Assembly (NCBI RefSeq): GCF_016909495.1
Contig: NZ_JAFBFW010000002.1
Coordinates: 434,001 to 498,000, forward strand
Origin: Pantoea coffeiphila
Lineage (GTDB): Bacteria > Pseudomonadota > Gammaproteobacteria > Enterobacterales > Enterobacteriaceae
Reading direction: 5' to 3'
Length of the DNA stretch: 64,000 nt
In this document: one piece after another, positions 1 through 64,000 of the stretch
Position numbering within the stretch: position 1 is the stretch's first letter
Layout: each line of letters opens with the position of its first letter
Notes under the pieces: model-generated
Seen by the model: the letters and a program-made list of their open reading frames with translations, nothing else
What the model was told of the DNA's origin: nothing
Database searches by the model: none
Translations under genes and position numbers: made by a program

Positions 1-4
1 TCGG

Positions 5-541
5 TTAAAGGGTACCGCAAACTTTCTCGGTCAGTTCCGCCGGGAACTGCATCGATAACATGATATGTTCCACCATGCTGCGCTTGCGGCCGGTATTAGT
101 GTTGGTGATTACCCAGTAAGGGGTACCCGGAATATGCTGAGGCTTGGTATGCGTACCATTCTGAGTCAGCGTCTGCTGGTTACCCGCGAAATAGACCCGC
201 GTGCGGCCATGCAGCGACTCGGTGGCATCGCCAAAGGCTTTGGCGTCCAGGGTGTATAAAGTCGATAAAATCAGCATAAACCTGTTCACCACTTTCTTCT
301 GCTCGGCATATTCGTCAGAAAGCAGCAGTTCACGCACGGCGCGAACCCGGTCCTGCGGGCGAGGTTCAGATTTCACGACAGCGGGCTCTTTAACCACCTG
401 GGCAACGGGTGCCGCTGGCGCAGTCTGCCCCGCAGTGAACTTCAGCATACGGCGTAAAATGTCCGATGCACTTTCCCCAATATGCTGAGTATGGCTGGCA
501 ATATAGCGGTATAGCTCTTCGTCGACTTCTATCGTTTTCAT
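5..541 (-). CDS. seqA: SeqA, negative modulator of replication initiation
   Basis: SeqA binds hemimethylated GATC sites, sequesters oriC after initiation and organises newly replicated DNA. The 178-residue product starts MKTIEVDEELYRYI and carries the N-terminal oligomerisation region (about residues 1-35), a variable Pro/Ala/Val-rich linker (about 38-60), and the C-terminal GATC-binding domain with conserved blocks such as VYFAGNQQTLTQ and TPYWVITNTNTGRKR. The length is close to the E. coli protein (181 residues). The stop codon lies only 4 bases from the left edge, so the gene is complete and pgm, its usual downstream partner, would be outside. It diverges from ybfF as in E. coli. A GATC pair sits about 55-65 bp upstream of the start. 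Confidence 0.97.
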   Translation of the reverse strand: MKTIEVDEELYRYIASHTQHIGESASDILRRMLKFTAGQTAPAAPVAQVVKEPAVVKSEPRPQDRVRAVRELLLSDEYAEQKKVVNRFMLILSTLYTLDAKAFGDATESLHGRTRVYFAGNQQTLTQNGTHTKPQHIPGTPYWVITNTNTGRKRSMVEHIMLSMQFPAELTEKVCGTL

Positions 542-592
542 CTTTATCCAGTACGGTTGTTGCTTCTATCAGAATCGAGCGCAAAAACAGAT

Positions 593-609
593 ACGATCTT
601 CAGGATCGT
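593..609. repeat. Inverted repeat with two GATC sites in the seqA/ybfF divergent region
   Basis: ACGATC, 5 bases, GATCGT: a perfect 6-bp inverted repeat with GATC at 595-598 and 604-607. The core CTTCAGGAT recurs at 635-643. Paired GATC sites are the type of target SeqA binds, so this could be an autoregulatory site. That is inference. Confidence 0.3.
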
Positions 610-803
610 CGGCTTTCTGGAACCCGTATCCTAACTTCAGGATTATAAAGTTAAATCCAGCCCGGGTGTAGCCTAAGCCCTCTTTGCCAGCAAAAGTCAG
701 AATTTGCCGTAAAAAGATCGTTGGCAGCGCCTGTGCTACCCCCGGCAGAAAATGTAAAATCCATGATACCCTAAGCCTTCGTTCCAACTGTAAGAACTTT
801 GCT

Positions 804-1568
804 ATGAATTTGAATGTCCGCCTGCAATCTGAACAATCTGCAACAGACGATCTGCCTCTGGTATTGATCCACGGGCTTTTTGGCAGCCTTGATAACCTGG
901 GTATCCTTGCTCGTGACCTCATTCAGTACCGTCGACTGATTCAGATTGATGTGCGCAATCATGGTCTGTCGCCACGCTCGAACGAAATGAGCTACGCGCT
1001 GATGGCGCAGGATGTGCTGGAAACACTAGACGGACTGGGCATTGAGCGTTTCGGCGTTATCGGCCATTCAATGGGCGGCAAAATCGCCATGATGTTAACC
1101 GCACTGGCACCGGACCGCGTGGCAGGACTGGTGGTAATTGATATGGCACCGGTCGCCTACCCCACCCGCCATCATGATGATATCTTCGCCGCGCTCCAGG
1201 CAGTTACCCATGCTGGTATCACCTCGCGTAGTCAGGCCGCAGCGCTCATGCGCCAGACACTGGCGGAAGAGGGCGTGATCCAGTTTCTGTTAAAATCTTT
1301 CCACGAAGGTGAATGGCGTTTTAATGTCCCGGTGCTGTACCAATGCTACGACCAGATTATTGGCTGGCAGCCAGTGCCTGCCTGGCCGCATCCTGCACTG
1401 TTCATTCGCGGTGAGCGTTCACCCTATCTGGCCGATGAATATCGTGACGCACTGCTGGCACAGTTTCCTCAGGCACGGGCGCATGTTGTGGCCGGGGCCG
1501 GGCACTGGGTTCACGCTGAAAAACCTGATGCAGTTTTACGCGCAATTCGTCGATTTTTTGTGCTGTAA
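804..1568 (+). CDS. ybfF: YbfF, alpha/beta-hydrolase esterase
   Basis: A 254-residue cytoplasmic alpha/beta-hydrolase close to E. coli YbfF, an esterase active on short-chain acyl (including acyl-CoA type) substrates in vitro. Visible features are the oxyanion region HGLFGS (about 23-28), the nucleophile elbow GHSMGG with Ser89, and the C-terminal block GAGHWVHAEKP holding the catalytic His. I chose the ATG at 804 (MNLNVRLQ) over the longer open frame from 684 because it matches the E. coli N-terminus. It diverges from seqA. The physiological substrate is unknown. Confidence 0.95.
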   Translation: MNLNVRLQSEQSATDDLPLVLIHGLFGSLDNLGILARDLIQYRRLIQIDVRNHGLSPRSNEMSYALMAQDVLETLDGLGIERFGVIGHSMGGKIAMMLTALAPDRVAGLVVIDMAPVAYPTRHHDDIFAALQAVTHAGITSRSQAAALMRQTLAEEGVIQFLLKSFHEGEWRFNVPVLYQCYDQIIGWQPVPAWPHPALFIRGERSPYLADEYRDALLAQFPQARAHVVAGAGHWVHAEKPDAVLRAIRRFFVL

Positions 1569-1598
1569 AAACAATTATTTCCCTATGTTGTTAAAACA

Positions 1599-1628
1599 TT
1601 GTCGTCATCACTTTCACTGGGGTATGAT
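1599..1628 (+). promoter_or_regulatory. Candidate sigma-70 promoter for ybfE
   Basis: TTGTCG at 1599-1604 and TATGAT at 1623-1628 are separated by 18 bases, about 85 bp before the ybfE start. I found no canonical LexA box (CTG-N10-CAG) here, although E. coli ybfE is LexA-regulated. Confidence 0.4.
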
Positions 1629-1714
1629 GCGCGCTGACATTTTTCCGCTGGTGATTTTTACGGCGGATAACGGCCTGACACATCAGAAATCCAGCCTTTC
1701 AGTATCACTAATCT

Positions 1715-1996
1715 ATGGCAAAAGAGAACACGGACCGCACAACGATCGATCTGTTCGCAGATGAACGTCGCCCGGGACGACCGAAAACTAATCCGCTGAC
1801 GCGTGATGAGCAGCTGCGCATCAATAAACGTAATCAGCTTAAACGCGATAAAGTTCGCGGGCTTAAGCGTGTCGAGCTGAAAATGAACAGTGAAGCCGTT
1901 GATGCACTTAACCAGCTGGCCGAAGCGCGCAATATGAGCCGCAGTGAACTGATTGAAGAGATGTTGCTAAACCAGTTGAAACACCTTCAGTCCTGA
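1715..1996 (+). CDS. ybfE: YbfE, small ribbon-helix-helix-like protein
   Basis: A 93-residue basic protein like E. coli YbfE, a LexA-regulated protein of unknown function. The N-terminus holds an RRPGRPKTNPLTRDEQ segment (AT-hook-like RPGRPK). The C-terminal half (about 50-90, VELKMNSEAVDALNQLAE then MSRSELIEEML) looks like a ribbon-helix-helix fold, suggesting DNA binding. It sits between ybfF and fldA as in E. coli. The family assignment is firm; the regulatory role is inference. Confidence 0.92.
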   Translation: MAKENTDRTTIDLFADERRPGRPKTNPLTRDEQLRINKRNQLKRDKVRGLKRVELKMNSEAVDALNQLAEARNMSRSELIEEMLLNQLKHLQS

Positions 1997-2141
1997 ATAC
2001 ACCGCGTGCGCTCAACGCACAAAGCGACAAATGCCGCAGGATTACTCATTTATCCATTGACGGCGGTCTGCTATTATTACGGCTATCTGCAAAAATTTTG
2101 GCAGCCACCATATCATTAAGATTCAAGAGGTTATTAAACTC

Positions 2142-2672
2142 ATGGCACTCGTAGGCATTTTCTTTGGCAGCGATACAGGCAATACGGAAAACATTGCAAA
2201 GATGATCCAGAAACAGCTGGGTAAAGACGTTGCAGAAGTTCGTGATATTGCCAAAAGCAGCAAAGAAGACCTTGAAGCCTTCGACATTCTGCTGCTGGGC
2301 ATTCCCACCTGGTATTACGGTGAAGCCCAGTGTGACTGGGATGACTTTTTCCCTACGCTGGAAGAGATCGACTTCAACGGTAAGCTGGTAGCCCTGTTCG
2401 GCTGTGGCGATCAGGAAGACTACTCAGAATACTTCTGCGATGCGATGGGCACTATCCGCGACATCATTGAACCAAACGGTGCGATCCTGGTGGGCCAGTG
2501 GCCGACCGAAGGCTACAGTTTCGAAGCTTCTAAAGGCCTGGCGGATGACAACCACTTCCTGGGTCTGGCGATTGACGAAGATCGTCAGCCAGAACTGACC
2601 AACGAACGCGTTGACAAGTGGGTTAAGCAAATTTTTGATGAACTTCAGCTGAAAGAAATCATCGAAGCCTAA
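2142..2672 (+). CDS. fldA: Flavodoxin 1
   Basis: FMN-containing electron carrier of the cytoplasm that donates low-potential electrons to radical-SAM enzymes and to reductive steps such as IspG/IspH, BioB and MetH reactivation. The 176-residue length equals E. coli FldA. The FMN phosphate loop SDTGNTEN lies near residues 10-17, and the flavin-stacking segments PTWYYGE (about 56-62) and FGCGDQEDYSEYF (about 88-100) are intact. The clients miaB and lipA also lie in this window. It is followed by a strong hairpin, then fur, as in E. coli. Confidence 0.98.
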   Translation: MALVGIFFGSDTGNTENIAKMIQKQLGKDVAEVRDIAKSSKEDLEAFDILLLGIPTWYYGEAQCDWDDFFPTLEEIDFNGKLVALFGCGDQEDYSEYFCDAMGTIRDIIEPNGAILVGQWPTEGYSFEASKGLADDNHFLGLAIDEDRQPELTNERVDKWVKQIFDELQLKEIIEA

Positions 2673-2679
2673 GCCAAAC

Positions 2680-2721
2680 GGCCTGATGTGAGAGACATCT
2701 CACATCAGGCCAGTGATTTTT
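2680..2721 (+). terminator. Rho-independent terminator of fldA
   Basis: A perfect 14-bp stem (2680-2693 with 2698-2711, starting GGCCTGATGTG) closes a GACA loop and is followed by ATTTTT, 8 bp after the fldA stop. Confidence 0.85.
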
Positions 2722-2745
2722 CCTATAGAAGTAATAGATACGTAT

Positions 2746-2775
2746 TTGTAACTTCCACCTGTAAAAATGTACAAT
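2746..2775 (+). promoter_or_regulatory. Candidate promoter upstream of fur
   Basis: TTGTAA at 2746-2751, 18 bases, then TACAAT at 2770-2775. If used, it would give fur an untranslated leader of about 285 nt. The rest of the 395-bp fldA-fur gap holds the fldA hairpin and a short leader frame at 2966. I saw no clear Fur box. Confidence 0.3.
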
Positions 2776-2965
2776 AACCCTATCGGTTACCCGCTTTCTC
2801 ATCCTTCAGCCTCTCTAAACGATCTTTTTGCGATCGCCGTGCGGCGGGGTGAGATAGAGCGAAATGTTAACTTTATAAGATTTGGACGCAGGCCTCACTG
2901 GACGTAATGACATTAATCCTTACATCCAATAGTGGTATCAGGCATTCCTTGTTGTTTTCATTTCG

Positions 2966-3040
2966 ATGTATGAGTTCTATACTGTGACGCATCCAACTCT
3001 AGCGTCAACCGATGTTCAGGGCTTTTCAGCCACTAAGTGA
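2966..3040 (+). CDS. Possible uof-like leader peptide upstream of fur
   Basis: A 24-codon frame (MYEFYTVTHPTL...) that ends 27 bases before the fur start. In E. coli a short upstream frame, uof, is translationally coupled to fur and is the site at which RyhB sRNA lowers Fur synthesis. Position and size fit that role, but I see no good ribosome-binding site before this ATG, the distance to fur is longer than ideal for coupling, and I cannot confirm sequence similarity to uof. Confidence 0.3.
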   Translation: MYEFYTVTHPTLASTDVQGFSATK

Positions 3041-3067
3041 CTAGCAAAGTAACAGGACAATATCCGC

Positions 3068-3511
3068 ATGACTGACAACAATACCGCATTAAAGAAGGCC
3101 GGCCTGAAAGTCACGCTTCCACGACTGAAAATTCTGGAAGTGCTTCAGGAACCAGAAGGCCATCACGTCAGTGCGGAAGACTTGTATAAGCGCCTGATTG
3201 ATATGGGCGAAGAAATCGGTTTAGCCACGGTCTACCGCGTGCTCAACCAGTTTGATGACGCAGGGATCGTTACCCGTCATAACTTTGAAGGCGGTAAATC
3301 CGTTTTCGAACTGACTCAGCAGCACCACCACGATCATCTGATCTGCCTGGACTGCGGTAAAGTTATTGAATTCCGCGACGAGTATATCGAAGCACGTCAG
3401 CGTGAAATCGCGACTCGCCACGGAATCAAGCTGAGCAATCACAGCCTGTATCTCTATGGCCATTGCTCTAAGGGCGACTGCCGCGAAGACGATACGCTGC
3501 ACGACGAGTAA
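3068..3511 (+). CDS. fur: Fur, ferric uptake regulator
   Basis: Iron-responsive repressor: Fe(II)-loaded dimers block siderophore and iron-import genes. The 147-residue product has the N-terminal winged helix (about 10-80, including LATVYRVLNQFDDAGI) and the metal-binding dimerisation region with the HHHDH run (about 87-91) and the structural zinc pair CLDCGK (about 93-98). The C-terminal CSKGDCREDD holds further cysteines. An AACAGGA Shine-Dalgarno precedes the ATG. It is closed by a terminator shared with the convergent mtr. Confidence 0.98.
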   Translation: MTDNNTALKKAGLKVTLPRLKILEVLQEPEGHHVSAEDLYKRLIDMGEEIGLATVYRVLNQFDDAGIVTRHNFEGGKSVFELTQQHHHDHLICLDCGKVIEFRDEYIEARQREIATRHGIKLSNHSLYLYGHCSKGDCREDDTLHDE

Positions 3512-3531
3512 TCCGTTCTGAAATCAGTATG

Positions 3532-3561
3532 AAACCGGTGGCTATCCACCGGTTTTTTTTT
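3532..3561. terminator. Bidirectional terminator between fur and mtr
   Basis: AAACCGGTGG, CTAT loop, CCACCGGTTT with a run of T on the + side and A on the other. It can serve both convergent genes. Confidence 0.88.
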
Positions 3562-3566
3562 GCGCG

Positions 3567-4814
3567 TTATCCGGCATAGACCGGCAGGACGTTCCAGTAC
3601 GAAAGTATGGAAACCAGCGCATTCACCGCGCCGAAGATCAGTACCAGAACGATCGGTGCCGTCCCTCCTCTCACCTGCCAGGCCGCGTTGGTGAAATGTT
3701 GTCGAGCCTTTCGCGCCAGCATTGCAGGAGTGATCACCGCCCACAGCGTAGCCGCCAGCCCGGCATAACCAATCGCCACAAGAAAGCCGTTTGGCCAGAT
3801 CATCGCCGCCGTCAGCGGCAGAATAAAGGTGACCACCGTCGTTTTTAACCGACCGAAGGCTGAACGATCAAACTTAAAAAGATCGGCAAGATAGTCGAAG
3901 AAACCCAGACTGACGCCAAGGAATGAACAGGCGACGGCAAAGTTCGAGAAAATATCCAGCAGCAGATTCAGATAGGGGCTGTGCAGCACACCCGACAGTG
4001 CGGCGACCAGCACGTCGATATTTCCGCCCTGCGCTGCAATCGCTTTGAATTCATGGCGCGGAATATTGCCCATCGTGCCAATAATCCAGATAAAGTAGAT
4101 GACCAGTGCCAGCAGTGTACCAAATACCAGACAGCGACAAACCCGGCTGCCGTTCTTCTGATAGTAGCTGACCAGCCCGGCGATATTCCCGTGATAGCCA
4201 AATGACGCAAGGCAGAACGGGATAACCATCCACAGATAGCGCAGGTAGTGGCTTTCCTCCCCATGGCTGTCCAGCAGTTTCACCGGTTCGATGTGCCACA
4301 GCAGTCCGCCAAAAATAATCAAAAACGTAATCACTTTCGCGCCGAGAAAAATCAGCGTCATACGACTGACCATTGCCGTACCCAGCCAGATAAACAGCGC
4401 TACCAGTAGCGTAAAAGCGAACCCAGCGCTGCGGGCAGAAACCGGCAGCGATAGCTGGCTCAGCGTGTGCTGAATAATCGCTCCGCTGGCGGAGATATAG
4501 GCATAGGTCAGTATCCCCAGAACAAAGGCGACGGACAGACCGTTAATCAGATTCCAGCCCCGTCCCAACAGATCGCGAGTGATCGTGTCGAAGCTTGAAC
4601 CGGCCGGATAATGCAGGCTGGCCTCCAAAAACAGCAACCCGGAAAGCAGCATGCAGAACCAGGTGATAATCAGTAATGCTGACGACCAGAGAAACCATGC
4701 ACCGGACATCACCACCGGTAACGAGAACATCCCGGCACCGATAATCGTGCCGCTAATAATTAGCGTTCCCCAGAGAGTAGAAGGCAGGCGGGCGGTGGAA
4801 ACCGGTAAATCCAT
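3567..4814 (-). CDS. mtr: Mtr-type tryptophan permease
   Basis: A 415-residue inner-membrane aromatic amino acid:H+ symporter of the HAAAP family (Mtr/TnaB/TyrP). It resembles E. coli Mtr (414 residues) along its length: [23 protein letters not shown] near the N-terminus (about 18-40), [13 protein letters not shown] (about 72-84), [21 protein letters not shown], and a C-terminus ending LPVYAG. About 11 hydrophobic segments are visible. AAGGATTAG precedes the ATG. In E. coli mtr lies far from fur, so its position here is an inserted block. A TrpR-operator half-site overlaps its predicted -35. TnaB is the main alternative assignment. Confidence 0.88.
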
Positions 4815-4892
4815 GACTAATCCTTAGCAAAAAACGGAAACTCACCGCCATCCCCGGAATTATTCACTGGATGCACGGCATTAACGCCGCAC

Positions 4893-4925
4893 ATTCTACA
4901 CCAGACCGCACCCGCGAACTAGTAC
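4893..4925 (-). promoter_or_regulatory. Candidate mtr promoter with TrpR half-operator
   Basis: On the - strand, TAGTTC (4916-4921) and TAGAAT (4893-4898) are 17 bases apart, about 80 bp before mtr. GTACTAGTT (rc of 4917-4925) overlaps the -35 and equals one half of the palindromic TrpR operator. The other half is not recognisable. TrpR and TyrR control of mtr is known in E. coli; use here is inferred. Confidence 0.4.
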
Positions 4926-4930
4926 GATAA

Positions 4931-5320
4931 TCAGTTTGTTACCATGGTTTCCTGCAGATAACGCCAGCTCGGCGGCTGGGTGGCACAGTCGATGACCGCC
5001 AGCGAAATACGATGCGAATGATTATTCTGCTGCTGTTGCAGCTCGTGATACTGGATGACCACCTCATCCCCCCGCTGCGAAATGACATTGAACTGCTCAA
5101 TGCTTATCATCATCCCCTGACGCGCGCCGGTTAAGCGGTTGAATAAGTCTCCTACGTCTGCCAGCGCCAGGCTTTTACCGGTCGGGGTGACCATCACAAA
5201 ATCGTCGGCAAAATGCGTGAGCAGCTCAGCAGTCTTGCTGCCGTCGCCGTGAAAGACAGCCTCAATCAGCTGATGCAGAACAATGACGCTCTGTGATGCC
5301 TTGTTAGTAAGATCGATCAT
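4931..5320 (-). CDS. NTF2-like (SnoaL/DUF4440-type) small protein
   Basis: A 129-residue protein with the look of the NTF2-like superfamily: an N-terminal helix pair (LHQLIEAVFHGDGSKTAELL), then FADDFVMVTPTGKSLALADV, then alternating strands ending in PSWRYLQETMV. Such folds serve as small enzymes or ligand-binding pockets. Its start overlaps the stop of the upstream efflux-pump gene by 4 bases (ATGA type), so the two are almost certainly translated together. AAGGAAATCC before the ATG is the ribosome-binding site. No catalytic residues can be assigned. A role with the pump, such as binding or modifying its substrate, is a guess. Confidence 0.7.
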   Translation of the reverse strand: MIDLTNKASQSVIVLHQLIEAVFHGDGSKTAELLTHFADDFVMVTPTGKSLALADVGDLFNRLTGARQGMMISIEQFNVISQRGDEVVIQYHELQQQQNNHSHRISLAVIDCATQPPSWRYLQETMVTN

Positions 5321-6666
5321 TGGATTTCCTTATGAAAACGTCGTTGATAAATTAGCCACAGCGGTAGTAAACCGCTCACGGCTGCAATAATAAATGCCAG
5401 ATGCCACGCCAGTTCACCAGGAAAATAACGGCTTAGCACCGCCAGCAGCAGCGTAAACAACGCGGTGCCGAGGCTGAACGTCAGTTGCCGGTTAATATTC
5501 CACAGCGTACTTCCCCCGCTCATTTGCTGCTCGTTCAGTTCAATTAACGCCGTGGTCTGCGCGCAGTTTGCAGCAATCCCGCCGCCAATCCCCATCAGCA
5601 GATAGGCCGCACACAGGATCCCACTACTACTTGTATCACTGACTAAGGACAGCAGCGCAATGCCGCCGCTATGCAGCAACATGCCGCAGATGAATAAGCG
5701 GGGTGCGCCTGCGCGATAATAAATCCGCCCGGCCACCAGCATCGCCGCCAGCGCGCCGACGCCGTAAAGCAGCATAAAGCTACCGGTATGCCCGGCACTG
5801 AAATGCAAAACCTGCTGCAGGTAGAAAATGTTAAGCAGATTAACCCCGGTAAACACGCCCGGAACGGCATAGTAAACGGCAATGGACAGATTCAACTGAG
5901 GATTGCGCAGCAGGCTGAGATCGAGAATGGCCGTCGACTGGCGGCGGTAGTGCCGTAGATAGCCACACCCCAGCAGTAAAGAAACGCCCAGCCATAATGC
6001 AGCCTGCAGTACAGCGTGCTGCTCGCTAAACAGCGACAGGCTTCTCAACAGCGTACCCAAAGTGCCGCAGACCAGAATGATTCCGGTGATATCTGCACGT
6101 GTGCGATCCATTGCCTGTGGGCGAATCCATATCGCTGCCAGCAGCGCCGCAAGCAGGCTGAAAGGAATATTGCTATAGAAGATCCAGCGCCAGGAAAGCA
6201 CATCCACCAACATGCCCCCCAGCAGAGGGGACAGCGCCGGGGCAATCAGCGCTACGCACATGATCAACGTCGAAATAGCGGCGCGCTGCCGCCCCTGAAA
6301 CAAATTAAAGGTTAGCGCCTGCCCTACCGGGATCAGCAACCCTCCACCCGCGCCCTGGATAAAGCGCCACGCAACCAGTGTGCTAAAGGAATCGGCCCGC
6401 GCGCAGCCCAGCGCAGCGATGCTGAAAATCAGCATTGAGGCAACGATGGTCTGCCGGGTGCCAAAACGTGAAGCCAGCCAGCCGCTCAACGGCACGATCA
6501 GCGTCAGCCCCAAAATATAACTATTAGCCACCCAACTGATGGATTCCGTCGCCACGGACATCTGCGCTGCAATCGACGGCAGCGCAATGGCTGACATAAA
6601 AATATTAATACAATCAATGAAAAAGCCGAGCAGAAAGATCGCTGCAACCCGATAACCATAGTGCAT
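5317..6666 (-). CDS. DHA2-type MFS efflux transporter
   Basis: A 449-residue major-facilitator protein of the drug:H+ antiporter DHA2 (14-TM) type. Recognisable elements are the motif A-like loop GWLASRFGTRQT after TM2, WRFIQGAGGGLLIPVGQAL (motif B region) and PALSPLLGGMLVDVLSWRWIF (antiporter motif C followed by the W-RWIF signature). I prefer the ATG at 6666 because GGAGG lies 7 bases before it, while the ATG at 6672 abuts the Shine-Dalgarno. It overlaps the downstream NTF2-like gene and diverges from a LysR regulator that probably controls it. The substrate is unknown. Confidence 0.85.
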   Translation of the reverse strand: MHYGYRVAAIFLLGFFIDCINIFMSAIALPSIAAQMSVATESISWVANSYILGLTLIVPLSGWLASRFGTRQTIVASMLIFSIAALGCARADSFSTLVAWRFIQGAGGGLLIPVGQALTFNLFQGRQRAAISTLIMCVALIAPALSPLLGGMLVDVLSWRWIFYSNIPFSLLAALLAAIWIRPQAMDRTRADITGIILVCGTLGTLLRSLSLFSEQHAVLQAALWLGVSLLLGCGYLRHYRRQSTAILDLSLLRNPQLNLSIAVYYAVPGVFTGVNLLNIFYLQQVLHFSAGHTGSFMLLYGVGALAAMLVAGRIYYRAGAPRLFICGMLLHSGGIALLSLVSDTSSSGILCAAYLLMGIGGGIAANCAQTTALIELNEQQMSGGSTLWNINRQLTFSLGTALFTLLLAVLSRYFPGELAWHLAFIIAAVSGLLPLWLIYQRRFHKEIQ

Positions 6667-6724
6667 TGTCATACCTCCACGCGCAGCATAGCGATGGTTG
6701 ACCTGACAAATAAAGACGCATAAA

Positions 6725-6746
6725 TTTAAATGATTGTTTGATTAAA
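6725..6746. promoter_or_regulatory. Candidate LysR operator in the pump/regulator divergent region
   Basis: TTTAA and TTAAA form an inverted repeat with a 12-base spacer, containing a TGATT repeat. It lies between the divergent starts at 6666 and 6759, where LysR-type T-N11-A sites usually sit. Confidence 0.35.
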
Positions 6747-6758
6747 CTGAATAATCCG

Positions 6759-7655
6759 ATGCACGCCCATCTTGATAAGATCCACACCTTCTTTGCGATT
6801 GTCGACAGCGGCAGCTTTACCCGGGCCGCCAGTAATCTCGGCTTGAGCCGCGCGATGGTCAGCCTGCATATCAAAAGCCTGGAACAGCTGCTTGGCGTCA
6901 CACTGCTGGTACGCAATACCCGTAGCCTCGCCCTCACCGGCCACGGACAGCAGTTTTATCAGGATTTTAAGCTGATTTTCGCTGATATTGACCGGGCGGT
7001 CTCGCGAGTCGCCACAGAGCATCACTCCCTCTCCGGGGAACTGCGCATCACCTCCACGTGGGAGTATGGCCAGCAGTTCCTGATGCCGCTGGTCAGCGAA
7101 TTTTGCCAGCGCCACCCGTTGCTGAAACTGAACTACAGCGTGGGGGCTTCACTGGATGATTTGGTCACTAATAAACTGGATGTGGCGATACGGCTGGGGT
7201 CGCTGCGCGACTCGTCGCTAAAAAGCCGCAGGCTGGCAGACTATGCCATTTTACTGGTGGCTTCACCTTCTCTGGTCAAACGCTGTCGTCCGCAGGATCT
7301 GCAGGCGGTTTTTGCCATGCCGTGGATACACAACAGCAACCTGGCTCATCCCGGCCGCTGGACGTTTCGTGGAGCGGATAATCGTTTGTCCGAGCTGAAG
7401 TCCGATGCTGCTTATACTGCCAACTCCGCGCAAATCGTCCGCCAGATGGCACTGGGCGGAATGGGTGTCGCGGTGCTGCCAGAATGGCTGGTACGCGAAG
7501 ATATTGCCGCAGGCAGGCTACAGCATCTGTGTAAAGAGTGGCAGCTGCCGAATCAACCGGTCAGTGCCGTGTTTGCCGGACAGGGGGAAATGCAACGAAA
7601 AACCCGGCTGTTTATCGATTTTCTTTCGCAGAAATTACCGATGCAGCCGGGTTAG
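6759..7655 (+). CDS. LysR-family transcriptional regulator
   Basis: A 298-residue LysR-type regulator. The winged helix-turn-helix is at the N-terminus (about 3-62: LDKIHTFFAIVDSGSFTRAASNLGLSRAMVS, then LVRNTRSLALTGHGQQFYQ) and the effector-binding domain spans about 90-295. It looks like the PecT/DmlR/AaeR-type subgroup. I chose the ATG at 6759 (MHAHLDK); a TTG at 6738 would add 7 residues, and neither has a strong ribosome-binding site. It diverges from the MFS pump and NTF2-like genes, the likely targets. It ends 7 bp from the convergent chb stop with no hairpin between them. Confidence 0.85.
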   Translation: MHAHLDKIHTFFAIVDSGSFTRAASNLGLSRAMVSLHIKSLEQLLGVTLLVRNTRSLALTGHGQQFYQDFKLIFADIDRAVSRVATEHHSLSGELRITSTWEYGQQFLMPLVSEFCQRHPLLKLNYSVGASLDDLVTNKLDVAIRLGSLRDSSLKSRRLADYAILLVASPSLVKRCRPQDLQAVFAMPWIHNSNLAHPGRWTFRGADNRLSELKSDAAYTANSAQIVRQMALGGMGVAVLPEWLVREDIAAGRLQHLCKEWQLPNQPVSAVFAGQGEMQRKTRLFIDFLSQKLPMQPG

Positions 7656-7662
7656 ATCAGAC

Positions 7663-10323
7663 CTACAGAGGCATAACGTGTTCTGTACGGCTGAAGCGCT
7701 TGCCGTCAGCGCTACTGGTGCGTACCCAGACTTCCCCGTTAATTAGCGGGCGATGGCTGTCGCTGTAGCGCTGCCAGCTGCGCCCCTCATCGATGGAATA
7801 TTCCACCAGAATCCCCGGTAGCGCGGTATTTGCCTGCAGATAGCTATCGACAATTACTGCACCCGGCTGCGGCAGGCGCCAGGCAATACCGGCCTTGTCG
7901 AGCCTGGCCAGTTCACGCTGCCCCAGCAGGTTAGCAAAGCGTTGCCAGTCGCGATGCAGGGCCTGCTGGTCAACGTGATGCGTTTTCCCCCCCTGATACT
8001 CCCTGCCCTGCTGGTAATCCTGCTCCCACGCGGCGCGGTGCCAGCTGCGTTCGGCTACCGCCAATACTCGTGGAAAAATCATCGACTCAACCTGGCCGTC
8101 TGTACGAACCGTTTCGCTCCACAGCTGTGCAGACAGACCGTAGGCACCCGGCCACGGCTGTTCTGATTTGGTATCAAAGGTATTGCCGTCACGGTCAACC
8201 GAGGTTTCAGCATTCTGTGGCAGATTATCCGGCGCGAAGCTAAAGATCTTACGTTCATCGTTGTAGCGAGTCCCCCAGTAGTAACCGCGCTCCAGCGGGT
8301 TAACCTCTGCAGGGAAGTCCAGATAGACATAGTCCGGGTTGGAGATCACCACCTGATATCCCTTATTGGCCCAGTCGTTGACGCTGGAGGCTCCGCCCCA
8401 GAACAGCGTATCCCAGAAGTTCACCCGAACGTGCTGAGTGGCAAAATCGCTCGCGGCTTTAGCATCCTTAAGACCGTCCTGCCAGGCCTGCATGTCGCCA
8501 ATACCTTTTTCGGCAACGATCCGACTGACCTTCAGGCCAAAATAGCTGGGCAGATGTGACAGCTCCTCAACCTTACCATCCTTAATAATACGCTGGCAGA
8601 CTTTAGATTTTGCCCATGGCTTATCTTCGTGGCTCATATCCTTAATGCCCTTTCCGGCCTCAGGATGTCTGATATCGGTGTAGCCCGCGCCAAGATAGAT
8701 ATTTTTCGCCTCATCTCCACCAAAATGCCAGGTGGTCAGCGGCACGCCAGCCTGTTGGTGCATCAGATCGATTTCAGTGATGACCTTATCGGCAAAACGC
8801 AGCGATGAATCCAGGCACGGATTCAGGTAGCTGGTGCGATCGTAAAACTGTACCGACGTGGTATTTGAAGTATCGCTGGGATCGCGCAGACGATACTCAC
8901 CGGCCTCATCCGGCTTGCCTTCGCGCATCAGCCTCTGATAACGGGCTTCCATAGAGATCACCGCAGCTCGCGCATGAGCCGGCATATCAATTTCGGGGAT
9001 CACTTCAATATTCCGCGCCCTGGCATATTTCAGGATTTCAATGTAATCGCTGCGGGTGAAATAGCCGCTGCCGTTGTTGTCGCTGAACGGGCCAGAGCCC
9101 AACTGCGGCAGCAGACACTGTTGCTCGGTAAGATCGTGGCAGCGCCTGGCCCCTGTTTCCGTCAGCTCCGGCAGGCCTGGGATTTCAATACGCCAGCCTT
9201 CATCGTCGGACAGGTGGAAGTGGAACTTATTCATTTTCATCGCCGCCATTTGATCCAGCAGCCTCAGCACCATCTGCTTGCTGTGGAAGTTACGCGCAAC
9301 GTCCAGGAACATTCCGCGATACGCAAAGCGCGGCGCATCTTTCACTCGCAGCGCGGCGATTTTTTGCGGGCCGGAAGCGGGAACCAGAGACAGCACAGAC
9401 ATCAGACCGTAGTAAATGCCCGCACTGTCATAGCCCACGATGGTGGCTCCCCCCGGCAGGACTTCCAGACGATAGGCACCGGATACCGCCATGCTGTCGC
9501 TAAATCCACGCGAATCGATGCGAGTAGAAACGGAATAACCGCGAGAATTAACCTTAATGCCCATCAGCGCAAAACGCTGCTCGGCGGCGCGAGCCTCATC
9601 GGTGTTTAACCCAGACAAATTGAGCAACACACCCCGGCTGAGATCGGCATTACCGTTTAAGCGGGTTGCTTTCAACGGAGTCGGAAAAATTTCGGCCCGT
9701 AGCGCCGCAGCAGGCAGCAAACTCACGTCCGCATTTTTGGCAAAGCGGCTTTCGGCCGTCATCAGGACATTTTTATCCCCGGCGAAACGCTTCCAGTTAT
9801 CGCCAAACGGCTCAACAAACGTCGTCAGATCCTCCGTATTGGTACTGACCATAATCTCCGGTTCCGCCTTACCGGCAGTGACGTACCAGCGCGGCATGAT
9901 ATCGGTAATAAACAGCTGCCAGTACTCGTTGATAATCGGTATCTCAACGGACTCTCCGGCGGCAAATCCTTTGAACTTACTGGTCGGCTCCAGGCGACTG
10001 AGATCGCCGACAATATGCACAATACGGAACTGGTCGCTGTCTACTTTGATCGTCTGGTGGACGTTGCTCATCCAGATAGCCCAGTTTTTACTGTTCACTG
10101 CCGGTCCGGGGTTGGTCAATCTGATGGTGGCGAGGTTACAGGCGGCCCAGTCCGCTCCCAGCGCAGCACAGTCCACACCGTGTGCCGCCGCATCATTTTG
10201 CGTTACCTGATAGCTGACGCCAAACTGGCTGATGCGGTGGACGGTTTGCTGGTCATTAACGCCGTTACTACACCCTGCCAGCCCCAGCGTTGCCGCAGCG
10301 ATTGTTGTTGCAATAAGCCTCAT
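7663..10323 (-). CDS. chb: Chitobiase, GH20 beta-N-acetylhexosaminidase lipoprotein
   Basis: Hydrolyses chitobiose and chito-oligomers to GlcNAc by substrate-assisted catalysis. The 886-residue product starts at MRLIATTIAAATLGLAGC, a signal peptide with lipobox LAGC, so it is probably outer-membrane anchored. The order of domains is that of Serratia chitobiase (about 885 residues): N-terminal carbohydrate-binding domain (about 25-180), GH20b (about 210-330), the TIM-barrel catalytic domain with the Asp-Glu pair in WHFGGDEAKN (about 520-530), and an Ig-like C-terminal domain. It lies 45 bp downstream of chiP, so chito-oligomer entry and cleavage are co-expressed. I chose the ATG at 10323 over 10365 because of the signal peptide. 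ChiQ is missing from between them. Confidence 0.93.
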   Translation of the reverse strand: MRLIATTIAAATLGLAGCSNGVNDQQTVHRISQFGVSYQVTQNDAAAHGVDCAALGADWAACNLATIRLTNPGPAVNSKNWAIWMSNVHQTIKVDSDQFRIVHIVGDLSRLEPTSKFKGFAAGESVEIPIINEYWQLFITDIMPRWYVTAGKAEPEIMVSTNTEDLTTFVEPFGDNWKRFAGDKNVLMTAESRFAKNADVSLLPAAALRAEIFPTPLKATRLNGNADLSRGVLLNLSGLNTDEARAAEQRFALMGIKVNSRGYSVSTRIDSRGFSDSMAVSGAYRLEVLPGGATIVGYDSAGIYYGLMSVLSLVPASGPQKIAALRVKDAPRFAYRGMFLDVARNFHSKQMVLRLLDQMAAMKMNKFHFHLSDDEGWRIEIPGLPELTETGARRCHDLTEQQCLLPQLGSGPFSDNNGSGYFTRSDYIEILKYARARNIEVIPEIDMPAHARAAVISMEARYQRLMREGKPDEAGEYRLRDPSDTSNTTSVQFYDRTSYLNPCLDSSLRFADKVITEIDLMHQQAGVPLTTWHFGGDEAKNIYLGAGYTDIRHPEAGKGIKDMSHEDKPWAKSKVCQRIIKDGKVEELSHLPSYFGLKVSRIVAEKGIGDMQAWQDGLKDAKAASDFATQHVRVNFWDTLFWGGASSVNDWANKGYQVVISNPDYVYLDFPAEVNPLERGYYWGTRYNDERKIFSFAPDNLPQNAETSVDRDGNTFDTKSEQPWPGAYGLSAQLWSETVRTDGQVESMIFPRVLAVAERSWHRAAWEQDYQQGREYQGGKTHHVDQQALHRDWQRFANLLGQRELARLDKAGIAWRLPQPGAVIVDSYLQANTALPGILVEYSIDEGRSWQRYSDSHRPLINGEVWVRTSSADGKRFSRTEHVMPL

Positions 10324-10368
10324 CCTGTTCCCCTTTGAGGTTAGGTTATCCATTACGCCAGTCACCGC

Positions 10369-11772
10369 TTAAAAAATGGTAAACGGCGCGGTGACGATAA
10401 ACTTCACGTCCTTTTCATCCTGAAACATATTGCCGTAGCCCCCTTCGTAGCTCGGAATACTGCTGTGATTATCGTAGTGGGTGTAGTGCAACCTGAACTG
10501 GGTCCCTTTGCCCCAGCCCTGCTGAAGCGTATAGAGCAAATCCAGATTCCACGCCGATTCGCGTACGCGTTGATTTTGGTCGAATGCCGGGTTGCTGCTG
10601 GGTTTGGCATCCCATCCCCAGGCAAATGAAGTCCCCGTTTCCCATCCGGGCAGGTGAAGGCCATCCAGCTCAACCATCACGCCGGCGAACACCGCTTTTT
10701 CACCGTTGGCATTCCAGTCAGAACGCGAATCCCACCAGACATCCAGGCGACCATTCGAACTGGCATAGGATGGGGTCATACGCTGAAGAAAATATCCCTG
10801 ATTACCGTCAGCTTTGACCCAGGTGCCTTCCAGGCGGAATTTAAACGGACCGGTGCGATAACCCAGGGTGAGCGCCTGCAGCCAGGCAAGACCGGAATAG
10901 ACATCGTTAACATTTGCTGCACCGCCGTGCTCGCGATCGTGTGCGCCATAAAACTGCCAGCTGGTTTCCAGATCGTTGCCCAGCAGCGGAACGGCATAAC
11001 TGGCTTTAGTAAAGAACTGGTCCATATAGCCATCGGCCTGGCCAACAGCCGCTTCCAGCTGCCACTTATTTTCCGAGGAAAATTTAGCACCCAGCGAATG
11101 CATGTAGTTCAGTTTCGTTGTGCCGTCCGCCTTGCGGAAGTCATACATATGCTGATACCACGGTGCCTTATATTTATCGGACCACAGATAAGAAACGGAC
11201 AGATTGCCCAAAGAAGCAAAGTGGCGTGCTGTCCCCACTTCTACTCCGCGATAGGTACCCGGCAGCAGGCTCCAGTGCGGCGACATCAGCGTTTGCCCAC
11301 TGGGTTGCAGATATCCGGTACGCAGCCAGCTGTCGTTGTATTTCATTTTTAACGCAGCTTTATAGAGGCTTACGCCATTTCTGTCACCGCTCCACGGCTC
11401 ATCCCAACGGCTGTCACCGTCGCTGAAACCGATTTCGTTCGGTGCACCAGGCCCTTTGTTAGAAAGCTCTACAGCGGTAAATGCCGCCAGATCAATACCG
11501 ATCCAGTCGGCGGCAAAGCCTGAAGAAAAATCGAGGTTGGCGTTAATTGTCGAATGATGAAGATTTGAGGTGTACTGTTTATATTTTTCGCTATCGGGTT
11601 GAAGATCTTTGCGTTCGCGATGGCGCTGCCAGTAATAAACGCCGCCAGCCAGCGAAGAGTCATCAATAAAACCACTGGCCAGGGCAGGCGAATTTAGCAA
11701 AACGCCGCTGGAACCAGAGATAATAGCTAAAATAGTACTAAGTGCTTTAGTAAGCACGGCTTTGCGCTGCAT
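10369..11772 (-). CDS. chiP: Chitoporin ChiP (OprD-family outer-membrane porin)
   Basis: Outer-membrane channel for chitobiose and longer chito-oligosaccharides. The 467-residue product has a signal peptide (about 1-32, ending PALA), an N-terminal FIDDSSLAGGVYYWQRHRERKD typical of OprD-family porins, alternating beta strands throughout, and a C-terminal Phe (VTAPFTIF) as required for Bam-dependent insertion. Length equals E. coli ChiP within one residue. It heads the chiP-chb operon, next to glnS as in E. coli. Upstream are a NagC-like operator and a CRP-like site, and the leader carries a possible ChiX pairing site at the Shine-Dalgarno. Confidence 0.94.
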   Translation of the reverse strand: MQRKAVLTKALSTILAIISGSSGVLLNSPALASGFIDDSSLAGGVYYWQRHRERKDLQPDSEKYKQYTSNLHHSTINANLDFSSGFAADWIGIDLAAFTAVELSNKGPGAPNEIGFSDGDSRWDEPWSGDRNGVSLYKAALKMKYNDSWLRTGYLQPSGQTLMSPHWSLLPGTYRGVEVGTARHFASLGNLSVSYLWSDKYKAPWYQHMYDFRKADGTTKLNYMHSLGAKFSSENKWQLEAAVGQADGYMDQFFTKASYAVPLLGNDLETSWQFYGAHDREHGGAANVNDVYSGLAWLQALTLGYRTGPFKFRLEGTWVKADGNQGYFLQRMTPSYASSNGRLDVWWDSRSDWNANGEKAVFAGVMVELDGLHLPGWETGTSFAWGWDAKPSSNPAFDQNQRVRESAWNLDLLYTLQQGWGKGTQFRLHYTHYDNHSSIPSYEGGYGNMFQDEKDVKFIVTAPFTIF

Positions 11773-11790
11773 TGAAAAATCCTTTTATCC
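11773..11790 (-). promoter_or_regulatory. chiP Shine-Dalgarno with possible ChiX sRNA pairing
   Basis: The chiP leader reads AAAAGGATTTTTCA before the ATG. It partly matches the GAGGAA-TTTCA type segment that ChiX sRNA occludes in E. coli. Complementarity was judged from memory of ChiX, and the chiX gene is not in the window. Confidence 0.3.
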
Positions 11791-11876
11791 CAGAAAAAAT
11801 CCATTTATGTCAGTAGATTACTATCAGTTAATCTCAGCCAGCTGAATCCAGAACCGGCTAATTATTGGATTAGGAT

Positions 11877-11897
11877 ATTTTTCGCATCGCGAATTAT
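11877..11897. promoter_or_regulatory. NagC-type operator upstream of chiP
   Basis: TTCGC-ATC-GCGAA, flanked by AT-rich arms (ATTTTTCGC...GCGAATTAT), is a near-perfect palindrome of the same design as the nagE site at 15915. It would overlap a GATAAT -10 (rc of 11893-11898) and block chiP transcription when GlcNAc-6-P is absent. Confidence 0.65.
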
Positions 11898-11924
11898 CAA
11901 TCGATTAAAACAGCAAAAAGTGCA

Positions 11925-11946
11925 AAGTATGATCGACAGCACATTT
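11925..11946. promoter_or_regulatory. CRP-like site upstream of chiP
   Basis: On the - strand AAATGTG-CTGTCGA-TCATACTT matches the 22-bp CRP consensus in one full arm (AAATGTG) and in TCA of the other. It lies upstream of the NagC operator relative to chiP. Confidence 0.45.
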
Positions 11947-11985
11947 AATGAATGTAAATCAATGATGGGGATGTTAAGGCGAAAA

Positions 11986-12009
11986 AAAAGGGCGAATAAT
12001 CGCCCTTTT
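11986..12009 (-). terminator. Terminator of glnS
   Basis: GGGCG (11990-11994), AATAAT loop, CGCCC (12001-12005), with A and T runs on both sides, 17 bp past the glnS stop. Confidence 0.8.
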
Positions 12010-12025
12010 ATTAAAACAGAATCGG

Positions 12026-13693
12026 TTAGTCGCCGATTTTAGCCCAGGTGTCACGCAGGCCTACGGTACGGTTAAATACCAGATTATTGGCTGAAGAATA
12101 AACGCTGTCGGCACAGAAATAGCCTTCACGCTCAAACTGATACGCCGCTGAAGCTTCCGCTTTCTGCATACCCGGCTCGACGAAACCGTGACGGATCACC
12201 AGAGATTCAGGGTTGATGCTGGCAAGGAAATCTTCCGCTGCCGCCGGGTTTGGCACACTAAACAGGCGATCGTACAGGCGGAACTCTGCCGGTAGCGCAT
12301 GCACGGCGGAAACCCAGTGGATCACGCCTTTTACTTTACGGCCATCGGCGGGATCTTTGCTCAGGGTATCAACATCGCAGGTGCAGAACAGGCAGGTAAT
12401 ATTGCCGTCTTCATCCTTCGCCACGCGCTCGGCTTTAATCACATAGGCGTTACGCAGGCGAACTTCTTTACCCAGCACCAGACGCTTATACTGCTTGTTC
12501 GCTTCCTCACGGAAATCGGCGCGATCGATATAGATCTCACGGCTGAACGGAACTTCACGGGTGCCCATTTCCGGCTTGTTCGGGTGGTTCGGCATGCTAA
12601 TCATCTCTTCATGATGAGCAGGCAGGTTTTCAATCACCAGTTTAACCGGGTCCAGCACCGCCATCGCGCGCGGGGCGTTTTCGTTCAGATCGTCACGAAT
12701 ACAGGATTCGAGAGCGGCCATCTCAACATTGTTATCCTGCTTGGTCACGCCGATACGGCGGCAGAACTCACGGATTGACTCCGCGCTATAACCACGACGA
12801 CGCAGACCGGAAACGGTTAGCATGCGCGGATCGTCCCAGCCTTCAACCACGTTCTCGCTCACCAGCTGGCTCAGCTTGCGCTTCGACATAATGGCGTATT
12901 CAAGATTCAGACGAGAGAACTCGTACTGACGCGGGTGAACCGGGATAGTGATGTTATCCAGCACCCAGTCATAAAGGCGGCGGTTGTCCTGGAATTCCAG
13001 GGTGCACAGGGAGTGGGTGATCCCTTCCAGCGCATCGGAAATACAGTGCGTGAAGTCGTACATCGGATAGATGCACCACTTTGAGCCGGTCTGATGGTGG
13101 TCGGCGAACTTAATACGGTACAGAACCGGATCGCGCAAAACGATAAAGTTTGACGCCATATCGATTTTGGCACGCAGGCAGGCTTTCCCTTCTTCAAAAC
13201 CGCCGCTGCGCATTTTCTCGAACAGCGCCAGGTTCTCTTCTACGCTGCGATCGCGATAAGGGCTGTTTTTGCCCGGCGCGGTCAGGCTGCCGCGGTATTC
13301 ACGGATCTGCTCCGGTGAGAGCTCATCCACATACGCCAGTCCTTTCTCGATCAGTTCTACCGCATAGTTGTGCAGCTGGTCGAAATAGTCAGATGAGTAA
13401 CGCACCTCGCCGCTCCACTCGAAGCCGAGCCACTGCACGTCACGTTTAATTGACTCAACGAACTCCAGGTCTTCCTTCACCGGGTTAGTATCATCAAAAC
13501 GCAGGTTGCACTGCCCCTGGTAATCATTGGCGATACCAAAGTTCAGGCAGATCGACTTAGCGTGACCAATATGCAGGTAGCCGTTTGGCTCAGGCGGGAA
13601 GCGGGTATGCACGCTCTTGTGCTTACCGGACGCCAGATCTTCGTCGATAATCTGACGAATAAAGTTCGTTGGGCGGGCTTCAGCCTCACTCAT
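12026..13693 (-). CDS. glnS: Glutaminyl-tRNA synthetase
   Basis: Class I synthetase charging tRNA-Gln, four genes for which lie in the tRNA operon of this window. The 555-residue length matches E. coli. Seen are the HIGH signature ([15 protein letters not shown], about 33-47), the KMSKS equivalent as AIMSKRKLS (about 267-275), and the C-terminal anticodon-binding beta barrels with the final [11 protein letters not shown] took the ATG at 13693 ([14 protein letters not shown]) rather than the long open frame from 13795, as the extra residues have no family counterpart. It is transcribed away from nagE with its own terminator. Confidence 0.97.
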
Positions 13694-13795
13694 CTCAATT
13701 TCCTCAATTAATGCCTGGAATAAATTCGCTACGAAATAACGGAGTATGATCCACAAAGCGGGGGACAGAGACAACCGTTTGTTACGGAAATCCAA

Positions 13796-13828
13796 TAAAA
13801 AAAGGGCGGGAATTGCTCGCCGCCCTTT
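13796..13828 (-). terminator. Terminator of nagE
   Basis: AAAGGGCGG (13801-13809) pairs with CCGCCCTTT (13820-13828) around a 10-base loop. A-rich sequence on the + strand gives the U run on nagE mRNA. Confidence 0.82.
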
Positions 13829-13850
13829 CTGCTTACGCTAGTATCGTATT

Positions 13851-15806
13851 TTAGCCATTAATCTCGTAGATACGGCTCTCACCGGCAACCACGGTATCGC
13901 CTGCCAGCAGCGTTAATCCGGAGAAGTCCTCGATGTTGCTGACCACGACCGGACTTATCATCGAGCGGGCATTCGCCTCAAGGAAGGCCAGATCCATCTC
14001 CAGAACCGGCTGACCGGCAACCACATGAGCACCCTCTTCCACCAGGCGGGTAAAGCCTTTACCCTGCAGTGCAACGGTATCCAGCCCCATGTGCACCACG
14101 ATTTCTGCCCCTTTTTCCGTTTCCAGACAGAAGGCATGATTGGTGTTAAAGATTTTCACCAGCGTACCGCTGGCCGGCGCAACAACGGTGCTGCTGGTCG
14201 GTTTGATCGCCAGACCGTCACCTACCGCTTTACTGGCGAAGGCTTCATCAGGCACCTGGTCAATGGCTACAACCGTACCGCTTACCGGTGCCACCAGAGT
14301 ACCAACAATCCCTTTGCTGGCGTTTGGAACCGCCTGTGGCGCCGCAGCAGATGCTGCAGGAACGACTGGGGTAGCGGTAGCCGCTGCCGCTGCGACAGGT
14401 CCTTTAGCAATCAGTTTTTTCATGCTTTCAGCAATGGATTCTGCTTTCGCACCCACGATCACCTGAATTGTCTGCTTGTTCAGCCGAACAATACCGGATG
14501 CGCCCAGACGCTTACAGGCCGCATCGTTAACCAGTCCGGCATCTTTCACCGACAGACGCAGGCGAGTAATACAGGCATCAATCACATTGAGGTTATCGGA
14601 ACCGCCAACTGCCACGATATACTGGCGGGATAGCTGATCCATACCCTCTTCGGTATTGCTGTTTGCCTCTTCTTCTACCACCAGGTCAGATGCATCCTCG
14701 CGGCCAGGCGTTTTCAGGTTCATCATGCGAATGACGGCGCTGAACAGCACAAAGTAGACCACAAAGGCAACAACACCCATCACCAGCAGCATCCAAACGT
14801 TCTTACTGGCGGCAGGCAGGTTGTACATTAACGCATAGTCGATGGCACCCGCAGAGAAGGAGAATCCGGCATGAATACCCAGCAGCGTGGCGACAAACAG
14901 GCTGATGCCGGTTAGCAATGCGTGGATCAGATACAGCATCGGTGCCAGGAACATGAACAGGAATTCAAGCGGCTCGGTTACACCGGTCAGGAAAGCCGTT
15001 ACCGCAACGGACAACAGCATACCGCCAACCATTGGACGACGCTCTTTTGGCGCGGCCATATACATCGCCAGCGCAGCGCCCGGCAGACCGAACATCATGA
15101 TCGGGAAGAAGCCCGACATAAACATCCCTGCGGTGCCATCACCGGCGTAGAAACGGTTGATGTCGCCGTGGAAGACGGTGCCTGCTGCGTTGGTGAATTC
15201 ACCAATCTGGAACCAGGCAATGGTATTCAGCACCTGATGCAGACCGGTAGGGATCAGCAAACGGTTAACGAAGCCGAACACACCTGCCCCGAATGCGCCT
15301 TCAGCCACAATCCACTCACCACCGGCGTGAATCGCGTTCTGAACCGGCGGCCAGACATAGCCAAAAATGGCTGCCAGCACCAGACAGAAGAAGCCCGTCG
15401 CAATCGGCACAAAGCGCTTGCCGCCGAAGAAACTGAGGAAGTCAGGCAGTTTGATGTCGGCCCAGCGGTTATAGGTTGCGCCCGCGACCAGACCGGTGAT
15501 GATACCGGCCAGCACGCCCATATTAATCGCGGGATTGATGGTGACCATCGCTTTAGTCAGGATGAAATAACCCACTGCACCAGCCAGTGCTGCCGCACCG
15601 GCATTATCTTTTGACCAGGTTGACGCCACGCCGATGGCGAAGATTAGCGCCAGGTTATCGAAGATTGCACCGCCGCCCTGCGCGATGAACGGCATATTCA
15701 GTAAATCAGGCTGACCAAAGCGCAGCATCAGTGCAGCAACCGGTAGTACGGCTATCGGCAGCTGTAGCGAACGCCCCAATCGTTGAAAGAATCCTAAAAT
15801 ATTCAC
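13851..15806 (-). CDS. nagE: PTS N-acetylglucosamine transporter EIICBA
   Basis: Imports GlcNAc with phosphorylation to GlcNAc-6-P. The 651-residue protein is a single-chain PTS permease in the order IIC (about 1-375, membrane), IIB (about 395-475, phosphocysteine in DACITRLRLSV) and IIA (about 500-650, phosphohistidine in VVHMGLDTVAL). An Ala/Pro-rich linker (about 475-500) joins IIB and IIA, as in E. coli NagE (648 residues). It diverges from nagBACD. The 332-bp divergent region holds two NagC-like operators about 93 bp apart and a CRP site. GGGGGAAAAGG precedes the ATG. Confidence 0.97.
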   Translation of the reverse strand: MNILGFFQRLGRSLQLPIAVLPVAALMLRFGQPDLLNMPFIAQGGGAIFDNLALIFAIGVASTWSKDNAGAAALAGAVGYFILTKAMVTINPAINMGVLAGIITGLVAGATYNRWADIKLPDFLSFFGGKRFVPIATGFFCLVLAAIFGYVWPPVQNAIHAGGEWIVAEGAFGAGVFGFVNRLLIPTGLHQVLNTIAWFQIGEFTNAAGTVFHGDINRFYAGDGTAGMFMSGFFPIMMFGLPGAALAMYMAAPKERRPMVGGMLLSVAVTAFLTGVTEPLEFLFMFLAPMLYLIHALLTGISLFVATLLGIHAGFSFSAGAIDYALMYNLPAASKNVWMLLVMGVVAFVVYFVLFSAVIRMMNLKTPGREDASDLVVEEEANSNTEEGMDQLSRQYIVAVGGSDNLNVIDACITRLRLSVKDAGLVNDAACKRLGASGIVRLNKQTIQVIVGAKAESIAESMKKLIAKGPVAAAAATATPVVPAASAAAPQAVPNASKGIVGTLVAPVSGTVVAIDQVPDEAFASKAVGDGLAIKPTSSTVVAPASGTLVKIFNTNHAFCLETEKGAEIVVHMGLDTVALQGKGFTRLVEEGAHVVAGQPVLEMDLAFLEANARSMISPVVVSNIEDFSGLTLLAGDTVVAGESRIYEING

Positions 15807-15914
15807 CTTTTCCCCCTTTGAACCCGTTAAGGTGCCAGAAATCGTTTATTTTTTTACGGTCTTCTGCAGTCTGAGTGACAGTATACACCACAGCCATAAG
15901 TGTAAAAAAAAATT

Positions 15915-15931
15915 AATTCGCTTCGCAAATT
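15915..15931. promoter_or_regulatory. NagC-type operator, nagE side
   Basis: AATTCGC-TTC-GCAAATT, a near-palindrome matching the chiP site. Its centre, about 15923, is 93 bp from the nagB-side site, close to nine helical turns, which favours repression by DNA looping as described for E. coli. Confidence 0.65.
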
Positions 15932-15944
15932 ATATCGCTACTTA

Positions 15945-15960
15945 TGTGACTAAAATCACC
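15945..15960. promoter_or_regulatory. CRP site between nagE and nagB
   Basis: TGTGA-CTAAAA-TCACC, one base from the TGTGA-N6-TCACA consensus. It lies between the two NagC operators, as in the E. coli nag regulatory region. Confidence 0.7.
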
Positions 15961-16005
15961 AAAAAGAGCATTTTTGCAACCATTACACTGGTCAACAGAA
16001 CAAAC

Positions 16006-16026
16006 TTATTTTATGATACGAAAAAT
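16006..16026. promoter_or_regulatory. NagC-type operator, nagB side
   Basis: TTATTTTA-TGA-TACGAAAAAT: AT-rich arms around a weaker core than the nagE site. Identified mainly from arm similarity and its position about 93 bp from the other operator. Confidence 0.5.
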
Positions 16027-16138
16027 CAAAACGGACTTATCCCTCTGTTATCTGTTCGTAATCACGTTACGATAATTCTTAACTAGCAGGGCAGCGTTTT
16101 CAGACCTATTTCATATTGCGCAATTGACGAGGTTCATC

Positions 16139-16939
16139 ATGAGACTGATTCCACTGGCAACATCTCCTCAGGTCGGCAAGTGGGCAGCACGCCACATTGT
16201 TAACCGCATTAATAACTTTAAGCCTACCGCAGAGCGCCCTTTCGTTCTCGGCCTGCCGACCGGTGGCACCCCACTGGAAGCCTACAAACACCTTATTGAT
16301 ATGCATAAAGCGGGCCAGGTTAGCTTCAAGCATGTTGTTACGTTCAATATGGACGAATATGTGGGTCTGCCAAAAGAGCACCCTGAAAGCTATCACAGCT
16401 TTATGCACCGTAACTTTTTCGATCATGTTGATATTCAAAGCGAAAACATCAACCTTCTCAATGGTAATGCGCCTGATATTGACGCAGAATGTCGTCAGTA
16501 TGAGGAAAAAATTCGCGCTTACGGCAAAATCCATCTGTTTATGGGTGGCGTAGGCAACGACGGACACATCGCCTTTAACGAACCCGCTTCCTCTCTGGCT
16601 TCACGTACCCGTATCAAAACGCTGACCCACGATACCCGTATCGCCAACTCGCGTTTCTTCGGTGGCGATGTGGATCAGGTACCTAAATACGCGCTGACCG
16701 TAGGCGTCGGTACGCTGCTTGATGCAGAGGAAGTAATGATTCTGGTTACCGGGCACCTGAAGGCTCATGCACTGAAAGCGGCCGTTGAAGGCAATGTGAA
16801 TCATATGTGGACCATCAGCTGCCTGCAGCTGCATGCGAAATCCGTTGTCGTCTGCGATGAGCCAGCGACCATGGAATTGAAAGTGAAGACCGTGAAGTAC
16901 TTCCGCGAAATGGAAGCGGAAAATATCACCGGTCTGTGA
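16139..16939 (+). CDS. nagB: Glucosamine-6-phosphate deaminase
   Basis: Converts glucosamine-6-P to fructose-6-P and ammonia, feeding amino sugars to glycolysis. The 266-residue length equals E. coli NagB. Visible are [14 protein letters not shown] (about 31-44, phosphate binding), NMDEYVGL (Asp72 region), the active-site block [14 protein letters not shown] (about 136-149, with catalytic Asp and His) and SRTRIKTLT (about 151-161, allosteric GlcNAc-6-P site). I took the ATG at 16139 after GACGAGG, matching the known MRLIPL start. First gene of nagBACD. Confidence 0.98.
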
Positions 16940-16943
16940 TGCC

Positions 16944-17009
16944 GGGAGGTAAGCCTCCCCTTCACCGATCGCATCCGGCCAAACGCGGTTTCCTTAACGC
17001 TGGCCGGAT
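16944..17009. repeat. Two hairpins, one REP-like, in the nagB-nagA gap
   Basis: GGGAGG-TAAG-CCTCCC at 16944-16959, then ATCCGGCCA (16973-16981) pairing with TGGCCGGAT (17001-17009). The second resembles REP/BIME stems. Either could stabilise nagB mRNA or tune nagA expression. No U-run follows, so they are not clear terminators. Confidence 0.55.
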
Positions 17010-17040
17010 CGTACCAGCATTAAAAGTCAGGAGAATGACT

Positions 17041-18189
17041 ATGTACGCTTTAACTCAGGGTCGCATTTATACCGGCCATGAAGTCCTCGACGGGCACGCA
17101 GTGGTGATCGCTGACGGCCTGATCGACCGTGTTTGCCCGCAGGGCGATGTGCCTGCCGGTATTGAAACCCGTGACGTCAACGGTGCCATTATTGCCCCTG
17201 GCTTTATCGATCTGCAGCTTAACGGCTGTGGCGGCGTGCAGTTCAATGATGACCCTGCTGCAATCAGCGTTGAAACGCTGAATATTATGCAGAAAGCAAA
17301 TGAAAAATCCGGCTGTACCAGCTTCCTGCCAACGCTTATCACCAGTACCGACGAGCTGATGAAGCGTGCGGTTGAAGTGATGCGGGCCTGGCTGGCACAA
17401 AACAGCAATCAGGCGTTGGGTCTGCACCTGGAAGGTCCGTGGCTGAATCCGCTGAAGAAAGGTACGCACAATCCGGCACTGATTCGTGCACCGGATAAAG
17501 CGCTGGTTGATTTCCTGTGTGAAAATGCGGACGTGATTACCAAGATTACGCTGGCCCCTGAAAAAGTGGGCACAGAAGTCATCCGCCAGCTGCGCGCGGC
17601 CGGCATTGTGATTTCAGCCGGGCACTCGCACGCGACCTATGATGAAGCACGCAGCGGCATCTCCGCCGGCGTCAGTTTTGCGACCCACCTTTATAACGCA
17701 ATGCCAACCACCACCGGCCGCGAACCGGGTTTGATCGGTGCGCTGTTTGATTCACCGGACGTCTGGTGTGGTGTGATTGCCGACGGTTTACACGTTCATT
17801 TCGCCAACATTCGGAATGCAAAACGCATCAAAGGTGACAAGCTGGTACTGGTAACCGATGCCACCGCACCGGCAGGCGCTAATATTGACCAGTTCATTTT
17901 TGCTGGCAAAACAATATACTATCGTAACGGGCTGTGCGTTGATGAGAACGGTACACTGAGTGGTTCTGCACTAACTATGATTGAAGCTGTCGAGAACAGC
18001 GTCGAACATGTTGGTATCGCTCTGGATGAAACGCTCCGTATGGCAACGCTTTATCCAGCCCGTGCAATGGGGGTTGATAATCAGTTAGGGTCAATTGAAG
18101 CCGGAAAAGTGGCGAACCTGACGGTATTCACCCGCGACTATAAAATCACCCGGACCATCGTTAATGGTAACGAGGTCTTTAGCGAGTAG
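17041..18189 (+). CDS. nagA: N-acetylglucosamine-6-phosphate deacetylase
   Basis: Deacetylates GlcNAc-6-P to glucosamine-6-P, the substrate of NagB, and so removes the NagC inducer. The 382-residue amidohydrolase-fold product equals E. coli NagA in length. Seen are [15 protein letters not shown] (about 53-67), HLEGPWLNP with the metal-binding Glu (about 129-137), [11 protein letters not shown] (metal His, about 197), HLYNAMP (His, about 218) and VTDATAPAG (catalytic Asp, about 275). I took the ATG at 17041 ([12 protein letters not shown]) after GTCAGGAG rather than the open frame that begins inside nagB. Confidence 0.97.
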
Positions 18190-18196
18190 ATATTTA

Positions 18197-19417
18197 ATGA
18201 CCACTGGCGGCCAGGCCCAAATTGGAAATGTTGATCTTGTTAAACAACTGAATAGCGCAGCCGTGTACCGGCTCATCGATCAGCAGGGGCCCATATCGCG
18301 CATTCAGATTGCCGAACACAGCCAGCTTGCACCCGCCAGCGTCACCAAGATCACCCGGCAGCTCATTGAACGCGGGCTGATTAAAGAAGTTGAGCAACAG
18401 GCATCAACCGGTGGCCGCCGGGCCATATCGATTGTCTGCGAAACTCGCGGCTTTAATACCATTGGCGTTCGCCTTGGCCGTAACGATGCCACGCTGACTT
18501 TGTTCGATCTCAGCGGCAAATCACTGGCGGAAGAGCACTACCCTCTGCCAGAGCGCAGCCAGGAAACGCTGGAACATGCGCTGTTTAATGCCATCGCCGC
18601 CTTCCATGAGCAACATCAGCGCAAGCTGCGCGAACTCATTGCGATCTCCGTGATTCTTCCCGGCCTGGTCGATCCGAAGAACGGCGTGATCCGCTACATG
18701 CCGCATATCAGCGTCAGTCACTGGCCGCTGGTCGCCAACCTCGAAAAACGCTTTAACGTCACTAGTTTTGTCGGCCACGATATCCGCAGTCTTGCTCTGG
18801 CGGAGCACTATTTTGGTGCCTCGCGCGACTGCGCAGACTCCATTCTGGTGCGTGTTCATCGCGGAACGGGGGCGGGAATCATCGCCAACGGACATATCTT
18901 CCTCGGTAGTAACGGTAATGTCGGTGAGCTGGGGCATATCCAGGTCGATCCGCTGGGAGAGCGCTGCCACTGCGGCAACTTTGGCTGCCTGGAAACCATT
19001 GCCGCTAATAGTGCCATTGAAAATCGCGTACGGCATCTGCTGACGCAGGGATATCCGAGCAGCCTGAGTCTGGATAATTGCCAGATCCAGCATATTTGCA
19101 GTGCCGCCAATCGCGGCGATGCGCTGGCCGCCGAGGTTATCGAACATGTGGGCCGCCATCTGGGCAAAGCGATTGCGATTGCGATTAACCTGTTTAACCC
19201 GCAGAAAATTGTTATCGCCGGTGAAATAACCGAGGCCGATAAGGTCCTGCTACCCGCGATTGAAAGCTGCATCAATACTCAGGCGCTAAAAGCGTTCCGA
19301 AAAAATCTGCCGGTAGTACGCTCAGAGATCGATCATCGCTCGGCTATCGGCGCCTTTGCGCTGGCAAAACGGGCGATGCTTAACGGCATCCTGCTGCAGC
19401 GACTTCTGGAAGCGTAA
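18197..19417 (+). CDS. nagC: NagC, GlcNAc-responsive ROK repressor
   Basis: Represses nagE, nagBACD and chiP-type genes and releases DNA on binding GlcNAc-6-P. The 406-residue length equals E. coli. An N-terminal winged helix-turn-helix (about 18-80, SRIQIAEHSQLAPASVTKITRQLI) is followed by a ROK kinase-like domain with the zinc motif CHCGNFGCLE (about 257-266). The ATG at 18197 (MTTGGQAQIGNVDLVKQL) matches the family start. It lies 7 bp after nagA in the same operon. Candidate sites for it are marked at 11877, 15915 and 16006. Confidence 0.97.
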   Translation: MTTGGQAQIGNVDLVKQLNSAAVYRLIDQQGPISRIQIAEHSQLAPASVTKITRQLIERGLIKEVEQQASTGGRRAISIVCETRGFNTIGVRLGRNDATLTLFDLSGKSLAEEHYPLPERSQETLEHALFNAIAAFHEQHQRKLRELIAISVILPGLVDPKNGVIRYMPHISVSHWPLVANLEKRFNVTSFVGHDIRSLALAEHYFGASRDCADSILVRVHRGTGAGIIANGHIFLGSNGNVGELGHIQVDPLGERCHCGNFGCLETIAANSAIENRVRHLLTQGYPSSLSLDNCQIQHICSAANRGDALAAEVIEHVGRHLGKAIAIAINLFNPQKIVIAGEITEADKVLLPAIESCINTQALKAFRKNLPVVRSEIDHRSAIGAFALAKRAMLNGILLQRLLEA

Positions 19418-19434
19418 TCAAGGACAGTAAGTGC

Positions 19435-20187
19435 ATGACGATTAAGAACGTAATTTGCGATATTGACGGCGTATTAATGCATGACAATACTGCCGTACCC
19501 GGGGCTCGCGAGTTCCTGCAGCGGATCATGGGAAATAATATGCCGCTGGTGGTACTGACCAACTACCCGTCACAAACTGCCATGGATCTGGCCAACCGCT
19601 TTGCCTCCGCGGGTATAGACCTCCCGGACAGCGTGTTTTATACCTCCGCCATGGCTACCGCCGATTTTCTTAAGCGCCAGGAAGGGAAAAAAGCCTATGT
19701 CGTCGGTGAAGGCGCATTAATCCATGAGCTGTATAAAGCCGGGTTTACCATTACCGATATCAATCCGGATTTTGTGATTGTCGGCGAGACGCGTTCCTTT
19801 AACTGGGACATGATGCACAAAGCCGCCTTCTTCGTTGCTAACGGCGCGCGGTTTATTGCCACCAACCCGGACAGCCATGGCCACGGCCATTCGCCTGCCT
19901 GCGGCGCACTCTGTGCCGGAATTGAGCGTATCTCAGGCCGACAGCCTTTCTACGTCGGTAAGCCCAGCCCGTGGATTATGCGTGCCGCGCTGAATAAGAT
20001 GCAGGCCCATTCAGAGGAAACGGTTATCGTTGGCGATAATCTGCGCACCGATATTCTGGCCGGATTCCAGGCCGGTCTGGAAACCATACTGGTGCTTACC
20101 GGCGTTTCCAGCCTCAGCGATATTGACGCCATGCCCTTCCGCCCTACGTGGGTTTACCCCTCCGTCGCAGATATCGACATTTTTTAA
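19435..20187 (+). CDS. nagD: NagD/UmpH, HAD-family nucleotide phosphatase
   Basis: HAD-superfamily (IIA type) phosphatase that dephosphorylates UMP and other nucleoside monophosphates. Despite the name it is not needed for GlcNAc breakdown. The 250-residue length equals E. coli. Motif I is CDIDGVLMHD (about 8-17, catalytic Asp9 and Asp11), motif II VVLTNYPS (about 39-46), the Lys motif VGKPSPWIM (about 177) and motif III VGDNLRTDI (about 199-207). Last gene of the nagBACD operon, followed by a terminator. Confidence 0.96.
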   Translation: MTIKNVICDIDGVLMHDNTAVPGAREFLQRIMGNNMPLVVLTNYPSQTAMDLANRFASAGIDLPDSVFYTSAMATADFLKRQEGKKAYVVGEGALIHELYKAGFTITDINPDFVIVGETRSFNWDMMHKAAFFVANGARFIATNPDSHGHGHSPACGALCAGIERISGRQPFYVGKPSPWIMRAALNKMQAHSEETVIVGDNLRTDILAGFQAGLETILVLTGVSSLSDIDAMPFRPTWVYPSVADIDIF

Positions 20188-20192
20188 TCCCC

Positions 20193-20212
20193 AGCCCGGT
20201 TAGCGCCGGGCT
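20193..20212 (+). terminator. Terminator of nagBACD
   Basis: AGCCCGG, TTAGCG loop, CCGGGCT, followed by TTCTCTTTCTT. It begins 6 bp after the nagD stop. Confidence 0.82.
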
Positions 20213-20454
20213 TTCTCTTTCTTCTTCGCGCAAAATTCAGCCGATTTTTGCCATTTTTTGCCGATTCGACAATAAAAACACCCATTAATTGAATAATCAT
20301 CAAAGATAAGGCCAGGTCAACGGGCTATTTTTCAGGTATTGGCTAAATTGCTTGCATAGTCTGCTCCGTTAGCGCATTTTCTTATACATCAGGCGGCAAC
20401 TCTCGCCTCAAACCAATATCAATACCGCAAGGTAAGTCGTTTAGGGAGCTGTGT

Positions 20455-22119
20455 ATGTGTTCTATTTTTGGTGTACTCGATCTGAAAACCGATCCTACTG
20501 AACTGCGTAAGAAAGCGTTGGAGCTTTCTCGCCTGATGCGCCACCGTGGCCCGGACTGGTCTGGCATTTATGCCGATGACTATGCCATCCTGGCACACGA
20601 GCGTCTGTCGATCGTTGACGTGAACAATGGCGCACAGCCACTGTACAACGCTGCGCATACCCACGTTCTGGCGGTTAACGGCGAGATTTACAACCATCAG
20701 GCACTGCGCGCTGAGCTGAGCGACCGCTATGAATTCCAGACGGATTCCGACTGCGAAGTGATCCTCGCGCTGTATCAGGAAAAAGGTATCGACTTCCTCG
20801 ACGATCTGCAGGGCATGTTCGCCTTTATTCTGTATGACACCGAGAAGAAAACCTGGCTGATTGGCCGTGACCATATCGGTATCATTCCGCTGTATATGGG
20901 CAACGACGAGCACGGCAACCTGTACGTCGCTTCTGAAATGAAGGCGCTGGTGCCGGTTTGCCGCACAATCAAAGAGTTCCCGGCGGGCAGCTATATGTCC
21001 AGCACCGACGGTGAAATCAAACGCTACTGGCAGCGTGACTGGTTCGACTATGCCGCAGTGGCTAACAACACCACCGATGCAGCAGCTCTGAAAGGCGCGC
21101 TGGAAGAGTCAGTAAAAAGCCACCTGATGTCAGATGTGCCTTACGGCGTTCTGCTGTCCGGCGGACTGGATTCTTCAATTATTTCAGCCGTTACCAAGAA
21201 ATTTGCCGCCAAGCGCGTTGAAGATCACGACAAGAGCGAAGCCTGGTGGCCACAGCTGCACTCCTTCGCTGTGGGTCTGGAAGGTTCACCGGACCTGAAA
21301 GCAGCGAAAGCCGTGGCTGAGCATCTGGGTACTGTGCACCATGAGATTCACTTCACCGTGCAGGAAGGCCTTGATGCGATTCGCGATGTGATTTATCACA
21401 TTGAAACCTATGACGTGACCACCATTCGTGCATCCACTCCGATGTATCTGATGTCACGCAAGATCAAAGCGATGGGCATCAAGATGGTGCTGTCCGGCGA
21501 AGGTGCGGACGAAGTCTTCGGCGGCTACCTGTACTTCCATAAGGCACCAAACGCACAGGAGTTCCACGAGGAGAACGTGCGTAAACTGCATGCGCTGCAC
21601 ATGTTTGACTGTGCGCGTGCCAACAAGGCGATGTCAGCCTGGGGCGTGGAAGCTCGCGTACCGTTCCTGGACAAGAAATTCCTTGATGTGGCAATGCGCA
21701 TCAACCCGGAAGATAAAATGTGCGGCAGCAACGGCAAAATGGAAAAACACATCCTGCGTGAGTGTTTTGAATCCTACCTGCCGGCAAGCGTAGCATGGCG
21801 CCAGAAAGAGCAGTTCTCTGACGGCGTTGGCTACAGCTGGATTGATACGCTGAAAGAAGTGGCAGCAGAGCAGATTAGCGACCAGCAGCTGCAAACCGCG
21901 CACTTCCGCTTCCCGTACAACACGCCAACCTCAAAAGAGGCGTATCTGTACCGTGAAATCTTTGAAGAGCTGTTCCCGGTACCAAGCGCGGCTGAGTGCG
22001 TTCCAGGCGGTCCGTCCGTGGCCTGCTCGTCGGCTAAAGCCATCGAATGGGACGAAGCGTTCAAAACCATGGACGATCCGTCAGGACGTGCGGTTGGCGT
22101 GCATCAGGCAGCCTACTAA
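20455..22119 (+). CDS. asnB: Asparagine synthetase B, glutamine-hydrolysing
   Basis: Makes asparagine from aspartate, ATP and glutamine. The 554-residue length equals E. coli AsnB. The Ntn glutaminase domain begins with the nucleophile Cys2 (MCSIFGV) and contains RLSIVDV (about 49-55) and NGEIYN (about 75-80). The synthetase domain has the PP-loop LLSGGLDSSI (about 231-240) and VLSGEGADEVFGGYLYFH (about 345-362). GGGAGCTGT precedes the ATG. It follows nagD as in E. coli but has its own 267-bp upstream gap and terminator. I see no assigned operator in that gap. Confidence 0.98.
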   Translation: MCSIFGVLDLKTDPTELRKKALELSRLMRHRGPDWSGIYADDYAILAHERLSIVDVNNGAQPLYNAAHTHVLAVNGEIYNHQALRAELSDRYEFQTDSDCEVILALYQEKGIDFLDDLQGMFAFILYDTEKKTWLIGRDHIGIIPLYMGNDEHGNLYVASEMKALVPVCRTIKEFPAGSYMSSTDGEIKRYWQRDWFDYAAVANNTTDAAALKGALEESVKSHLMSDVPYGVLLSGGLDSSIISAVTKKFAAKRVEDHDKSEAWWPQLHSFAVGLEGSPDLKAAKAVAEHLGTVHHEIHFTVQEGLDAIRDVIYHIETYDVTTIRASTPMYLMSRKIKAMGIKMVLSGEGADEVFGGYLYFHKAPNAQEFHEENVRKLHALHMFDCARANKAMSAWGVEARVPFLDKKFLDVAMRINPEDKMCGSNGKMEKHILRECFESYLPASVAWRQKEQFSDGVGYSWIDTLKEVAAEQISDQQLQTAHFRFPYNTPTSKEAYLYREIFEELFPVPSAAECVPGGPSVACSSAKAIEWDEAFKTMDDPSGRAVGVHQAAY

Positions 22120-22142
22120 TCCTCACCGTTTCACAAATACTT

Positions 22143-22169
22143 ACGGGCCTTTATGGCCCGTTTTTTTTT
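22143..22169 (+). terminator. Terminator of asnB
   Basis: ACGGGCC, TTTAT loop, GGCCCGT and nine T. Confidence 0.9.
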
Positions 22170-22270
22170 GCCATAACGCTGTTTAGACTCAGAATTCGTC
22201 GATTTTATCGACATAATGGTCACAAGCCATGCAAACAACACGTTTATGGCAAAAAACGGGAAAAAACTAG

Positions 22271-22299
22271 TTGACGCTTTTGGGCCAACTCCGCATAAT
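22271..22299 (+). promoter_or_regulatory. Stable-RNA promoter of the tRNA operon
   Basis: TTGACG (22271-22276), exactly 17 bases, CATAAT (22294-22299), then a GC-rich discriminator GCGCCCCG. That combination is typical of stringently controlled tRNA/rRNA promoters. Confidence 0.8.
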
Positions 22300-22338
22300 G
22301 CGCCCCGCAACGCCGATGAAGGTGACGCAAAAAAAGAA

Positions 22339-22415
22339 GGCTACTTAGCTCAGCTGGTTAGAGCACAGCACTCATAATGCTGGGGTCACAGGTTCGATTC
22401 CCGTAGTAGCCACCA
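22339..22415 (+). tRNA. metT: tRNA-Met (CAT), elongator
   Basis: A 77-nt cloverleaf, GGCTACT acceptor pairing with AGTAGCC, anticodon loop CTCATAA, TTCGATT loop and encoded ACCA end. Identical to the copy at 22771. First of seven tRNAs in the order of the E. coli metT operon. Confidence 0.97.
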
Positions 22416-22426
22416 CTTCTTTTTGC

Positions 22427-22511
22427 GCGGGAGTGGCGAAATTGGTAGACGCACCAGATTTAGGTTCTGGCGCCGCAAGGTGTGCGAGTTCAAGTCTCGC
22501 CTCCCGCACCA
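22427..22511 (+). tRNA. leuW: tRNA-Leu (TAG)
   Basis: An 85-nt class II tRNA with GCGGGAG/CTCCCGC acceptor, anticodon TAG within CCAGATTTAGGTTCTGG, a long variable arm and encoded ACCA. Confidence 0.97.
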
Positions 22512-22537
22512 TTTCCGACAGAGGTTTGCAGCAAGGA

Positions 22538-22612
22538 TGGGGTATCGCCAAGCGGTAAGGCACCGGTTTTTGATACCGGCATTCCCTGGTTCGAATCCAG
22601 GTACCCCAGCCA
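22538..22612 (+). tRNA. glnU: tRNA-Gln (TTG)
   Basis: A 75-nt tRNA, TGGGGTA/TACCCCA acceptor, anticodon loop TTTTGAT, encoded GCCA end. Differs from the next copy only in the acceptor stem. Confidence 0.97.
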
Positions 22613-22667
22613 GTTTTTTGTAGTAGAATGTGTAGTTCTGACTGTCGTGTTATCACGATGCGGACAT

Positions 22668-22742
22668 TGGGATATCGCCAAGCGGTAAGGCACCGGTTTT
22701 TGATACCGGCATTCCCTGGTTCGAATCCAGGTATCCCAGCCA
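22668..22742 (+). tRNA. glnW: tRNA-Gln (TTG)
   Basis: A 75-nt tRNA, TGGGATA/TATCCCA acceptor. The body matches the copy at 22538, with one compensated base-pair change in the acceptor stem. Confidence 0.97.
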
Positions 22743-22770
22743 GTCAGAAAGTTGTAAAGCAATAATGTAC

Positions 22771-22847
22771 GGCTACTTAGCTCAGCTGGTTAGAGCACAG
22801 CACTCATAATGCTGGGGTCACAGGTTCGATTCCCGTAGTAGCCACCA
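22771..22847 (+). tRNA. metU: tRNA-Met (CAT), elongator
   Basis: Exact duplicate of the tRNA at 22339, anticodon CAT, encoded ACCA. Confidence 0.97.
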
Positions 22848-22853
22848 AATTAT

Positions 22854-22928
22854 TGGGGTGTCGCCAAGTGGTAAGGCTCTGGTTTCTGATACCAGCATTC
22901 CGGGGTTCGAATCCCTGCACCCCAGCCA
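22854..22928 (+). tRNA. glnV: tRNA-Gln (CTG)
   Basis: A 75-nt tRNA, TGGGGTG acceptor, anticodon loop TTCTGAT (CTG), encoded GCCA. Starts 6 bp after the Met tRNA. Confidence 0.97.
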
Positions 22929-22996
22929 TATAAAGACGGCTGGTTGTATTAAGTCGCAAAGTAAAAGTCGCCTGGTTCGCCAGTCGCAGTAAAAAT

Positions 22997-23071
22997 TGGG
23001 GTGTCGCCAAGTGGTAAGGCTCTGGTTTCTGATACCAGCATTCCGGGGTTCGAATCCCTGCACCCCAGCCA
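22997..23071 (+). tRNA. glnX: tRNA-Gln (CTG)
   Basis: Exact duplicate of the tRNA at 22854, last of the operon and followed by a terminator. Confidence 0.97.
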
Positions 23072-23081
23072 TAAAGTAAAG

Positions 23082-23105
23082 AAGCCCGCGCAAGCGGGCT
23101 TTTTT
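23082..23105 (+). terminator. Terminator of the tRNA operon
   Basis: AAGCCCGC, GCAA loop, GCGGGCTT and a T run. Confidence 0.92.
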
Positions 23106-23202
23106 ACGTCTGTCGATCATGAAATTCCAGTCGCATACAGCACTCTTAAAACAGACCGCGCTATGGATTAACGGGCAGGCGGTTAACCTACCCGGAGTAA
23201 AA

Positions 23203-24381
23203 CTACAGTCCCAGCGCGTACCGCAACGCCTGTCGCTTCAGCCCGCCGGAATGCTGTGCCGCCATCAATCCCAGATTACGCACAAGCTTCAACGGGCCCA
23301 GCTGGTTGCTGAAGGCGAAATAGAACAGATCCATGCCGCTCTGCATCAGCTGATTATCTTTCTGGCGCTGACGCTGATAGCGCAGCAGAACCGCTTCAGA
23401 AGCCCAGTCTTCAGCACGCAAACGTGATTCACTCAGCACGTTAATCAACGCGTCCACGTCGCGATAGCCAAGATTTACACCCTGCCCTGCCAGCGGATTA
23501 ATGGTGTGCGCCGCATCCCCCACCAGTGCAAGGCCGGGCTTGACGTAATCAATGGCATGGCGGCGCACCAGCGGGAACGATCCGGCCGCTACGGCAGTCA
23601 CTTTGCCTAACCGCGCCGGGAAATGTGCAGCAATTTCTTTTTGCAGCTGAGGGATCGGCATCGCCTGTAGCTGGCGAATGCGCGCCGGGCTGTCATACCA
23701 GACCAGTGATGCCCAGTTATCAAACAACGGCAGAAATGCACGTGGCCCCTGCGGAGTAAACTGCTGCCAGGTGGTATCTCCCGCATCATGCTCACAGCGC
23801 ACGCTGATTAACATACAGGACTGAGCATAATTCCAGCCGCGAATACCAATACCAGCCATCTGGCGCACCTGAGAATTGGCCCCGTCAGCACCGATCACCA
23901 GACGGGTATTCAGCCGCTGGCCGCCGTCCAGCGTTAGCTGCCAGCCACCGTTGACCGGTTGTAAACTCTGCAACCGCGTGGGGCAGATTATCCGCACGGG
24001 CTGCTGTTGCAAGCGCTGCCACAGCGCCCGCTGCAGCACGCTGTTCTCCACCATATAGCCGAGTTCCGGCAGTCCAAGCGAGGCGGCATCAAAGGACACC
24101 TGAGCCGTCTGCCACTCCCAGGTTTCCAGCCGACGATAGGGCACACAGCGCATTGCGGTAACCGCTGGCCAGACATCAAGCTGTTTGAGTAAAGCGACGG
24201 ATGCAGCACCAATAGCTGAGATACGCACATCGGGAGGACTGGCCGGATCAAATTCCACCGGGGCTTCCTGCTCCAGAACCGCTACCTCAAACCCGTGCTG
24301 TGCCAGACCACTGGCCAGCGCGGCGCCAACCATGCCACCGCCCACAATGGCCACATCTATCTTCTGCTCATTTTCTGTCAT
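23203..24381 (-). CDS. ubiF: UbiF, 2-octaprenyl-3-methyl-6-methoxy-1,4-benzoquinol hydroxylase
   Basis: FAD-dependent monooxygenase that hydroxylates C6 of the benzoquinol ring in aerobic ubiquinone synthesis. The 392-residue product has the Rossmann FAD motif VAIVGGGMVGAALASGL (about 9-25), VIGADGANSQVRQMAGI (about 162-178) and LVGDAAHTINPLAGQGVNLGYRDV (about 282-305), typical of the UbiH/COQ6 family. The GYMVENSVLQRALW region and the YALGL C-terminus match E. coli UbiF (391 residues). It diverges from miaB and converges on the tRNA operon terminator. Confidence 0.95.
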   Translation of the reverse strand: MTENEQKIDVAIVGGGMVGAALASGLAQHGFEVAVLEQEAPVEFDPASPPDVRISAIGAASVALLKQLDVWPAVTAMRCVPYRRLETWEWQTAQVSFDAASLGLPELGYMVENSVLQRALWQRLQQQPVRIICPTRLQSLQPVNGGWQLTLDGGQRLNTRLVIGADGANSQVRQMAGIGIRGWNYAQSCMLISVRCEHDAGDTTWQQFTPQGPRAFLPLFDNWASLVWYDSPARIRQLQAMPIPQLQKEIAAHFPARLGKVTAVAAGSFPLVRRHAIDYVKPGLALVGDAAHTINPLAGQGVNLGYRDVDALINVLSESRLRAEDWASEAVLLRYQRQRQKDNQLMQSGMDLFYFAFSNQLGPLKLVRNLGLMAAQHSGGLKRQALRYALGL

Positions 24382-24560
24382 TGTTTTTCCTTCACCGGCG
24401 TTGCCAAATATGCTCTACAGCTACACCTCGCCGGGCGAATTCTGTTATCCTGATAGTTAGTAAGTGTACCGGATTTTAACCCCGTTACCTCAGTTTCACT
24501 GGTCGCGAAACAATAGGATACGCGCCCTGCACTCTTTTCTGCATGACAAATGGCAAGTCG

Positions 24561-25985
24561 ATGACAAAAAAACTGCATATTAAAACCTGGGGCTGCCAGA
24601 TGAATGAGTATGACTCATCCAAAATGGCTGACCTGTTAAACAGCACCCACGGCTATACGCTGACCGAAGAAGCGGAAGACGCTGATGTACTGCTGCTCAA
24701 CACCTGCTCAATTCGTGAAAAGGCTCAGGAAAAGGTTTTCAATCTGCTTGGCCGTTGGCGAAAACTGAAAGAAGCGCGACCGGACGTCATTATCGGCGTG
24801 GGTGGCTGTGTGGCATCGCAGGAGGGTGAACATATTCGTCAGCGCGCCAGCTGCGTGGATATTGTTTTTGGCCCGCAAACGCTGCATCGCCTGCCGGAAA
24901 TGATCAACACCGTTCGCGGCACCAAAAGCCCGGTGGTGGATATCAGCTTCCCGGAAATTGAAAAATTCGACCGCATGCCAGAACCGCGCGCGGACGGTCC
25001 TACTGCTTTTGTTTCTATCATGGAAGGCTGCAATAAGTACTGTACGTTCTGCGTGGTGCCCTATACGCGTGGTGAAGAGGTCAGCCGACCTTCGGATGAC
25101 ATTCTGTTTGAAATTGCTCAGCTCGCCGCTCAGGGCGTGCGTGAAGTCAACCTGTTGGGGCAAAACGTTAACGCTTACCGGGGTGAAACTTACGACGGTG
25201 GAATCTGCACATTTGCCGAACTGCTGCGCCTGGTCGCCGCCATTGACGGTATTGATCGCATTCGTTTCACCACCAGCCATCCGATTGAATTTACTGACGA
25301 CATTATTGACGTCTATCGCGATACGCCCGAACTGGTCAGCTTCCTGCATCTGCCGGTACAAAGCGGTGCCGACCGCATACTCACACTGATGAAGCGTTCG
25401 CATACCGCGCTGGAATATAAGGCAATTATCCGTAAGCTGTTGGCCGCACGACCCGATATTCAGATGAGCTCCGACTTTATCATCGGCTTCCCTGGTGAAA
25501 CGCAGGCCGATTTTGAGCAGACGATGAAGCTGGTTGGCGATATCAACTTCGACGTTAGCTTCAGCTTTATCTATTCCGCGCGCCCCGGTACGCCTGCCGC
25601 CGACCTCCCTGACGATGTGTCAGAAGAAGAGAAGAAGCAGCGCCTGTATATTTTGCAGGACCGCATTAACCAGCAGGCGATGGCGTGGAGCCGCCGCATG
25701 CTCGGTACCGTCCAGCGAATTTTGGTCGAAGGCACCTCGCGTAAGAATGTGATGGAGCTTTCAGGCCGCACGGAAAATAATCGCGTGGTCAACTTTGAAG
25801 GTACACCTGAACATATCGGCAAATTCGTTGATGTCGAAATCGTGGATGTTTACACCAACTCACTGCGCGGCGTGCTGGTGCGCAGCGAAGAACAGATGGG
25901 CCTGCGCAGTATTGAATCCCCTGCCTCGGTGATTGCTCGTACCCGTAAAGAAAACGAGCTGGGCGTAGGGTCATTCCAGCCCTGA
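24561..25985 (+). CDS. miaB: MiaB, tRNA-2-methylthio-N6-dimethylallyladenosine synthase
   Basis: Radical-SAM methylthiotransferase that adds the 2-methylthio group to i6A37 of tRNAs. The 474-residue length equals E. coli. The UPF0004 domain has Cys12 ([14 protein letters not shown]), the second cysteine in [11 protein letters not shown] and the third in GGCVASQE, which hold the auxiliary cluster. The radical-SAM motif [12 protein letters not shown] lies near 156-167, and a C-terminal TRAM domain follows (about 378-440). I took the ATG at 24561 ([11 protein letters not shown]) as the family start. A hairpin follows the gene. Confidence 0.97.
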
Positions 25986-25998
25986 TCCCGCCTTTTAA

Positions 25999-26026
25999 AT
26001 GCGGCGAGGCTTCCAGTTCGCCGCAT
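25999..26026 (+). terminator. Hairpin after miaB
   Basis: ATGCGGCGA (25999-26007) pairs with TCGCCGCAT (26018-26026) around a 10-base loop and is followed by TATTTCAT. Confidence 0.7.
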
Positions 26027-26188
26027 TATTTCATGCAACAACGGTTGGTTTCTGAAATCTCAGCCCAAATATCGCTTGAGACGCTTGCACCTTTGCGCCT
26101 CGCCATAAATAATTCCCTTATGGCACTGGCGCTTAAGTCGGTGAAGCCCATTTTCTCAACCTGGCCCTGAGTGACCCAAAGGATTAGT

Positions 26189-27253
26189 TTGAATATTGAA
26201 ACACGTGAAATGACTTTAGAACCGGCCGATAACACCCGGCTGTTGAGCCTCTGTGGTCCGTTCGACGACAACATTAAGCAGCTGGAGCGCCGTCTTGGGA
26301 TTGAAATAAACCGCCGGGATAATGCGTTTAAACTGGTAGGCCGTGCGCTCTGCGTTAATGCCGCCGTGGACATCCTGCGCGATCTTTACGTGGATACCGC
26401 CCCCGTGCGTGGCCATATCCCGGATATCGATCCGGAACAGATTCACCTGGCAATTAAAGAGAGCCGGGTACTGGAGCAAACCGCTGAGAGCGTGCCTGAC
26501 TTTGGTAAAGCGATTCACATTAAGACCAAGCGCGGCGTCATTAAGCCACGTACGCCCAATCAGGCGCAGTACATTGCCAATATTCTCGACCACGATGTGA
26601 CTTTTGGTATCGGACCTGCAGGTACAGGTAAAACCTACCTGGCGGTGGCCGCTGCGGTAGACGCTCTGGAGCGCCAGGAAATCCGCCGCATTATGCTGAC
26701 CCGCCCGGCAGTGGAAGCTGGCGAGAAGCTGGGCTTCCTGCCCGGCGATCTCAGCCAGAAGGTCGATCCTTATCTGCGTCCACTGTATGACGCCCTGTTT
26801 GAGATGCTGGGCTTTGAGCGCGTAGAGAAACTGATTGAGCGCAACGTAATCGAAGTGGCCCCGCTGGCCTATATGCGCGGGCGTACCCTGAATGACGCGT
26901 TTATCATTCTGGACGAAAGCCAGAACACCACCATCGAACAGATGAAGATGTTCCTGACACGTATTGGCTTCAACTCAAGAGCGGTGATTACCGGTGACGT
27001 CACCCAGATCGATCTGCCGCGTAACCTGAAATCCGGCCTGCGCCACGCGATCGAAGTGTTATCTGACGTACCGGAACTGAGCTTCAACTTCTTCCACAGT
27101 GAAGACGTAGTGCGCCACCCGGTCGTTGCCCGAATTGTCATTGCCTATGAAGCCTGGGAAAGTGCCGATCAAAAACGGCGCGATGCCCTGGCAGAAGAAC
27201 GTAAACGTGAAGCGCTTGCCCTGCAGCAGGCTGCTTCACAGGAGCCCAAATGA
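26189..27253 (+). CDS. ybeZ: YbeZ, PhoH-like ATPase
   Basis: A 354-residue PhoH-family (PhoL) NTPase that works with the endoribonuclease YbeY, encoded next. Walker A is GPAGTGKTY (about 145-153) and Walker [10 protein letters not shown] (about 243-251). An N-terminal KH-like region precedes the PhoH domain. I chose TTG at 26189 because the resulting [15 protein letters not shown] equals the E. coli start and AAAGGA lies 8 bases before it. A GTG at 26171 would add six residues. First gene of ybeZ-ybeY-ybeX-lnt. I see no convincing sigma-32 promoter upstream. Confidence 0.94.
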
Positions 27254-27717
27254 GTACAGTCATTCTTGACCTGCAGTTAGCCTGTGAAAGTGAACAGGGA
27301 CTTCCACCGGAAGCCGATTTCCGCCGCTGGCTGGAAGCGGTGCTGCCGCAGTTTCAGCCGGAAAGTGAAGTCACCATTCGCGTGGTGGATGAAGCCGAAA
27401 GCCATGAGTTAAACCATACCTATCGCGGCAAGGACAAGCCTACCAACGTGCTCTCTTTCCCGTTTGAAGCACCGCCGGGGATAGAGCTGCCCCTGCTGGG
27501 CGATCTGATTATCTGCCGTCAGGTTGTAGAACAGGAAGCGCTGGAGCAGGAAAAAGCGCTGGAGGCGCACTGGGCGCACATGGTGATCCACGGTAGCCTG
27601 CATTTATTAGGTTATGATCACATCGAAGATGACGAAGCCGAAGAGATGGAATCGCTGGAGACCGAGATAATGCTTGCTCTTGGCTATCCCGATCCGTACA
27701 TTTCGGAGAAAGAATAA
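27250..27717 (+). CDS. ybeY: YbeY, endoribonuclease for 16S rRNA maturation
   Basis: Zinc-dependent single-strand endoribonuclease for 16S rRNA 3' end maturation and 70S quality control. The 155-residue length equals E. coli. The UPF0054 signature [15 protein letters not shown] (about 114-128) supplies the three zinc-binding His, and the conserved Arg is in [18 protein letters not shown] (about 55-72). The start overlaps the ybeZ stop by 4 bases (ATGA), so the two are coupled. Confidence 0.97.
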
Positions 27718-27800
27718 GTACTGGCGTATCCAGCTTGCTGTACGCCTTGCCCCTGCGGGGGCAGCCGATCCCTTAACAGAGAGACTAACTCAAAAACGCC

Positions 27801-28679
27801 ATGAGCGATGACCATTCACAGAATAACGACAGTCCCAGTAGTAAAAAGGGATTTTTTAGCCTGATCCTCAACCAGCTTTTCCACGGTGAGCCTAAAAACC
27901 GTGATGACCTGCTTGAGCTAATCCGTGATTCCGAGCAGAACGAGCTGATCGATCCGGATACCCGGGATATGCTGGAAGGGGTGATGGATATCGCCGAACA
28001 GCGTGTACGCGATATTATGATCCCCCGCTCGCAGATGATCACGCTCAAGCGTAATCAAACGCTGGAAGAGTGCCTGGCGGTGATCATTGACTCTGCCCAC
28101 TCGCGCTTCCCGGTGATCAGTGAAGACAAGGACCATGTTGAAGGCATCCTGATGGCGAAAGACCTGCTGCCGTTTATGAGCAGCAGTTCCGAGCCGTTCA
28201 GTATAGAAAAAGTTCTGCGCCAGGCCGTTGTGGTACCGGAGAGCAAGCGTGTTGACCGCATGCTAAAAGAGTTCCGCTCGCAGCGCTACCACATGGCGAT
28301 CGTCATCGATGAGTTTGGTGGCGTTTCCGGTCTGGTGACCATCGAAGATATTCTTGAATTGATCGTCGGTGAAATTGAAGATGAATATGACGATGAGGAA
28401 GATCGTGATATCCGTCAGCTGAGCCGTCATACCTATACCGTGCGTGCGCTAGCCCCGATTGAAGACTTTAATGAGGTATTCGGCACCCACTTCAGCGATG
28501 AAGAGGTGGATACCATTGGTGGACTGGTGATGCAGGGCTTCGGCCACCTCCCGGCACGCGGAGAGAGCATCGAAATCGACGGCTACCAGTTTAAAGTCGC
28601 CATGGCCGACAGCCGCCGTATCATCCAGGTCCATGTCAGGGTTCCGGAAAACTCGCCACAGCCCACTCTGGAAGAGTAA
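27801..28679 (+). CDS. ybeX: YbeX/CorC, CBS-domain protein
   Basis: A 292-residue protein of the CorC/HlyC family, linked to Mg2+/Co2+ homeostasis and to ribosome metabolism. Paired CBS domains (about 65-190; [21 protein letters not shown], then [23 protein letters not shown]) are followed by the acidic [14 protein letters not shown] linker (about 190-203) and a C-terminal transporter-associated domain (about 205-285). It lacks the DUF21 membrane domain of larger relatives, as E. coli YbeX does. It lies between ybeY and lnt in one operon. Confidence 0.95.
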
Positions 28680-28686
28680 TTACCTT

Positions 28687-30228
28687 ATGGCAATTGCCTC
28701 AATTTGTCAGCGCCAGCGGGTTCGCCTGCTGCTCGCGCTGTTAACGGGTGCCGCTGGCACCCTTTCTTTCTCGCCCTATGATTTCTGGCCTGCCGCCCTT
28801 GTTTCTTTAATCGGGCTCCAGGCGCTGACGCTAAACCGCACAACGCGGCAGGCCTGCGCAATTGGCTTCGCATGGGGCTTCGGCCTGTTCGGCAGCGGTA
28901 TTAACTGGGTCTATGTCAGTATCGCCACCTTTGGCGGTATGCCAGGGCCGGTGAATATCTTCCTTGTGGTTCTGCTGGCGGCCTACTTGTCGCTGTATCC
29001 GATGCTGTTTACCACCCTGCTAAACCGCCTGTTCCCAAAAACCACGCTGCTACGCCTGGTGCTGGCAGCACCGGTGCTCTGGCAGGTAACGGAGTTTTTA
29101 CGCGGCTGGATCTTAACCGGTTTCCCGTGGCTGCAGTTCGGCTACAGCCAGATTAACGGCCCTTTAAAAGGACTGGCACCGCTGCTCGGTGTGGAGGGCA
29201 TCACTTTCCTGCTGATGGTAATAGCGGGCCTGCTGGTCTTCTCCGCCAATCAGCGGCGCCTGAGTGCGGGTATCATCGCTCTTGCCCTGCTTTTACTGCC
29301 GTGGCCAATGCGCCTGATCAACTGGTTCCAGCCGCTGCCGGAACGCACCGTTGACGTGGCGCTGGTGCAGGGCAACATCGCACAATCGATGAAATGGGAC
29401 CCTAACCAGCTGGTTAATACGTTAAAAACCTATACCGCGCTCAGCCGTCCATACGTTGGTAAAGCACCGATAATTATCTGGCCGGAGTCAGCCATTCCCG
29501 ATCTGGAAACGCGCCAGCAGCCGTTCCTGAAAGAAGTTGATGAGCAGCTTCGCAACGGCGGCAGCAGCCTGATTACCGGGATTGTTGACTCGCGGCTGGA
29601 GAATAATCGTTACCACGATTACAACTCGATTATCGTGCTGGGTGGTCCAGAGCCTTACAACTACTTCAGCGGCAACCGCTACCAGAAAAATCATCTGGTG
29701 CCTTTCGGTGAATTCGTTCCGCTGGAATCGCTGCTGCGTCCGCTCGCGCCGTTCTTCGATCTGCCGATGTCCTCTTTCAGCCGTGGCAGCTACATTCAGC
29801 CGCAGCTCAAAGTGGCAGGCTTTAATCTGACCGCCGCGATTTGCTACGAAATCGTACTGGGTCAGCAGGTGCGGGATAACTTCCAGCCGGATACTAACTT
29901 CCTGCTGACTATCTCTAACGATGCCTGGTTTGGTCATTCAATAGGTCCCTGGCAACACCTGCAAATGGCGCAGATGCGCGCGCTGGAGCTGGGTCGTCCT
30001 CTGCTGCGCAGCACCAATAATGGCGTAACGGCTATCGTGGACGCCAAAGGGGATATCAGCCAGATTATCCCTCAGTTCACTGCCGAGGTACTCTCCGCAA
30101 AAGTCACGCCGACTACAGGCCTGACGCCCTACGCGCGTATCGGTAACTGGGGCGTGTGGTTTATCACGCTGCTCTTCGCAGCGGTGGGTGGGCTGTGCTG
30201 CTGGCGCTCGCGCGGGTCTCAGCGTTAA
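28687..30228 (+). CDS. lnt: Apolipoprotein N-acyltransferase
   Basis: Third enzyme of lipoprotein maturation: transfers an acyl chain to the N-terminal cysteine of apolipoproteins at the periplasmic face of the inner membrane. The 513-residue product has six or more N-terminal TM helices (about 1-210), then a nitrilase-fold domain with the catalytic triad visible: Glu in [10 protein letters not shown] (about 263-272), Lys in [12 protein letters not shown] (about 334-345) and Cys in [10 protein letters not shown] (about 386-395). I took the ATG at 28687 just after ybeX. Lipoprotein clients in this window include LptE, RlpA and Chb. Confidence 0.96.
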
Positions 30229-30235
30229 ATCTTAC

Positions 30236-30268
30236 GGAGCCAGTCTTTAACGCTGGCTCCATATTTTC
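30236..30268 (+). terminator. Terminator of ybeZYX-lnt
   Basis: GGAGCCAG (30236-30243) pairs with CTGGCTCC (30253-30260) around a 9-base loop, followed by ATATTTT. Confidence 0.78.
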
Positions 30269-30503
30269 TGCCTTACTCACATTACTCTCCCACTGCTACC
30301 TTCGCGACATTTTCCCTCGCCAGATCTTTTTTGCCTTAACCACTTCTACTTTCCACCTCTGCGACTTTCACATTTTGTTCTTCTAACGCATCTATCCTCT
30401 TCACCAACGATCTGCCTTCCACTTTCTGGCTGGCCGTAGCCCTCTCGATCGCATGCATCATCCTGCTCGCCGTTTATGCTGCACTTTTGTTAAAAAACCG
30501 CCG

Positions 30504-30520
30504 TTGGCACGATGATTGCA
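30504..30520 (+). promoter_or_regulatory. Sigma-54 promoter of gltIJKL
   Basis: TTGGCACG-ATGA-TTGCA is a full match to the -24/-12 consensus of RpoN promoters, reading toward gltI. Transcription would begin near 30532, giving a leader of about 285 nt. Ntr/RpoN control of this operon is known in E. coli. Confidence 0.8.
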
Positions 30521-30576
30521 AAATATTTCCGTGAAAACGTGTGTCGCCCTAAATAAAGTCACGATGAAACGCCGAG

Positions 30577-30645
30577 CGCACCAAAACAGGGCATTTAGCG
30601 CACCACCATGAGGCAAGCTGAACCGTCAGGCGCCAGATTGGTGCG
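30577..30645. promoter_or_regulatory. Three NtrC-like sites downstream of the sigma-54 promoter
   Basis: Against TGCACCA-N3-TGGTGCA: 30577-30593 (CGCACCA-AAA-CAGGGCA), 30599-30615 (CGCACCA-CCA-TGAGGCA) and 30629-30645 (GGCGCCA-GAT-TGGTGCG). Starts are 22 and 30 bp apart, near whole helical turns. All lie between the promoter and gltI. Confidence 0.55.
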
Positions 30646-30757
30646 GCATGACTCGCAAAAAGGAAACTTTTTCGTATCCTGCCGTTAACATTCGGCTATG
30701 TTATTTGAGAAAGACCACGTTAACCGCTGTACATAAAACAGATAAACAGCTGGAAAT

Positions 30758-30767
30758 ACACACAACA
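30758..30767 (+). promoter_or_regulatory. C/A-rich GcvB target in the gltI leader
   Basis: ACACACAACA, 50-59 nt before the gltI ATG, complements the G/U-rich R1 region of GcvB. The Salmonella gltI leader is a proven GcvB target at a similar distance. The 588-bp gap before gltI otherwise holds the lnt terminator, the RpoN promoter and NtrC sites, and no supported gene. Confidence 0.65.
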
Positions 30768-30816
30768 TCACGTCGGCGTAGTTAAATTAACGCCACAACT
30801 GCAAAGGAGTTGGAAC

Positions 30817-31737
30817 ATGAAATTACGGAAACTGGGGCTTTGCCTTGCACTGGCAGGTTTTGCCTCCGGTATTGCACATGCAGAAGACGCTGCACCACAG
30901 GCCGCCGATGCGCAAACACAGACCCTGGAAAAAATTGCTAAAAACGGCGTCATCGTTGTGGGCCACCGTGAATCATCCGTCCCGTTCTCCTACTACGACA
31001 ATCAGCAAAAAGTGGTGGGTTATTCTCAGGCCTATTCCGACGCCATCGTTGAAGCTATCAAAAAGAAACTCAACAAGCCTGACCTGCAGGTTAAACTGCT
31101 GCCAATCACGTCACAGAACCGCATCCCGCTGCTGCAAAACGGCACCTACGATTTCGAGTGCGGTTCCACCACCAACAACCTGGAACGCCAGAAACAGGCC
31201 GCGTTCTCTGACAGCATCTTCGTTGTGGGCACCCGCCTGCTGGTGAAAAAAGGTGGCCCGATTAAAGACTTCGCTGACCTGAAAGGGAAAAGCGTTGTAG
31301 TGACTTCCGGTACAACGTCTGAAATTCTGCTGAACAAGCTGAATGATGAGCAGAAAATGGAAATGCGCATTATCAGCGCGAAAGACCACGGCGACTCCTT
31401 CCGTACCCTGGAAAGCGGCCGCGCGGTGGCCTTTATGATGGATGACGCACTGCTGGCCGGTGAACGCGCAAAAGCGAAGAAACCGTCTAACTGGGAAATC
31501 CTCGGCACGCCGCAGTCACACGAAGCCTACGGCTGTATGCTGCGTAAGGGCGATGGCGAATTTAAGAAGCTGATGGATGACACCATCGCGCAGGCACAGA
31601 CGTCCGGCGAAGCGGCAAAATGGTTTGATAAATGGTTTAAACAGCCAATCCCACCAAAAAACATGACCATGGACTTCGATCTGTCTGACGATATGAAAGC
31701 GCTGTTCAAGTCTCCTAACGACAAGGCAATGAATTAA
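30817..31737 (+). CDS. gltI: GltI, periplasmic glutamate/aspartate-binding protein
   Basis: Solute-binding protein of the GltIJKL ABC importer. The 306-residue product has a signal peptide (about 1-22, ending AHAEDA) and a type II periplasmic binding fold (about 40-280; NGVIVVGHRESSVPFSYYDNQ, then FECGSTTNNLERQKQAAFSDS, the ligand-binding segment). GCAAAGGAG precedes the ATG. Leader signals point to RpoN/NtrC activation and GcvB repression. It is followed by a structured gap resembling SroC. Confidence 0.95.
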   Translation: MKLRKLGLCLALAGFASGIAHAEDAAPQAADAQTQTLEKIAKNGVIVVGHRESSVPFSYYDNQQKVVGYSQAYSDAIVEAIKKKLNKPDLQVKLLPITSQNRIPLLQNGTYDFECGSTTNNLERQKQAAFSDSIFVVGTRLLVKKGGPIKDFADLKGKSVVVTSGTTSEILLNKLNDEQKMEMRIISAKDHGDSFRTLESGRAVAFMMDDALLAGERAKAKKPSNWEILGTPQSHEAYGCMLRKGDGEFKKLMDDTIAQAQTSGEAAKWFDKWFKQPIPPKNMTMDFDLSDDMKALFKSPNDKAMN

Positions 31738-31917
31738 TAACGAAAATAAAGGGCAGTCTGCTGCCCTACGATTGTTGAACACAGGCCCGGACAGACACGG
31801 CCAGGCTGATGTGGCACTCAGTCACGCAGCCTGGCTAAGGTATTAAGCGGTCGTTCCCCGTAGCGTACATCAGGGCCTCTCATCAATCTTCAGGGTAGCA
31901 GCCGCTACCCTTTTTTT
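31738..31917 (+). ncRNA. sroC: SroC-like sRNA in the gltI-gltJ gap
   Basis: In E. coli and Salmonella SroC is cut from gltIJKL mRNA between gltI and gltJ and sponges GcvB. Here the 193-bp gap is non-coding and structured, with a stem AGGGCAG/CTGCCCT (31750-31767) and a strong terminator at 31892-31917. Position, size and 3' end fit SroC. The 5' end given is arbitrary, and sequence identity was not checked. Confidence 0.55.
31892..31917 (+). terminator. Intra-operon terminator, 3' end of SroC-like RNA
   Basis: AGGGTAGC, AGCC loop, GCTACCCT and seven T, 14 bp before gltJ. Partial termination here would lower permease expression relative to gltI. Confidence 0.88.
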
Positions 31918-31930
31918 ACCGGAGTCGTTT

Positions 31931-32671
31931 ATGTCAATTGATTGGAACTGGGGTATCTTCCTGCAACAGGCCCCGTTCGGTAATACCACCTACCTTGGCT
32001 GGCTATGGTCTGGTTTCCAGGTCACCGTTGCCGTCTCAGTCTGCGCCTGGATTATCGCTCTGCTGGTTGGATCGCTGTTTGGCATTTTGCGCACCGTTCC
32101 TAACCGATGGCTGTCTACGCTGGGCACCTGCTACGTTGAGCTTTTCCGCAACGTACCGCTGATCGTCCAGTTCTTTATCTGGTATCTGGTTATCCCGGAG
32201 CTGCTGCCCGAAAGCATCGGCATGTGGTTTAAATCAGAGCTGGACCCGAATATTCAGTTCTTCACCTGTTCGGTACTCTGCCTGGGGCTGTTTACCGCCG
32301 CGCGCGTGTGCGAGCAGGTCCGTGCCGCCATTCAGTCTCTGCCGTCCGGGCAGAAAAACGCCGGTCTGGCGATGGGGCTGACGCTGCCACAAACCTACCG
32401 TTACGTCCTGCTGCCTAATGCCTATCGCGTTATCGTGCCGCCAATGACCTCTGAAATGCTGAACCTGGTGAAAAACTCGGCGATCGCTTCAACCATTGGT
32501 CTGGTGGATATGGCGGCGCAGGCGGGCAAACTGCTGGATTACTCCGCGCACGCCTATGAATCCTTTACGGCTATTACGCTGGCCTATATCGCCATCAATG
32601 CGGTGATTATGCTGCTGATGAGCCTGGTTGAACGTAAAGTGCGCCTGCCCGGCAATACGGGAGGAAAATAA
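31931..32671 (+). CDS. gltJ: GltJ, glutamate/aspartate ABC permease subunit
   Basis: A 246-residue inner-membrane permease of the HisM/GlnP type. About five TM segments are visible. The EAA loop lies in [32 protein letters not shown] (about 141-170), which docks on the ATPase GltL. It forms a heterodimer with GltK. Its stop overlaps the gltK start by one base (TAATG). Confidence 0.94.
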
Positions 32672-33348
32672 TGTACGAATTTGACTGGAGCACCATCGTG
32701 CCCAACCTGCCGTTCCTGTGGAACGGTATGGTTGTTACCCTGAAAATCACGATTACGGCGGTAATCTTCGGCATCATCTGGGGCACCCTGCTGGCGGTTA
32801 TGCGGCTGTCGTCGATTACCGTTGTCAGCTGGTTTGCCCGCCTGTACGTCAACCTTTTCCGCTCAGTGCCACTGGTGATGGTACTGCTGTGGTTCTATCT
32901 GGTGGTGCCGAGCTTCCTTCAGCAAGTACTGGGGCTGTCGCCCAAAACGGATATCCGCCTGATTTCAGCCATGGTGGCTTTCTCGCTGTTTGAAGCCGCA
33001 TACTACTCCGAAATTATCCGCGCCGGGATACTGAGTATTGCTCGAGGTCAGGGCAACGCCGCGCTGGCGTTGGGGATGACCAAGTGGCAGTCAATGCAGC
33101 TGATCATACTGCCGCAGGCGTTTCGCGCGATGGTGCCGCTGCTGCTCACCCAGGGTATCGTTTTGTTCCAGGACACCTCACTGGTTTACGTTCTGAGCCT
33201 CGCCGATTTCTTCCGTACAGCCGATACCATCGGAATCAACAACGGTACGGAAATTGAGATGGTGCTGTTTGCCGGCGCGGTTTATTTTGTTATCAGCCTC
33301 AGTGCTTCGCTGTTGGTCAGCTATTTAAAGAAAAAAAGGACTGTTTAA
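32671..33348 (+). CDS. gltK: GltK, glutamate/aspartate ABC permease subunit
   Basis: A 225-residue permease partner of GltJ. It shows the EAA-type segment [31 protein letters not shown] (about 130-160) and five hydrophobic segments. GGGAGGAAA precedes the ATG. The gene is directly abutted by gltL with no gap. Confidence 0.94.
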
Positions 33349-34074
33349 ATGATTACCCTGAAAAATGTTTCTAAGTGGTATGGTCAATTTCAGGTGCTGA
33401 CCGACTGCTCAACGGAAGTGACGAAAGGTGAAGTGGTCGTGGTCTGTGGCCCTTCCGGTTCCGGTAAATCCACGCTGATAAAAACCGTCAACGGTCTGGA
33501 ACCCATCCAGCAGGGGGTGATTGAAGTCAACGGTACGGCGGTAAACGATAAGCGCACCAATCTTGCGCAATTACGCTCACGTGTTGGCATGGTGTTCCAA
33601 CACTTTGAACTGTTTCCCCACCTTTCCATCGTTGAAAACCTGACTCTGGCCCAGGTGAAAGTTCTTAAGCGCAATAAAGATGAGGCGCGTCAGAAAGGGC
33701 TTAAGCTGTTGGAACGCGTCGGGCTGGGAGCACACGCAAACAAGTTCCCGGGGCAGCTTTCCGGCGGCCAGCAGCAGCGCGTGGCCATTGCGCGCGCGCT
33801 GTGCATGGACCCGATCGCCATGCTGTTTGATGAACCCACCTCAGCGCTGGACCCGGAAATGATCAACGAAGTGCTGGATGTGATGGTTGAGCTGGCGAAT
33901 GAAGGAATGACCATGATGGTGGTGACGCACGAAATGGGCTTTGCCCGTAAAGTGGCTAACCGGGTGATCTTTATGGACGAAGGTAAAATTGTGGAAGATT
34001 CACCGAAGGATGACTTCTTCAACAACCCGCAGTCGGAGCGCGCAAAAGAGTTCCTGGCGAAAATCCTGCATTAA
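33349..34074 (+). CDS. gltL: GltL, glutamate/aspartate ABC ATPase
   Basis: A 241-residue ATPase energising GltIJK. Walker [10 protein letters not shown] (about 35-43), Q-loop [10 protein letters not shown] (about 81-90), signature [15 protein letters not shown] (about 136-150), Walker [14 protein letters not shown] (about 157-169) and H-loop VVTHEMGFA are all intact. It starts on the base after the gltK stop. The rihA and hscC genes that follow in E. coli are absent; ybeL lies next, convergent. Confidence 0.96.
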
Positions 34075-34099
34075 GGCGGGCTTTTCATAGCTGAAAAAA

Positions 34100-34140
34100 C
34101 GGTATCCGGAGAATGATACTTTCACTTTATCCGGATACCG
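34100..34140. terminator. Hairpin between gltL and ybeL
   Basis: CGGTATCCGG (34100-34109) pairs with CCGGATACCG (34131-34140) around a 21-base loop, with A on the left and T on the right. It could terminate both convergent genes. Confidence 0.6.
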
Positions 34141-34165
34141 ATTTCACCCTTTTCAGCCTCGCAGC

Positions 34166-34648
34166 CTACGGTTCAAACGGCTGACGCTGAAACTGATCGT
34201 GCCCACACTCTGAGCAGCGGGTTAATACCTCCGGCGTATAGATGGCGCGAGTATACTGGCATTTCTCACATACCAGATTTCCCAACCCCACCACTTCACC
34301 GCTTTGATACACACCGTGATGATTCAGATCCTGAAACACTTCACGCCACTCAAGCTGGCTTTTATCGGTAATATCGGCCAGTTCTTTCCACAGGCTCTGG
34401 CGAATGACGCGCATAAACACGCTGTCGCCGAGTTCCTGTTCGTTTTCAGCATAGCTGCGCGCGAACTCTTCCAGATCGCGGCGAACCGCTCGCGTAACGT
34501 CATCAATTTCGCTGCGGGTCAGTTCGCCACGGTTATTCATCCGCTGCCGTGCGCTTTCTACCAGCGCATCAATGTCGCGCTCGCCCTGCTCCAGGCGCTT
34601 CGTTAAGGATGAAATAAACTCGCGATAGTACTGAGCAACCTTGTTCAT
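34166..34648 (-). CDS. ybeL: YbeL, zinc-ribbon protein (DUF1451)
   Basis: A 160-residue protein of the YbeL/DUF1451 family, function unknown. The N-terminal two thirds are helical and charged ([26 protein letters not shown]). The C-terminus is a zinc ribbon with two CxxC pairs, [10 protein letters not shown] and CSECGHD (about 127-155). It diverges from leuS. GGAGAGTCC precedes the ATG. Confidence 0.9.
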
Positions 34649-34876
34649 GGACTCTCCTTATTGATAACGAAAGCATTTCCCTATCATTCTAGTTCCTGTA
34701 CAAAAAATACGGCTTTTCATTGCACAAATTTGCCGCAGCGCTTCCAGCTTAAAGAGAAATGCCGCCTCGCCGCTCGCTTACTGTTGTTGCGTTGGGGGGG
34801 GATCAGCTATGCTATGCGGATCTTAAATGAAATCAGAAATAAGCTTAGCGCTATTCAAAAAGGACCACTGGCAGCC

Positions 34877-37459
34877 ATGCAAGAGCAATACCGCCCGGAA
34901 GAGATAGAATCCCACGTCCAGAAACACTGGGATGAGAAGCAAACGTTCAAAGTGACCGAAGAGGAAGGTAAAGAGAAGTATTACTGCCTCTCAATGCTAC
35001 CCTATCCTTCTGGCCGCCTACATATGGGCCACGTGCGAAACTACACCATCGGGGATGTGATTTCTCGCTACCAGCGCATGCTGGGTAAAAACGTGCTGCA
35101 GCCTATCGGCTGGGATGCATTCGGTCTGCCTGCGGAAGGCGCAGCGGTAAAAAACAATACCGCTCCGGCTCCGTGGACCTACTCCAATATCGATTACATG
35201 AAGAATCAGCTGAAGCTGCTCGGCTTTGGCTACGACTGGAGCCGCGAACTGGCGACCTGTCAGCCTGAGTACTATCGCTGGGAACAGTGGTTCTTCACCA
35301 AACTGTACGAAAAAGGCCTGGTCTATAAAAAGACTTCCGCGGTGAACTGGTGCCCGAACGATCTGACCGTGCTGGCGAACGAGCAGGTGATCGACGGCTG
35401 CTGCTGGCGCTGTGACACCAAAGTTGAGCGTAAAGAGATCCCGCAGTGGTTTGTGAAAATCACCGCCTACGCTGACGAACTGCTGAACGACCTCGACACG
35501 CTGGAAAGCTGGCCTGAGCAGGTTAAAACCATGCAGCGTAACTGGATTGGCCGCTCTGAAGGGGTGGAAATCGAGTTCAACGTTGCGGATAGCGAAGAAA
35601 AACTCAGCGTTTATACCACCCGCCCGGATACCTTCATGGGTGTGACCTACCTGGCCGTGGCCGCAGGTCATCCGCTGGCTGCTGCCGCAGCCGCATCGAA
35701 CCCGGCGCTGGCTGACTTCATTGCTGAATGCCGGAATACCAAGGTTGCCGAAGCGGATATGGCCACCATGGAGAAAAAAGGCATGGCCACCGGCCGCTTT
35801 GCGGTACACCCGCTGACCGGCGAGCAGGTTCCTGTATGGGTCGCTAACTTTGTACTGATGGAGTACGGCACAGGTGCAGTGATGGCCGTGCCTGGCCACG
35901 ACCAGCGCGACTGGGAATTTGCTACCAAATACGGTCTGACCGTTAAGCCGGTTATTCTGGCCGCAGACGGCACGGCGCCGGACCTGAGCGCTTCGGCAAT
36001 GACCGAAAAAGGTACGCTGTTCAACTCCGGTGAGTTTGACGGCCTGTCGTTTGAAGACGGTTTTAACGCGATTGCCAATAAGCTGGCTGAGAAAGGCGTC
36101 GGCGAGCGTAAAGTCAACTACCGTCTGCGCGACTGGGGCGTTTCCCGTCAGCGTTACTGGGGTGCACCAATTCCAATGGTGACGCTGGAAGACGGCACCG
36201 TGATGCCAACCCCGGAAGATCAGCTGCCGGTTATCCTGCCGGAAGACGTGGTGATGGATGGCATTACCAGCCCGATTAAAGCCGATCCTGAGTGGGCTAA
36301 AACCACGGTTAACGGCCAGCCTGCGCTGCGTGAAACCGATACGTTTGACACCTTTATGGAGTCATCCTGGTACTACGCGCGCTACACCTGCCCGGACTAT
36401 GATAAAGGCATGCTGGACCCGGCTGCGGCTAACTACTGGCTGCCGGTCGATCAGTATGTCGGTGGGATTGAGCACGCAATCATGCACCTGCTCTATTTCC
36501 GCTTCTTCCACAAACTGCTGCGCGATGCAGGCCTGGTGACGTCCGACGAACCGGCTAAACGCCTGCTGTGCCAGGGGATGGTACTGGCCGATGCGTTCTA
36601 CTACACCGGTAACAACGGCGAACGTAACTGGGTCTCTCCGGTTGATGTGGACGTTGAGCGTGACGAGAAAGGCCGTATCACCAAAGCATCCGATGCCGCT
36701 GGTCATGAGCTGATTTACGCGGGCATGAGCAAAATGTCGAAGTCGAAAAACAACGGCATCGACCCGCAGGTGATGGTTGAGCGCTACGGTGCGGACACCG
36801 TTCGTCTGTTCATGATGTTTGCTTCTCCGGCAGATATGACTCTGGAATGGCAGGAATCCGGCGTTGAAGGGGCGAACCGCTTCCTCAAGCGCGTGTGGAA
36901 ACTGGCCTTTGAGCACAGTGAAAAAGGCGCAACCGAAGCGCTGGATATCGCTTCACTGAACGACGAGCAGAAATCGCTGCGCCGCGATCTGCACAAAACC
37001 ATCAGCAAAGTCAGCGATGATATTGGCCGTCGTCAGACCTTCAACACCGCTATCGCTGCGATTATGGAACTGATGAACAAACTGCTCCGTGCGCCGCAGG
37101 AAACCGCTCAGGACCGCGCGCTGATGCAGGAAGCACTGCAGGCCGTTGTCCGTATGCTGTATCCGTTTACCCCGCACGCCAGCTTCGTGCTGTGGCAGGC
37201 GCTGGGCGGTGAAGGCGAAGTGGATAATGCACCATGGCCGCAGGCTGATGAATCAGCGATGGTTGAAGACTCGCTGCTGGTGGTTGTTCAGGTTAATGGT
37301 AAAGTTCGCGGTAAAGTTACCGTTGCAGCAGACGCGACTCAGGAGCAGGTGCAGGCTCGCGCGGCACAGGAGCATCTGGTGGCGAAATATCTCGACGGCG
37401 TTACCATTCGTAAAGTTATTTACGTGCCGGGTAAACTGCTTAACCTGGTTGTGGGTTGA
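34877..37459 (+). CDS. leuS: Leucyl-tRNA synthetase
   Basis: Class Ia synthetase charging tRNA-Leu. The 860-residue length equals E. coli. HIGH appears as [15 protein letters not shown] (about 41-55), the CP1 editing domain follows (about 225-415, with TRPDTFMG and [12 protein letters not shown]), KMSKS is [11 protein letters not shown] (about 616-626), and the C-terminal domain ends [12 protein letters not shown] chose the ATG at 34877 ([12 protein letters not shown]), which matches E. coli, over an upstream in-frame extension from 34661. First gene of leuS-lptE-holA-nadD. Confidence 0.97.
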
Positions 37460-37473
37460 TGTCAGGAGGAATT

Positions 37474-38070
37474 GTGCGACATCCGATAGTCTCTCTGCTT
37501 GTTGGCCTGGCGGTGTTGATCACCGCCGGTTGTGGCTACCATCTTCGCGGTACGACCTCTGTACCTGCCGAGATGAAAACGCTGGTGTTGGATTCGTCCG
37601 ATCCTTATGGTCCGCTGGCTCGTTCGGTGCGTGAACAGCTGCGCCTGAATGATGTGAAGATTCTGGATAGCACGGATAAAAATACCGATGTGCCATCGTT
37701 ACGTCTTCAGGGCGAGCGTATCAATCGCGATACCGCGTCGATCTTCCAGGATGGTAAAACGGCTGAATACTCAATGATGATGGTCGTCAGCGCTCAGGTA
37801 CTGGTGCCGAATAAAGGCATCTACCCGATCAGCACCACTGTTTATCGTTCATTCTTTGATAACCCGCTGGCCGCACTGGCAAAAGATTCTGAACAGCAGA
37901 TTATCATTAGTGAAATGCGTACTCAGGCATCACAGCAGCTGGTTCGTAAACTGCTGACGGTGCATGCGGCAGAGAACGATTCATCGATCAATACGCTGGA
38001 TCGTACGCCATCTTCAGTCGATCACCTGCACTCTGACAATACAGTGTCGGACGATTCCTACACCCGATGA
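37474..38070 (+). CDS. lptE: LptE, LPS-assembly lipoprotein
   Basis: Outer-membrane lipoprotein that plugs LptD and helps insert LPS at the cell surface. The 198-residue product has a signal peptide and lipobox ITAGC (about 16-20), then [29 protein letters not shown] chose GTG at 37474 because AGGAGGA lies 5 bases before it and [20 protein letters not shown] fits a lipoprotein start. The C-terminal tail (about 170-198) is polar and variable. It is coupled to holA by an ATGA overlap. Confidence 0.93.
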
Positions 38071-39098
38071 TCAGGATTTACCCTGAACAGCTAGGCGCGC
38101 AGCTCCGTGAGGGGCTGCGCGCCTGCTACTTATTAAGCGGTAATGAGCCGCTGCTGCTGCAGGAATCACAGGATGCTATCCGTGATGCCGCCCAGCTGCA
38201 GGGCTTTACCGAACATCATAGTGCCACACTGGATGCCAGCACCGACTGGCAGTCAATTTTCGCACTCTGTCAGGAACTCAGCCTGTTTTCTTCCCGTCAG
38301 ACGCTGTTACTGATCCTGCCGGAAAATGGCCCTAACGCAGCGATGAACGAGCAGCTACTCACCCTCTCTGGTTTGCTGCACAGCGATATCCTGCTGATCC
38401 TTCGCGCGGCTAAACTGACCAAAGCGCAGGAAAACAGTGCCTGGTATAAGGCGTTGAGCAGCCAGGGTGCCACTATCCCCTGCCAGACACCGGAGCAGGC
38501 ACAGCTGCCTCGCTGGGTCAGTGCACGGGCGAAAAAAATGCAGCTGACGTTAGACGATGCCGCCAGCCAGCTGCTGTGTTACTGCTATGAAGGAAATCTG
38601 CTGGCGCTCTCGCAGGCGCTTGAACGGCTGTCGTTGCTCTGGCCGGACGGGAAACTGACGCTGCCTCGGGTTGAGCAGGCGGTCAGCGACTCGGCACATT
38701 TCACCCCTTACCACTGGGTTGACGCTCTGCTGGCCGGAAAAAGTAAGCGCGCACTTCATATTTTGCGCCAGATGCGCAATGAAGATAGCGAACCGGTGAT
38801 CCTGCTGCGCACCCTGCAGCGCGATCTGCTGCTGCTGGCCACGCTTAAGCGCCAGATGGCCCACACACCGATGCGCACGCTGTTCGATCAGCATCGCGTG
38901 TGGCAAAACCGCAGAACGCTGTTCAGCGAGGCGCTACAACGGCTGTCATCAGCAACCCTGACCCAGGGCATTCATCTGCTGGCGCGTATTGAACTGACGC
39001 TCAAACAGGATTACGGCCAGTCCGTATGGTCAGAACTGGAAATGCTGGCACTGCTCCTTTGCCATCCGGCCTTCCCGGCGAGCTTCTGCGATGTCTGA
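38067..39098 (+). CDS. holA: DNA polymerase III delta subunit
   Basis: Delta opens the beta sliding clamp within the clamp-loader complex. The 343-residue length equals E. coli HolA. The N-terminal domain opens with [34 protein letters not shown], and the AAA+-like region is degenerate, as expected for delta, which does not bind ATP. Its start overlaps lptE by 4 bases, and nadD starts 8 bases before its stop. Confidence 0.94.
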
Positions 39099-39771
39099 TA
39101 AAACAGAGCTTCATGCCCTTTATGGCGGCACGTTTGACCCGATTCACTACGGACATCTGAAACCCGTTGAAGCCCTGGCGGCGCTGGCCGGTTTGCATAC
39201 CGTGACGCTGCTGCCGAACAACGTGCCACCCCATCGCCCACAGCCGGAAGCCTCTCCGACACAGCGGATCGAAATGGTCAGGCTGGCGATTGCGGACAAT
39301 CCGTTGTTCGATCTCGATCTGCGGGAAATGCAGCGCAATACGCCCTCGTTCACGGTTGATACGCTGGACGAGCTTCGCCAGGAACGCGGAGTGAAGCAGC
39401 CACTGGCATTTATTATCGGTCAGGATTCGCTGCTCACCCTGCACAAGTGGCATCGCTGGCAGGATCTTCTGTCGCTGTGTCACCTGCTGGTGTGCCAGCG
39501 TCCGGGGTACAGCAGGGAAATGACCACGCCGGAACAGCAGCAGTGGCTTGAGAAGCATCTGGCCCAACGGCCTGAAGAACTGCACCAGCAGCCTGCCGGT
39601 AAAGTTTTTCTTGCTGAAACGCCACTGGTTTCAATCTCTGCAACCGAGATCCGCGATCGCCTTCATCAGGGCCACCCTGATGCCGACCTGCTACCACCGT
39701 CGGTCAGTGAATTTATCGCGCGCGAGGGTTTATATCGGAACCCAAATCCGCATGCTATACTGCGCCGCTAA
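39091..39771 (+). CDS. nadD: Nicotinate-mononucleotide adenylyltransferase
   Basis: Adenylates NaMN to NaAD in NAD synthesis. The 226-residue product, slightly longer than E. coli (213), has the nucleotidyltransferase motif [16 protein letters not shown] (about 10-25, with the HxGH signature) and the C-terminal [13 protein letters not shown] (about 181-193) ATP-binding motif. It overlaps holA by 8 bases. Confidence 0.95.
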
Positions 39772-39820
39772 TTTTTTGGGGCATCAGCCCAACACGAACT
39801 CAATCCCAAGGGGGAACCTT

Positions 39821-40138
39821 TTGCAAGGTAAAGCACTCCAAGACTTCGTCATTGATAAAATCGACGATCTGAAAGGCCAGGACATTGTTGCTATCGACGT
39901 CCAGGGCAAATCCAGCATCACCGACTGCATGGTTATCTGCACCGGTACTTCGACCCGTCACGTGGTTTCAATTGCGGAACACGTTGTGCAGGAAGCTCGT
40001 CTGGCAGGTCTGCGCCCGTTTAGCGTAGATGGCCGCGCCGCCGCTGACTGGGTCGTTGTCGATCTGGGTGAAATCATTGTTCATGTTATGCAGGAAGAGA
40101 GCCGCAAGCTCTACGAACTGGAAAAGCTCTGGAGTTAA
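39821..40138 (+). CDS. rsfS: RsfS, ribosomal silencing factor
   Basis: Binds ribosomal protein L14 (uL14) and blocks 30S-50S joining in starvation. With TTG at 39821 the product is 105 residues ([17 protein letters not shown]), exactly the E. coli length and start. AAGGGGG lies 8 bases upstream. The longer open frame from 39548 runs into nadD and was rejected. Conserved blocks [14 protein letters not shown] and [16 protein letters not shown] are present. It lies next to rlmH, another ribosome-acting factor. Confidence 0.94.
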
Positions 40139-40141
40139 GCC

Positions 40142-40612
40142 GTGAAGCTGCAGCTGGTTGCCGTCGGCACAAAAATGCCCGACTGGGTACAGACGGGATT
40201 TATGGAATATCTGCGGCGCTTTCCGAAAGATATGCCGTTCGAACTGGTCGAGGTCCCTGCCGGGAAACGCGGTAAGAATGCCGATATCAAACGCATTCTG
40301 GAAAAAGAAGGCGAGATGATGCTGGCCGCTACCGGAAAAGGCAACCGCATCGTGACGCTGGATATACCCGGCCAGCCGTGGGAAACCCCACAGCTCGCCA
40401 GTCAGCTGGAACGCTGGAAGCAGGACGGGCGTGATGTCAGCCTGCTGATCGGTGGTCCGGAAGGCCTGTCACCCGCCTGCAAGGCTGCGGCGGAACAAAG
40501 CTGGTCACTCTCGGCGCTGACCCTGCCCCATCCGCTGGTACGCGTTTTGGTTGCAGAGAGTTTGTATCGTGCATGGAGCATTACTGCGAATCACCCCTAT
40601 CATCGTGAATAA
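40142..40612 (+). CDS. rlmH: RlmH, 23S rRNA pseudouridine-1915 N3-methyltransferase
   Basis: SPOUT methyltransferase that makes m3-pseudouridine at 1915 in helix 69 of 70S ribosomes. The 156-residue product starts at GTG 40142 ([16 protein letters not shown]), 3 bp after rsfS. The knot region with the SAM-binding loop [13 protein letters not shown] (about 101-113) and the C-terminal [14 protein letters not shown] with YHRE are intact. Confidence 0.96.
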
Positions 40613-40645
40613 CGAACTGGGTTAACCGGACAGACAAAGCAGCGG

Positions 40646-42550
40646 ATGAAATTACAACGTAACTCCTTTCGTGACTATACCGCCGAACAGACGCTGTTTG
40701 TTCGTCGGGCGCTTATCGCATTTTTGGGCATTCTTGTGCTCTCCGGTGTGCTGGTGGTCAACCTGTACCACCTGCAAATCGTCCGCTTTGAAGATTACAG
40801 CACCCGCTCTAACGAAAACCGTATCAAGCTGGTACCGGTCGCACCGAGTCGCGGCATAATTTATGACCGAAACGGTATTCCGCTGGCGCTAAACCGCACC
40901 ATCTATCAAATTGAACTGGTGCCGGAAAAGGTCGATAACCTGCCGCAAACGCTGCAGGAGCTGAAGCCGATCGTCGATCTGACCGACGAAGATATCGAAG
41001 CCTTCCAGAAAGAACGTAAACGCTCGCGCCGCTTCACCTCTATCGCACTGAAAACAGGTCTGAACGATGTTCAGGTTGCGCGATTTGCCGTTAACCAGTA
41101 CCGCTTCCCTGGCGTAGAAGTCAAAGGCTATCAGCGCCGCTACTATCCGTACGGATCGGCACTGACCCACGTGCTCGGCTACGTCTCCAAGATCAACGAC
41201 CGCGACGTTGAGCGACTGGATAAAGAAGGCAAATGGCCAAACTACGCCGCCACCCACGATATCGGCAAGCTGGGGATCGAACGCTACTACGAAGACGTCC
41301 TGCATGGGAAAACCGGCTACGAAGAGGTAGAAGTTAACAACCGTGGCCGGGTTATCCGCCAGCTTCATGAGCAGTCTCCGCAGGCAGGTCGTGACATCCA
41401 TCTGACTATCGATCTTAAGCTGCAGCAGTACATAGAAACGCTGCTGGCGGGAAGCCGTGCGGCGGTGGTGGTGTCCGATCCACGTAACGGTGAGCTGCTG
41501 GCGATGGTTTCCATGCCAAGCTATGACCCGAACCTGTTTGTTGACGGTATCTCCAGCAAGGACTACAACAGCCTGCTGCATGATGAAAACCGCCCACTGA
41601 TCAACCGTGCTACCCAGGGGGCCTATCCCCCGGCTTCCACAGTGAAGCCGTATATTGCCGTTTCTGCGCTGACGGCAGGCGTCATTACTCGCAACACCAG
41701 CCTGTTTGATCCTGGCTGGTGGCAGCTGCCGGGTTCTGAAAAACGCTTCCGTGACTGGAAGCGCTGGGGCCATGGCCGCCTGAACGTCACCAAGTCTCTG
41801 GAAGAGTCGGCGGATACCTTCTTCTACCAGGTGGCCTACGATATGGGTATCGATCGGCTGAGCGAATGGATGAGCAAATTCGGCTACGGTCACCTGAGCG
41901 GCATTGACCTGGTGGAAGAGACACCGGGCAATATGCCAACGCGCGACTGGAAAATGAAGCGCTTTAAAAAGCCGTGGTACCAGGGTGACACTATTCCGGT
42001 GGGGATCGGCCAGGGATACTGGACTGCAACGCCGGTTCAGATGAATAAAGCACTGATGATCCTGATTAATGACGGTGTGATTAAAACGCCGCATCTGATG
42101 ATGGACACCATGCAGGGCGAAACCAAAATCCCGTGGCGTCAACCTGCGGCGGCACCGATCGCCGATATTCATACCGGTTACTGGGAAATTGCCAAAGACG
42201 GCATGTACGGCGTGGCAAACCGGCCAAACGGAACCGCGCGTAAAAGCTTTGAAGATGCGCCGTATAAAATCGCCGCTAAATCGGGTACTGCTCAGGTCTT
42301 CGGCCTGAAGGCCAATGAAACGTATAACGCCCATAAGCTGACCGAACGTCTGCGCGACCACAAGCTGATGACCGCCTTTGCGCCGTACGATCATCCCCGC
42401 GTTGCGGTTGCGATGATCCTGGAGAACGGTGGCGCAGGCCCGGCCGTCGGTACGATCATGCGCCAGATCCTCGATCATATTATTTTGGGCGATAACAATA
42501 CCAACCTGCCTGACGCTGCGCCTACGCCGCCGGGCTATGAAGGTGAATAA
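40646..42550 (+). CDS. mrdA: Penicillin-binding protein 2
   Basis: Transpeptidase of the rod elongation complex, partner of RodA. The 634-residue product has an N-terminal TM anchor (about 20-42), a non-catalytic head with the R-GIIYDRNG motif (about 69-80), and the transpeptidase domain with SxxK in [10 protein letters not shown] (Ser near 330), SAD (about 387) and KSGTAQ (about 545). All catalytic motifs are complete. It lies 5 bp before mrdB. Confidence 0.97.
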
Positions 42551-42555
42551 CCGGT

Positions 42556-43668
42556 ATGAACGATAGCCGTCAGAAACAGTCAATCTGGACCCGAATCCAT
42601 ATTGATCCGACATTTTGCCTGATCATTGTCGCCTTGCTGATTTACAGTGCGCTGGTGATGTGGAGCGCCAGCGGCCAGGACCCGGGCATGATGGAGCGTA
42701 AGATCGGCCAAATCGCCATGGGCATCCTGGTGATGCTGGTGATGGCGCAGATCCCGCCACGCGTCTACGAAGGCTGGGCCCCCTATCTTTACATCGTCTG
42801 TGTCATATTGCTGATTGCCGTGGATGCTTTCGGTCATATCAGTAAGGGTGCGCAGCGCTGGCTGGATTTGGGAATTGTGCGTTTTCAGCCTTCTGAAATT
42901 GCGAAAATTGCCGTGCCGCTGATGGTGGCAAGGTTTATTAACCGTGACGTCTGCCCACCTACGCTGAAGAATACCGCCATCGCGCTGGTGCTGATCTTTA
43001 TGCCCACACTGCTGGTTGCCGCCCAGCCAGACCTCGGTACATCCATTCTGATCGCCGCTTCAGGACTGTTTGTGCTGTTCCTGTCCGGGATGAGCTGGCG
43101 CCTGATTGCCGTTGCCGTAATTCTGGTGGCGGCTTTTATTCCGGTACTCTGGTTCTTCCTGATGCATGATTATCAGCGCGATCGCGTAATGATGCTGCTT
43201 GACCCGGAAAGCGATCCACTTGGCGCCGGCTACCATATTATTCAGTCCAAAATAGCCATCGGCTCCGGTGGCCTGCGCGGTAAAGGCTGGCTGCACGGTA
43301 CACAGTCACAGCTGGAGTTTCTGCCGGAACGCCACACCGACTTTATTTTTGCCGTACTGGCGGAAGAACTGGGACTGGTCGGCGTGCTAATCCTGCTTAT
43401 ACTCTACGTGCTGCTGATCATGCGCGGGCTAATGATGGCGGCTCGTGCACAGACTACGTTTGGCCGCGTAATGGCGGGCGGACTAATGCTGATCTTCTTT
43501 GTCTATGTTTTTGTTAATATTGGCATGGTCAGCGGTATTTTACCGGTGGTAGGGGTGCCGTTACCGCTGGTAAGCTACGGTGGTTCAGCCCTGATAGTAT
43601 TGATGGCCGGGTTTGGGATCATTATGTCGATTCACACCCATCGAAAACTGTTGTCGAAGAGCGTTTAA
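42556..43668 (+). CDS. mrdB: RodA, SEDS peptidoglycan glycosyltransferase
   Basis: Polymerises glycan strands during lateral wall growth with PBP2. The 370-residue length equals E. coli. About ten TM segments are present. SEDS-conserved blocks [19 protein letters not shown] (about 99-117), [25 protein letters not shown] (about 216-240) and [15 protein letters not shown] (about 334-348) are intact. Confidence 0.97.
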
Positions 43669-43679
43669 GAGGCATAGAC

Positions 43680-44816
43680 ATGCGTAAGGATTGGCTTTGG
43701 ATTGCCCTGGCATCAGCCATGCTGGCAGCCTGCACCACAGATACAGAGCAGCAGGCCCCGGCCCCGCAGCAGCAGACTTACAACGGCCCGGTGGTGGAAA
43801 TTGGCGGAGCAGAACCACGCTATGAGCCGATCAATCCAGGCACCAGCCAGGATTACTCGGTGAATGGCAAGACCTACAAAGTCATCAAGGACCCTTCCAA
43901 CTTTAGCCAGGTCGGCCTGGCCACCTCATACGGTGAAGAAGTCGGTGGAAATCGCACGGCCATCGGTGAAGTCTTCGATCCCAACGCGTTGACCGCTGCG
44001 CATCCCACGCTGCCGCTGCCGAGCTACGTTCGCGTAACTAACCTGGCAAATGGCCGAATGATTGTGGTGCGCGTTAACGATCGTGGCCCCTATACGCCAG
44101 ACCGGATTATCGACCTGTCGCGGGCAGCAGCCGATCGGCTGAATACCTCCAACAATACTCGGGTACGCCTCGACTATATTGCCGTTGCTCCTGACGGAAC
44201 GCTCTCTGGCCCTGGTACAATCGGTACTACGGTAGCAAAACAAAGCTACGCCCTCCCCGCTCGCCCCGAAATTGGTGCAGGACTGACGATGGGCGGTGGT
44301 GCCGCAATGTCACAACCGCAGACCTATGCCGCCCCGGCGGAGCAGGCTGAGCAGCAGAACGTTCGCGCGGTGGATAACAGCACGTTGAGCAGCGATGACA
44401 ATATTGGTGCGCCGGTACGCAGCGGTGGCTTCCTCGGTGCCGCTCAGCCATTGCGCAACGGCGTGCTGGAAGGCAGCGAGCCGGTCAGCGCGCCTGTCGC
44501 CTCATCAACGTCTTCAGCGCCACCGGCCATTGTTGCCGCAGCGGCAGCCTCGCAGCCACAATCGCAGCCAGCATCCGGCAGCGGAAATTATGTGGTGCAA
44601 GTGGGCGCGCTGAGCGACGGCACCCGCGCCCAGCAGCTGGCTAACAGCCTGGGCAAACAGTTTGGCGTCCGCGGCTCGGTCGACAGCCGTGGCAATGTTT
44701 ATCGCGTTCAGCTGGGCCGTTTCAGTTCCCGCCAGCAGGCTGCTGCATTGCAGCAGCGGCTGGCAAATGAAGCCAACCAGCAGTCGTTTATTACCGTCGC
44801 ACCAAATGCAATGTGA
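43680..44816 (+). CDS. rlpA: RlpA, septal-ring lipoprotein
   Basis: Outer-membrane lipoprotein of the septal ring; in Pseudomonas the homologue is a lytic transglycosylase for denuded glycans. The 378-residue product has lipobox LAAC (Cys19), a double-psi beta-barrel domain (about 75-170, with the Asp of VRVNDRGPYTPDRIIDLS), a long Ala/Pro/Ser/Gln-rich linker (about 190-300) and a C-terminal SPOR domain (about 302-376) that binds denuded peptidoglycan. It follows mrdB by 11 bp. Confidence 0.95.
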   Translation: MRKDWLWIALASAMLAACTTDTEQQAPAPQQQTYNGPVVEIGGAEPRYEPINPGTSQDYSVNGKTYKVIKDPSNFSQVGLATSYGEEVGGNRTAIGEVFDPNALTAAHPTLPLPSYVRVTNLANGRMIVVRVNDRGPYTPDRIIDLSRAAADRLNTSNNTRVRLDYIAVAPDGTLSGPGTIGTTVAKQSYALPARPEIGAGLTMGGGAAMSQPQTYAAPAEQAEQQNVRAVDNSTLSSDDNIGAPVRSGGFLGAAQPLRNGVLEGSEPVSAPVASSTSSAPPAIVAAAAASQPQSQPASGSGNYVVQVGALSDGTRAQQLANSLGKQFGVRGSVDSRGNVYRVQLGRFSSRQQAAALQQRLANEANQQSFITVAPNAM

Positions 44817-44915
44817 TTCTGCCCGACCCGCCTGATTTAGCGCGGGTCGCTGCCAGAGGATTTTGCTATAGTGAGTCACTTTTTTTAACTTATCCAGGAT
44901 GTTGTCGTTCTTAAC

Positions 44916-46127
44916 ATGCGCAATCTCACCTCTTCTCGACTGATCAAACGCCTGACGGTAGGATCGCTGATCGCCCTCAGCCTCAACGTTGTCGCCTATG
45001 CCGATGACGTAAACATTAAAACCATGATCCCGGGCGTGCCGGAAATTGATGCTGAAGCTTATGTCCTGATCGACTATAACTCCGGTAAAGTTCTGGCTGA
45101 GAAAAACGCCGATACGCGCCGCGATCCGGCCAGCCTGACCAAGATGATGACCAGTTACGTTATTGGCCAGGCGGTCAAAGCAGGTAAAATTCATCAGGAC
45201 GATATCGTTACCGTCGGTAAAGATGCCTGGGCAACCGGCAATCCGGTGTTCAAAGGCTCTTCTTTGATGTTCCTCAAGCCCGGTGACCGCGTGCCGGTTT
45301 CCCAGCTGACCCGTGGTATCGTGCTGCAATCAGGTAACGACGCCTGCGTGGCAATGGCCGACTATGTTGCCGGTAGCCAGGATGCGTTCGTTGGTCTGAT
45401 GAATAACTACGTCAAGGCACTCGGCCTGCAAAATACCCACTTCCAGACGGTGCACGGTCTGGATGCGGAAGGTCAGTACAGCTCTCCACGCGATATGGCG
45501 CTGATCGGCCGCGCGCTGATCCGCGATGTGCCGGATGAGTATGCGGTTTACCACGAGAAAGAGTTCACCTTTAACAACATCCGCCAGATGAACCGTAACG
45601 GTCTGCTGTGGGATACCAGCCTGAACGTTGACGGAATCAAAACCGGTCATACCGACGCGGCGGGCTATAACCTGGTGGCTTCCGCGACCGAAGGTCAGAT
45701 GCGTCTGATCTCTGCGGTAATGGGTGGACGTACCTATAAAGGTCGTGAAACCGAAAGTAAAAAGCTGCTGACCTGGGGCTTCCGCTTCTTTGAAACCGTG
45801 GCACCGTTGAAAGCTGGCAAAGAGTTTGCTTCAGAGCCGGTCTGGTTTGGTAACAGCGATCGCGTACAGCTGGGCGTGGAAAATGATGTCTATCTGACGA
45901 TCCCACGCGGGCGGATGAAGGATCTGAAAGCCAGCTACACCCTGAGCAATACCGAACTGCATGCGCCATTGCAGAAAAATCAGGTCGTGGGCAGCATCAA
46001 CTTCCAGCTGGATGGCAAAACCATTGAACAGCACCCGCTGGTGGTCCTGAACGAAGTGCCGGAAGGCGGTTTCTTCGGTCGCATCGTGGACTACATCAAA
46101 CTGATGTTCCACCACTGGTTCGGTTAA
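44916..46127 (+). CDS. dacA: PBP5, D-alanyl-D-alanine carboxypeptidase
   Basis: Trims pentapeptides at the periplasmic face and helps keep cell shape. The 403-residue length equals E. coli. The signal peptide ends near VVAYA-DD (about 29), SxxK is SLTKMM (about 73-78), SGN is LQSGNDAC (about 139) and KTG is [11 protein letters not shown] (about 241). A C-terminal beta domain and an amphipathic membrane anchor ([18 protein letters not shown]) follow. Confidence 0.97.
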
Positions 46128-46139
46128 TTCCGCACACGA

Positions 46140-46164
46140 AGGGACCGATCGCCGGTCGGTCCCT
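46140..46164 (+). terminator. Hairpin after dacA
   Basis: AGGGACCGA pairs with TCGGTCCCT around 7 bases. No immediate U run follows, so it may be an attenuator or an RNA-stabilising stem. Confidence 0.5.
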
Positions 46165-46284
46165 GTGGGATAACATTTTGGCCACGCGCCTGTCCCTTGA
46201 AATTATCCCGTAAAATCCCCATATTGTTAGTATCTGTGAACTCCCGCAGCGACGGGGTTCCTTGTATGTGTTACCGGAGTCCAT

Positions 46285-46548
46285 ATGAAAACCAATCTTA
46301 AAGATCTGCTCGAATTCCCTACCTCTTTTACCTACAAAGTAATGGGGCTGGCACAGCCAGAGCTGGTCGATCAAGTGGTTGAAGTCGTGCAACGTCACGC
46401 GCCGGGCGACTACTCTCCGGACGTTAAGCCGAGCAGCAAAGGAAACTTCCATTCCGTTTCTATTACCATTACCGCCACGCACATCGAGCAGGTTGAAACG
46501 CTGTACGAAGAGTTGGGCAAAATCGAAATTGTTCGGATGGTGCTGTAA
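46285..46548 (+). CDS. ybeD: YbeD, DUF493 ACT-like small protein
   Basis: An 87-residue cytoplasmic protein of the UPF0250/DUF493 family. It has a ferredoxin-like, ACT-domain-type fold ([30 protein letters not shown] at the C-terminus). The length equals E. coli YbeD. Function is unknown, though its constant place between dacA and lipB suggests a link with lipoylation. ACCGGAG precedes the ATG. Confidence 0.94.
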
Positions 46549-46632
46549 CCCCATATCTGGTGCGGGCATACTGGTTCTTGCCCTGCACCAGCGCTATACT
46601 GCACTTCTGCTTTTCTAACCGGATCGTGCGTT

Positions 46633-47301
46633 TTGTCTCCTGATACTCTGATTATTCGCCAGCTGGGCCTCCAGCCCTGGGCACCTGTCTCTCAAGCCAT
46701 GCATCAGTTTACCGACCAGCGTAGCGAAGCCACACCTGATGAAGTCTGGCTGGTGGAACACCCGGCGGTTTTTACCCAGGGCCAGGCCGGGAAAACTGAA
46801 CATCTGTTGATGCCGGGGGATATTCCGGTGATGCAAAGCGATCGTGGCGGCCAGGTAACCTATCACGGTCCAGGTCAGCAGGTGATGTATGTGATGATTA
46901 ATCTTAAGCGCCGCAAAGTGGGCGTTCGCCAGTTGGTCACCGCGCTGGAAGAGACGATTATCACCACCCTCGCCCAACTCGGTATTACCGCCAGCGCGCG
47001 GCCCGATGCTCCCGGTGTTTACGTCGACAACAAAAAAATTTGCTCACTGGGTCTGCGTATTCGTAACGGCTGTTCGTTTCACGGCCTGGCATTGAATATC
47101 GATATGGACCTCGCGCCGTTTCTGCGCATCAATCCCTGCGGCTATGCCGGCCTGGAGATGACGCACATTCACGCGCTGCGTCCTGAGGTCACGCTGGCAT
47201 CCGTTCAGCCGTTGCTGATCGACAATTTTGCACGCCAGCTGGCAATTACCAACGTGCAGTGGAGCAAAGAGTGCGATTTACCGCTAAAATGTGCGCTCTG
47301 A
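46633..47301 (+). CDS. lipB: LipB, octanoyltransferase
   Basis: Moves octanoate from acyl carrier protein to the lipoyl domains of 2-oxoacid dehydrogenases and GcvH. The 222-residue product uses TTG at 46633; E. coli lipB also starts with TTG. Visible are [14 protein letters not shown] (about 38-51), [17 protein letters not shown] (about 73-89), the catalytic Lys in [11 protein letters not shown] (about 136-146) and Cys in [11 protein letters not shown] (about 171-181). LipA then inserts sulfur into its product. Confidence 0.95.
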
Positions 47302-47525
47302 TTTACAATTCTGTAACGCTTTCTCGCACTGGCAGGCTGTTTCTGTAAACGAGAGATGATATAATTTTTATGCTTTTTCAAAAAAAGTTGAATTCACCCA
47401 TACAATTTTACGTTGGAGCAGACGGTCAGACAGGCTGATGTCCGATAGTTAAAAGGGTGTACCACAAACTCATTTAGTGTTTAGCGGGTAATTTCGCCGC
47501 AATCCAACCTGGAACTAGCAAGACT

Positions 47526-48491
47526 ATGAGTAAACCGATTCTGATGGAACGCGGTGTTAAATACCGCGATGCAGACAAAATGGCGTTGATCCCGGTAAAA
47601 ACCGTGATGACCGAGCGTACTGAAATACTGCGTAAGCCAGAGTGGATGAAAATCAAACTCCCAGCAGATTCCAGCCGCATTCAGGGCATTAAAGCCGCAA
47701 TGCGTAAAAATGGTCTGCATTCCGTCTGCGAAGAGGCTTCCTGCCCAAACCTTGCTGAATGTTTTAACCACGGTACCGCGACCTTTATGATCCTTGGTGC
47801 CATCTGTACCCGCCGCTGCCCGTTCTGCGACGTTGCACACGGCCGTCCTGTGATTCCCGACAGCAACGAGCCGGGTAAACTGGCGCAAACCATCGCGGAT
47901 ATGGCGTTGCGTTATGTGGTGATTACCTCCGTTGACCGTGATGACCTGCGTGACGGTGGTGCTCAGCACTTCGCTGACTGCATCACTGCCATTCGTGAGA
48001 AGAGCCCGAACATTAAAATTGAAACGCTGGTACCGGACTTCCGTGGTCGTATGGACCGCGCGCTGGAAATCCTTAACGCGTCCCCGCCTGACGTCTTCAA
48101 CCACAACCTCGAGAATGTGCCGCGCGTTTACCGCCAGGTGCGCCCGGGCGCGAACTATGAGTGGTCACTGAAGCTGCTGGAGCGCTTTAAAGAAGCGCAT
48201 CCGAATATCCCGACCAAATCAGGCCTGATGGTCGGACTGGGCGAAACTAACGAAGAAATCGTTGAAGTGATGCGCGATCTGCGTCGCCACGGCGTCACTA
48301 TGTTAACGCTGGGCCAGTATCTGCAGCCAAGCCGTCACCACCTGCCGGTACAGCGCTACGTCAGCCCGGCTGAGTTTGATGAAATGAAGGCCGCAGCCAT
48401 GGATATGGGCTTCACCCATGCAGCCTGTGGTCCGTTTGTACGTTCTTCTTATCATGCAGATATGCAGGCTAAAGGGCTGGAAGTGAAGTAA
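47526..48491 (+). CDS. lipA: LipA, lipoyl synthase
   Basis: Radical-SAM enzyme that inserts two sulfurs into protein-bound octanoyl groups. The 321-residue length equals E. coli. The auxiliary cluster cysteines are in [12 protein letters not shown] (about 68-79), the radical-SAM motif in [13 protein letters not shown] (about 94-106), and the C-terminal RSSYHAD serine ligand is present. It depends on flavodoxin (fldA in this window). The 224-bp gap from lipB lacks the LysR gene ybeF found in E. coli. Confidence 0.97.
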
Positions 48492-48514
48492 TTCCGCGCT
48501 GCAGGCATAAAAAA

Positions 48515-48543
48515 ACGGATGACCCAGTCATCCGTTTTTTTTC
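48515..48543. terminator. Bidirectional terminator between lipA and tatE
   Basis: ACGGATGAC, CCA loop, GTCATCCGT, flanked by A on the left and eight T on the right. Confidence 0.9.
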
Positions 48544-48556
48544 GCCGGAATCCTGC

Positions 48557-48805
48557 TCACTCTTTACGAGTTTGCTGTTCGGCCGGTTTATCTTCAGACA
48601 CAGATTGCTTCGCAGCAGTGTCATCGTCGCTCATCGCTTTTTTAAACCCCTTAATGGCAGCACCTAAATCGCCGCCCAGCGTGCGCAATTTATTGGTACC
48701 GAAAAGCAGGACGATAAGCGCGCCAACAATCAGCAGTTTGCCGATACTTAAACCTTCCATATCTACCTTCTTCGCGTTAAGCAGTGGGGAAAGTCCCCGT
48801 ATCAA
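48557..48805 (-). CDS. tatE: TatE, twin-arginine translocase subunit
   Basis: TatA paralogue forming part of the Tat pore for folded proteins. The 82-residue product has a short N-terminal TM helix (about 5-22, [20 protein letters not shown]), the amphipathic helix [18 protein letters not shown] (about 26-43) and an acidic, variable tail longer than in E. coli TatE (67 residues). It is a single gene here, opposite lipA as in E. coli, which supports tatE over tatA. Confidence 0.9.
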
Positions 48806-48866
48806 CTGATTTTAACGCGGGGAAACGGCGCGGGTGCAGCAGCAATCTGTAACAGGATACGATCCG

Positions 48867-49667
48867 TCAGCGATTTTTAACGGCCAGTTCCGGTGGGGAA
48901 AAACGTCGATTAGCCAACACCGGCAGCGCCTGTCGCACGGCCACAATCCGCTGCGGGTCTACTTCTGCCGTTAGCAGAGCGGGAACCTCAGCCGCCCTGA
49001 CGGTCGCAATACCGAGTGGATCGACCAGCAGACTGTTGCCAATATTGCGTGGGCCGCACTCCCCAACTGCAAGCACGTAGCAGGTATTTTCCAGCGCCCT
49101 GGCAGTGACCAGAACGTCCCAGTGCATCTCTTTATGCGGGCCTCTTACCCACGCTGCGGGCAGTACCAGCAGCGAAGCACCGTCCAGAACCAGCCGCCGT
49201 GCCATCTCAGGGAAACGCAAATCGTAACAGGTCATCAGCCCGACCCTGATACCATCGACATCAATCAGCGGCGGCAGCTCATCACCCGCACTCACGTTGC
49301 GGGACTCCTGCATGGCAAAAGCATCGTACAGATGCAGCTTGTTATAGCGGGCGATAATCTCGCCGCGCCGAATAGCGATAAGCGTATTGAACACCCGACC
49401 TTCACCATCAGGCACGTGCAGCGTGAGTATCGTCGTGAGCGTATTTTGCTGGCTGGCTGAGAGTAGCTGGTTAACAAACGGTCCGTCCAGCGGCTGTGCC
49501 GAGCGCACACCCCAGTCAGGATTGTCGTTGTCCCGAGCCAGTACGGCCTCTGGCAGTACCAACAGACTCGCCCCTTCACCCACGGCATCATGCATCAGCC
49601 CGATACAAATCTCCGCGTTTTCCTGCCATTCGCGGCGTACGGCAAACTGCCCGGCGGCAACTTTCAT
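48867..49667 (-). CDS. ybeM: YbeM, Nit1-type deaminated-glutathione amidase
   Basis: A 266-residue carbon-nitrogen hydrolase of the nitrilase superfamily, related to Nit1/YbeM enzymes that repair deaminated glutathione. The catalytic triad is complete: Glu40 (LVLPEAVL), Lys110 (YNKLHLYD) and Cys147 (MTCYDLRFPE). It is intact here, whereas the K-12 gene is reported as disrupted. It lies 3 bp downstream of a GNAT gene, so the two form an operon. CrcB, its usual neighbour, is absent. Confidence 0.88.
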   Translation of the reverse strand: MKVAAGQFAVRREWQENAEICIGLMHDAVGEGASLLVLPEAVLARDNDNPDWGVRSAQPLDGPFVNQLLSASQQNTLTTILTLHVPDGEGRVFNTLIAIRRGEIIARYNKLHLYDAFAMQESRNVSAGDELPPLIDVDGIRVGLMTCYDLRFPEMARRLVLDGASLLVLPAAWVRGPHKEMHWDVLVTARALENTCYVLAVGECGPRNIGNSLLVDPLGIATVRAAEVPALLTAEVDPQRIVAVRQALPVLANRRFSPPELAVKNR

Positions 49668-49670
49668 CGT

Positions 49671-50096
49671 TCAGCCCAGCTCCTTAACGTGGTAGCGCGG
49701 TGACTCTGTGAACCCTTCGCGCAGATAGAAGGCGTTGGCTTTTTCGCGTCGCTCATGGCAGTGAACCTCCATTCGGTCACAGCCGCGATCGCGGGCCAGC
49801 TGTTCTGCATACGCCAGCAGCTGCTGCCCGGCACCTTTGCTTCGTTCGCCTTCGGCGATGCAGAAATAGCTGATACGGGCAAAATCCCCCGCCAGCGCCA
49901 GCTGAGGAATAAAATGCAGCGACAGGAATCCCAGCACCGTATTACCCTGCTCAGCCATTAGCAAACGCTCGGTGTCATCCGCGATCAGCTGTGCCAGCCG
50001 CCGCTCAATAAACGGAGCAGTACCCTCATAGCCCAGCTCCGCCAGCAGCGCACTCAGGGCAAAAGCATCTCTTGATTCGGCAAGACGAATATTCAT
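49671..50096 (-). CDS. GNAT-family N-acetyltransferase
   Basis: A 141-residue acetyltransferase with the GNAT fold: N-terminal MNIRLAESRDAFALSALLAELGY, the strand ISYFCIAEGERSKGAGQQLLAYAEQLAR (about 79-106) with a variant acetyl-CoA loop (ERSKGAGQ), and C-terminal NAFYLREGFTESPRYHVKEL. I prefer the ATG at 50096 because GGAG lies about 7 bases before it; a GTG at 50102 is too close. The substrate is unknown. It occupies the place of crcB next to ybeM. Confidence 0.8.
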   Translation of the reverse strand: MNIRLAESRDAFALSALLAELGYEGTAPFIERRLAQLIADDTERLLMAEQGNTVLGFLSLHFIPQLALAGDFARISYFCIAEGERSKGAGQQLLAYAEQLARDRGCDRMEVHCHERREKANAFYLREGFTESPRYHVKELG

Positions 50097-50341
50097 CCAC
50101 ACTCTCCAGACTAAGCCAGCTGTTAATACGATAAACGCTAACAGAAAAAACCTGTCATTGTTTATAGCCTCAGCCCGGCCATCCCCGCAAGGGGCCAGAT
50201 CACAGCCTAATGTTACAAATGCTGATAAGTGTAATCCTAAGTGAAACGGATGGGATTTGTCAGCAGCCAGGGCGACCGATTAATGTTTCCTTAATAATCT
50301 TTCGGCAGACTCAGCTCATCCCACTGTAAGAGGCACTCAAG

Positions 50342-50437
50342 ATGAACTGGCTTCCCCGCACCCCGATTGAAAGCCTTGCTATGCTACTGACCTGTTCAGC
50401 AGCAGTGGCCTGGCTGCTGCTATTTTTCTCACGTTAG
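50342..50437 (+). CDS. Small membrane protein, 31 residues
   Basis: MNWLPRTPIESLAM followed by a hydrophobic helix (about 13-29, rich in Leu/Ala/Val/Phe) and a final Arg. AAGAGG lies 8 bases before the ATG, and a GC-rich hairpin lies just after the stop. I do not recognise the family. It lies in the 480-bp gap between the GNAT gene and cspE, on the opposite strand to both. Confidence 0.5.
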   Translation: MNWLPRTPIESLAMLLTCSAAVAWLLLFFSR

Positions 50438-50445
50438 CGCACAGC

Positions 50446-50474
50446 GGCCCGGCTTATCATCCCTGCGCCGGGCC
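50446..50474 (+). terminator. Hairpin after the 31-residue frame
   Basis: GGCCCGGC (50446-50453) pairs with GCCGGGCC (50467-50474), 8 bp after the small frame's stop. It is not followed by a clean U run. Confidence 0.5.
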
Positions 50475-50531
50475 ACCGTTATCACGCTCAGAACGTCGGT
50501 TTTATTTCAAACCACGATCTTCAGGCGAAAA

Positions 50532-50557
50532 AAAACCCGCCTCACGAGGCGGGTTTT
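50532..50557 (-). terminator. Terminator of cspE
   Basis: CCCGCCT, CACG loop, AGGCGGG with A and T runs on both sides, 20 bp past the cspE stop. Confidence 0.9.
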
Positions 50558-50576
50558 AAAAATTCTGTCTGATAAC

Positions 50577-50786
50577 TTAAATAGCGGCAACGTTAGCAGC
50601 AGATGGGCCTTTGGCACCGTTGGTGATTTCGAACTCTACGCGCTGACCTTCAGCCAGAGTTTTGAAACCATTGCTCTGGATGGCAGAGAAGTGTACGAAC
50701 ACGTCTTTGCTACCATCTTCAGGAGTAATGAAACCGAATCCCTTGGACTCATTAAACCACTTAACGCTACCTTTGATCTTAGACAT
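50577..50786 (-). CDS. cspE: CspE, cold-shock-family RNA chaperone
   Basis: A 69-residue OB-fold RNA chaperone and transcription antiterminator, expressed at normal temperature. The RNP1 motif KGFGFITP (about 15-22) and RNP2 VFVHFS (about 29-34) are intact, and [15 protein letters not shown] is typical of CspE/CspC. Length and neighbourhood (next to pagP) match E. coli cspE. Confidence 0.97.
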
Positions 50787-50936
50787 CTATATTACCTTTA
50801 CATGAAAAATGGACACTAAACTGTGTCGGTATCTAGTACAGCAATTGCGAGGGCTTTTGTCCAGTAGACAATGATGAAAAAGTGATAAATATCGCCTTTT
50901 TTTAACATCACTCATTTTTTTCGCACTTTTCTTCCG

Positions 50937-51506
50937 TTAAAACTGCCAACGTAGCCAGGCAAAATAAACATTACCGTTATTGTAGGTACCCGGAATATAG
51001 GTCATCTGAAATGACGCCGGGCCATAACCTACTGATGCAAGAGGTAATACCACTGGGATAGGAATATAATTCCAGTTATCGCGCATCGTCACCCCTGCGG
51101 TGAACCCTGCGCCCAGATGGAAGTTATCATCGGCCAGCGGTCGCCATGTTTTTTCCCACCCGTAACCCCCTATAGGTTCCCACTTGTTATAGGAATCTTT
51201 GAATGCCATCACGTAGAGACCATTCCAGTTACCCTTTTCGTTATAGTGGCTAACCCCAAAGCCCGCACCCCATGGGCGCTCGTTATAACGATCGGTTTTA
51301 TCTTTGTCATAGGTCCAGCGGTTATGCCAGGTGATAGCGGGAATGTAGAGGTCCACGGTCTGGGGATCGTTCCATGTCTGACTGAGGTTATCAGTTAAAG
51401 ATTGCCATCCTTCCGCTACCGCATCGTTCAACTTAGAGGCCTGTGCGCCCGCTGAAAGAAAGCCACTCAGCAGCAGTAAAAAGAGATATTTCTTCAGGCT
51501 TGCCAT
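50937..51506 (-). CDS. pagP: PagP, lipid A palmitoyltransferase
   Basis: Outer-membrane beta-barrel enzyme that moves palmitate from phospholipids to lipid A, giving resistance to cationic peptides. The 189-residue product has a signal peptide (about 1-23, ending AGAQA). The catalytic His lies in [11 protein letters not shown] (about 52-62) and the Asp-Ser pair in [10 protein letters not shown]. Strands continue to a C-terminal Phe (WLRWQF). I chose the ATG at 51506 ([13 protein letters not shown]) over an extended frame from 51563. The leader contains a GGGCC/GGCCC-type stem (51556-51574), and the promoter has a PhoP box. Confidence 0.95.
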
Positions 51507-51599
51507 AATAATTCTCACTTCTCCCCGGGAATGATTAAGAATCAACTTCCTGTAAGGGCCCAAAATTTTGGCCCGGTCAACATTAGACTAATAATGTTA

Positions 51600-51633
51600 A
51601 TTATAGCGTTTCCACTTAAACACACCATTAACT
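51600..51633 (-). promoter_or_regulatory. PhoP-box promoter of pagP
   Basis: On the - strand AGTTAA-TGGTG-TGTTTA (51633-51617) matches the PhoP direct repeat, TGTTTA-N5-TGTTTA, with one perfect repeat. Eleven bases later comes a perfect -10 TATAAT (51605-51600). This is the class I layout of PhoP-activated genes. Confidence 0.7.
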
Positions 51634-52025
51634 CCTGTTTTTTCTCTATATTATGCAGGCAGAATACTTCACTAAAATTAGAACATGTTGATATAAATGA
51701 AAAAAAGCATAGCTACCTTTCTTATTCCGGTTCAAAAAACCAACAGTTTCGAGTCGACCCTGACGGAAAGCAGCGCTTTATGAACCCTTGTTAATCTCGT
51801 TCAACCATATTTACTGCCAAAGTGAACAAAATTTACGCTAAATCATATAAATCATGATTAATTTACGAATCGATCGAAGAAAAAAGATCAATAAACATAC
51901 CGATATCAAAATAAGCACTTTAAAATCAATTACTTAATTAAAAGAGGCCACATAAAAAACTAATTAATCTTATTTATGGATATCCATCTGAAATTTGATA
52001 AGATAATTCTTATCCATCAGAAGAC
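51634..52025. other. AT-rich intergenic stretch
   Basis: Nearly 400 bp of AT-rich DNA, markedly poorer in GC than its neighbours. I see no RNA gene. The only frame of note is 28 codons at 51697-51783 (MKKSIATFLIPV...), with no ribosome-binding site. It marks the boundary between the backbone and the accessory block. Confidence 0.5.
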
Positions 52026-52037
52026 AGGGAGGCTGTA

Positions 52038-52250
52038 GTGATTAAAATGTTAAGGTGTGGACAATGTGGCAGTACAAAATTCCTCTTTACCGTAGGCAAC
52101 AGCAGCGGTGGGCATCACGGTGCGATTTGCGCCTGCTGTCGTAAACAGCTAAACAGTCAGGATACTGGCGCCGGTTTATCCATCCTTTCCAGAGCCTTAT
52201 CCACAGCGCTTGCCGAAAAAGTTCTTAATCAAGCTTTAAACAAACAGTAA
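52038..52250 (+). CDS. Zinc-ribbon-like mini-protein, 70 residues
   Basis: Starts at GTG 52038, with AGGGAGG five bases upstream. An in-frame ATG at 52047 would be too far from that site. MLRCGQCGSTKFLFTVGNSSGGHHGAICACCRK holds two cysteine pairs, CGQC (about 7-10) and CACC (about 31-34), as in a small zinc ribbon. The C-terminal half (about 45-70) is a predicted helix. Family not recognised. It may act in transcription or translation, as many lone zinc ribbons do, but that is a guess. Confidence 0.65.
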   Translation: MIKMLRCGQCGSTKFLFTVGNSSGGHHGAICACCRKQLNSQDTGAGLSILSRALSTALAEKVLNQALNKQ

Positions 52251-52344
52251 TCCTCCCCACTGGTGCCCGACCTCGTGAGGCTCAAACGCGCCTGAGAACG
52301 CGATGCCAATAGAATTAACGGGATAATTTGCATTTTGTCACAGC

Positions 52345-52371
52345 TTGAAAATATCATTCAGAACTTATAAT
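52345..52371 (+). promoter_or_regulatory. Candidate promoter of the + strand accessory operon
   Basis: TTGAAA (52345-52350), 15 bases, and a perfect TATAAT (52366-52371). The spacing is short. A 23-codon leader frame follows at 52419. Confidence 0.35.
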
Positions 52372-52418
52372 TCCTTTGTGAATTAAAATACAATTCGTGC
52401 CTTTTAAAGGGTGATTGC

Positions 52419-52490
52419 ATGCTGAATGGTTTATGTGCCAAGCCCGTTTATGTCTTATTTACCCTGCTTATTATAGACTGCCTCCGTTAA
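52419..52490 (+). CDS. Possible leader peptide, 23 residues
   Basis: MLNGLCAKPVYV then a hydrophobic stretch ending IIDCLR. AAAGGGTG lies about 6 bases before the ATG, a good ribosome-binding site. It precedes the HAD gene by 65 bp and would be in the same transcript. It could be a leader peptide or a tiny membrane protein. I see no attenuator hairpin after it. Confidence 0.4.
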   Translation: MLNGLCAKPVYVLFTLLIIDCLR

Positions 52491-52555
52491 TTAATTGATC
52501 ATTCTCCATATCTGTTCAACACCGTATTTATCAAATCAACCGTCGGACGCTATAT

Positions 52556-53275
52556 ATGAAAAAGCAGGGATTATCCGGCATTATCACGCGCACGGATTCA
52601 CACTGGATTATTGTTTGTGATTTTGATGGCACAATTAGTTGTGCTGATGTCACTGATACATTAATGGAAAAACTGGGTCATCCTGACTGGCAATTATTGG
52701 AGAAACGCTGGATAAATGCCGAAATAGGCTCCAGAGAGTGTCTGAGTGGGCAAATATCATTACTTGATGCTTCTCGCCAGCAGATAGATGCCTGCCTGGA
52801 TCAAATCAAAATCGATCCTGAGTTTTGCCGGTTTGCCCGATGGGCGAAAGCTGAGGCGATACCGCTTTATGTCGTCAGTGATGGTCTTGATTATGCGATC
52901 GAACATATCTTACGCAACAACAATATTGCTGGTCTGCCGGTGATTGCTAACCATCTTGAACAGGTAAGTGACCGGGGCTGGCGCATCAGCTTTCCGCATT
53001 TTTCCCCTGACTGCCAATATGCAAGTGGCACCTGCAAATGCCGGGTGGCGCAAATGTTAAATTACGACGAATTTATCGCCATAGGCGACGGGCGATCCGA
53101 TTTTTGCGTGGCCTCCATAGCCGATCATGTACTGGCCAAAAAAAGTTTGCTGACTCATTGCCAGAAGGCGGGAATTCCACATACACCGTTTAACAGTTTT
53201 CGAGAAGCACGTGCCTGCCTTGAACGACTGCTTGTAAAAGAATCACTGCTGATCCCATCTCAGGAGATCTCATGA
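52556..53275 (+). CDS. HAD-superfamily phosphatase (HAD-IB, MtnX/SerB-like)
   Basis: A 239-residue phosphatase. Motif I is VCDFDGTISCADVTD with nucleophile Asp22 and acid/base Asp24, motif II VVSDG (106-110), the Lys motif GTCKC (Lys161) and motif III IGDGRSDFCVA (176-186). The layout resembles MtnX-type and phosphoserine-phosphatase-like HAD-IB enzymes that act on small phosphorylated metabolites. It is the first of five genes coupled by 4-base overlaps. No clear Shine-Dalgarno precedes the ATG. The substrate is unknown, and no other methionine-salvage gene is nearby. Confidence 0.8.
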   Translation: MKKQGLSGIITRTDSHWIIVCDFDGTISCADVTDTLMEKLGHPDWQLLEKRWINAEIGSRECLSGQISLLDASRQQIDACLDQIKIDPEFCRFARWAKAEAIPLYVVSDGLDYAIEHILRNNNIAGLPVIANHLEQVSDRGWRISFPHFSPDCQYASGTCKCRVAQMLNYDEFIAIGDGRSDFCVASIADHVLAKKSLLTHCQKAGIPHTPFNSFREARACLERLLVKESLLIPSQEIS

Positions 53276-54117
53276 TCGCAAAGCACGACTATTTGCTGCC
53301 TGCCGGGCGGATCGGCGTGCTACTGATCCATGGGCTCACGGGAACCCCTGTTGAAATGCGTGGCGTTGCTCGTGAATTTCATCGCGCGGGATATACCGTC
53401 TATGCCCTGCAGCTTGCCGGGCACTGTGGCAGCGTTGAAGACCTGATAGCTACCCGTTGGCAGGACTGGTATCAAAGCGTGATCGACGGCGCAGACATGC
53501 TGCGCAAACAGGTTGATACGCTTTTCGTTTGTGGCCTCTCGATGGGAGCGGTACTGGCATTAAAATATACCGCGTCTCACCCCAACGAAGTCGCAGGCGT
53601 ACTGGCCTATAGCGTGACGTTTCGCTACGACGGGTGGAGCATTCCGCCACTCTCACGCTTTGCCGCGCCCTGGCTACTTCCGCTGGCTGGAATGCTAAAT
53701 GTGGGTCGCCACAAAATGTTTAATGAAGAACCGCCTTACGGTATTCAAAACGAAGTGCTGAGAAAAAAAATCGCCGACAAAATGCAAGGTGGTAACAGCG
53801 CTGAAGCAGGTCTGCCGGGTAACCCATGGCCTTCACTCAACGAATTTTTGCTGCTATCGCGAAACGTCCGCCGCAAATTACGCCATATTCACACCCCCTG
53901 CCTACTGTTACATGCCAGCAACGATGATATTTCTCATCGCCGTAATGCAGAACTGGTGCGTGATACCGTCAGTGGTCCGGTGGAAATGGTACTGCTCCCC
54001 AATAGCTATCATATGATTACTATCGATAACGATCGGCAGGAGTTATTTCAACGTTCGATTGCATTCATTCGCCGCTATAGCGTTAACACGGCGCTTACGC
54101 TGAGTGATGCACTATGA
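53272..54117 (+). CDS. Alpha/beta-hydrolase, carboxylesterase-like
   Basis: A 281-residue Est30/monoacylglycerol-lipase-like hydrolase. The oxyanion block VLLIHGLTGTPVEMRG lies at 16-31, the nucleophile elbow in CGLSMGAVLAL with Ser90, the acid near HASNDDISH (about 223-231) and the His in LPNSYHMITID (about 245-255). It is coupled by 4-base overlaps to the HAD gene before and the half-size transporter gene after it. It might release or transfer an acyl or ester group in the pathway. No family name can be given. Confidence 0.8.
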   Translation: MIAKHDYLLPAGRIGVLLIHGLTGTPVEMRGVAREFHRAGYTVYALQLAGHCGSVEDLIATRWQDWYQSVIDGADMLRKQVDTLFVCGLSMGAVLALKYTASHPNEVAGVLAYSVTFRYDGWSIPPLSRFAAPWLLPLAGMLNVGRHKMFNEEPPYGIQNEVLRKKIADKMQGGNSAEAGLPGNPWPSLNEFLLLSRNVRRKLRHIHTPCLLLHASNDDISHRRNAELVRDTVSGPVEMVLLPNSYHMITIDNDRQELFQRSIAFIRRYSVNTALTLSDAL

Positions 54118-54470
54118 GCCACCTCACCCTGATATTGTGGTTACTGAATATACTTGTCGACAGCCTGGGCCAGCTCTCATTTAAAGCGGCAGCCAGCGGC
54201 AGCGTACACTATGAAGGACTGCAACAGTGGCGATATATGCTGCGACGGCCGTGGCTTTGGCTGGGTATGGCATGTTATATCCTGGAGTTTTTACTGTGGC
54301 TGGCCTTCCTCACGCTTGTTCCTCTCTCTGTCGGCATGCTTCTTGGCTCAACCAGCATTGTCACCATTATGCTCGCCGGGCGGATCTGGTTTAAAGAATC
54401 GCTGACCCGCTGGCGGGTAATCGGTATTTTGTTGATTTCTCTGGGCGTAGCGATAATAGGGATTAATTGA
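54114..54470 (+). CDS. SMR/DMT-type half-size transporter, first of a pair
   Basis: A 118-residue protein with four TM helices. TM1 contains LVDSLGQLSFKAAASG: Asp16 and Lys24 fall at the positions of Glu14 and Lys22 of EmrE when TM1 is aligned, with the intervening Gly conserved. It ends RWRVIGILLISLGVAIIGI, as in EmrE/ArnE-like proteins. It overlaps the next gene, a second such subunit, by 4 bases. Pairs of this kind (MdtIJ, EbrAB, ArnEF) work as heterodimers. Probably exports or flips the cluster product. Confidence 0.75.
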   Translation: MSHLTLILWLLNILVDSLGQLSFKAAASGSVHYEGLQQWRYMLRRPWLWLGMACYILEFLLWLAFLTLVPLSVGMLLGSTSIVTIMLAGRIWFKESLTRWRVIGILLISLGVAIIGIN

Positions 54471-54871
54471 TGAAACGTTTCTACATTGTTGGTTTCCTCG
54501 CACTGATGATTTTCGACACGCTGGCGCAGATCAGTTTTAAGGCAGCGGCTATCCATGCATTTCCACTCACTATGGATTCCGCATGGCTTTCTCGTGTATT
54601 CAGCCATCCGTGGATTTATGGCGCATTTGTAGGCTATGCCGGTGCCTTTTTCACCTGGATGACGCTGCTGAAATACGCACCCATTGGGCCAGCCTTTGCC
54701 GCATCCCACCTTGAAATTATCAGCGTCACTTTGTTATCGGTATGGCTATTCGATGACAGCCTGACACTTATAAAAATAGTCGGTGGATTGCTGATCCTCG
54801 CCGGAATACTCTTCCTGGCAAAAGGTGAAATTGCCCATGTTAAGGCTGAAGCGGAACAGCAGGCACAATGA
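54467..54871 (+). CDS. SMR/DMT-type half-size transporter, second of a pair
   Basis: A 134-residue partner with four TM helices and a charged C-terminal tail (AKGEIAHVKAEAEQQ). TM1 holds IFDTLAQISFKAAA, with Asp16 and Lys24 at the same positions as in its partner. YAPIGPAFAASHLEIISV resembles the conserved TM3 region of DMT proteins. It overlaps its partner and the following PLP-enzyme gene by 4 bases each. Topology is probably opposite to its partner, as in known heterodimers. Confidence 0.75.
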   Translation: MMKRFYIVGFLALMIFDTLAQISFKAAAIHAFPLTMDSAWLSRVFSHPWIYGAFVGYAGAFFTWMTLLKYAPIGPAFAASHLEIISVTLLSVWLFDDSLTLIKIVGGLLILAGILFLAKGEIAHVKAEAEQQAQ

Positions 54872-56091
54872 GCCGTTCTTTTTTTCGACGCCAGCTGCCG
54901 CCAACCGCCGGATTACCGCTGTTCTGGCGCGACTTACGCCCACCTCGCGCTGATTTTTCAGATCGACTGGCGCAGGAACTGGGTATTCCTCCTCCGCTGT
55001 TAACCTGCTCAGGTACTGCTGCACTGATTATTGCCCTGCGCACCTTACAGCGGCGCCAGCCCAATCGACATCGTATTATTGTCCCCGCCTGGACCTGCCC
55101 GCTGGTAGCGCTCGCTGCATATTATTGCCCCCCGCTCAAAATCGTCCCCTGTGATATGGAGTACGGTGGCATTAATTTCGACAGGGAGCGGTTGGCGCAG
55201 CTGTGTGATTCGCAAACGCTGGCTATCGTAGTCACTCACTATGCTGGCCGGGTGGCCGATACGGCTGCCGTGATTCAAATCGCGGCTGCCCACGGCACGG
55301 CGGTCATTGAAGATGCAGCACAATCAATGGGCGCAAAAAATGCCGGTGAAAGCGTCGGCCTGGCGGGAGACATTGGCTTTTTCAGTCTGGCGATGGGAAA
55401 AGGGTTAACGACGGCAGAGGGGGGAGTGCTGTTCAGCCGCTCTACTGACCTGCAAAAAGAGATGGAACGGCAGATCGCCCGCGATTTACCCTGGCGCGCG
55501 GGCTGGGAACTGCGCCGTATCATCGAACTCTGGGGCTATCGGCTGATGTATCATCCTGACAGGCTGGACTGGGTGTATGGCCGGCAGCTCCGCAGTGCGT
55601 TAAACCGTGGCGATACGGTTACCGCCGTTGGCGATGACTTCACCGTAGACGATATCCCTTTGCACACTCTGGGCCACTATCGTCAGCGAGTCGCCGCCTC
55701 GGCTTTGACTCGATTTTCAGCCTGGCAACAGCAAAACAGTCTGCGGGCGAAGAGCAGACTCGCCGAGCTCAGGCAGCTTGCTGGCGTAACGGTCCTGCAG
55801 GATGGACCGCACCAACAGGGAGTGTGGCCATTTTTTCTTCTGCTGATGCCTGACCGAGCCTCTCGCGATCGTGCGATGCAGCACCTTTGGACAGCCGGAT
55901 TAGGCGTGACCCGGCTGTTTATTCATACATTACTCGGCTATCCCGCCGTTACGCCATTATGTCTGCCCTCCCCCATACCCAATGCGGAAGACTTTGCTGC
56001 TCGCTCACTGAGCATCAGCAACAGCCACTGGGTTGAAGACGATGATTTTGCACTGATTGTTTCCGTGCTGCGCGCGGCATTAACCGCCTGA
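54868..56091 (+). CDS. DegT/DnrJ/EryC1/StrS-family PLP enzyme
   Basis: A 407-residue PLP-dependent enzyme of the sugar-aminotransferase family. LTCSGTAALIIAL (about 45-57) binds PLP phosphate, VIEDAAQSMGA (146-156) holds the pyridine-binding Asp149, and the internal aldimine Lys178 is in FFSLAMGKGLTTAEGG. Related enzymes (ArnB, WecE, DesV) aminate keto-sugars. No nucleotide-sugar dehydratase gene lies nearby, so the substrate may differ. Last gene of the + operon. Its 3' end overlaps the convergent arginase-fold gene by 12 bases. Confidence 0.82.
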   Translation: MSRSFFRRQLPPTAGLPLFWRDLRPPRADFSDRLAQELGIPPPLLTCSGTAALIIALRTLQRRQPNRHRIIVPAWTCPLVALAAYYCPPLKIVPCDMEYGGINFDRERLAQLCDSQTLAIVVTHYAGRVADTAAVIQIAAAHGTAVIEDAAQSMGAKNAGESVGLAGDIGFFSLAMGKGLTTAEGGVLFSRSTDLQKEMERQIARDLPWRAGWELRRIIELWGYRLMYHPDRLDWVYGRQLRSALNRGDTVTAVGDDFTVDDIPLHTLGHYRQRVAASALTRFSAWQQQNSLRAKSRLAELRQLAGVTVLQDGPHQQGVWPFFLLLMPDRASRDRAMQHLWTAGLGVTRLFIHTLLGYPAVTPLCLPSPIPNAEDFAARSLSISNSHWVEDDDFALIVSVLRAALTA

Positions 56092-56976
56092 AGCTCGCTG
56101 TACAAAAGTCAGCAGCTGTTGATTAAGACGGTTTTGCGAACGCTGCCATTCAGCAGCTTCACTGGCCGATATCAACTGCTGGCCATCACCGGCGCTTAAC
56201 CAGCGTTTGAGGCGGCTGTGATACTCACATGATGAGACTTCTCCGGTGATGTCCATTCCCACCAGCCGATTGGCACAGGCCTGAATCAGTAATTCCAGAT
56301 GTTTTAGCTCAAAACATCCCTGATCCCAGTTGGTTTGTACTACCTGCTTGCTCAGAACATCTTTATCCAGGGACAGATAAACCGGATCGCCGCTTAGCTG
56401 ACGTAAAAATGCCGACAGCAAATTATCCGGATTATCAAAACGGTGGTTACACTTCCCTGCACCCAGCCAGTTAAGCCACCGGGTATCCACGCCGATGCTC
56501 CAGTAGTGCAGCTTCTTAGATAACAGAGGGCGCAGATGATTTTCCCAGGCGTGACTCAGACCAATATCGGATGAACAGATACCCAGCACGTGTATTTGAC
56601 TAATCTGCGGCAAACGGCTGGCATGATATACCCAGGAGCCACAGTGGATGCCGAAAGGATAGAGCATATTATCCGGATGATTATCGCAGATAATCAGCTG
56701 CACCGGGCGGTCCGCTGGCAGACGCTGTAACAGCAAATAGCTGAGATGGTGGTAGTCCCCACTTCCGGTGAAAACGCAGCCATAGCGATCGGGCAACAGG
56801 TCCCGGCTGGCGGCCATTAGCTTTCGCCAGTCGCCCCAGCTGGCCCCAAAGCGGACCCGCTGCTGCCAGTCCGACAGCGGCAGCACTGTTGCCCGATCCA
56901 GTCCGGCCACCGAACCATCGAAATCCAGCACCAGTGGCCGATCTTCTGCCGTCAGCCAGGGGGAGGATCGGACCAC
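56080..56976 (-). CDS. Arginase/ureohydrolase-fold protein (UPF0489-like)
   Basis: A 298-residue protein with arginase-type metal motifs: GDYHH (74-77 region), DNHPD (Asp98, His100, Asp102), SLDKDV (Asp204, Asp206) and MDITGE (Glu246). These correspond to the binuclear Mn ligands of ureohydrolases. PLVLDFDGSVAGL near the N-terminus is typical of the UPF0489-like branch rather than true arginase. GTG at 56976 has GAGGGGG seven bases upstream. The gene starts inside the end of the GNAT gene (25-base overlap). Likely a C-N hydrolase acting on a guanidino, amidino or acylamino group. Substrate unknown. Confidence 0.72.
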   Translation of the reverse strand: MVRSSPWLTAEDRPLVLDFDGSVAGLDRATVLPLSDWQQRVRFGASWGDWRKLMAASRDLLPDRYGCVFTGSGDYHHLSYLLLQRLPADRPVQLIICDNHPDNMLYPFGIHCGSWVYHASRLPQISQIHVLGICSSDIGLSHAWENHLRPLLSKKLHYWSIGVDTRWLNWLGAGKCNHRFDNPDNLLSAFLRQLSGDPVYLSLDKDVLSKQVVQTNWDQGCFELKHLELLIQACANRLVGMDITGEVSSCEYHSRLKRWLSAGDGQQLISASEAAEWQRSQNRLNQQLLTFVQRASGG

Positions 56977-58022
56977 TTTTTATCCCCCTCCAGATAATGG
57001 CGGAAATAGCGCACCGCTGCCCGCAGGAGCGGATTTCGCACACGCACCAGATGCCGGGTAAAGGTAAAGCTGGCACCGAGGCTGGCTTTGACTTCCGGAT
57101 CGGTCCAGCCCGCAACGTATTCCTGCAATCCCTGCTCGATGGCGTACTCCAGATTGACAAACCAGCTGACAAAATAGAGGTTAAATTTCAGCGCCAGCGA
57201 ATAGTCGAAGCCAATATACTTATCCACCAGCCGGCCCTGAAACTGATAGCAAAGGTTGAAACCAACCAGCCGATCTTCGTACCAATAGCAGAACAGTTTT
57301 CCTGCACTGTGCCGGTCCAGCAGCAAATGGTCAAAGAACTCGGCGCTAAGCAAATCAAAATGCACCTCACTCTGTTGCCACACCGAAAGATAAAACTGAT
57401 AGAGCTGAGCACGCCAGTGGGGATCTTCCAGGCGTTCTTCACCACAGTGAATCACCTCAATGCGAAGCTCATCACGGCTGCGAAGCTTGCGGCGAAGATT
57501 ACGACGCCGACTACGGGACATACGCGCCAGAAACTCATCGGTACTGGTAAAATTAATTGGAACAACCGCCAGCGCCTGCCCTTCCACACAAATGTAACCT
57601 TGCGCTTCCGCCGCCGCTATCAGGCGGCGACTGTAGTCGTTATCCGCAGCAGACAGCAGCGGCGAGGCAATGGGAAGATCTTTAATAATGGTCAGAGAAT
57701 GCTTATTACCGCAGTGGTTTTCAATCCATCGCAGCAACGCAGCCGGATCCTGCTGACGTGGCAGGCAGGCATATTCGCTGGTCGTTGCCCCAATAAAACA
57801 GGTATCCAGCGTGAGCCACTTCCGCCAGCCCGGGAAACCGGGCCAGCGGGCTAACCGCTGGCGCAGCGCGGGCTCAACGGTCGTTAACAGATCGAACCGG
57901 GTGGTAAATATCGGCAGGCCGTTTTCGGCAATCCGCACGTTAAATCCTTCAGGCGGATGGAGTGCAAACGCCGAAATAAGCCCCGCCGGTTCCAACTGAT
58001 TGACGTATCCGTCTTTCATCAT
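56952..58022 (-). CDS. GNAT acetyltransferase, BioF2/CelD-like
   Basis: A 356-residue protein with the double-GNAT appearance of the BioF2/CelD (FemAB-like) group. Visible are FTSTDEFLARMSRSRRRNLRRKLR (about 160-183), a basic helix typical of the group, then YWYEDRLVGFNLCYQFQGRLVDKYIGFDYS (about 253-282), the GNAT core strands, and LEYAIEQGLQEYVAG. Relatives transfer acyl or aminoacyl groups to amines or glycans. I took the first of the adjacent ATGs at 58022, 10 bp after the aminotransferase stop. The long upstream extension lies inside that gene and was rejected. Confidence 0.75.
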   Translation of the reverse strand: MMKDGYVNQLEPAGLISAFALHPPEGFNVRIAENGLPIFTTRFDLLTTVEPALRQRLARWPGFPGWRKWLTLDTCFIGATTSEYACLPRQQDPAALLRWIENHCGNKHSLTIIKDLPIASPLLSAADNDYSRRLIAAAEAQGYICVEGQALAVVPINFTSTDEFLARMSRSRRRNLRRKLRSRDELRIEVIHCGEERLEDPHWRAQLYQFYLSVWQQSEVHFDLLSAEFFDHLLLDRHSAGKLFCYWYEDRLVGFNLCYQFQGRLVDKYIGFDYSLALKFNLYFVSWFVNLEYAIEQGLQEYVAGWTDPEVKASLGASFTFTRHLVRVRNPLLRAAVRYFRHYLEGDKKWSDPPPG

Positions 58023-58032
58023 ATGCAGAGGA

Positions 58033-59412
58033 TTACCGCTCACGTTTTGCCCGAACCAGCAGTTGATCCAGCAGCACGATAGCCTGATCGATTTCAGCGC
58101 GACTGATCTCCAGGGATGGCGCAAAGGTGATCACGTTTTTATAGTATCCCCCCACATCCAGAACCAGTCCGGTTTTCTGCCCCTGATACTCCAGCGTACC
58201 GGAAAGGCCAATATCCACCATTTTATCGAGCAGTGCTTTATCAGGCGTGAATCCATCAGGTCCGCAGAGTTCCGCACGCAGTGCCAGACCAAGACCGTCA
58301 ACGTCACCAATCTCTTTATGCTGGCTCTGTAGCGATTTCAGTCCTTCAAGGAAATAGGCTCCGCTCTCCATAACCTGACGTTCATAATCTTTCTCTGCCA
58401 GCATATGCATCACTTCCAGGCCAACGGCGGTGCCCAACGGGTTCGAGGCAAACGTCGAGTGGGTGGAACCTACCGGGAAGGTGGTCGGATTAATCATCTC
58501 TTCACGCGCCCAGATGCCCGCCAGTGGATTAAGCCCGTTAGTCAGCGCTTTACCAAACACCAGCACATCCGGAGTAATGCCAAAGTGTTCAATCGACCAC
58601 AGCTTGCCGGTACGATAGAAGCCCATCTGGATTTCATCCACCACCAGCAGAATGCCGTGCTGATCGAGCACCTTTTTCAGCGCAGGATAGAAGTTACGCG
58701 GTGGAATGACGTAGCCGCCGGTGCCCTGCACGGGTTCGATATAAAAAGCGGCGAATTCTGCCTGCTGCGCTTTAGGGTCCCAGAGGCCGTGGTACTCGTT
58801 TTCAAACAGGCGGGCAAAATCGGCCACCAGTTTTTCCGCATATTCTTCAGGCGTCATGCCTTTTTGACGGCGGAACGGATACGGGAATGGAATAAACTGA
58901 GCGCGTTCGCCAAAGTGACCAAAGCGACGGCGATAGCGATAGCTGGAGGTAATGGATGATGCACCCAGAGTACGACCGTGATAGCCACCTTCAAAGGCAA
59001 ACATCCGGCTTTTACCGTTGCAGAAATTTCGTACCAGCTTCAGGGAATCATCAACGGACTGCGAACCGCCCACGTTAAAGTGTACTCTTCCCGGCAGGCC
59101 GAACTTACGTTCCATATCCTGAGCAATAATTTTTGACAGCTCGATTTTGGTGGGATGCAGATACTGGCTGGCCAACTGTGGCAGCCGATCGATCTGGCTT
59201 TTTAACGCATTATCGAGCCGGGTATTAGCGTAGCCAAAATTAACCGCTGAATACCACATTTGCAGATCGAGATAGGGAGTATCTTCCGCGTCAAACAGAA
59301 AGCTTCCCTGACAGCGGTCAAATATTTTCGGGGGGTTAACGTAATGAACCGTATCGCCATACGAACAATACTTCGCTTCATCCTGCAACAGCTGCTTTTC
59401 ATTAGACGTCAT
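58033..59412 (-). CDS. Class III PLP aminotransferase
   Basis: A 459-residue fold-type I aminotransferase like GabT, acetylornithine or diaminobutyrate aminotransferases. Numbering from the ATG at 59415 (one residue longer): NVGGSQSVDDSLKLVRNF (114-131) is the PLP phosphate-binding region, FEGGYHGRTLGASS the substrate loop, VVDEIQMGFYRTG holds Asp260, and VFGKALTNGLNPLAG contains the Schiff-base Lys289. I favour the second ATG at 59412 because GGAG lies 5 bases before it. First gene of the three-gene - operon, preceded by a possible promoter. Substrate unknown; an omega-amino compound is likely from the family. Confidence 0.83.
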   Translation of the reverse strand: MTSNEKQLLQDEAKYCSYGDTVHYVNPPKIFDRCQGSFLFDAEDTPYLDLQMWYSAVNFGYANTRLDNALKSQIDRLPQLASQYLHPTKIELSKIIAQDMERKFGLPGRVHFNVGGSQSVDDSLKLVRNFCNGKSRMFAFEGGYHGRTLGASSITSSYRYRRRFGHFGERAQFIPFPYPFRRQKGMTPEEYAEKLVADFARLFENEYHGLWDPKAQQAEFAAFYIEPVQGTGGYVIPPRNFYPALKKVLDQHGILLVVDEIQMGFYRTGKLWSIEHFGITPDVLVFGKALTNGLNPLAGIWAREEMINPTTFPVGSTHSTFASNPLGTAVGLEVMHMLAEKDYERQVMESGAYFLEGLKSLQSQHKEIGDVDGLGLALRAELCGPDGFTPDKALLDKMVDIGLSGTLEYQGQKTGLVLDVGGYYKNVITFAPSLEISRAEIDQAIVLLDQLLVRAKRER

Positions 59413-59435
59413 CATATCTCCTTGGCACTTTACTC

Positions 59436-59464
59436 CATATAAGTTCTGCGAGTATATCCTGCAA
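59436..59464 (-). promoter_or_regulatory. Candidate promoter of the - strand accessory operon
   Basis: On the - strand TTGCAG (59464-59459), 17 bases, TATATG (59441-59436), about 25 bp before the aminotransferase start. The region up to yohP is AT-rich, with no other feature seen. Confidence 0.4.
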
Positions 59465-59626
59465 AAAAAATATTTCAGCGCATGCAGAGGGTATGTTGAC
59501 GTTTAGTTGATAATTAAAATAGCCATATTTATTTTGAAATGTTTTCTCGAACCAAAAAACAAAAATAGCAAACAATTACATTTTAGAATTTTAAAAAGCA
59601 TGATTACTCAAGAATGCCATTAATAA

Positions 59627-59657
59627 TCCGGTCATCTGAAAAATACAAATGACCGGA
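59627..59657 (-). terminator. Terminator of yohP
   Basis: TCCGGTCAT (59627-59635) pairs with ATGACCGGA (59649-59657) around a 13-base loop, followed on the - strand by TTATTAAT. Confidence 0.7.
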
Positions 59658-59665
59658 ATAAAAAA

Positions 59666-59749
59666 TCAGAAAATAAGTTTAAAGACACCGGTAATCGTTA
59701 ACAGGCCGACGATAAAAATAATTGCGATGACCCAGAGAATAATTTTCAT
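59666..59749 (-). CDS. yohP: YohP, 27-residue membrane protein
   Basis: MKIILW..., a single hydrophobic helix, then TGVFKLIF. This closely matches E. coli YohP (27 residues, MKIILW at the N-terminus and TGVFKMIF at the C-terminus), a tiny inner-membrane protein used as a model for post-translational, SecYEG-linked insertion. GGAGATGA precedes the ATG. It has its own terminator and lies between the otn operon terminator and the accessory operon, far from its E. coli context. Confidence 0.9.
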   Translation of the reverse strand: MKIILWVIAIIFIVGLLTITGVFKLIF

Positions 59750-59771
59750 TCTTCATCTCCTTCAAAGGAAA

Positions 59772-59806
59772 AAGCCACAGGACTCGTCAGTAAGTCCCTG
59801 TGGCTT
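59772..59806 (-). terminator. Terminator of the otn operon
   Basis: AAGCCACAGG (59772-59781) pairs with CCTGTGGCTT (59797-59806), extended by ACT/AGT. On the - strand it is followed by TTTTTCC. Confidence 0.85.
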
Positions 59807-59844
59807 AAGTATAGAAGAAGATTACCGCTTCGCAGATTTGTGGG

Positions 59845-61200
59845 TTACAGCACCGCCGACAGCAGCCACACCAGTACAAAACCGGTCAGGCCCATTGCGG
59901 TCGTTAACACCGTCCAGGTTTTCAAGCCGTCGGCAACCGACAGGCCTAAATAGCGGGTCACTACCCAGAAACCGGCGTCATTGACGTGGGAAAGCCCCAG
60001 GCCGCCAAAACAGGCCGACAGCGTCACCAGCACCAGTTGCATATCGCTCAGCCCCGTCACCGCCTGAGTTAATAACCCGCTGGTGGTCAGAATCGCCACG
60101 GTGGCCGACCCCTGCGAGGCTCGTAGCGCCAGCGAGAGCAGAAACGCAGCCGGGATCAGCGGCAGATTAATCGTCTCCAGCGACAGTGCCAGCGCTTTAC
60201 CTACGCCGGATTCAACCAGCACCTTACCAAATGCGCCCCCGGCACCGGCAACCAGAATGACACCTGCCGAACTGGGAATCGCGCGATCCAGCAGATCGCT
60301 CAGCTTGTCACGGCTCCAGCCGCGGCGCAGCCCCAGTAGCCAGGCGGAGAGCGCCAGCGCGATCAGCAGCGCAATAGCCGGTGTTCCCACCAGCGTTAAC
60401 ACCTGACGAATGACATTGCCTTCAGGCAGGACGCTGTGTGCCAGGGTGCCCACCACAATCAGCACGATAGGTACGACGATCAGTGAGGAAATCAGCCAGG
60501 CGCCGGGGGCCTGCTCAGCTTTCGCGCTCTGGCTGCCTTCCGGCTTTGCCAGCTGTAACTGCTCCAGCACGCTGACCGACAGCAGATACTGGCGGCGGTT
60601 CATTGCTTTCGCCACGAAATAACCCACTACGCCAACGGGGATGGAAACGGCTATACCCAGCAGCATCAGCCAGCCCATATCGCTGCCTAACAGCCCCGCC
60701 GCTGCCGCCGCACCGGGATGGGTTGGCAGCGCCACGTGCACTGTCAGCATGACACCGGCCATTGGCAGACCATATTTCAACGGTGAAACGCGGGCCACCT
60801 TAGTAAAACCATAGATAAGCGGAATAACGATAATAAAGCCAACTTCAAAGAACACCGGAATGCCGAGAATAAAGGCCGCCATGGTCAGCGCCGCAACGGT
60901 ACGCTTAATTCCCAGCGCCTGGGTAAAGCGCTGGGCCAGGGATTCTGCGCCACCGGAGCATTCAATAATCGCCCCCAGCATTGCACCCAGCACAATAATA
61001 ATGGTTATCGATCCCAGCAGGCCGCCCATTCCGGCGGAAATGACCTTCATAATATTATCGGCGGGAATACCGGTGGCGATGGCGACCAGCAGGCTAACCA
61101 CCAGCAAGGCGACAAAGGGATGTACTTTAGCTTTGATGACCAGCAGCAGCAAAATCAGCACGCTGGCAACGGCAATGGTTAATAACAGGGCGGTAGACAT
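59845..61200 (-). CDS. GntP-family gluconate/tetronate-type permease
   Basis: A 451-residue inner-membrane H+ symporter of the GntP family (E. coli YgbN position). About 12 TM segments are present, with GGLLGSITIIIVLGAMLGAIIE, GIPVFFEVGFIIVIPLIYG and ALRASQGSATVAILTTSGLL, all family-typical. I chose the ATG at 61200 (MSTALLL) after GAGGCTTT rather than the TTG at 61212. Last gene of the otn operon, 141 bp after otnI, and presumably imports the four-carbon acid sugar. Substrate not proven. Confidence 0.9.
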   Translation of the reverse strand: MSTALLLTIAVASVLILLLLVIKAKVHPFVALLVVSLLVAIATGIPADNIMKVISAGMGGLLGSITIIIVLGAMLGAIIECSGGAESLAQRFTQALGIKRTVAALTMAAFILGIPVFFEVGFIIVIPLIYGFTKVARVSPLKYGLPMAGVMLTVHVALPTHPGAAAAAGLLGSDMGWLMLLGIAVSIPVGVVGYFVAKAMNRRQYLLSVSVLEQLQLAKPEGSQSAKAEQAPGAWLISSLIVVPIVLIVVGTLAHSVLPEGNVIRQVLTLVGTPAIALLIALALSAWLLGLRRGWSRDKLSDLLDRAIPSSAGVILVAGAGGAFGKVLVESGVGKALALSLETINLPLIPAAFLLSLALRASQGSATVAILTTSGLLTQAVTGLSDMQLVLVTLSACFGGLGLSHVNDAGFWVVTRYLGLSVADGLKTWTVLTTAMGLTGFVLVWLLSAVL

Positions 61201-61341
61201 AAAAAGCCTCAATAATTATTTTATTTCAGTACTTTAGAGCACTGTTAGCAGCAGCATTTTCCCTGGCATTTAGCCAGATTCAGGCAACAGAAACCCGACA
61301 CTGCGCAGAATTTGCGCAGCGTGGTGAGTCATAACGTCAGA

Positions 61342-62118
61342 TTATTTCCAGGCGTCGAACCAGCCCAGACCTTCCAGAGTGGTAGTACGTGGGAAATATT
61401 CGCAGCCGATCCAGCCCTGATAACCGCTGCGGTCAATCAGATCGAACAGCCACGGATAGTTCAGCTCGCCTTCGTCCGGCTCATGGCGATCGGGCGCAGA
61501 GGCAATCTGAATATGTTGGTACTGACCGACGTAATCGGCGATCAGATGGCTCAGGTTGCCATCCACCAACTGTGCGTGGAACAGATCGAGCTGGGTGAAA
61601 ACATTGGGCCTGTCGACGCGCTTAACGATGTCCAGCGTCTGATACTGGCTGGAGTAGAGATAGTTCAGCTTGGTTTTCGGGTTCAGCGCCTCAAGCAGCA
61701 CGCGAATACCGTGTGGCGCAAAGCGGTCAGCCGCATAACGTACGTTGTCGATGAAGGTTTGGCACCAGGCTTCGCGGTCGGCACCCGGCGGCACTACCGA
61801 AGCCATCACGTGGACCTGGCGGCAGTTCAGCGCCAGCGCATACTCCAGCGCGCGATCGATATCGCGACGGGCATCGTCTTCGCGCCCCGGGATAGCGCAA
61901 ACGCCCCACTCTCCCGCCGCCGCATTTCCCGGTGCGGTATTGAACAATACCAGCTCCAGGTTATTACGCGTCAGCGCCTCTTTGAGTACCGCCGCGTCGT
62001 AATCGTAAGGGAATAAAAATTCAACGCCTTTAAAGCCAGCCTTTGCCGCCGCATCAAAGCGCTCAAGGAAAGGCAGTTCGTTAAACAGGGTAGACAGATT
62101 AGCAGCAAACTTAGGCAT
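61342..62118 (-). CDS. otnI: OtnI, 2-oxo-tetronate isomerase (hydroxypyruvate isomerase family)
   Basis: A 258-residue TIM-barrel isomerase of the Hyi/YgbM family. In tetronate catabolism OtnI interconverts 2-oxo- and 3-oxo-tetronate. [35 protein letters not shown] is the family start, and the metal/catalytic residues lie in [10 protein letters not shown] (Glu near 142), [12 protein letters not shown] and IGCEYFPRT (Glu near 239). I took the ATG at 62118 rather than an upstream frame inside otnC. It is 4 bp after otnC. Confidence 0.9.
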
Positions 62119-62122
62119 GTCT

Positions 62123-62746
62123 TCAGCTCCGTAATTCAGCCACTTCGTCATCGGTCAGATAACGAATAGGGCGATCGCCCAGGGTAAATATCAGTCGGGC
62201 AGTCTCTTCCAGTTCTTCGGTATTATCCGCCGCCTCACGCAGCGTTTTCCCCACCACCACCGGTCCGTGATTCGCCAGCAGGAATGCCCGGTAGTTCGGC
62301 GCCAGCTTCGCCAGATCCTCACCGAGACGAGGATCGCCCGGACGATAATAAGGAACAACCGGCACATCGCCAACGCGCATCACAACATACGGCGTGAAAG
62401 GACGAATGCAGTTTTTGCTGTCCAGCCCTTCCAGGCAGGAAAGTGCGGTCAGATACAGGCAGTGCAGATGCACGATGGCACCACACTCCGGGTTGTTCTG
62501 ATAGATCGCACGGTGGAAGCTGATCTCTTTCGAAGGTTTATCGCCACCGATCCACTCTCCATCCGGAGTGACCTTCGACAGCCTTTCGGCCACCAGCTCG
62601 CCAAGGCAGGAGCCTGTCGGCGTCGCCAGCAGCGTGCCGTCCTCCAGGCGCATCGATAAATTCCCTGCCGAACCGGTGGCATATCCGCGCTGGAAAAATG
62701 AGGCTCCCAGCCGGACCATTTCTTCTCGTGCCTGCTGTTCAGTCAT
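62123..62746 (-). CDS. otnC: OtnC, 3-oxo-tetronate 4-phosphate decarboxylase
   Basis: A 207-residue class II aldolase/adducin-family enzyme that decarboxylates 3-oxo-tetronate-4-P to dihydroxyacetone phosphate. Visible are [13 protein letters not shown] (about 21-33), the catalytic Glu in SKEISFH (about 71-77), metal His in HLHCLYLTA (about 93-101) and [13 protein letters not shown] (third His, about 160). L-ribulose-5-P epimerase-like relatives share the fold, but the otnK-otnI context decides. Its start overlaps otnK by 4 bases. Confidence 0.92.
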
Positions 62747-64000
62747 ACTACGAACTCCGTTTGCGCCCGGGCAAAAAAGTTTTCATCACCGAAATTACCG
62801 GATTTCAGCGCAAGGGACACCGGCTGCGTGACCGATCTGACCCACGGCACCCCGGGGGAAATCACCGGACCGATGTGGAAAGCATCAATGTTCAGCGTCT
62901 GCGCCACCACGCCCGAGGTTTCGCCTCCGGCAACGATAAAGCGCTGCCAGCCGCGCTGTTGCAGTTCACGTACCACGCTGGCAAACAGCTGCTCAACGGC
63001 CTCGCTGCTCTGCTGCGCACCGTACTGCTGCTGAATCCGCTGCAGCGTTTCCGGTTCAGAAGTGGCAAACAGCATCGGCGCCAGCGGCTCATCAGCATGT
63101 TGCGCCACCCAGTCGCACAGCTCGTGTGCATAGGCCTCGCGCTGTTGCAGCGCGCGTTCCACATCAACCGCCTGCGAGGAAGCCTGTTGACGGTAGCGGG
63201 AAACCTGACGGTTGGTCATCGTCGAACAGGAACCTGAAATCACCACCGCCCGTCCACCCTGCGGTTTACCCGCTGCCTGCGCCTGTTCGCGATCCCAGCC
63301 GCTGGTTGCCCACTGCCGCGCCAGGCCGATTGCCAGCCCGGAACCGCCGGTCACCAGCTTCATCTCACGCAGCGCTTCCCCCTGAGTCAGCAGATGCTGC
63401 TCGTTAAGCGCATCCAGTACCACATAACGCACGCCCGCTGCCGCCAGTTTGGCCAGCTCTGCCCGTACCGCTTCAGCACCGAGATCCAGCGTCTGGCTGG
63501 CGATCAGCCCGGCTTTACCCGCTGCCTGTGCTTCCATCAGCCGCAGCAGATTGCTGTCGGTCATTGGCGTAACCGGATGGTGGCGCATACCTGAATCGGA
63601 CAACAGCTGGTTCATCACGAACAAATGCCCTTGATAGACGGTACGGCCATTCACCGGCAGCGACGGCGAAATCACCGTCTGCGTTTCACCCAGCGCGGCC
63701 AGCAACGCATCGGTGACCGGGCCGATGTTACCTTTTGCGGTGCTGTCAAAGGTCGAGCAGTATTTAAAATAGAACCGTTCACAGCCCTGCTGTTGCAGCC
63801 AGACCAATGCTGCAAGGGAATCCTCGACGGCTTTTTCCGCCGCGCAGGAACGCGACTTCAGGCTAACCACAATCGCTTCGGCATCCAGCTGGCGCTCGTC
63901 CTGCGGCACACCGTTAACCTGCACCGTTGACATACCGTTCTGCACCAGAAAACTGGCAATATCGGTAGCACCGGTAAAATCATCAGCAATCACACCCAGG
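62743..64000 (-). CDS. otnK: OtnK, 3-oxo-tetronate kinase (5' end beyond window)
   Basis: DUF1537-family kinase (YgbK) that phosphorylates 3-oxo-tetronate at O4. At least 418 residues are visible. The reading frame stays open to the right edge: codons before VIADDFTGATDIASFL read LG, so the true start lies past 64000 and the apparent GTG at 63993 is an internal Val. N-terminal substrate region VIADDFTGATD, AVVISGSCSTMTNRQV (about 250-265) and the C-terminal nucleotide-binding part FIVAGGETSGVVAQTL (about 357-372) are intact. First of the otnK-otnC-otnI-permease genes seen here. Confidence 0.92.
   Translation of the reverse strand, partial: LGVIADDFTGATDIASFLVQNGMSTVQVNGVPQDERQLDAEAIVVSLKSRSCAAEKAVEDSLAALVWLQQQGCERFYFKYCSTFDSTAKGNIGPVTDALLAALGETQTVISPSLPVNGRTVYQGHLFVMNQLLSDSGMRHHPVTPMTDSNLLRLMEAQAAGKAGLIASQTLDLGAEAVRAELAKLAAAGVRYVVLDALNEQHLLTQGEALREMKLVTGGSGLAIGLARQWATSGWDREQAQAAGKPQGGRAVVISGSCSTMTNRQVSRYRQQASSQAVDVERALQQREAYAHELCDWVAQHADEPLAPMLFATSEPETLQRIQQQYGAQQSSEAVEQLFASVVRELQQRGWQRFIVAGGETSGVVAQTLNIDAFHIGPVISPGVPWVRSVTQPVSLALKSGNFGDENFFARAQTEFVV

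Follow-up and report, generated by a model that had tools for sequence, protein, structure and literature searches.

The cluster occupies positions 52345..59464 of the window, the 64,000-nucleotide stretch of Pantoea coffeiphila DNA analysed here, and is composed of two operons facing each other. The original prediction was of an eight-gene convergent cluster at this place, and a frame check of the window found all eight open reading frames present and intact. Pfam agrees with each protein class assigned at that time, barely so for ARG (22.1 bits, cut-off 22). The genes are the following:

52556-53275, + strand: HAD, HAD-IB phosphatase, MtnX-like (PF12710/PF06888; TIGR01489 subfamily)
53272-54117, + strand: ABH, alpha/beta hydrolase, monoacylglycerol lipase/Est30-like (PF12146, 1.3e-24)
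54114-54470, + strand: SMR1, SMR/EamA half-size transporter 1 (PF00892)
54467-54871, + strand: SMR2, SMR/EamA half-size transporter 2 (PF00892; alternative start ATG 54470)
54868-56091, + strand: DegT, DegT-family PLP enzyme (PF01041, 1.2e-38, best stretch residues 28-200)
56080-56976, - strand: ARG, ureohydrolase-fold C-N hydrolase (Pfam Arginase and fold)
~56952-58022, - strand: GNAT, double-GNAT FemABX/MprF-like transferase (PF04339/PF13480; predicted aminoacyl-tRNA-dependent)
58033-59415, - strand: AT3, class III aminotransferase (PF00202, 8.4e-73)

Overlaps of 4 bases had been described throughout the + operon. They are present as ATGA at three junctions, while the SMR1/SMR2 overlap depends on the start of SMR2: 4 bases with TTG 54467, a single base with ATG 54470. 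The 3' ends of DegT and ARG overlap by 12 bases. In the - operon, 10 bases separate the AT3 stop from the GNAT start, ARG and GNAT overlap by 25 bases with the starts as given, and the longest GNAT frame starts at 58124.

The cluster is not a product of chance: distantly related bacteria carry the same set of genes. All eight genes are found in other family members, in Xanthomonas, in a Thermoanaerobaculia MAG and, split into two blocks, on a Bartonella plasmid; genomes under 11 family labels of the phylum carry AT3, which also occurs on plasmids. The original proposal that the genes serve one pathway with amine-type enzymes and an export pair is supported. The possibility that the two operons are separate in most relatives is not borne out: they adjoin each other in most full loci and are apart on the Bartonella plasmid and in one two-locus genome. 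In genome G729, GNAT, ARG and SMR are located away from HAD, AT3 and ABH. Loci were collected via AT3 or DegT queries, and counts are given over 36 units, 8 of 44 having been dropped beforehand: six cut by contig ends (L025, L050, L060, L061, L066, L085), L051, for which the fetched stretch starts within the gene set, and L067, where a 55% AT3 stands alone without partner genes. L003 is counted as AT3-present with an aminotransferase that is 25% identical and not an orthologue, L063, whose AT3 has an internal stop, was counted as absent by the script, and L095 and L096 were added by hand to L024 and L057, respectively. The tree labels the cut locus L085 as full on account of a GNAT fragment. 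Before the hand additions, the SMR pair was recorded in 29 of the 36 units, GNAT in 24, ARG in 22 and DegT in 15; Fisher tests on these uncompleted counts, with kinship ignored, gave 7e-8 for the co-occurrence of ARG with GNAT and 6e-5 for DegT with ARG.

HAD and AT3 form the core of a modular set. Rhizobium/Agrobacterium loci keep the other seven genes and lack DegT, which was found only alongside both ARG and GNAT among the uncut units examined and is absent from 8 of the 24 units carrying these two. In Erwinia, six of the ten AT3-bearing genomes lack DegT, ARG and GNAT, and neither ARG nor GNAT was found elsewhere in those six; reduced loci without GNAT and ARG persist. DegT, ARG and GNAT behave as an optional add-on to a smaller core, gained or lost together in Erwinia, a feature that is new relative to the original prediction. 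Full and reduced loci occupy one site in Erwinia, so that the role of this tailoring block is directly testable among close relatives.

The nearest solved relative of HAD is MtnX (2fea, E 1.2e-21), and D22, D24 and T26 are invariant in 40/40 aligned orthologues. The protein belongs to the wider MtnX-like subfamily TIGR01489 (105.8 bits, cut-off 81.55) and scores 106.1 bits against the 303.2 of the MtnX equivalog of methionine salvage. AT3, with K289 invariant in 22/22, is conserved far more strongly than any other gene of the cluster: its identity is 87-97% within the family, against 47-87% for the partner genes there, and 73-78% in six loci from outside it, against 29-58% for the partners. 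A comparison over all orthologous loci gave 55-79%. Taken together, AT3 ranges from 55 to 97% identity across these loci, so what is learnt biochemically at one of them should apply to most of the others. ABH matches the monoacylglycerol lipase 5xks (E 5.5e-34). In a profile search, only the N-terminal half of DegT (~residues 25-205) matches known members of its family; K178, E148 and D149 are invariant in 15/15 sequences, and NtdA matches at E 2.9e-13. SMR1 and SMR2 are paired in every uncut unit with either, and the pair is never split. Position 16 of SMR1 is acidic in 32/32 aligned rows (D in 29, E in 3), one row, L050, being a mis-assigned SMR2 frame, and position 17 of SMR2 is D or E in 28/31 and N in 3.

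The GNAT protein has a double-GNAT fold of the FemX/MprF type according to its AF2 model (pLDDT 90.5), whose best structural matches are Sbb17/Sba18, FemX and MprF. Identity to Sbb17/Sba18 is 17-21%; a single-sequence search matched Sbb17 at 0.0018, and no solved relative reached E<=0.01 in the profile search. K312, a candidate for the catalytic lysine (K305 in FemX, K329 in DhpH-C), is invariant in 40/40. The FemAB family PF02388 has no match in the window's genome and has matches in 3/14 control genomes. Going beyond the original prediction, the model suggests that GNAT looks aminoacyl-tRNA-dependent rather than acetylating. Weak GNAT-like matches (25-35%) occur elsewhere in six genomes whose locus is cut or lacks GNAT, and L062 has a weak GNAT (28%) and no ARG.

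ARG matches the arginase fold and the Pfam Arginase family of the ureohydrolase superfamily, with no NCBIfam match and no PF12640 hit at E<=0.001. The six His/Asp ligands of a binuclear metal site, assigned by motif (H76/H77, D98, H100, D102, D204, D206), are kept in 50/50 relatives, and the same metal motifs, GSGD(Y/F)HH and the DKD type, in 25/25 copies from the window and the loci. The Glu with which arginases usually bind guanidine seems to be shifted by one residue in ARG, and the fold match fits guanidino, formimino or other C-N substrates alike. ARG is accompanied by GNAT in 24/24 uncut units that have it (in L060, which was cut and dropped, ARG is present and the GNAT side lies past the contig end). 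Arginine would fit as the amino acid donor on the basis of this partnership.

We tentatively propose, with a confidence somewhat short of even, that this is one conserved modular cluster by which a small cationic amine is made, aminoacylated, guanidine-trimmed and exported. HAD would dephosphorylate a keto-type phosphate and AT3 would aminate that skeleton, in either order, ABH may cleave an ester or thioester, and an ACP and ketosynthase, where present, could change the carbon chain. GNAT would transfer a tRNA-borne amino acid to the new amine; were this arginine, ARG would convert the arginyl group to ornithinyl and urea. DegT may add a further amino group, and the SMR pair likely exports the product. 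The product probably works at the cell envelope or beyond it, either in protection against cationic antimicrobials or as an antimicrobial or signal itself.

The neighbourhood offers a hint of such an envelope or antimicrobial role. Read by eye, two-component genes lie beside 19/36 loci and MacB-type exporter genes beside 7/36, and MipA/OmpV neighbours occur in many relatives. It can be hypothesised that the same chemistry yields a secreted antibiotic or signal aimed at other cells, the MacB-type exporter and two-component genes serving delivery and self-protection. Plasmid carriage would agree with this, as would partner genes that diverge much faster than AT3 and the fact that Sbb17/Sba18 belong to streptothricin-type pathways, according to structure titles and the available text on BD-12 (PMC12945691). 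However, neither a two-component gene nor a MacB-type exporter adjoins the window's own cluster, and core-only versions persist; we consider this reading unlikely, if far from negligible. Thirteen PhoP box matches (<=2 mismatches) against 10.05 expected in the window constitute no signal, and promoter and terminator scans remained at background level. PepSY-type proteins are common to L001 and L052. An all-against-all comparison of the leftover frames gave just one set in >3 family groups, kinase-like by its annotated or scanned members. No AT3 relatives were found in viral contigs, nor any near match to the 7.1 kb in E. coli genomes. Anti-phage defence was considered and set aside, as none of the six proteins other than SMR1 and SMR2 matches a PADLOC model. 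Relatives are also present in Acinetobacter colistiniresistens; the available portions of the literature searched showed no link between colistin and the cluster.

A different chemistry would follow if GNAT were an acyltransferase placing a fatty acyl group, from a dedicated ACP or general acyl-ACP, onto the amine, with the SMR pair flipping the resulting amino-lipid and with ABH and an occasional desaturase shaping or removing its chain. PF13480 includes acyl transferases too. A dedicated ACP and ketosynthase occur, always paired, in 7/36 units, a fatty acid desaturase lies within the Sinorhizobium operon, ABH is lipase-like, and both SMR proteins score best on ArnF, far under its cut-off (27.2 bits for SMR1 and 30.7 for SMR2 against 99). 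Against this, aminoacyl-tRNA enzymes stand higher among the matches to the GNAT model than CoA-type enzymes, including myristoyl-CoA ones, by a Z gap of ~1 that is the size of a tie; the CoA-type motif [RQ]xxGx[GA] is found anywhere in GNAT in only 5/40 relatives and 5/25 locus copies; 29/36 units have no ACP/KS; and the acidic residue is kept in the SMR proteins. The window's genome has six KS-like places, the best at 40% identity to the X. sacchari ketosynthase, none of them a dedicated ketosynthase beside the cluster. We regard an amino-lipid as rather improbable.

The original prediction also weighed a polyamine or guanidino compound. This reading is partly right: its ureohydrolase fold stands. 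GNAT looks aminoacyl-tRNA-dependent, and the likeness to the spermidine exporter MdtIJ is not upheld (SMR2 scores 26.3 bits against 122 for the MdtJ equivalog). Detoxification or salvage, in which ARG would hydrolyse a free guanidino compound, AT3 degrade the amine and the SMR pair export the excess, could employ the fold, the class III aminotransferase and the transporters; such free catabolism is rejected because ARG is tied to GNAT, the core persists without ARG in the reduced Erwinia genomes, and the phosphatase and ACP/KS are left unexplained, making it very unlikely. The other original reading, a lipid-linked amino sugar that DegT makes, undecaprenyl phosphate carries, the SMR pair flips and lipid A finally receives, draws on the DegT family, the ArnEF-like pair and pagP, which adjoins the cluster in Erwinia, but is highly improbable given a set without glycosyltransferase or nucleotide-sugar genes, a DegT that is dispensable in Rhizobium-type loci, and scores far under the cut-offs for ArnB (DegT 62.6 vs 631 bits), ArnE (SMR1 26.1, SMR2 18.4 vs 92 bits) and ArnF.

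Returning to the aminoacylated amine, a more specific and on balance doubtful version is that of an ornithine plug-in outside ribosomal peptides. A FemABX-like arginylation of the small amine from arginyl-tRNA would be followed by ureohydrolase conversion to an ornithinyl cap; the exported polycation would shield the envelope or kill rivals, and the DegT-ARG-GNAT block would be swapped in and out as a unit, the HAD/AT3/SMR core beneath it having spread over two or more bacterial phyla. Should the functions proposed for GNAT and ARG hold, molecules other than ribosomal peptides would be capped with ornithine by a route that draws on tRNA.

In agreement with the original prediction, no described locus matching the set was found in the literature searched, most subscription journals lying outside its reach. 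The NTD/kanosamine operon makes a small amino compound with the aminotransferase NtdA and the HAD phosphatase NtdB, whereas the constant aminotransferase here is of class III and is accompanied by an export pair, GNAT and ARG. The Arn (4-amino-4-deoxy-L-arabinose) pathway likewise combines a DegT-family aminotransferase with a two-subunit SMR-like transporter, but the eight genes include no counterpart of ArnA, ArnC, ArnD or ArnT. In comparison with MprF (lysyl- or alanyl-phosphatidylglycerol synthase), GNAT is without the membrane flippase domain, and the SMR pair is separate. GNAT shares the double-GNAT fold with Sbb17/Sba18, its best structural matches. These belong with VlmA, DhpH-C, PacB and Orf11 of BD-12 to the FemABX-type aminoacyl-tRNA-dependent transferases of natural product pathways, which cap amines in biosynthetic clusters (PMC12945691, in its available text); here the partner is a ureohydrolase-fold enzyme. 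The peptide arginases OspR (PF12640) and KgrD (PF00491) convert arginine to ornithine on an already attached residue, as stated in the available part of PMC12703449. In contrast to these, no RiPP precursor was seen, yet ARG falls on the PF00491 side, like KgrD, and the conversion of arginine to ornithine is the very task proposed for it.

The cluster at 52345-59464 constitutes a real, conserved and modular system. The original prediction of eight genes in two converging operons holds, all eight being intact, and its gene-class assignments agree with Pfam throughout, with the ureohydrolase-fold enzyme ARG at threshold. The + operon encodes HAD (phosphatase), ABH (alpha/beta hydrolase), the half-size transporters SMR1 and SMR2, and DegT (PLP enzyme), and the - operon AT3 (class III aminotransferase), GNAT (predicted aminoacyl-tRNA-dependent transferase) and ARG. 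The view that they form one system is borne out by the recurrence of the same set in distant bacteria; our literature search found no description of it. No NCBIfam equivalog cut-off was reached among the matches listed, AT3 being judged on its 25 best out of 69, and the nearest named protein to ARG comes from Erwinia sp. S38 (98% identity). In this 5.7 Mb genome, which we call Erwinia-like from that match, the cluster is flanked by pagP on one side and, on the other, by a putative GntP-type permease gene and putative otn-type genes. Between pagP and HAD lies a 70-residue open frame (52038-52250, +) with paired cysteines (CxxC...CxxC), for which a Pfam scan gave no match. Away from the cluster, two neighbouring ketosynthase-like genes (contig 2, 555235-559164) could represent another biosynthetic cluster.

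The modularity emerges from 36 uncut locus copies, counted with supplements from a second inspection. HAD and AT3 occur in all 36, if for AT3 a broken copy and a non-orthologous one are counted. ABH is present in 33 and the SMR pair in 31, its members never separated. GNAT is found in 25, ARG in 24, always with GNAT, and DegT in 16, always with both, while a ketosynthase (KS) and an acyl carrier protein (ACP) appear, each time together, in seven. Two genomes of one family (loci L064 and L065) carry at the locus only ACP, KS, HAD, AT3 and ABH; elsewhere in them no ARG was found at E<=1e-6, and GNAT gave only a weak GNAT-like match (25-26%). In genome G729 the system is split and partly duplicated, with GNAT-ARG-SMR2-SMR1 on contig C22 (L096; 57-74% to the window) and HAD-AT3-ABH-GNAT on C52 (L057), where GNAT is a second copy (31%). 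The AT3 of L063 (genome G659) contains an internal TGA and may be broken, or the TGA may be a sequencing error. A fatty acid desaturase gene lies within the Sinorhizobium operon (L008, 14676-15551), between SMR1 and ABH.

One chromosomal site in Erwinia carries the full version in some genomes and a reduced one in others. Of ten AT3-bearing genomes in the genus, three hold the complete set and six are missing the whole DegT, ARG and GNAT group; in the tenth the locus runs off a contig end. A search for ARG and GNAT elsewhere in the six found none at the thresholds used. Two of the six (L077 and L082) also lack ABH, so that the smallest version in Erwinia is a phosphatase, an aminotransferase and an export pair. 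This pattern identifies a minimal core and an optional DegT-ARG-GNAT tailoring block. On the AT3 tree the distribution of the block calls for four gain or loss events, and well-supported branches compel three of these. L081-L083 are placed at another site, since neither pagP nor gntP lies within the stretches fetched.

Distribution is patchy: AT3 orthologues occur in 10/37 sampled genomes of the genus, 6/369 of the class and 25/398 of the phylum, and DegT orthologues in 3/149 of the family. A single DegT scan of genome contigs returned one relative, a Thermoanaerobaculia MAG with all eight genes plus ACP and KS. Further loci come from plasmid records: Xanthomonas sacchari (all eight, together with ACP and KS), Roseomonas mucosa (with a differing class III aminotransferase, 25%), and Rhizobium, Sinorhizobium and Agrobacterium, which have a single seven-gene operon without DegT, adjoined by a two-component pair in all three loci inspected; Bartonella sp. 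HY406 carries two blocks on one plasmid. The patchiness and plasmid carriage suggest horizontal movement.

The cluster likely makes and exports an amine-type product. AT3 stands out by its conservation: against other loci of the family the window's copy shows 87-97% identity, compared with 47-87% for the partner genes, and against the remaining orthologous loci 55-79%. Among solved structures it lies nearest to an alanine/serine racemase and an archaeal aminotransferase. Two motifs, YHGRT and QxTGG, do not vary among the orthologues (22/22); read in the light of GabT and ornithine aminotransferases, the former keeps the carboxylate-binding arginine and the latter is without the glutamate switch. 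As HAD is closest to MtnX, whose keto-phosphate substrate is taken from the name of the molecule, HAD and AT3 could jointly produce an amine from a phosphorylated keto compound. Both SMR1 and SMR2 retain an acidic residue close to the N terminus, a feature more in keeping with cation/proton antiport than with a neutral lipid flippase.

We hypothesise a role at the envelope. Neighbours, read by eye from similarity matches at 36 loci, include two-component genes (19), MipA/OmpV (8) and a MacB-type exporter (7; FtsX, ABC and HlyD, in some with an outer membrane channel), and the sensor kinases of L002 and L008 scored, below cut-off, against QseC and PmrB models, together suggesting control by envelope stress. 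Of such envelope-type neighbours the window's copy adjoins pagP only, probably a merely local neighbour in Erwinia. In two distantly related lineages the cluster adjoins genes for related small proteins (L001, 13263-13655; L052, 14239-14766), the latter matching PepSY.

The C-terminal half of DegT (54868-56091, +; residues about 205-407) falls outside matches to known members and is nonetheless conserved among clusters. The predicted structure of ARG (pLDDT 93.9) matches several kinds of ureohydrolases, and its ligand motifs are all invariant. ARG was found solely alongside GNAT, which points to the GNAT product as its substrate. GNAT would transfer arginine from tRNA and ARG would then remove urea to leave ornithine, the simplest chemistry employing both and the boldest and least certain step of our reading; we hypothesise that the product bears an ornithinyl cap. 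The motifs of PF12640 peptide arginases (PMC10028609) are absent from ARG. KgrD falls on the PF00491 side, as ARG also does, and its substrate is peptide-bound arginine (PMC12703449).
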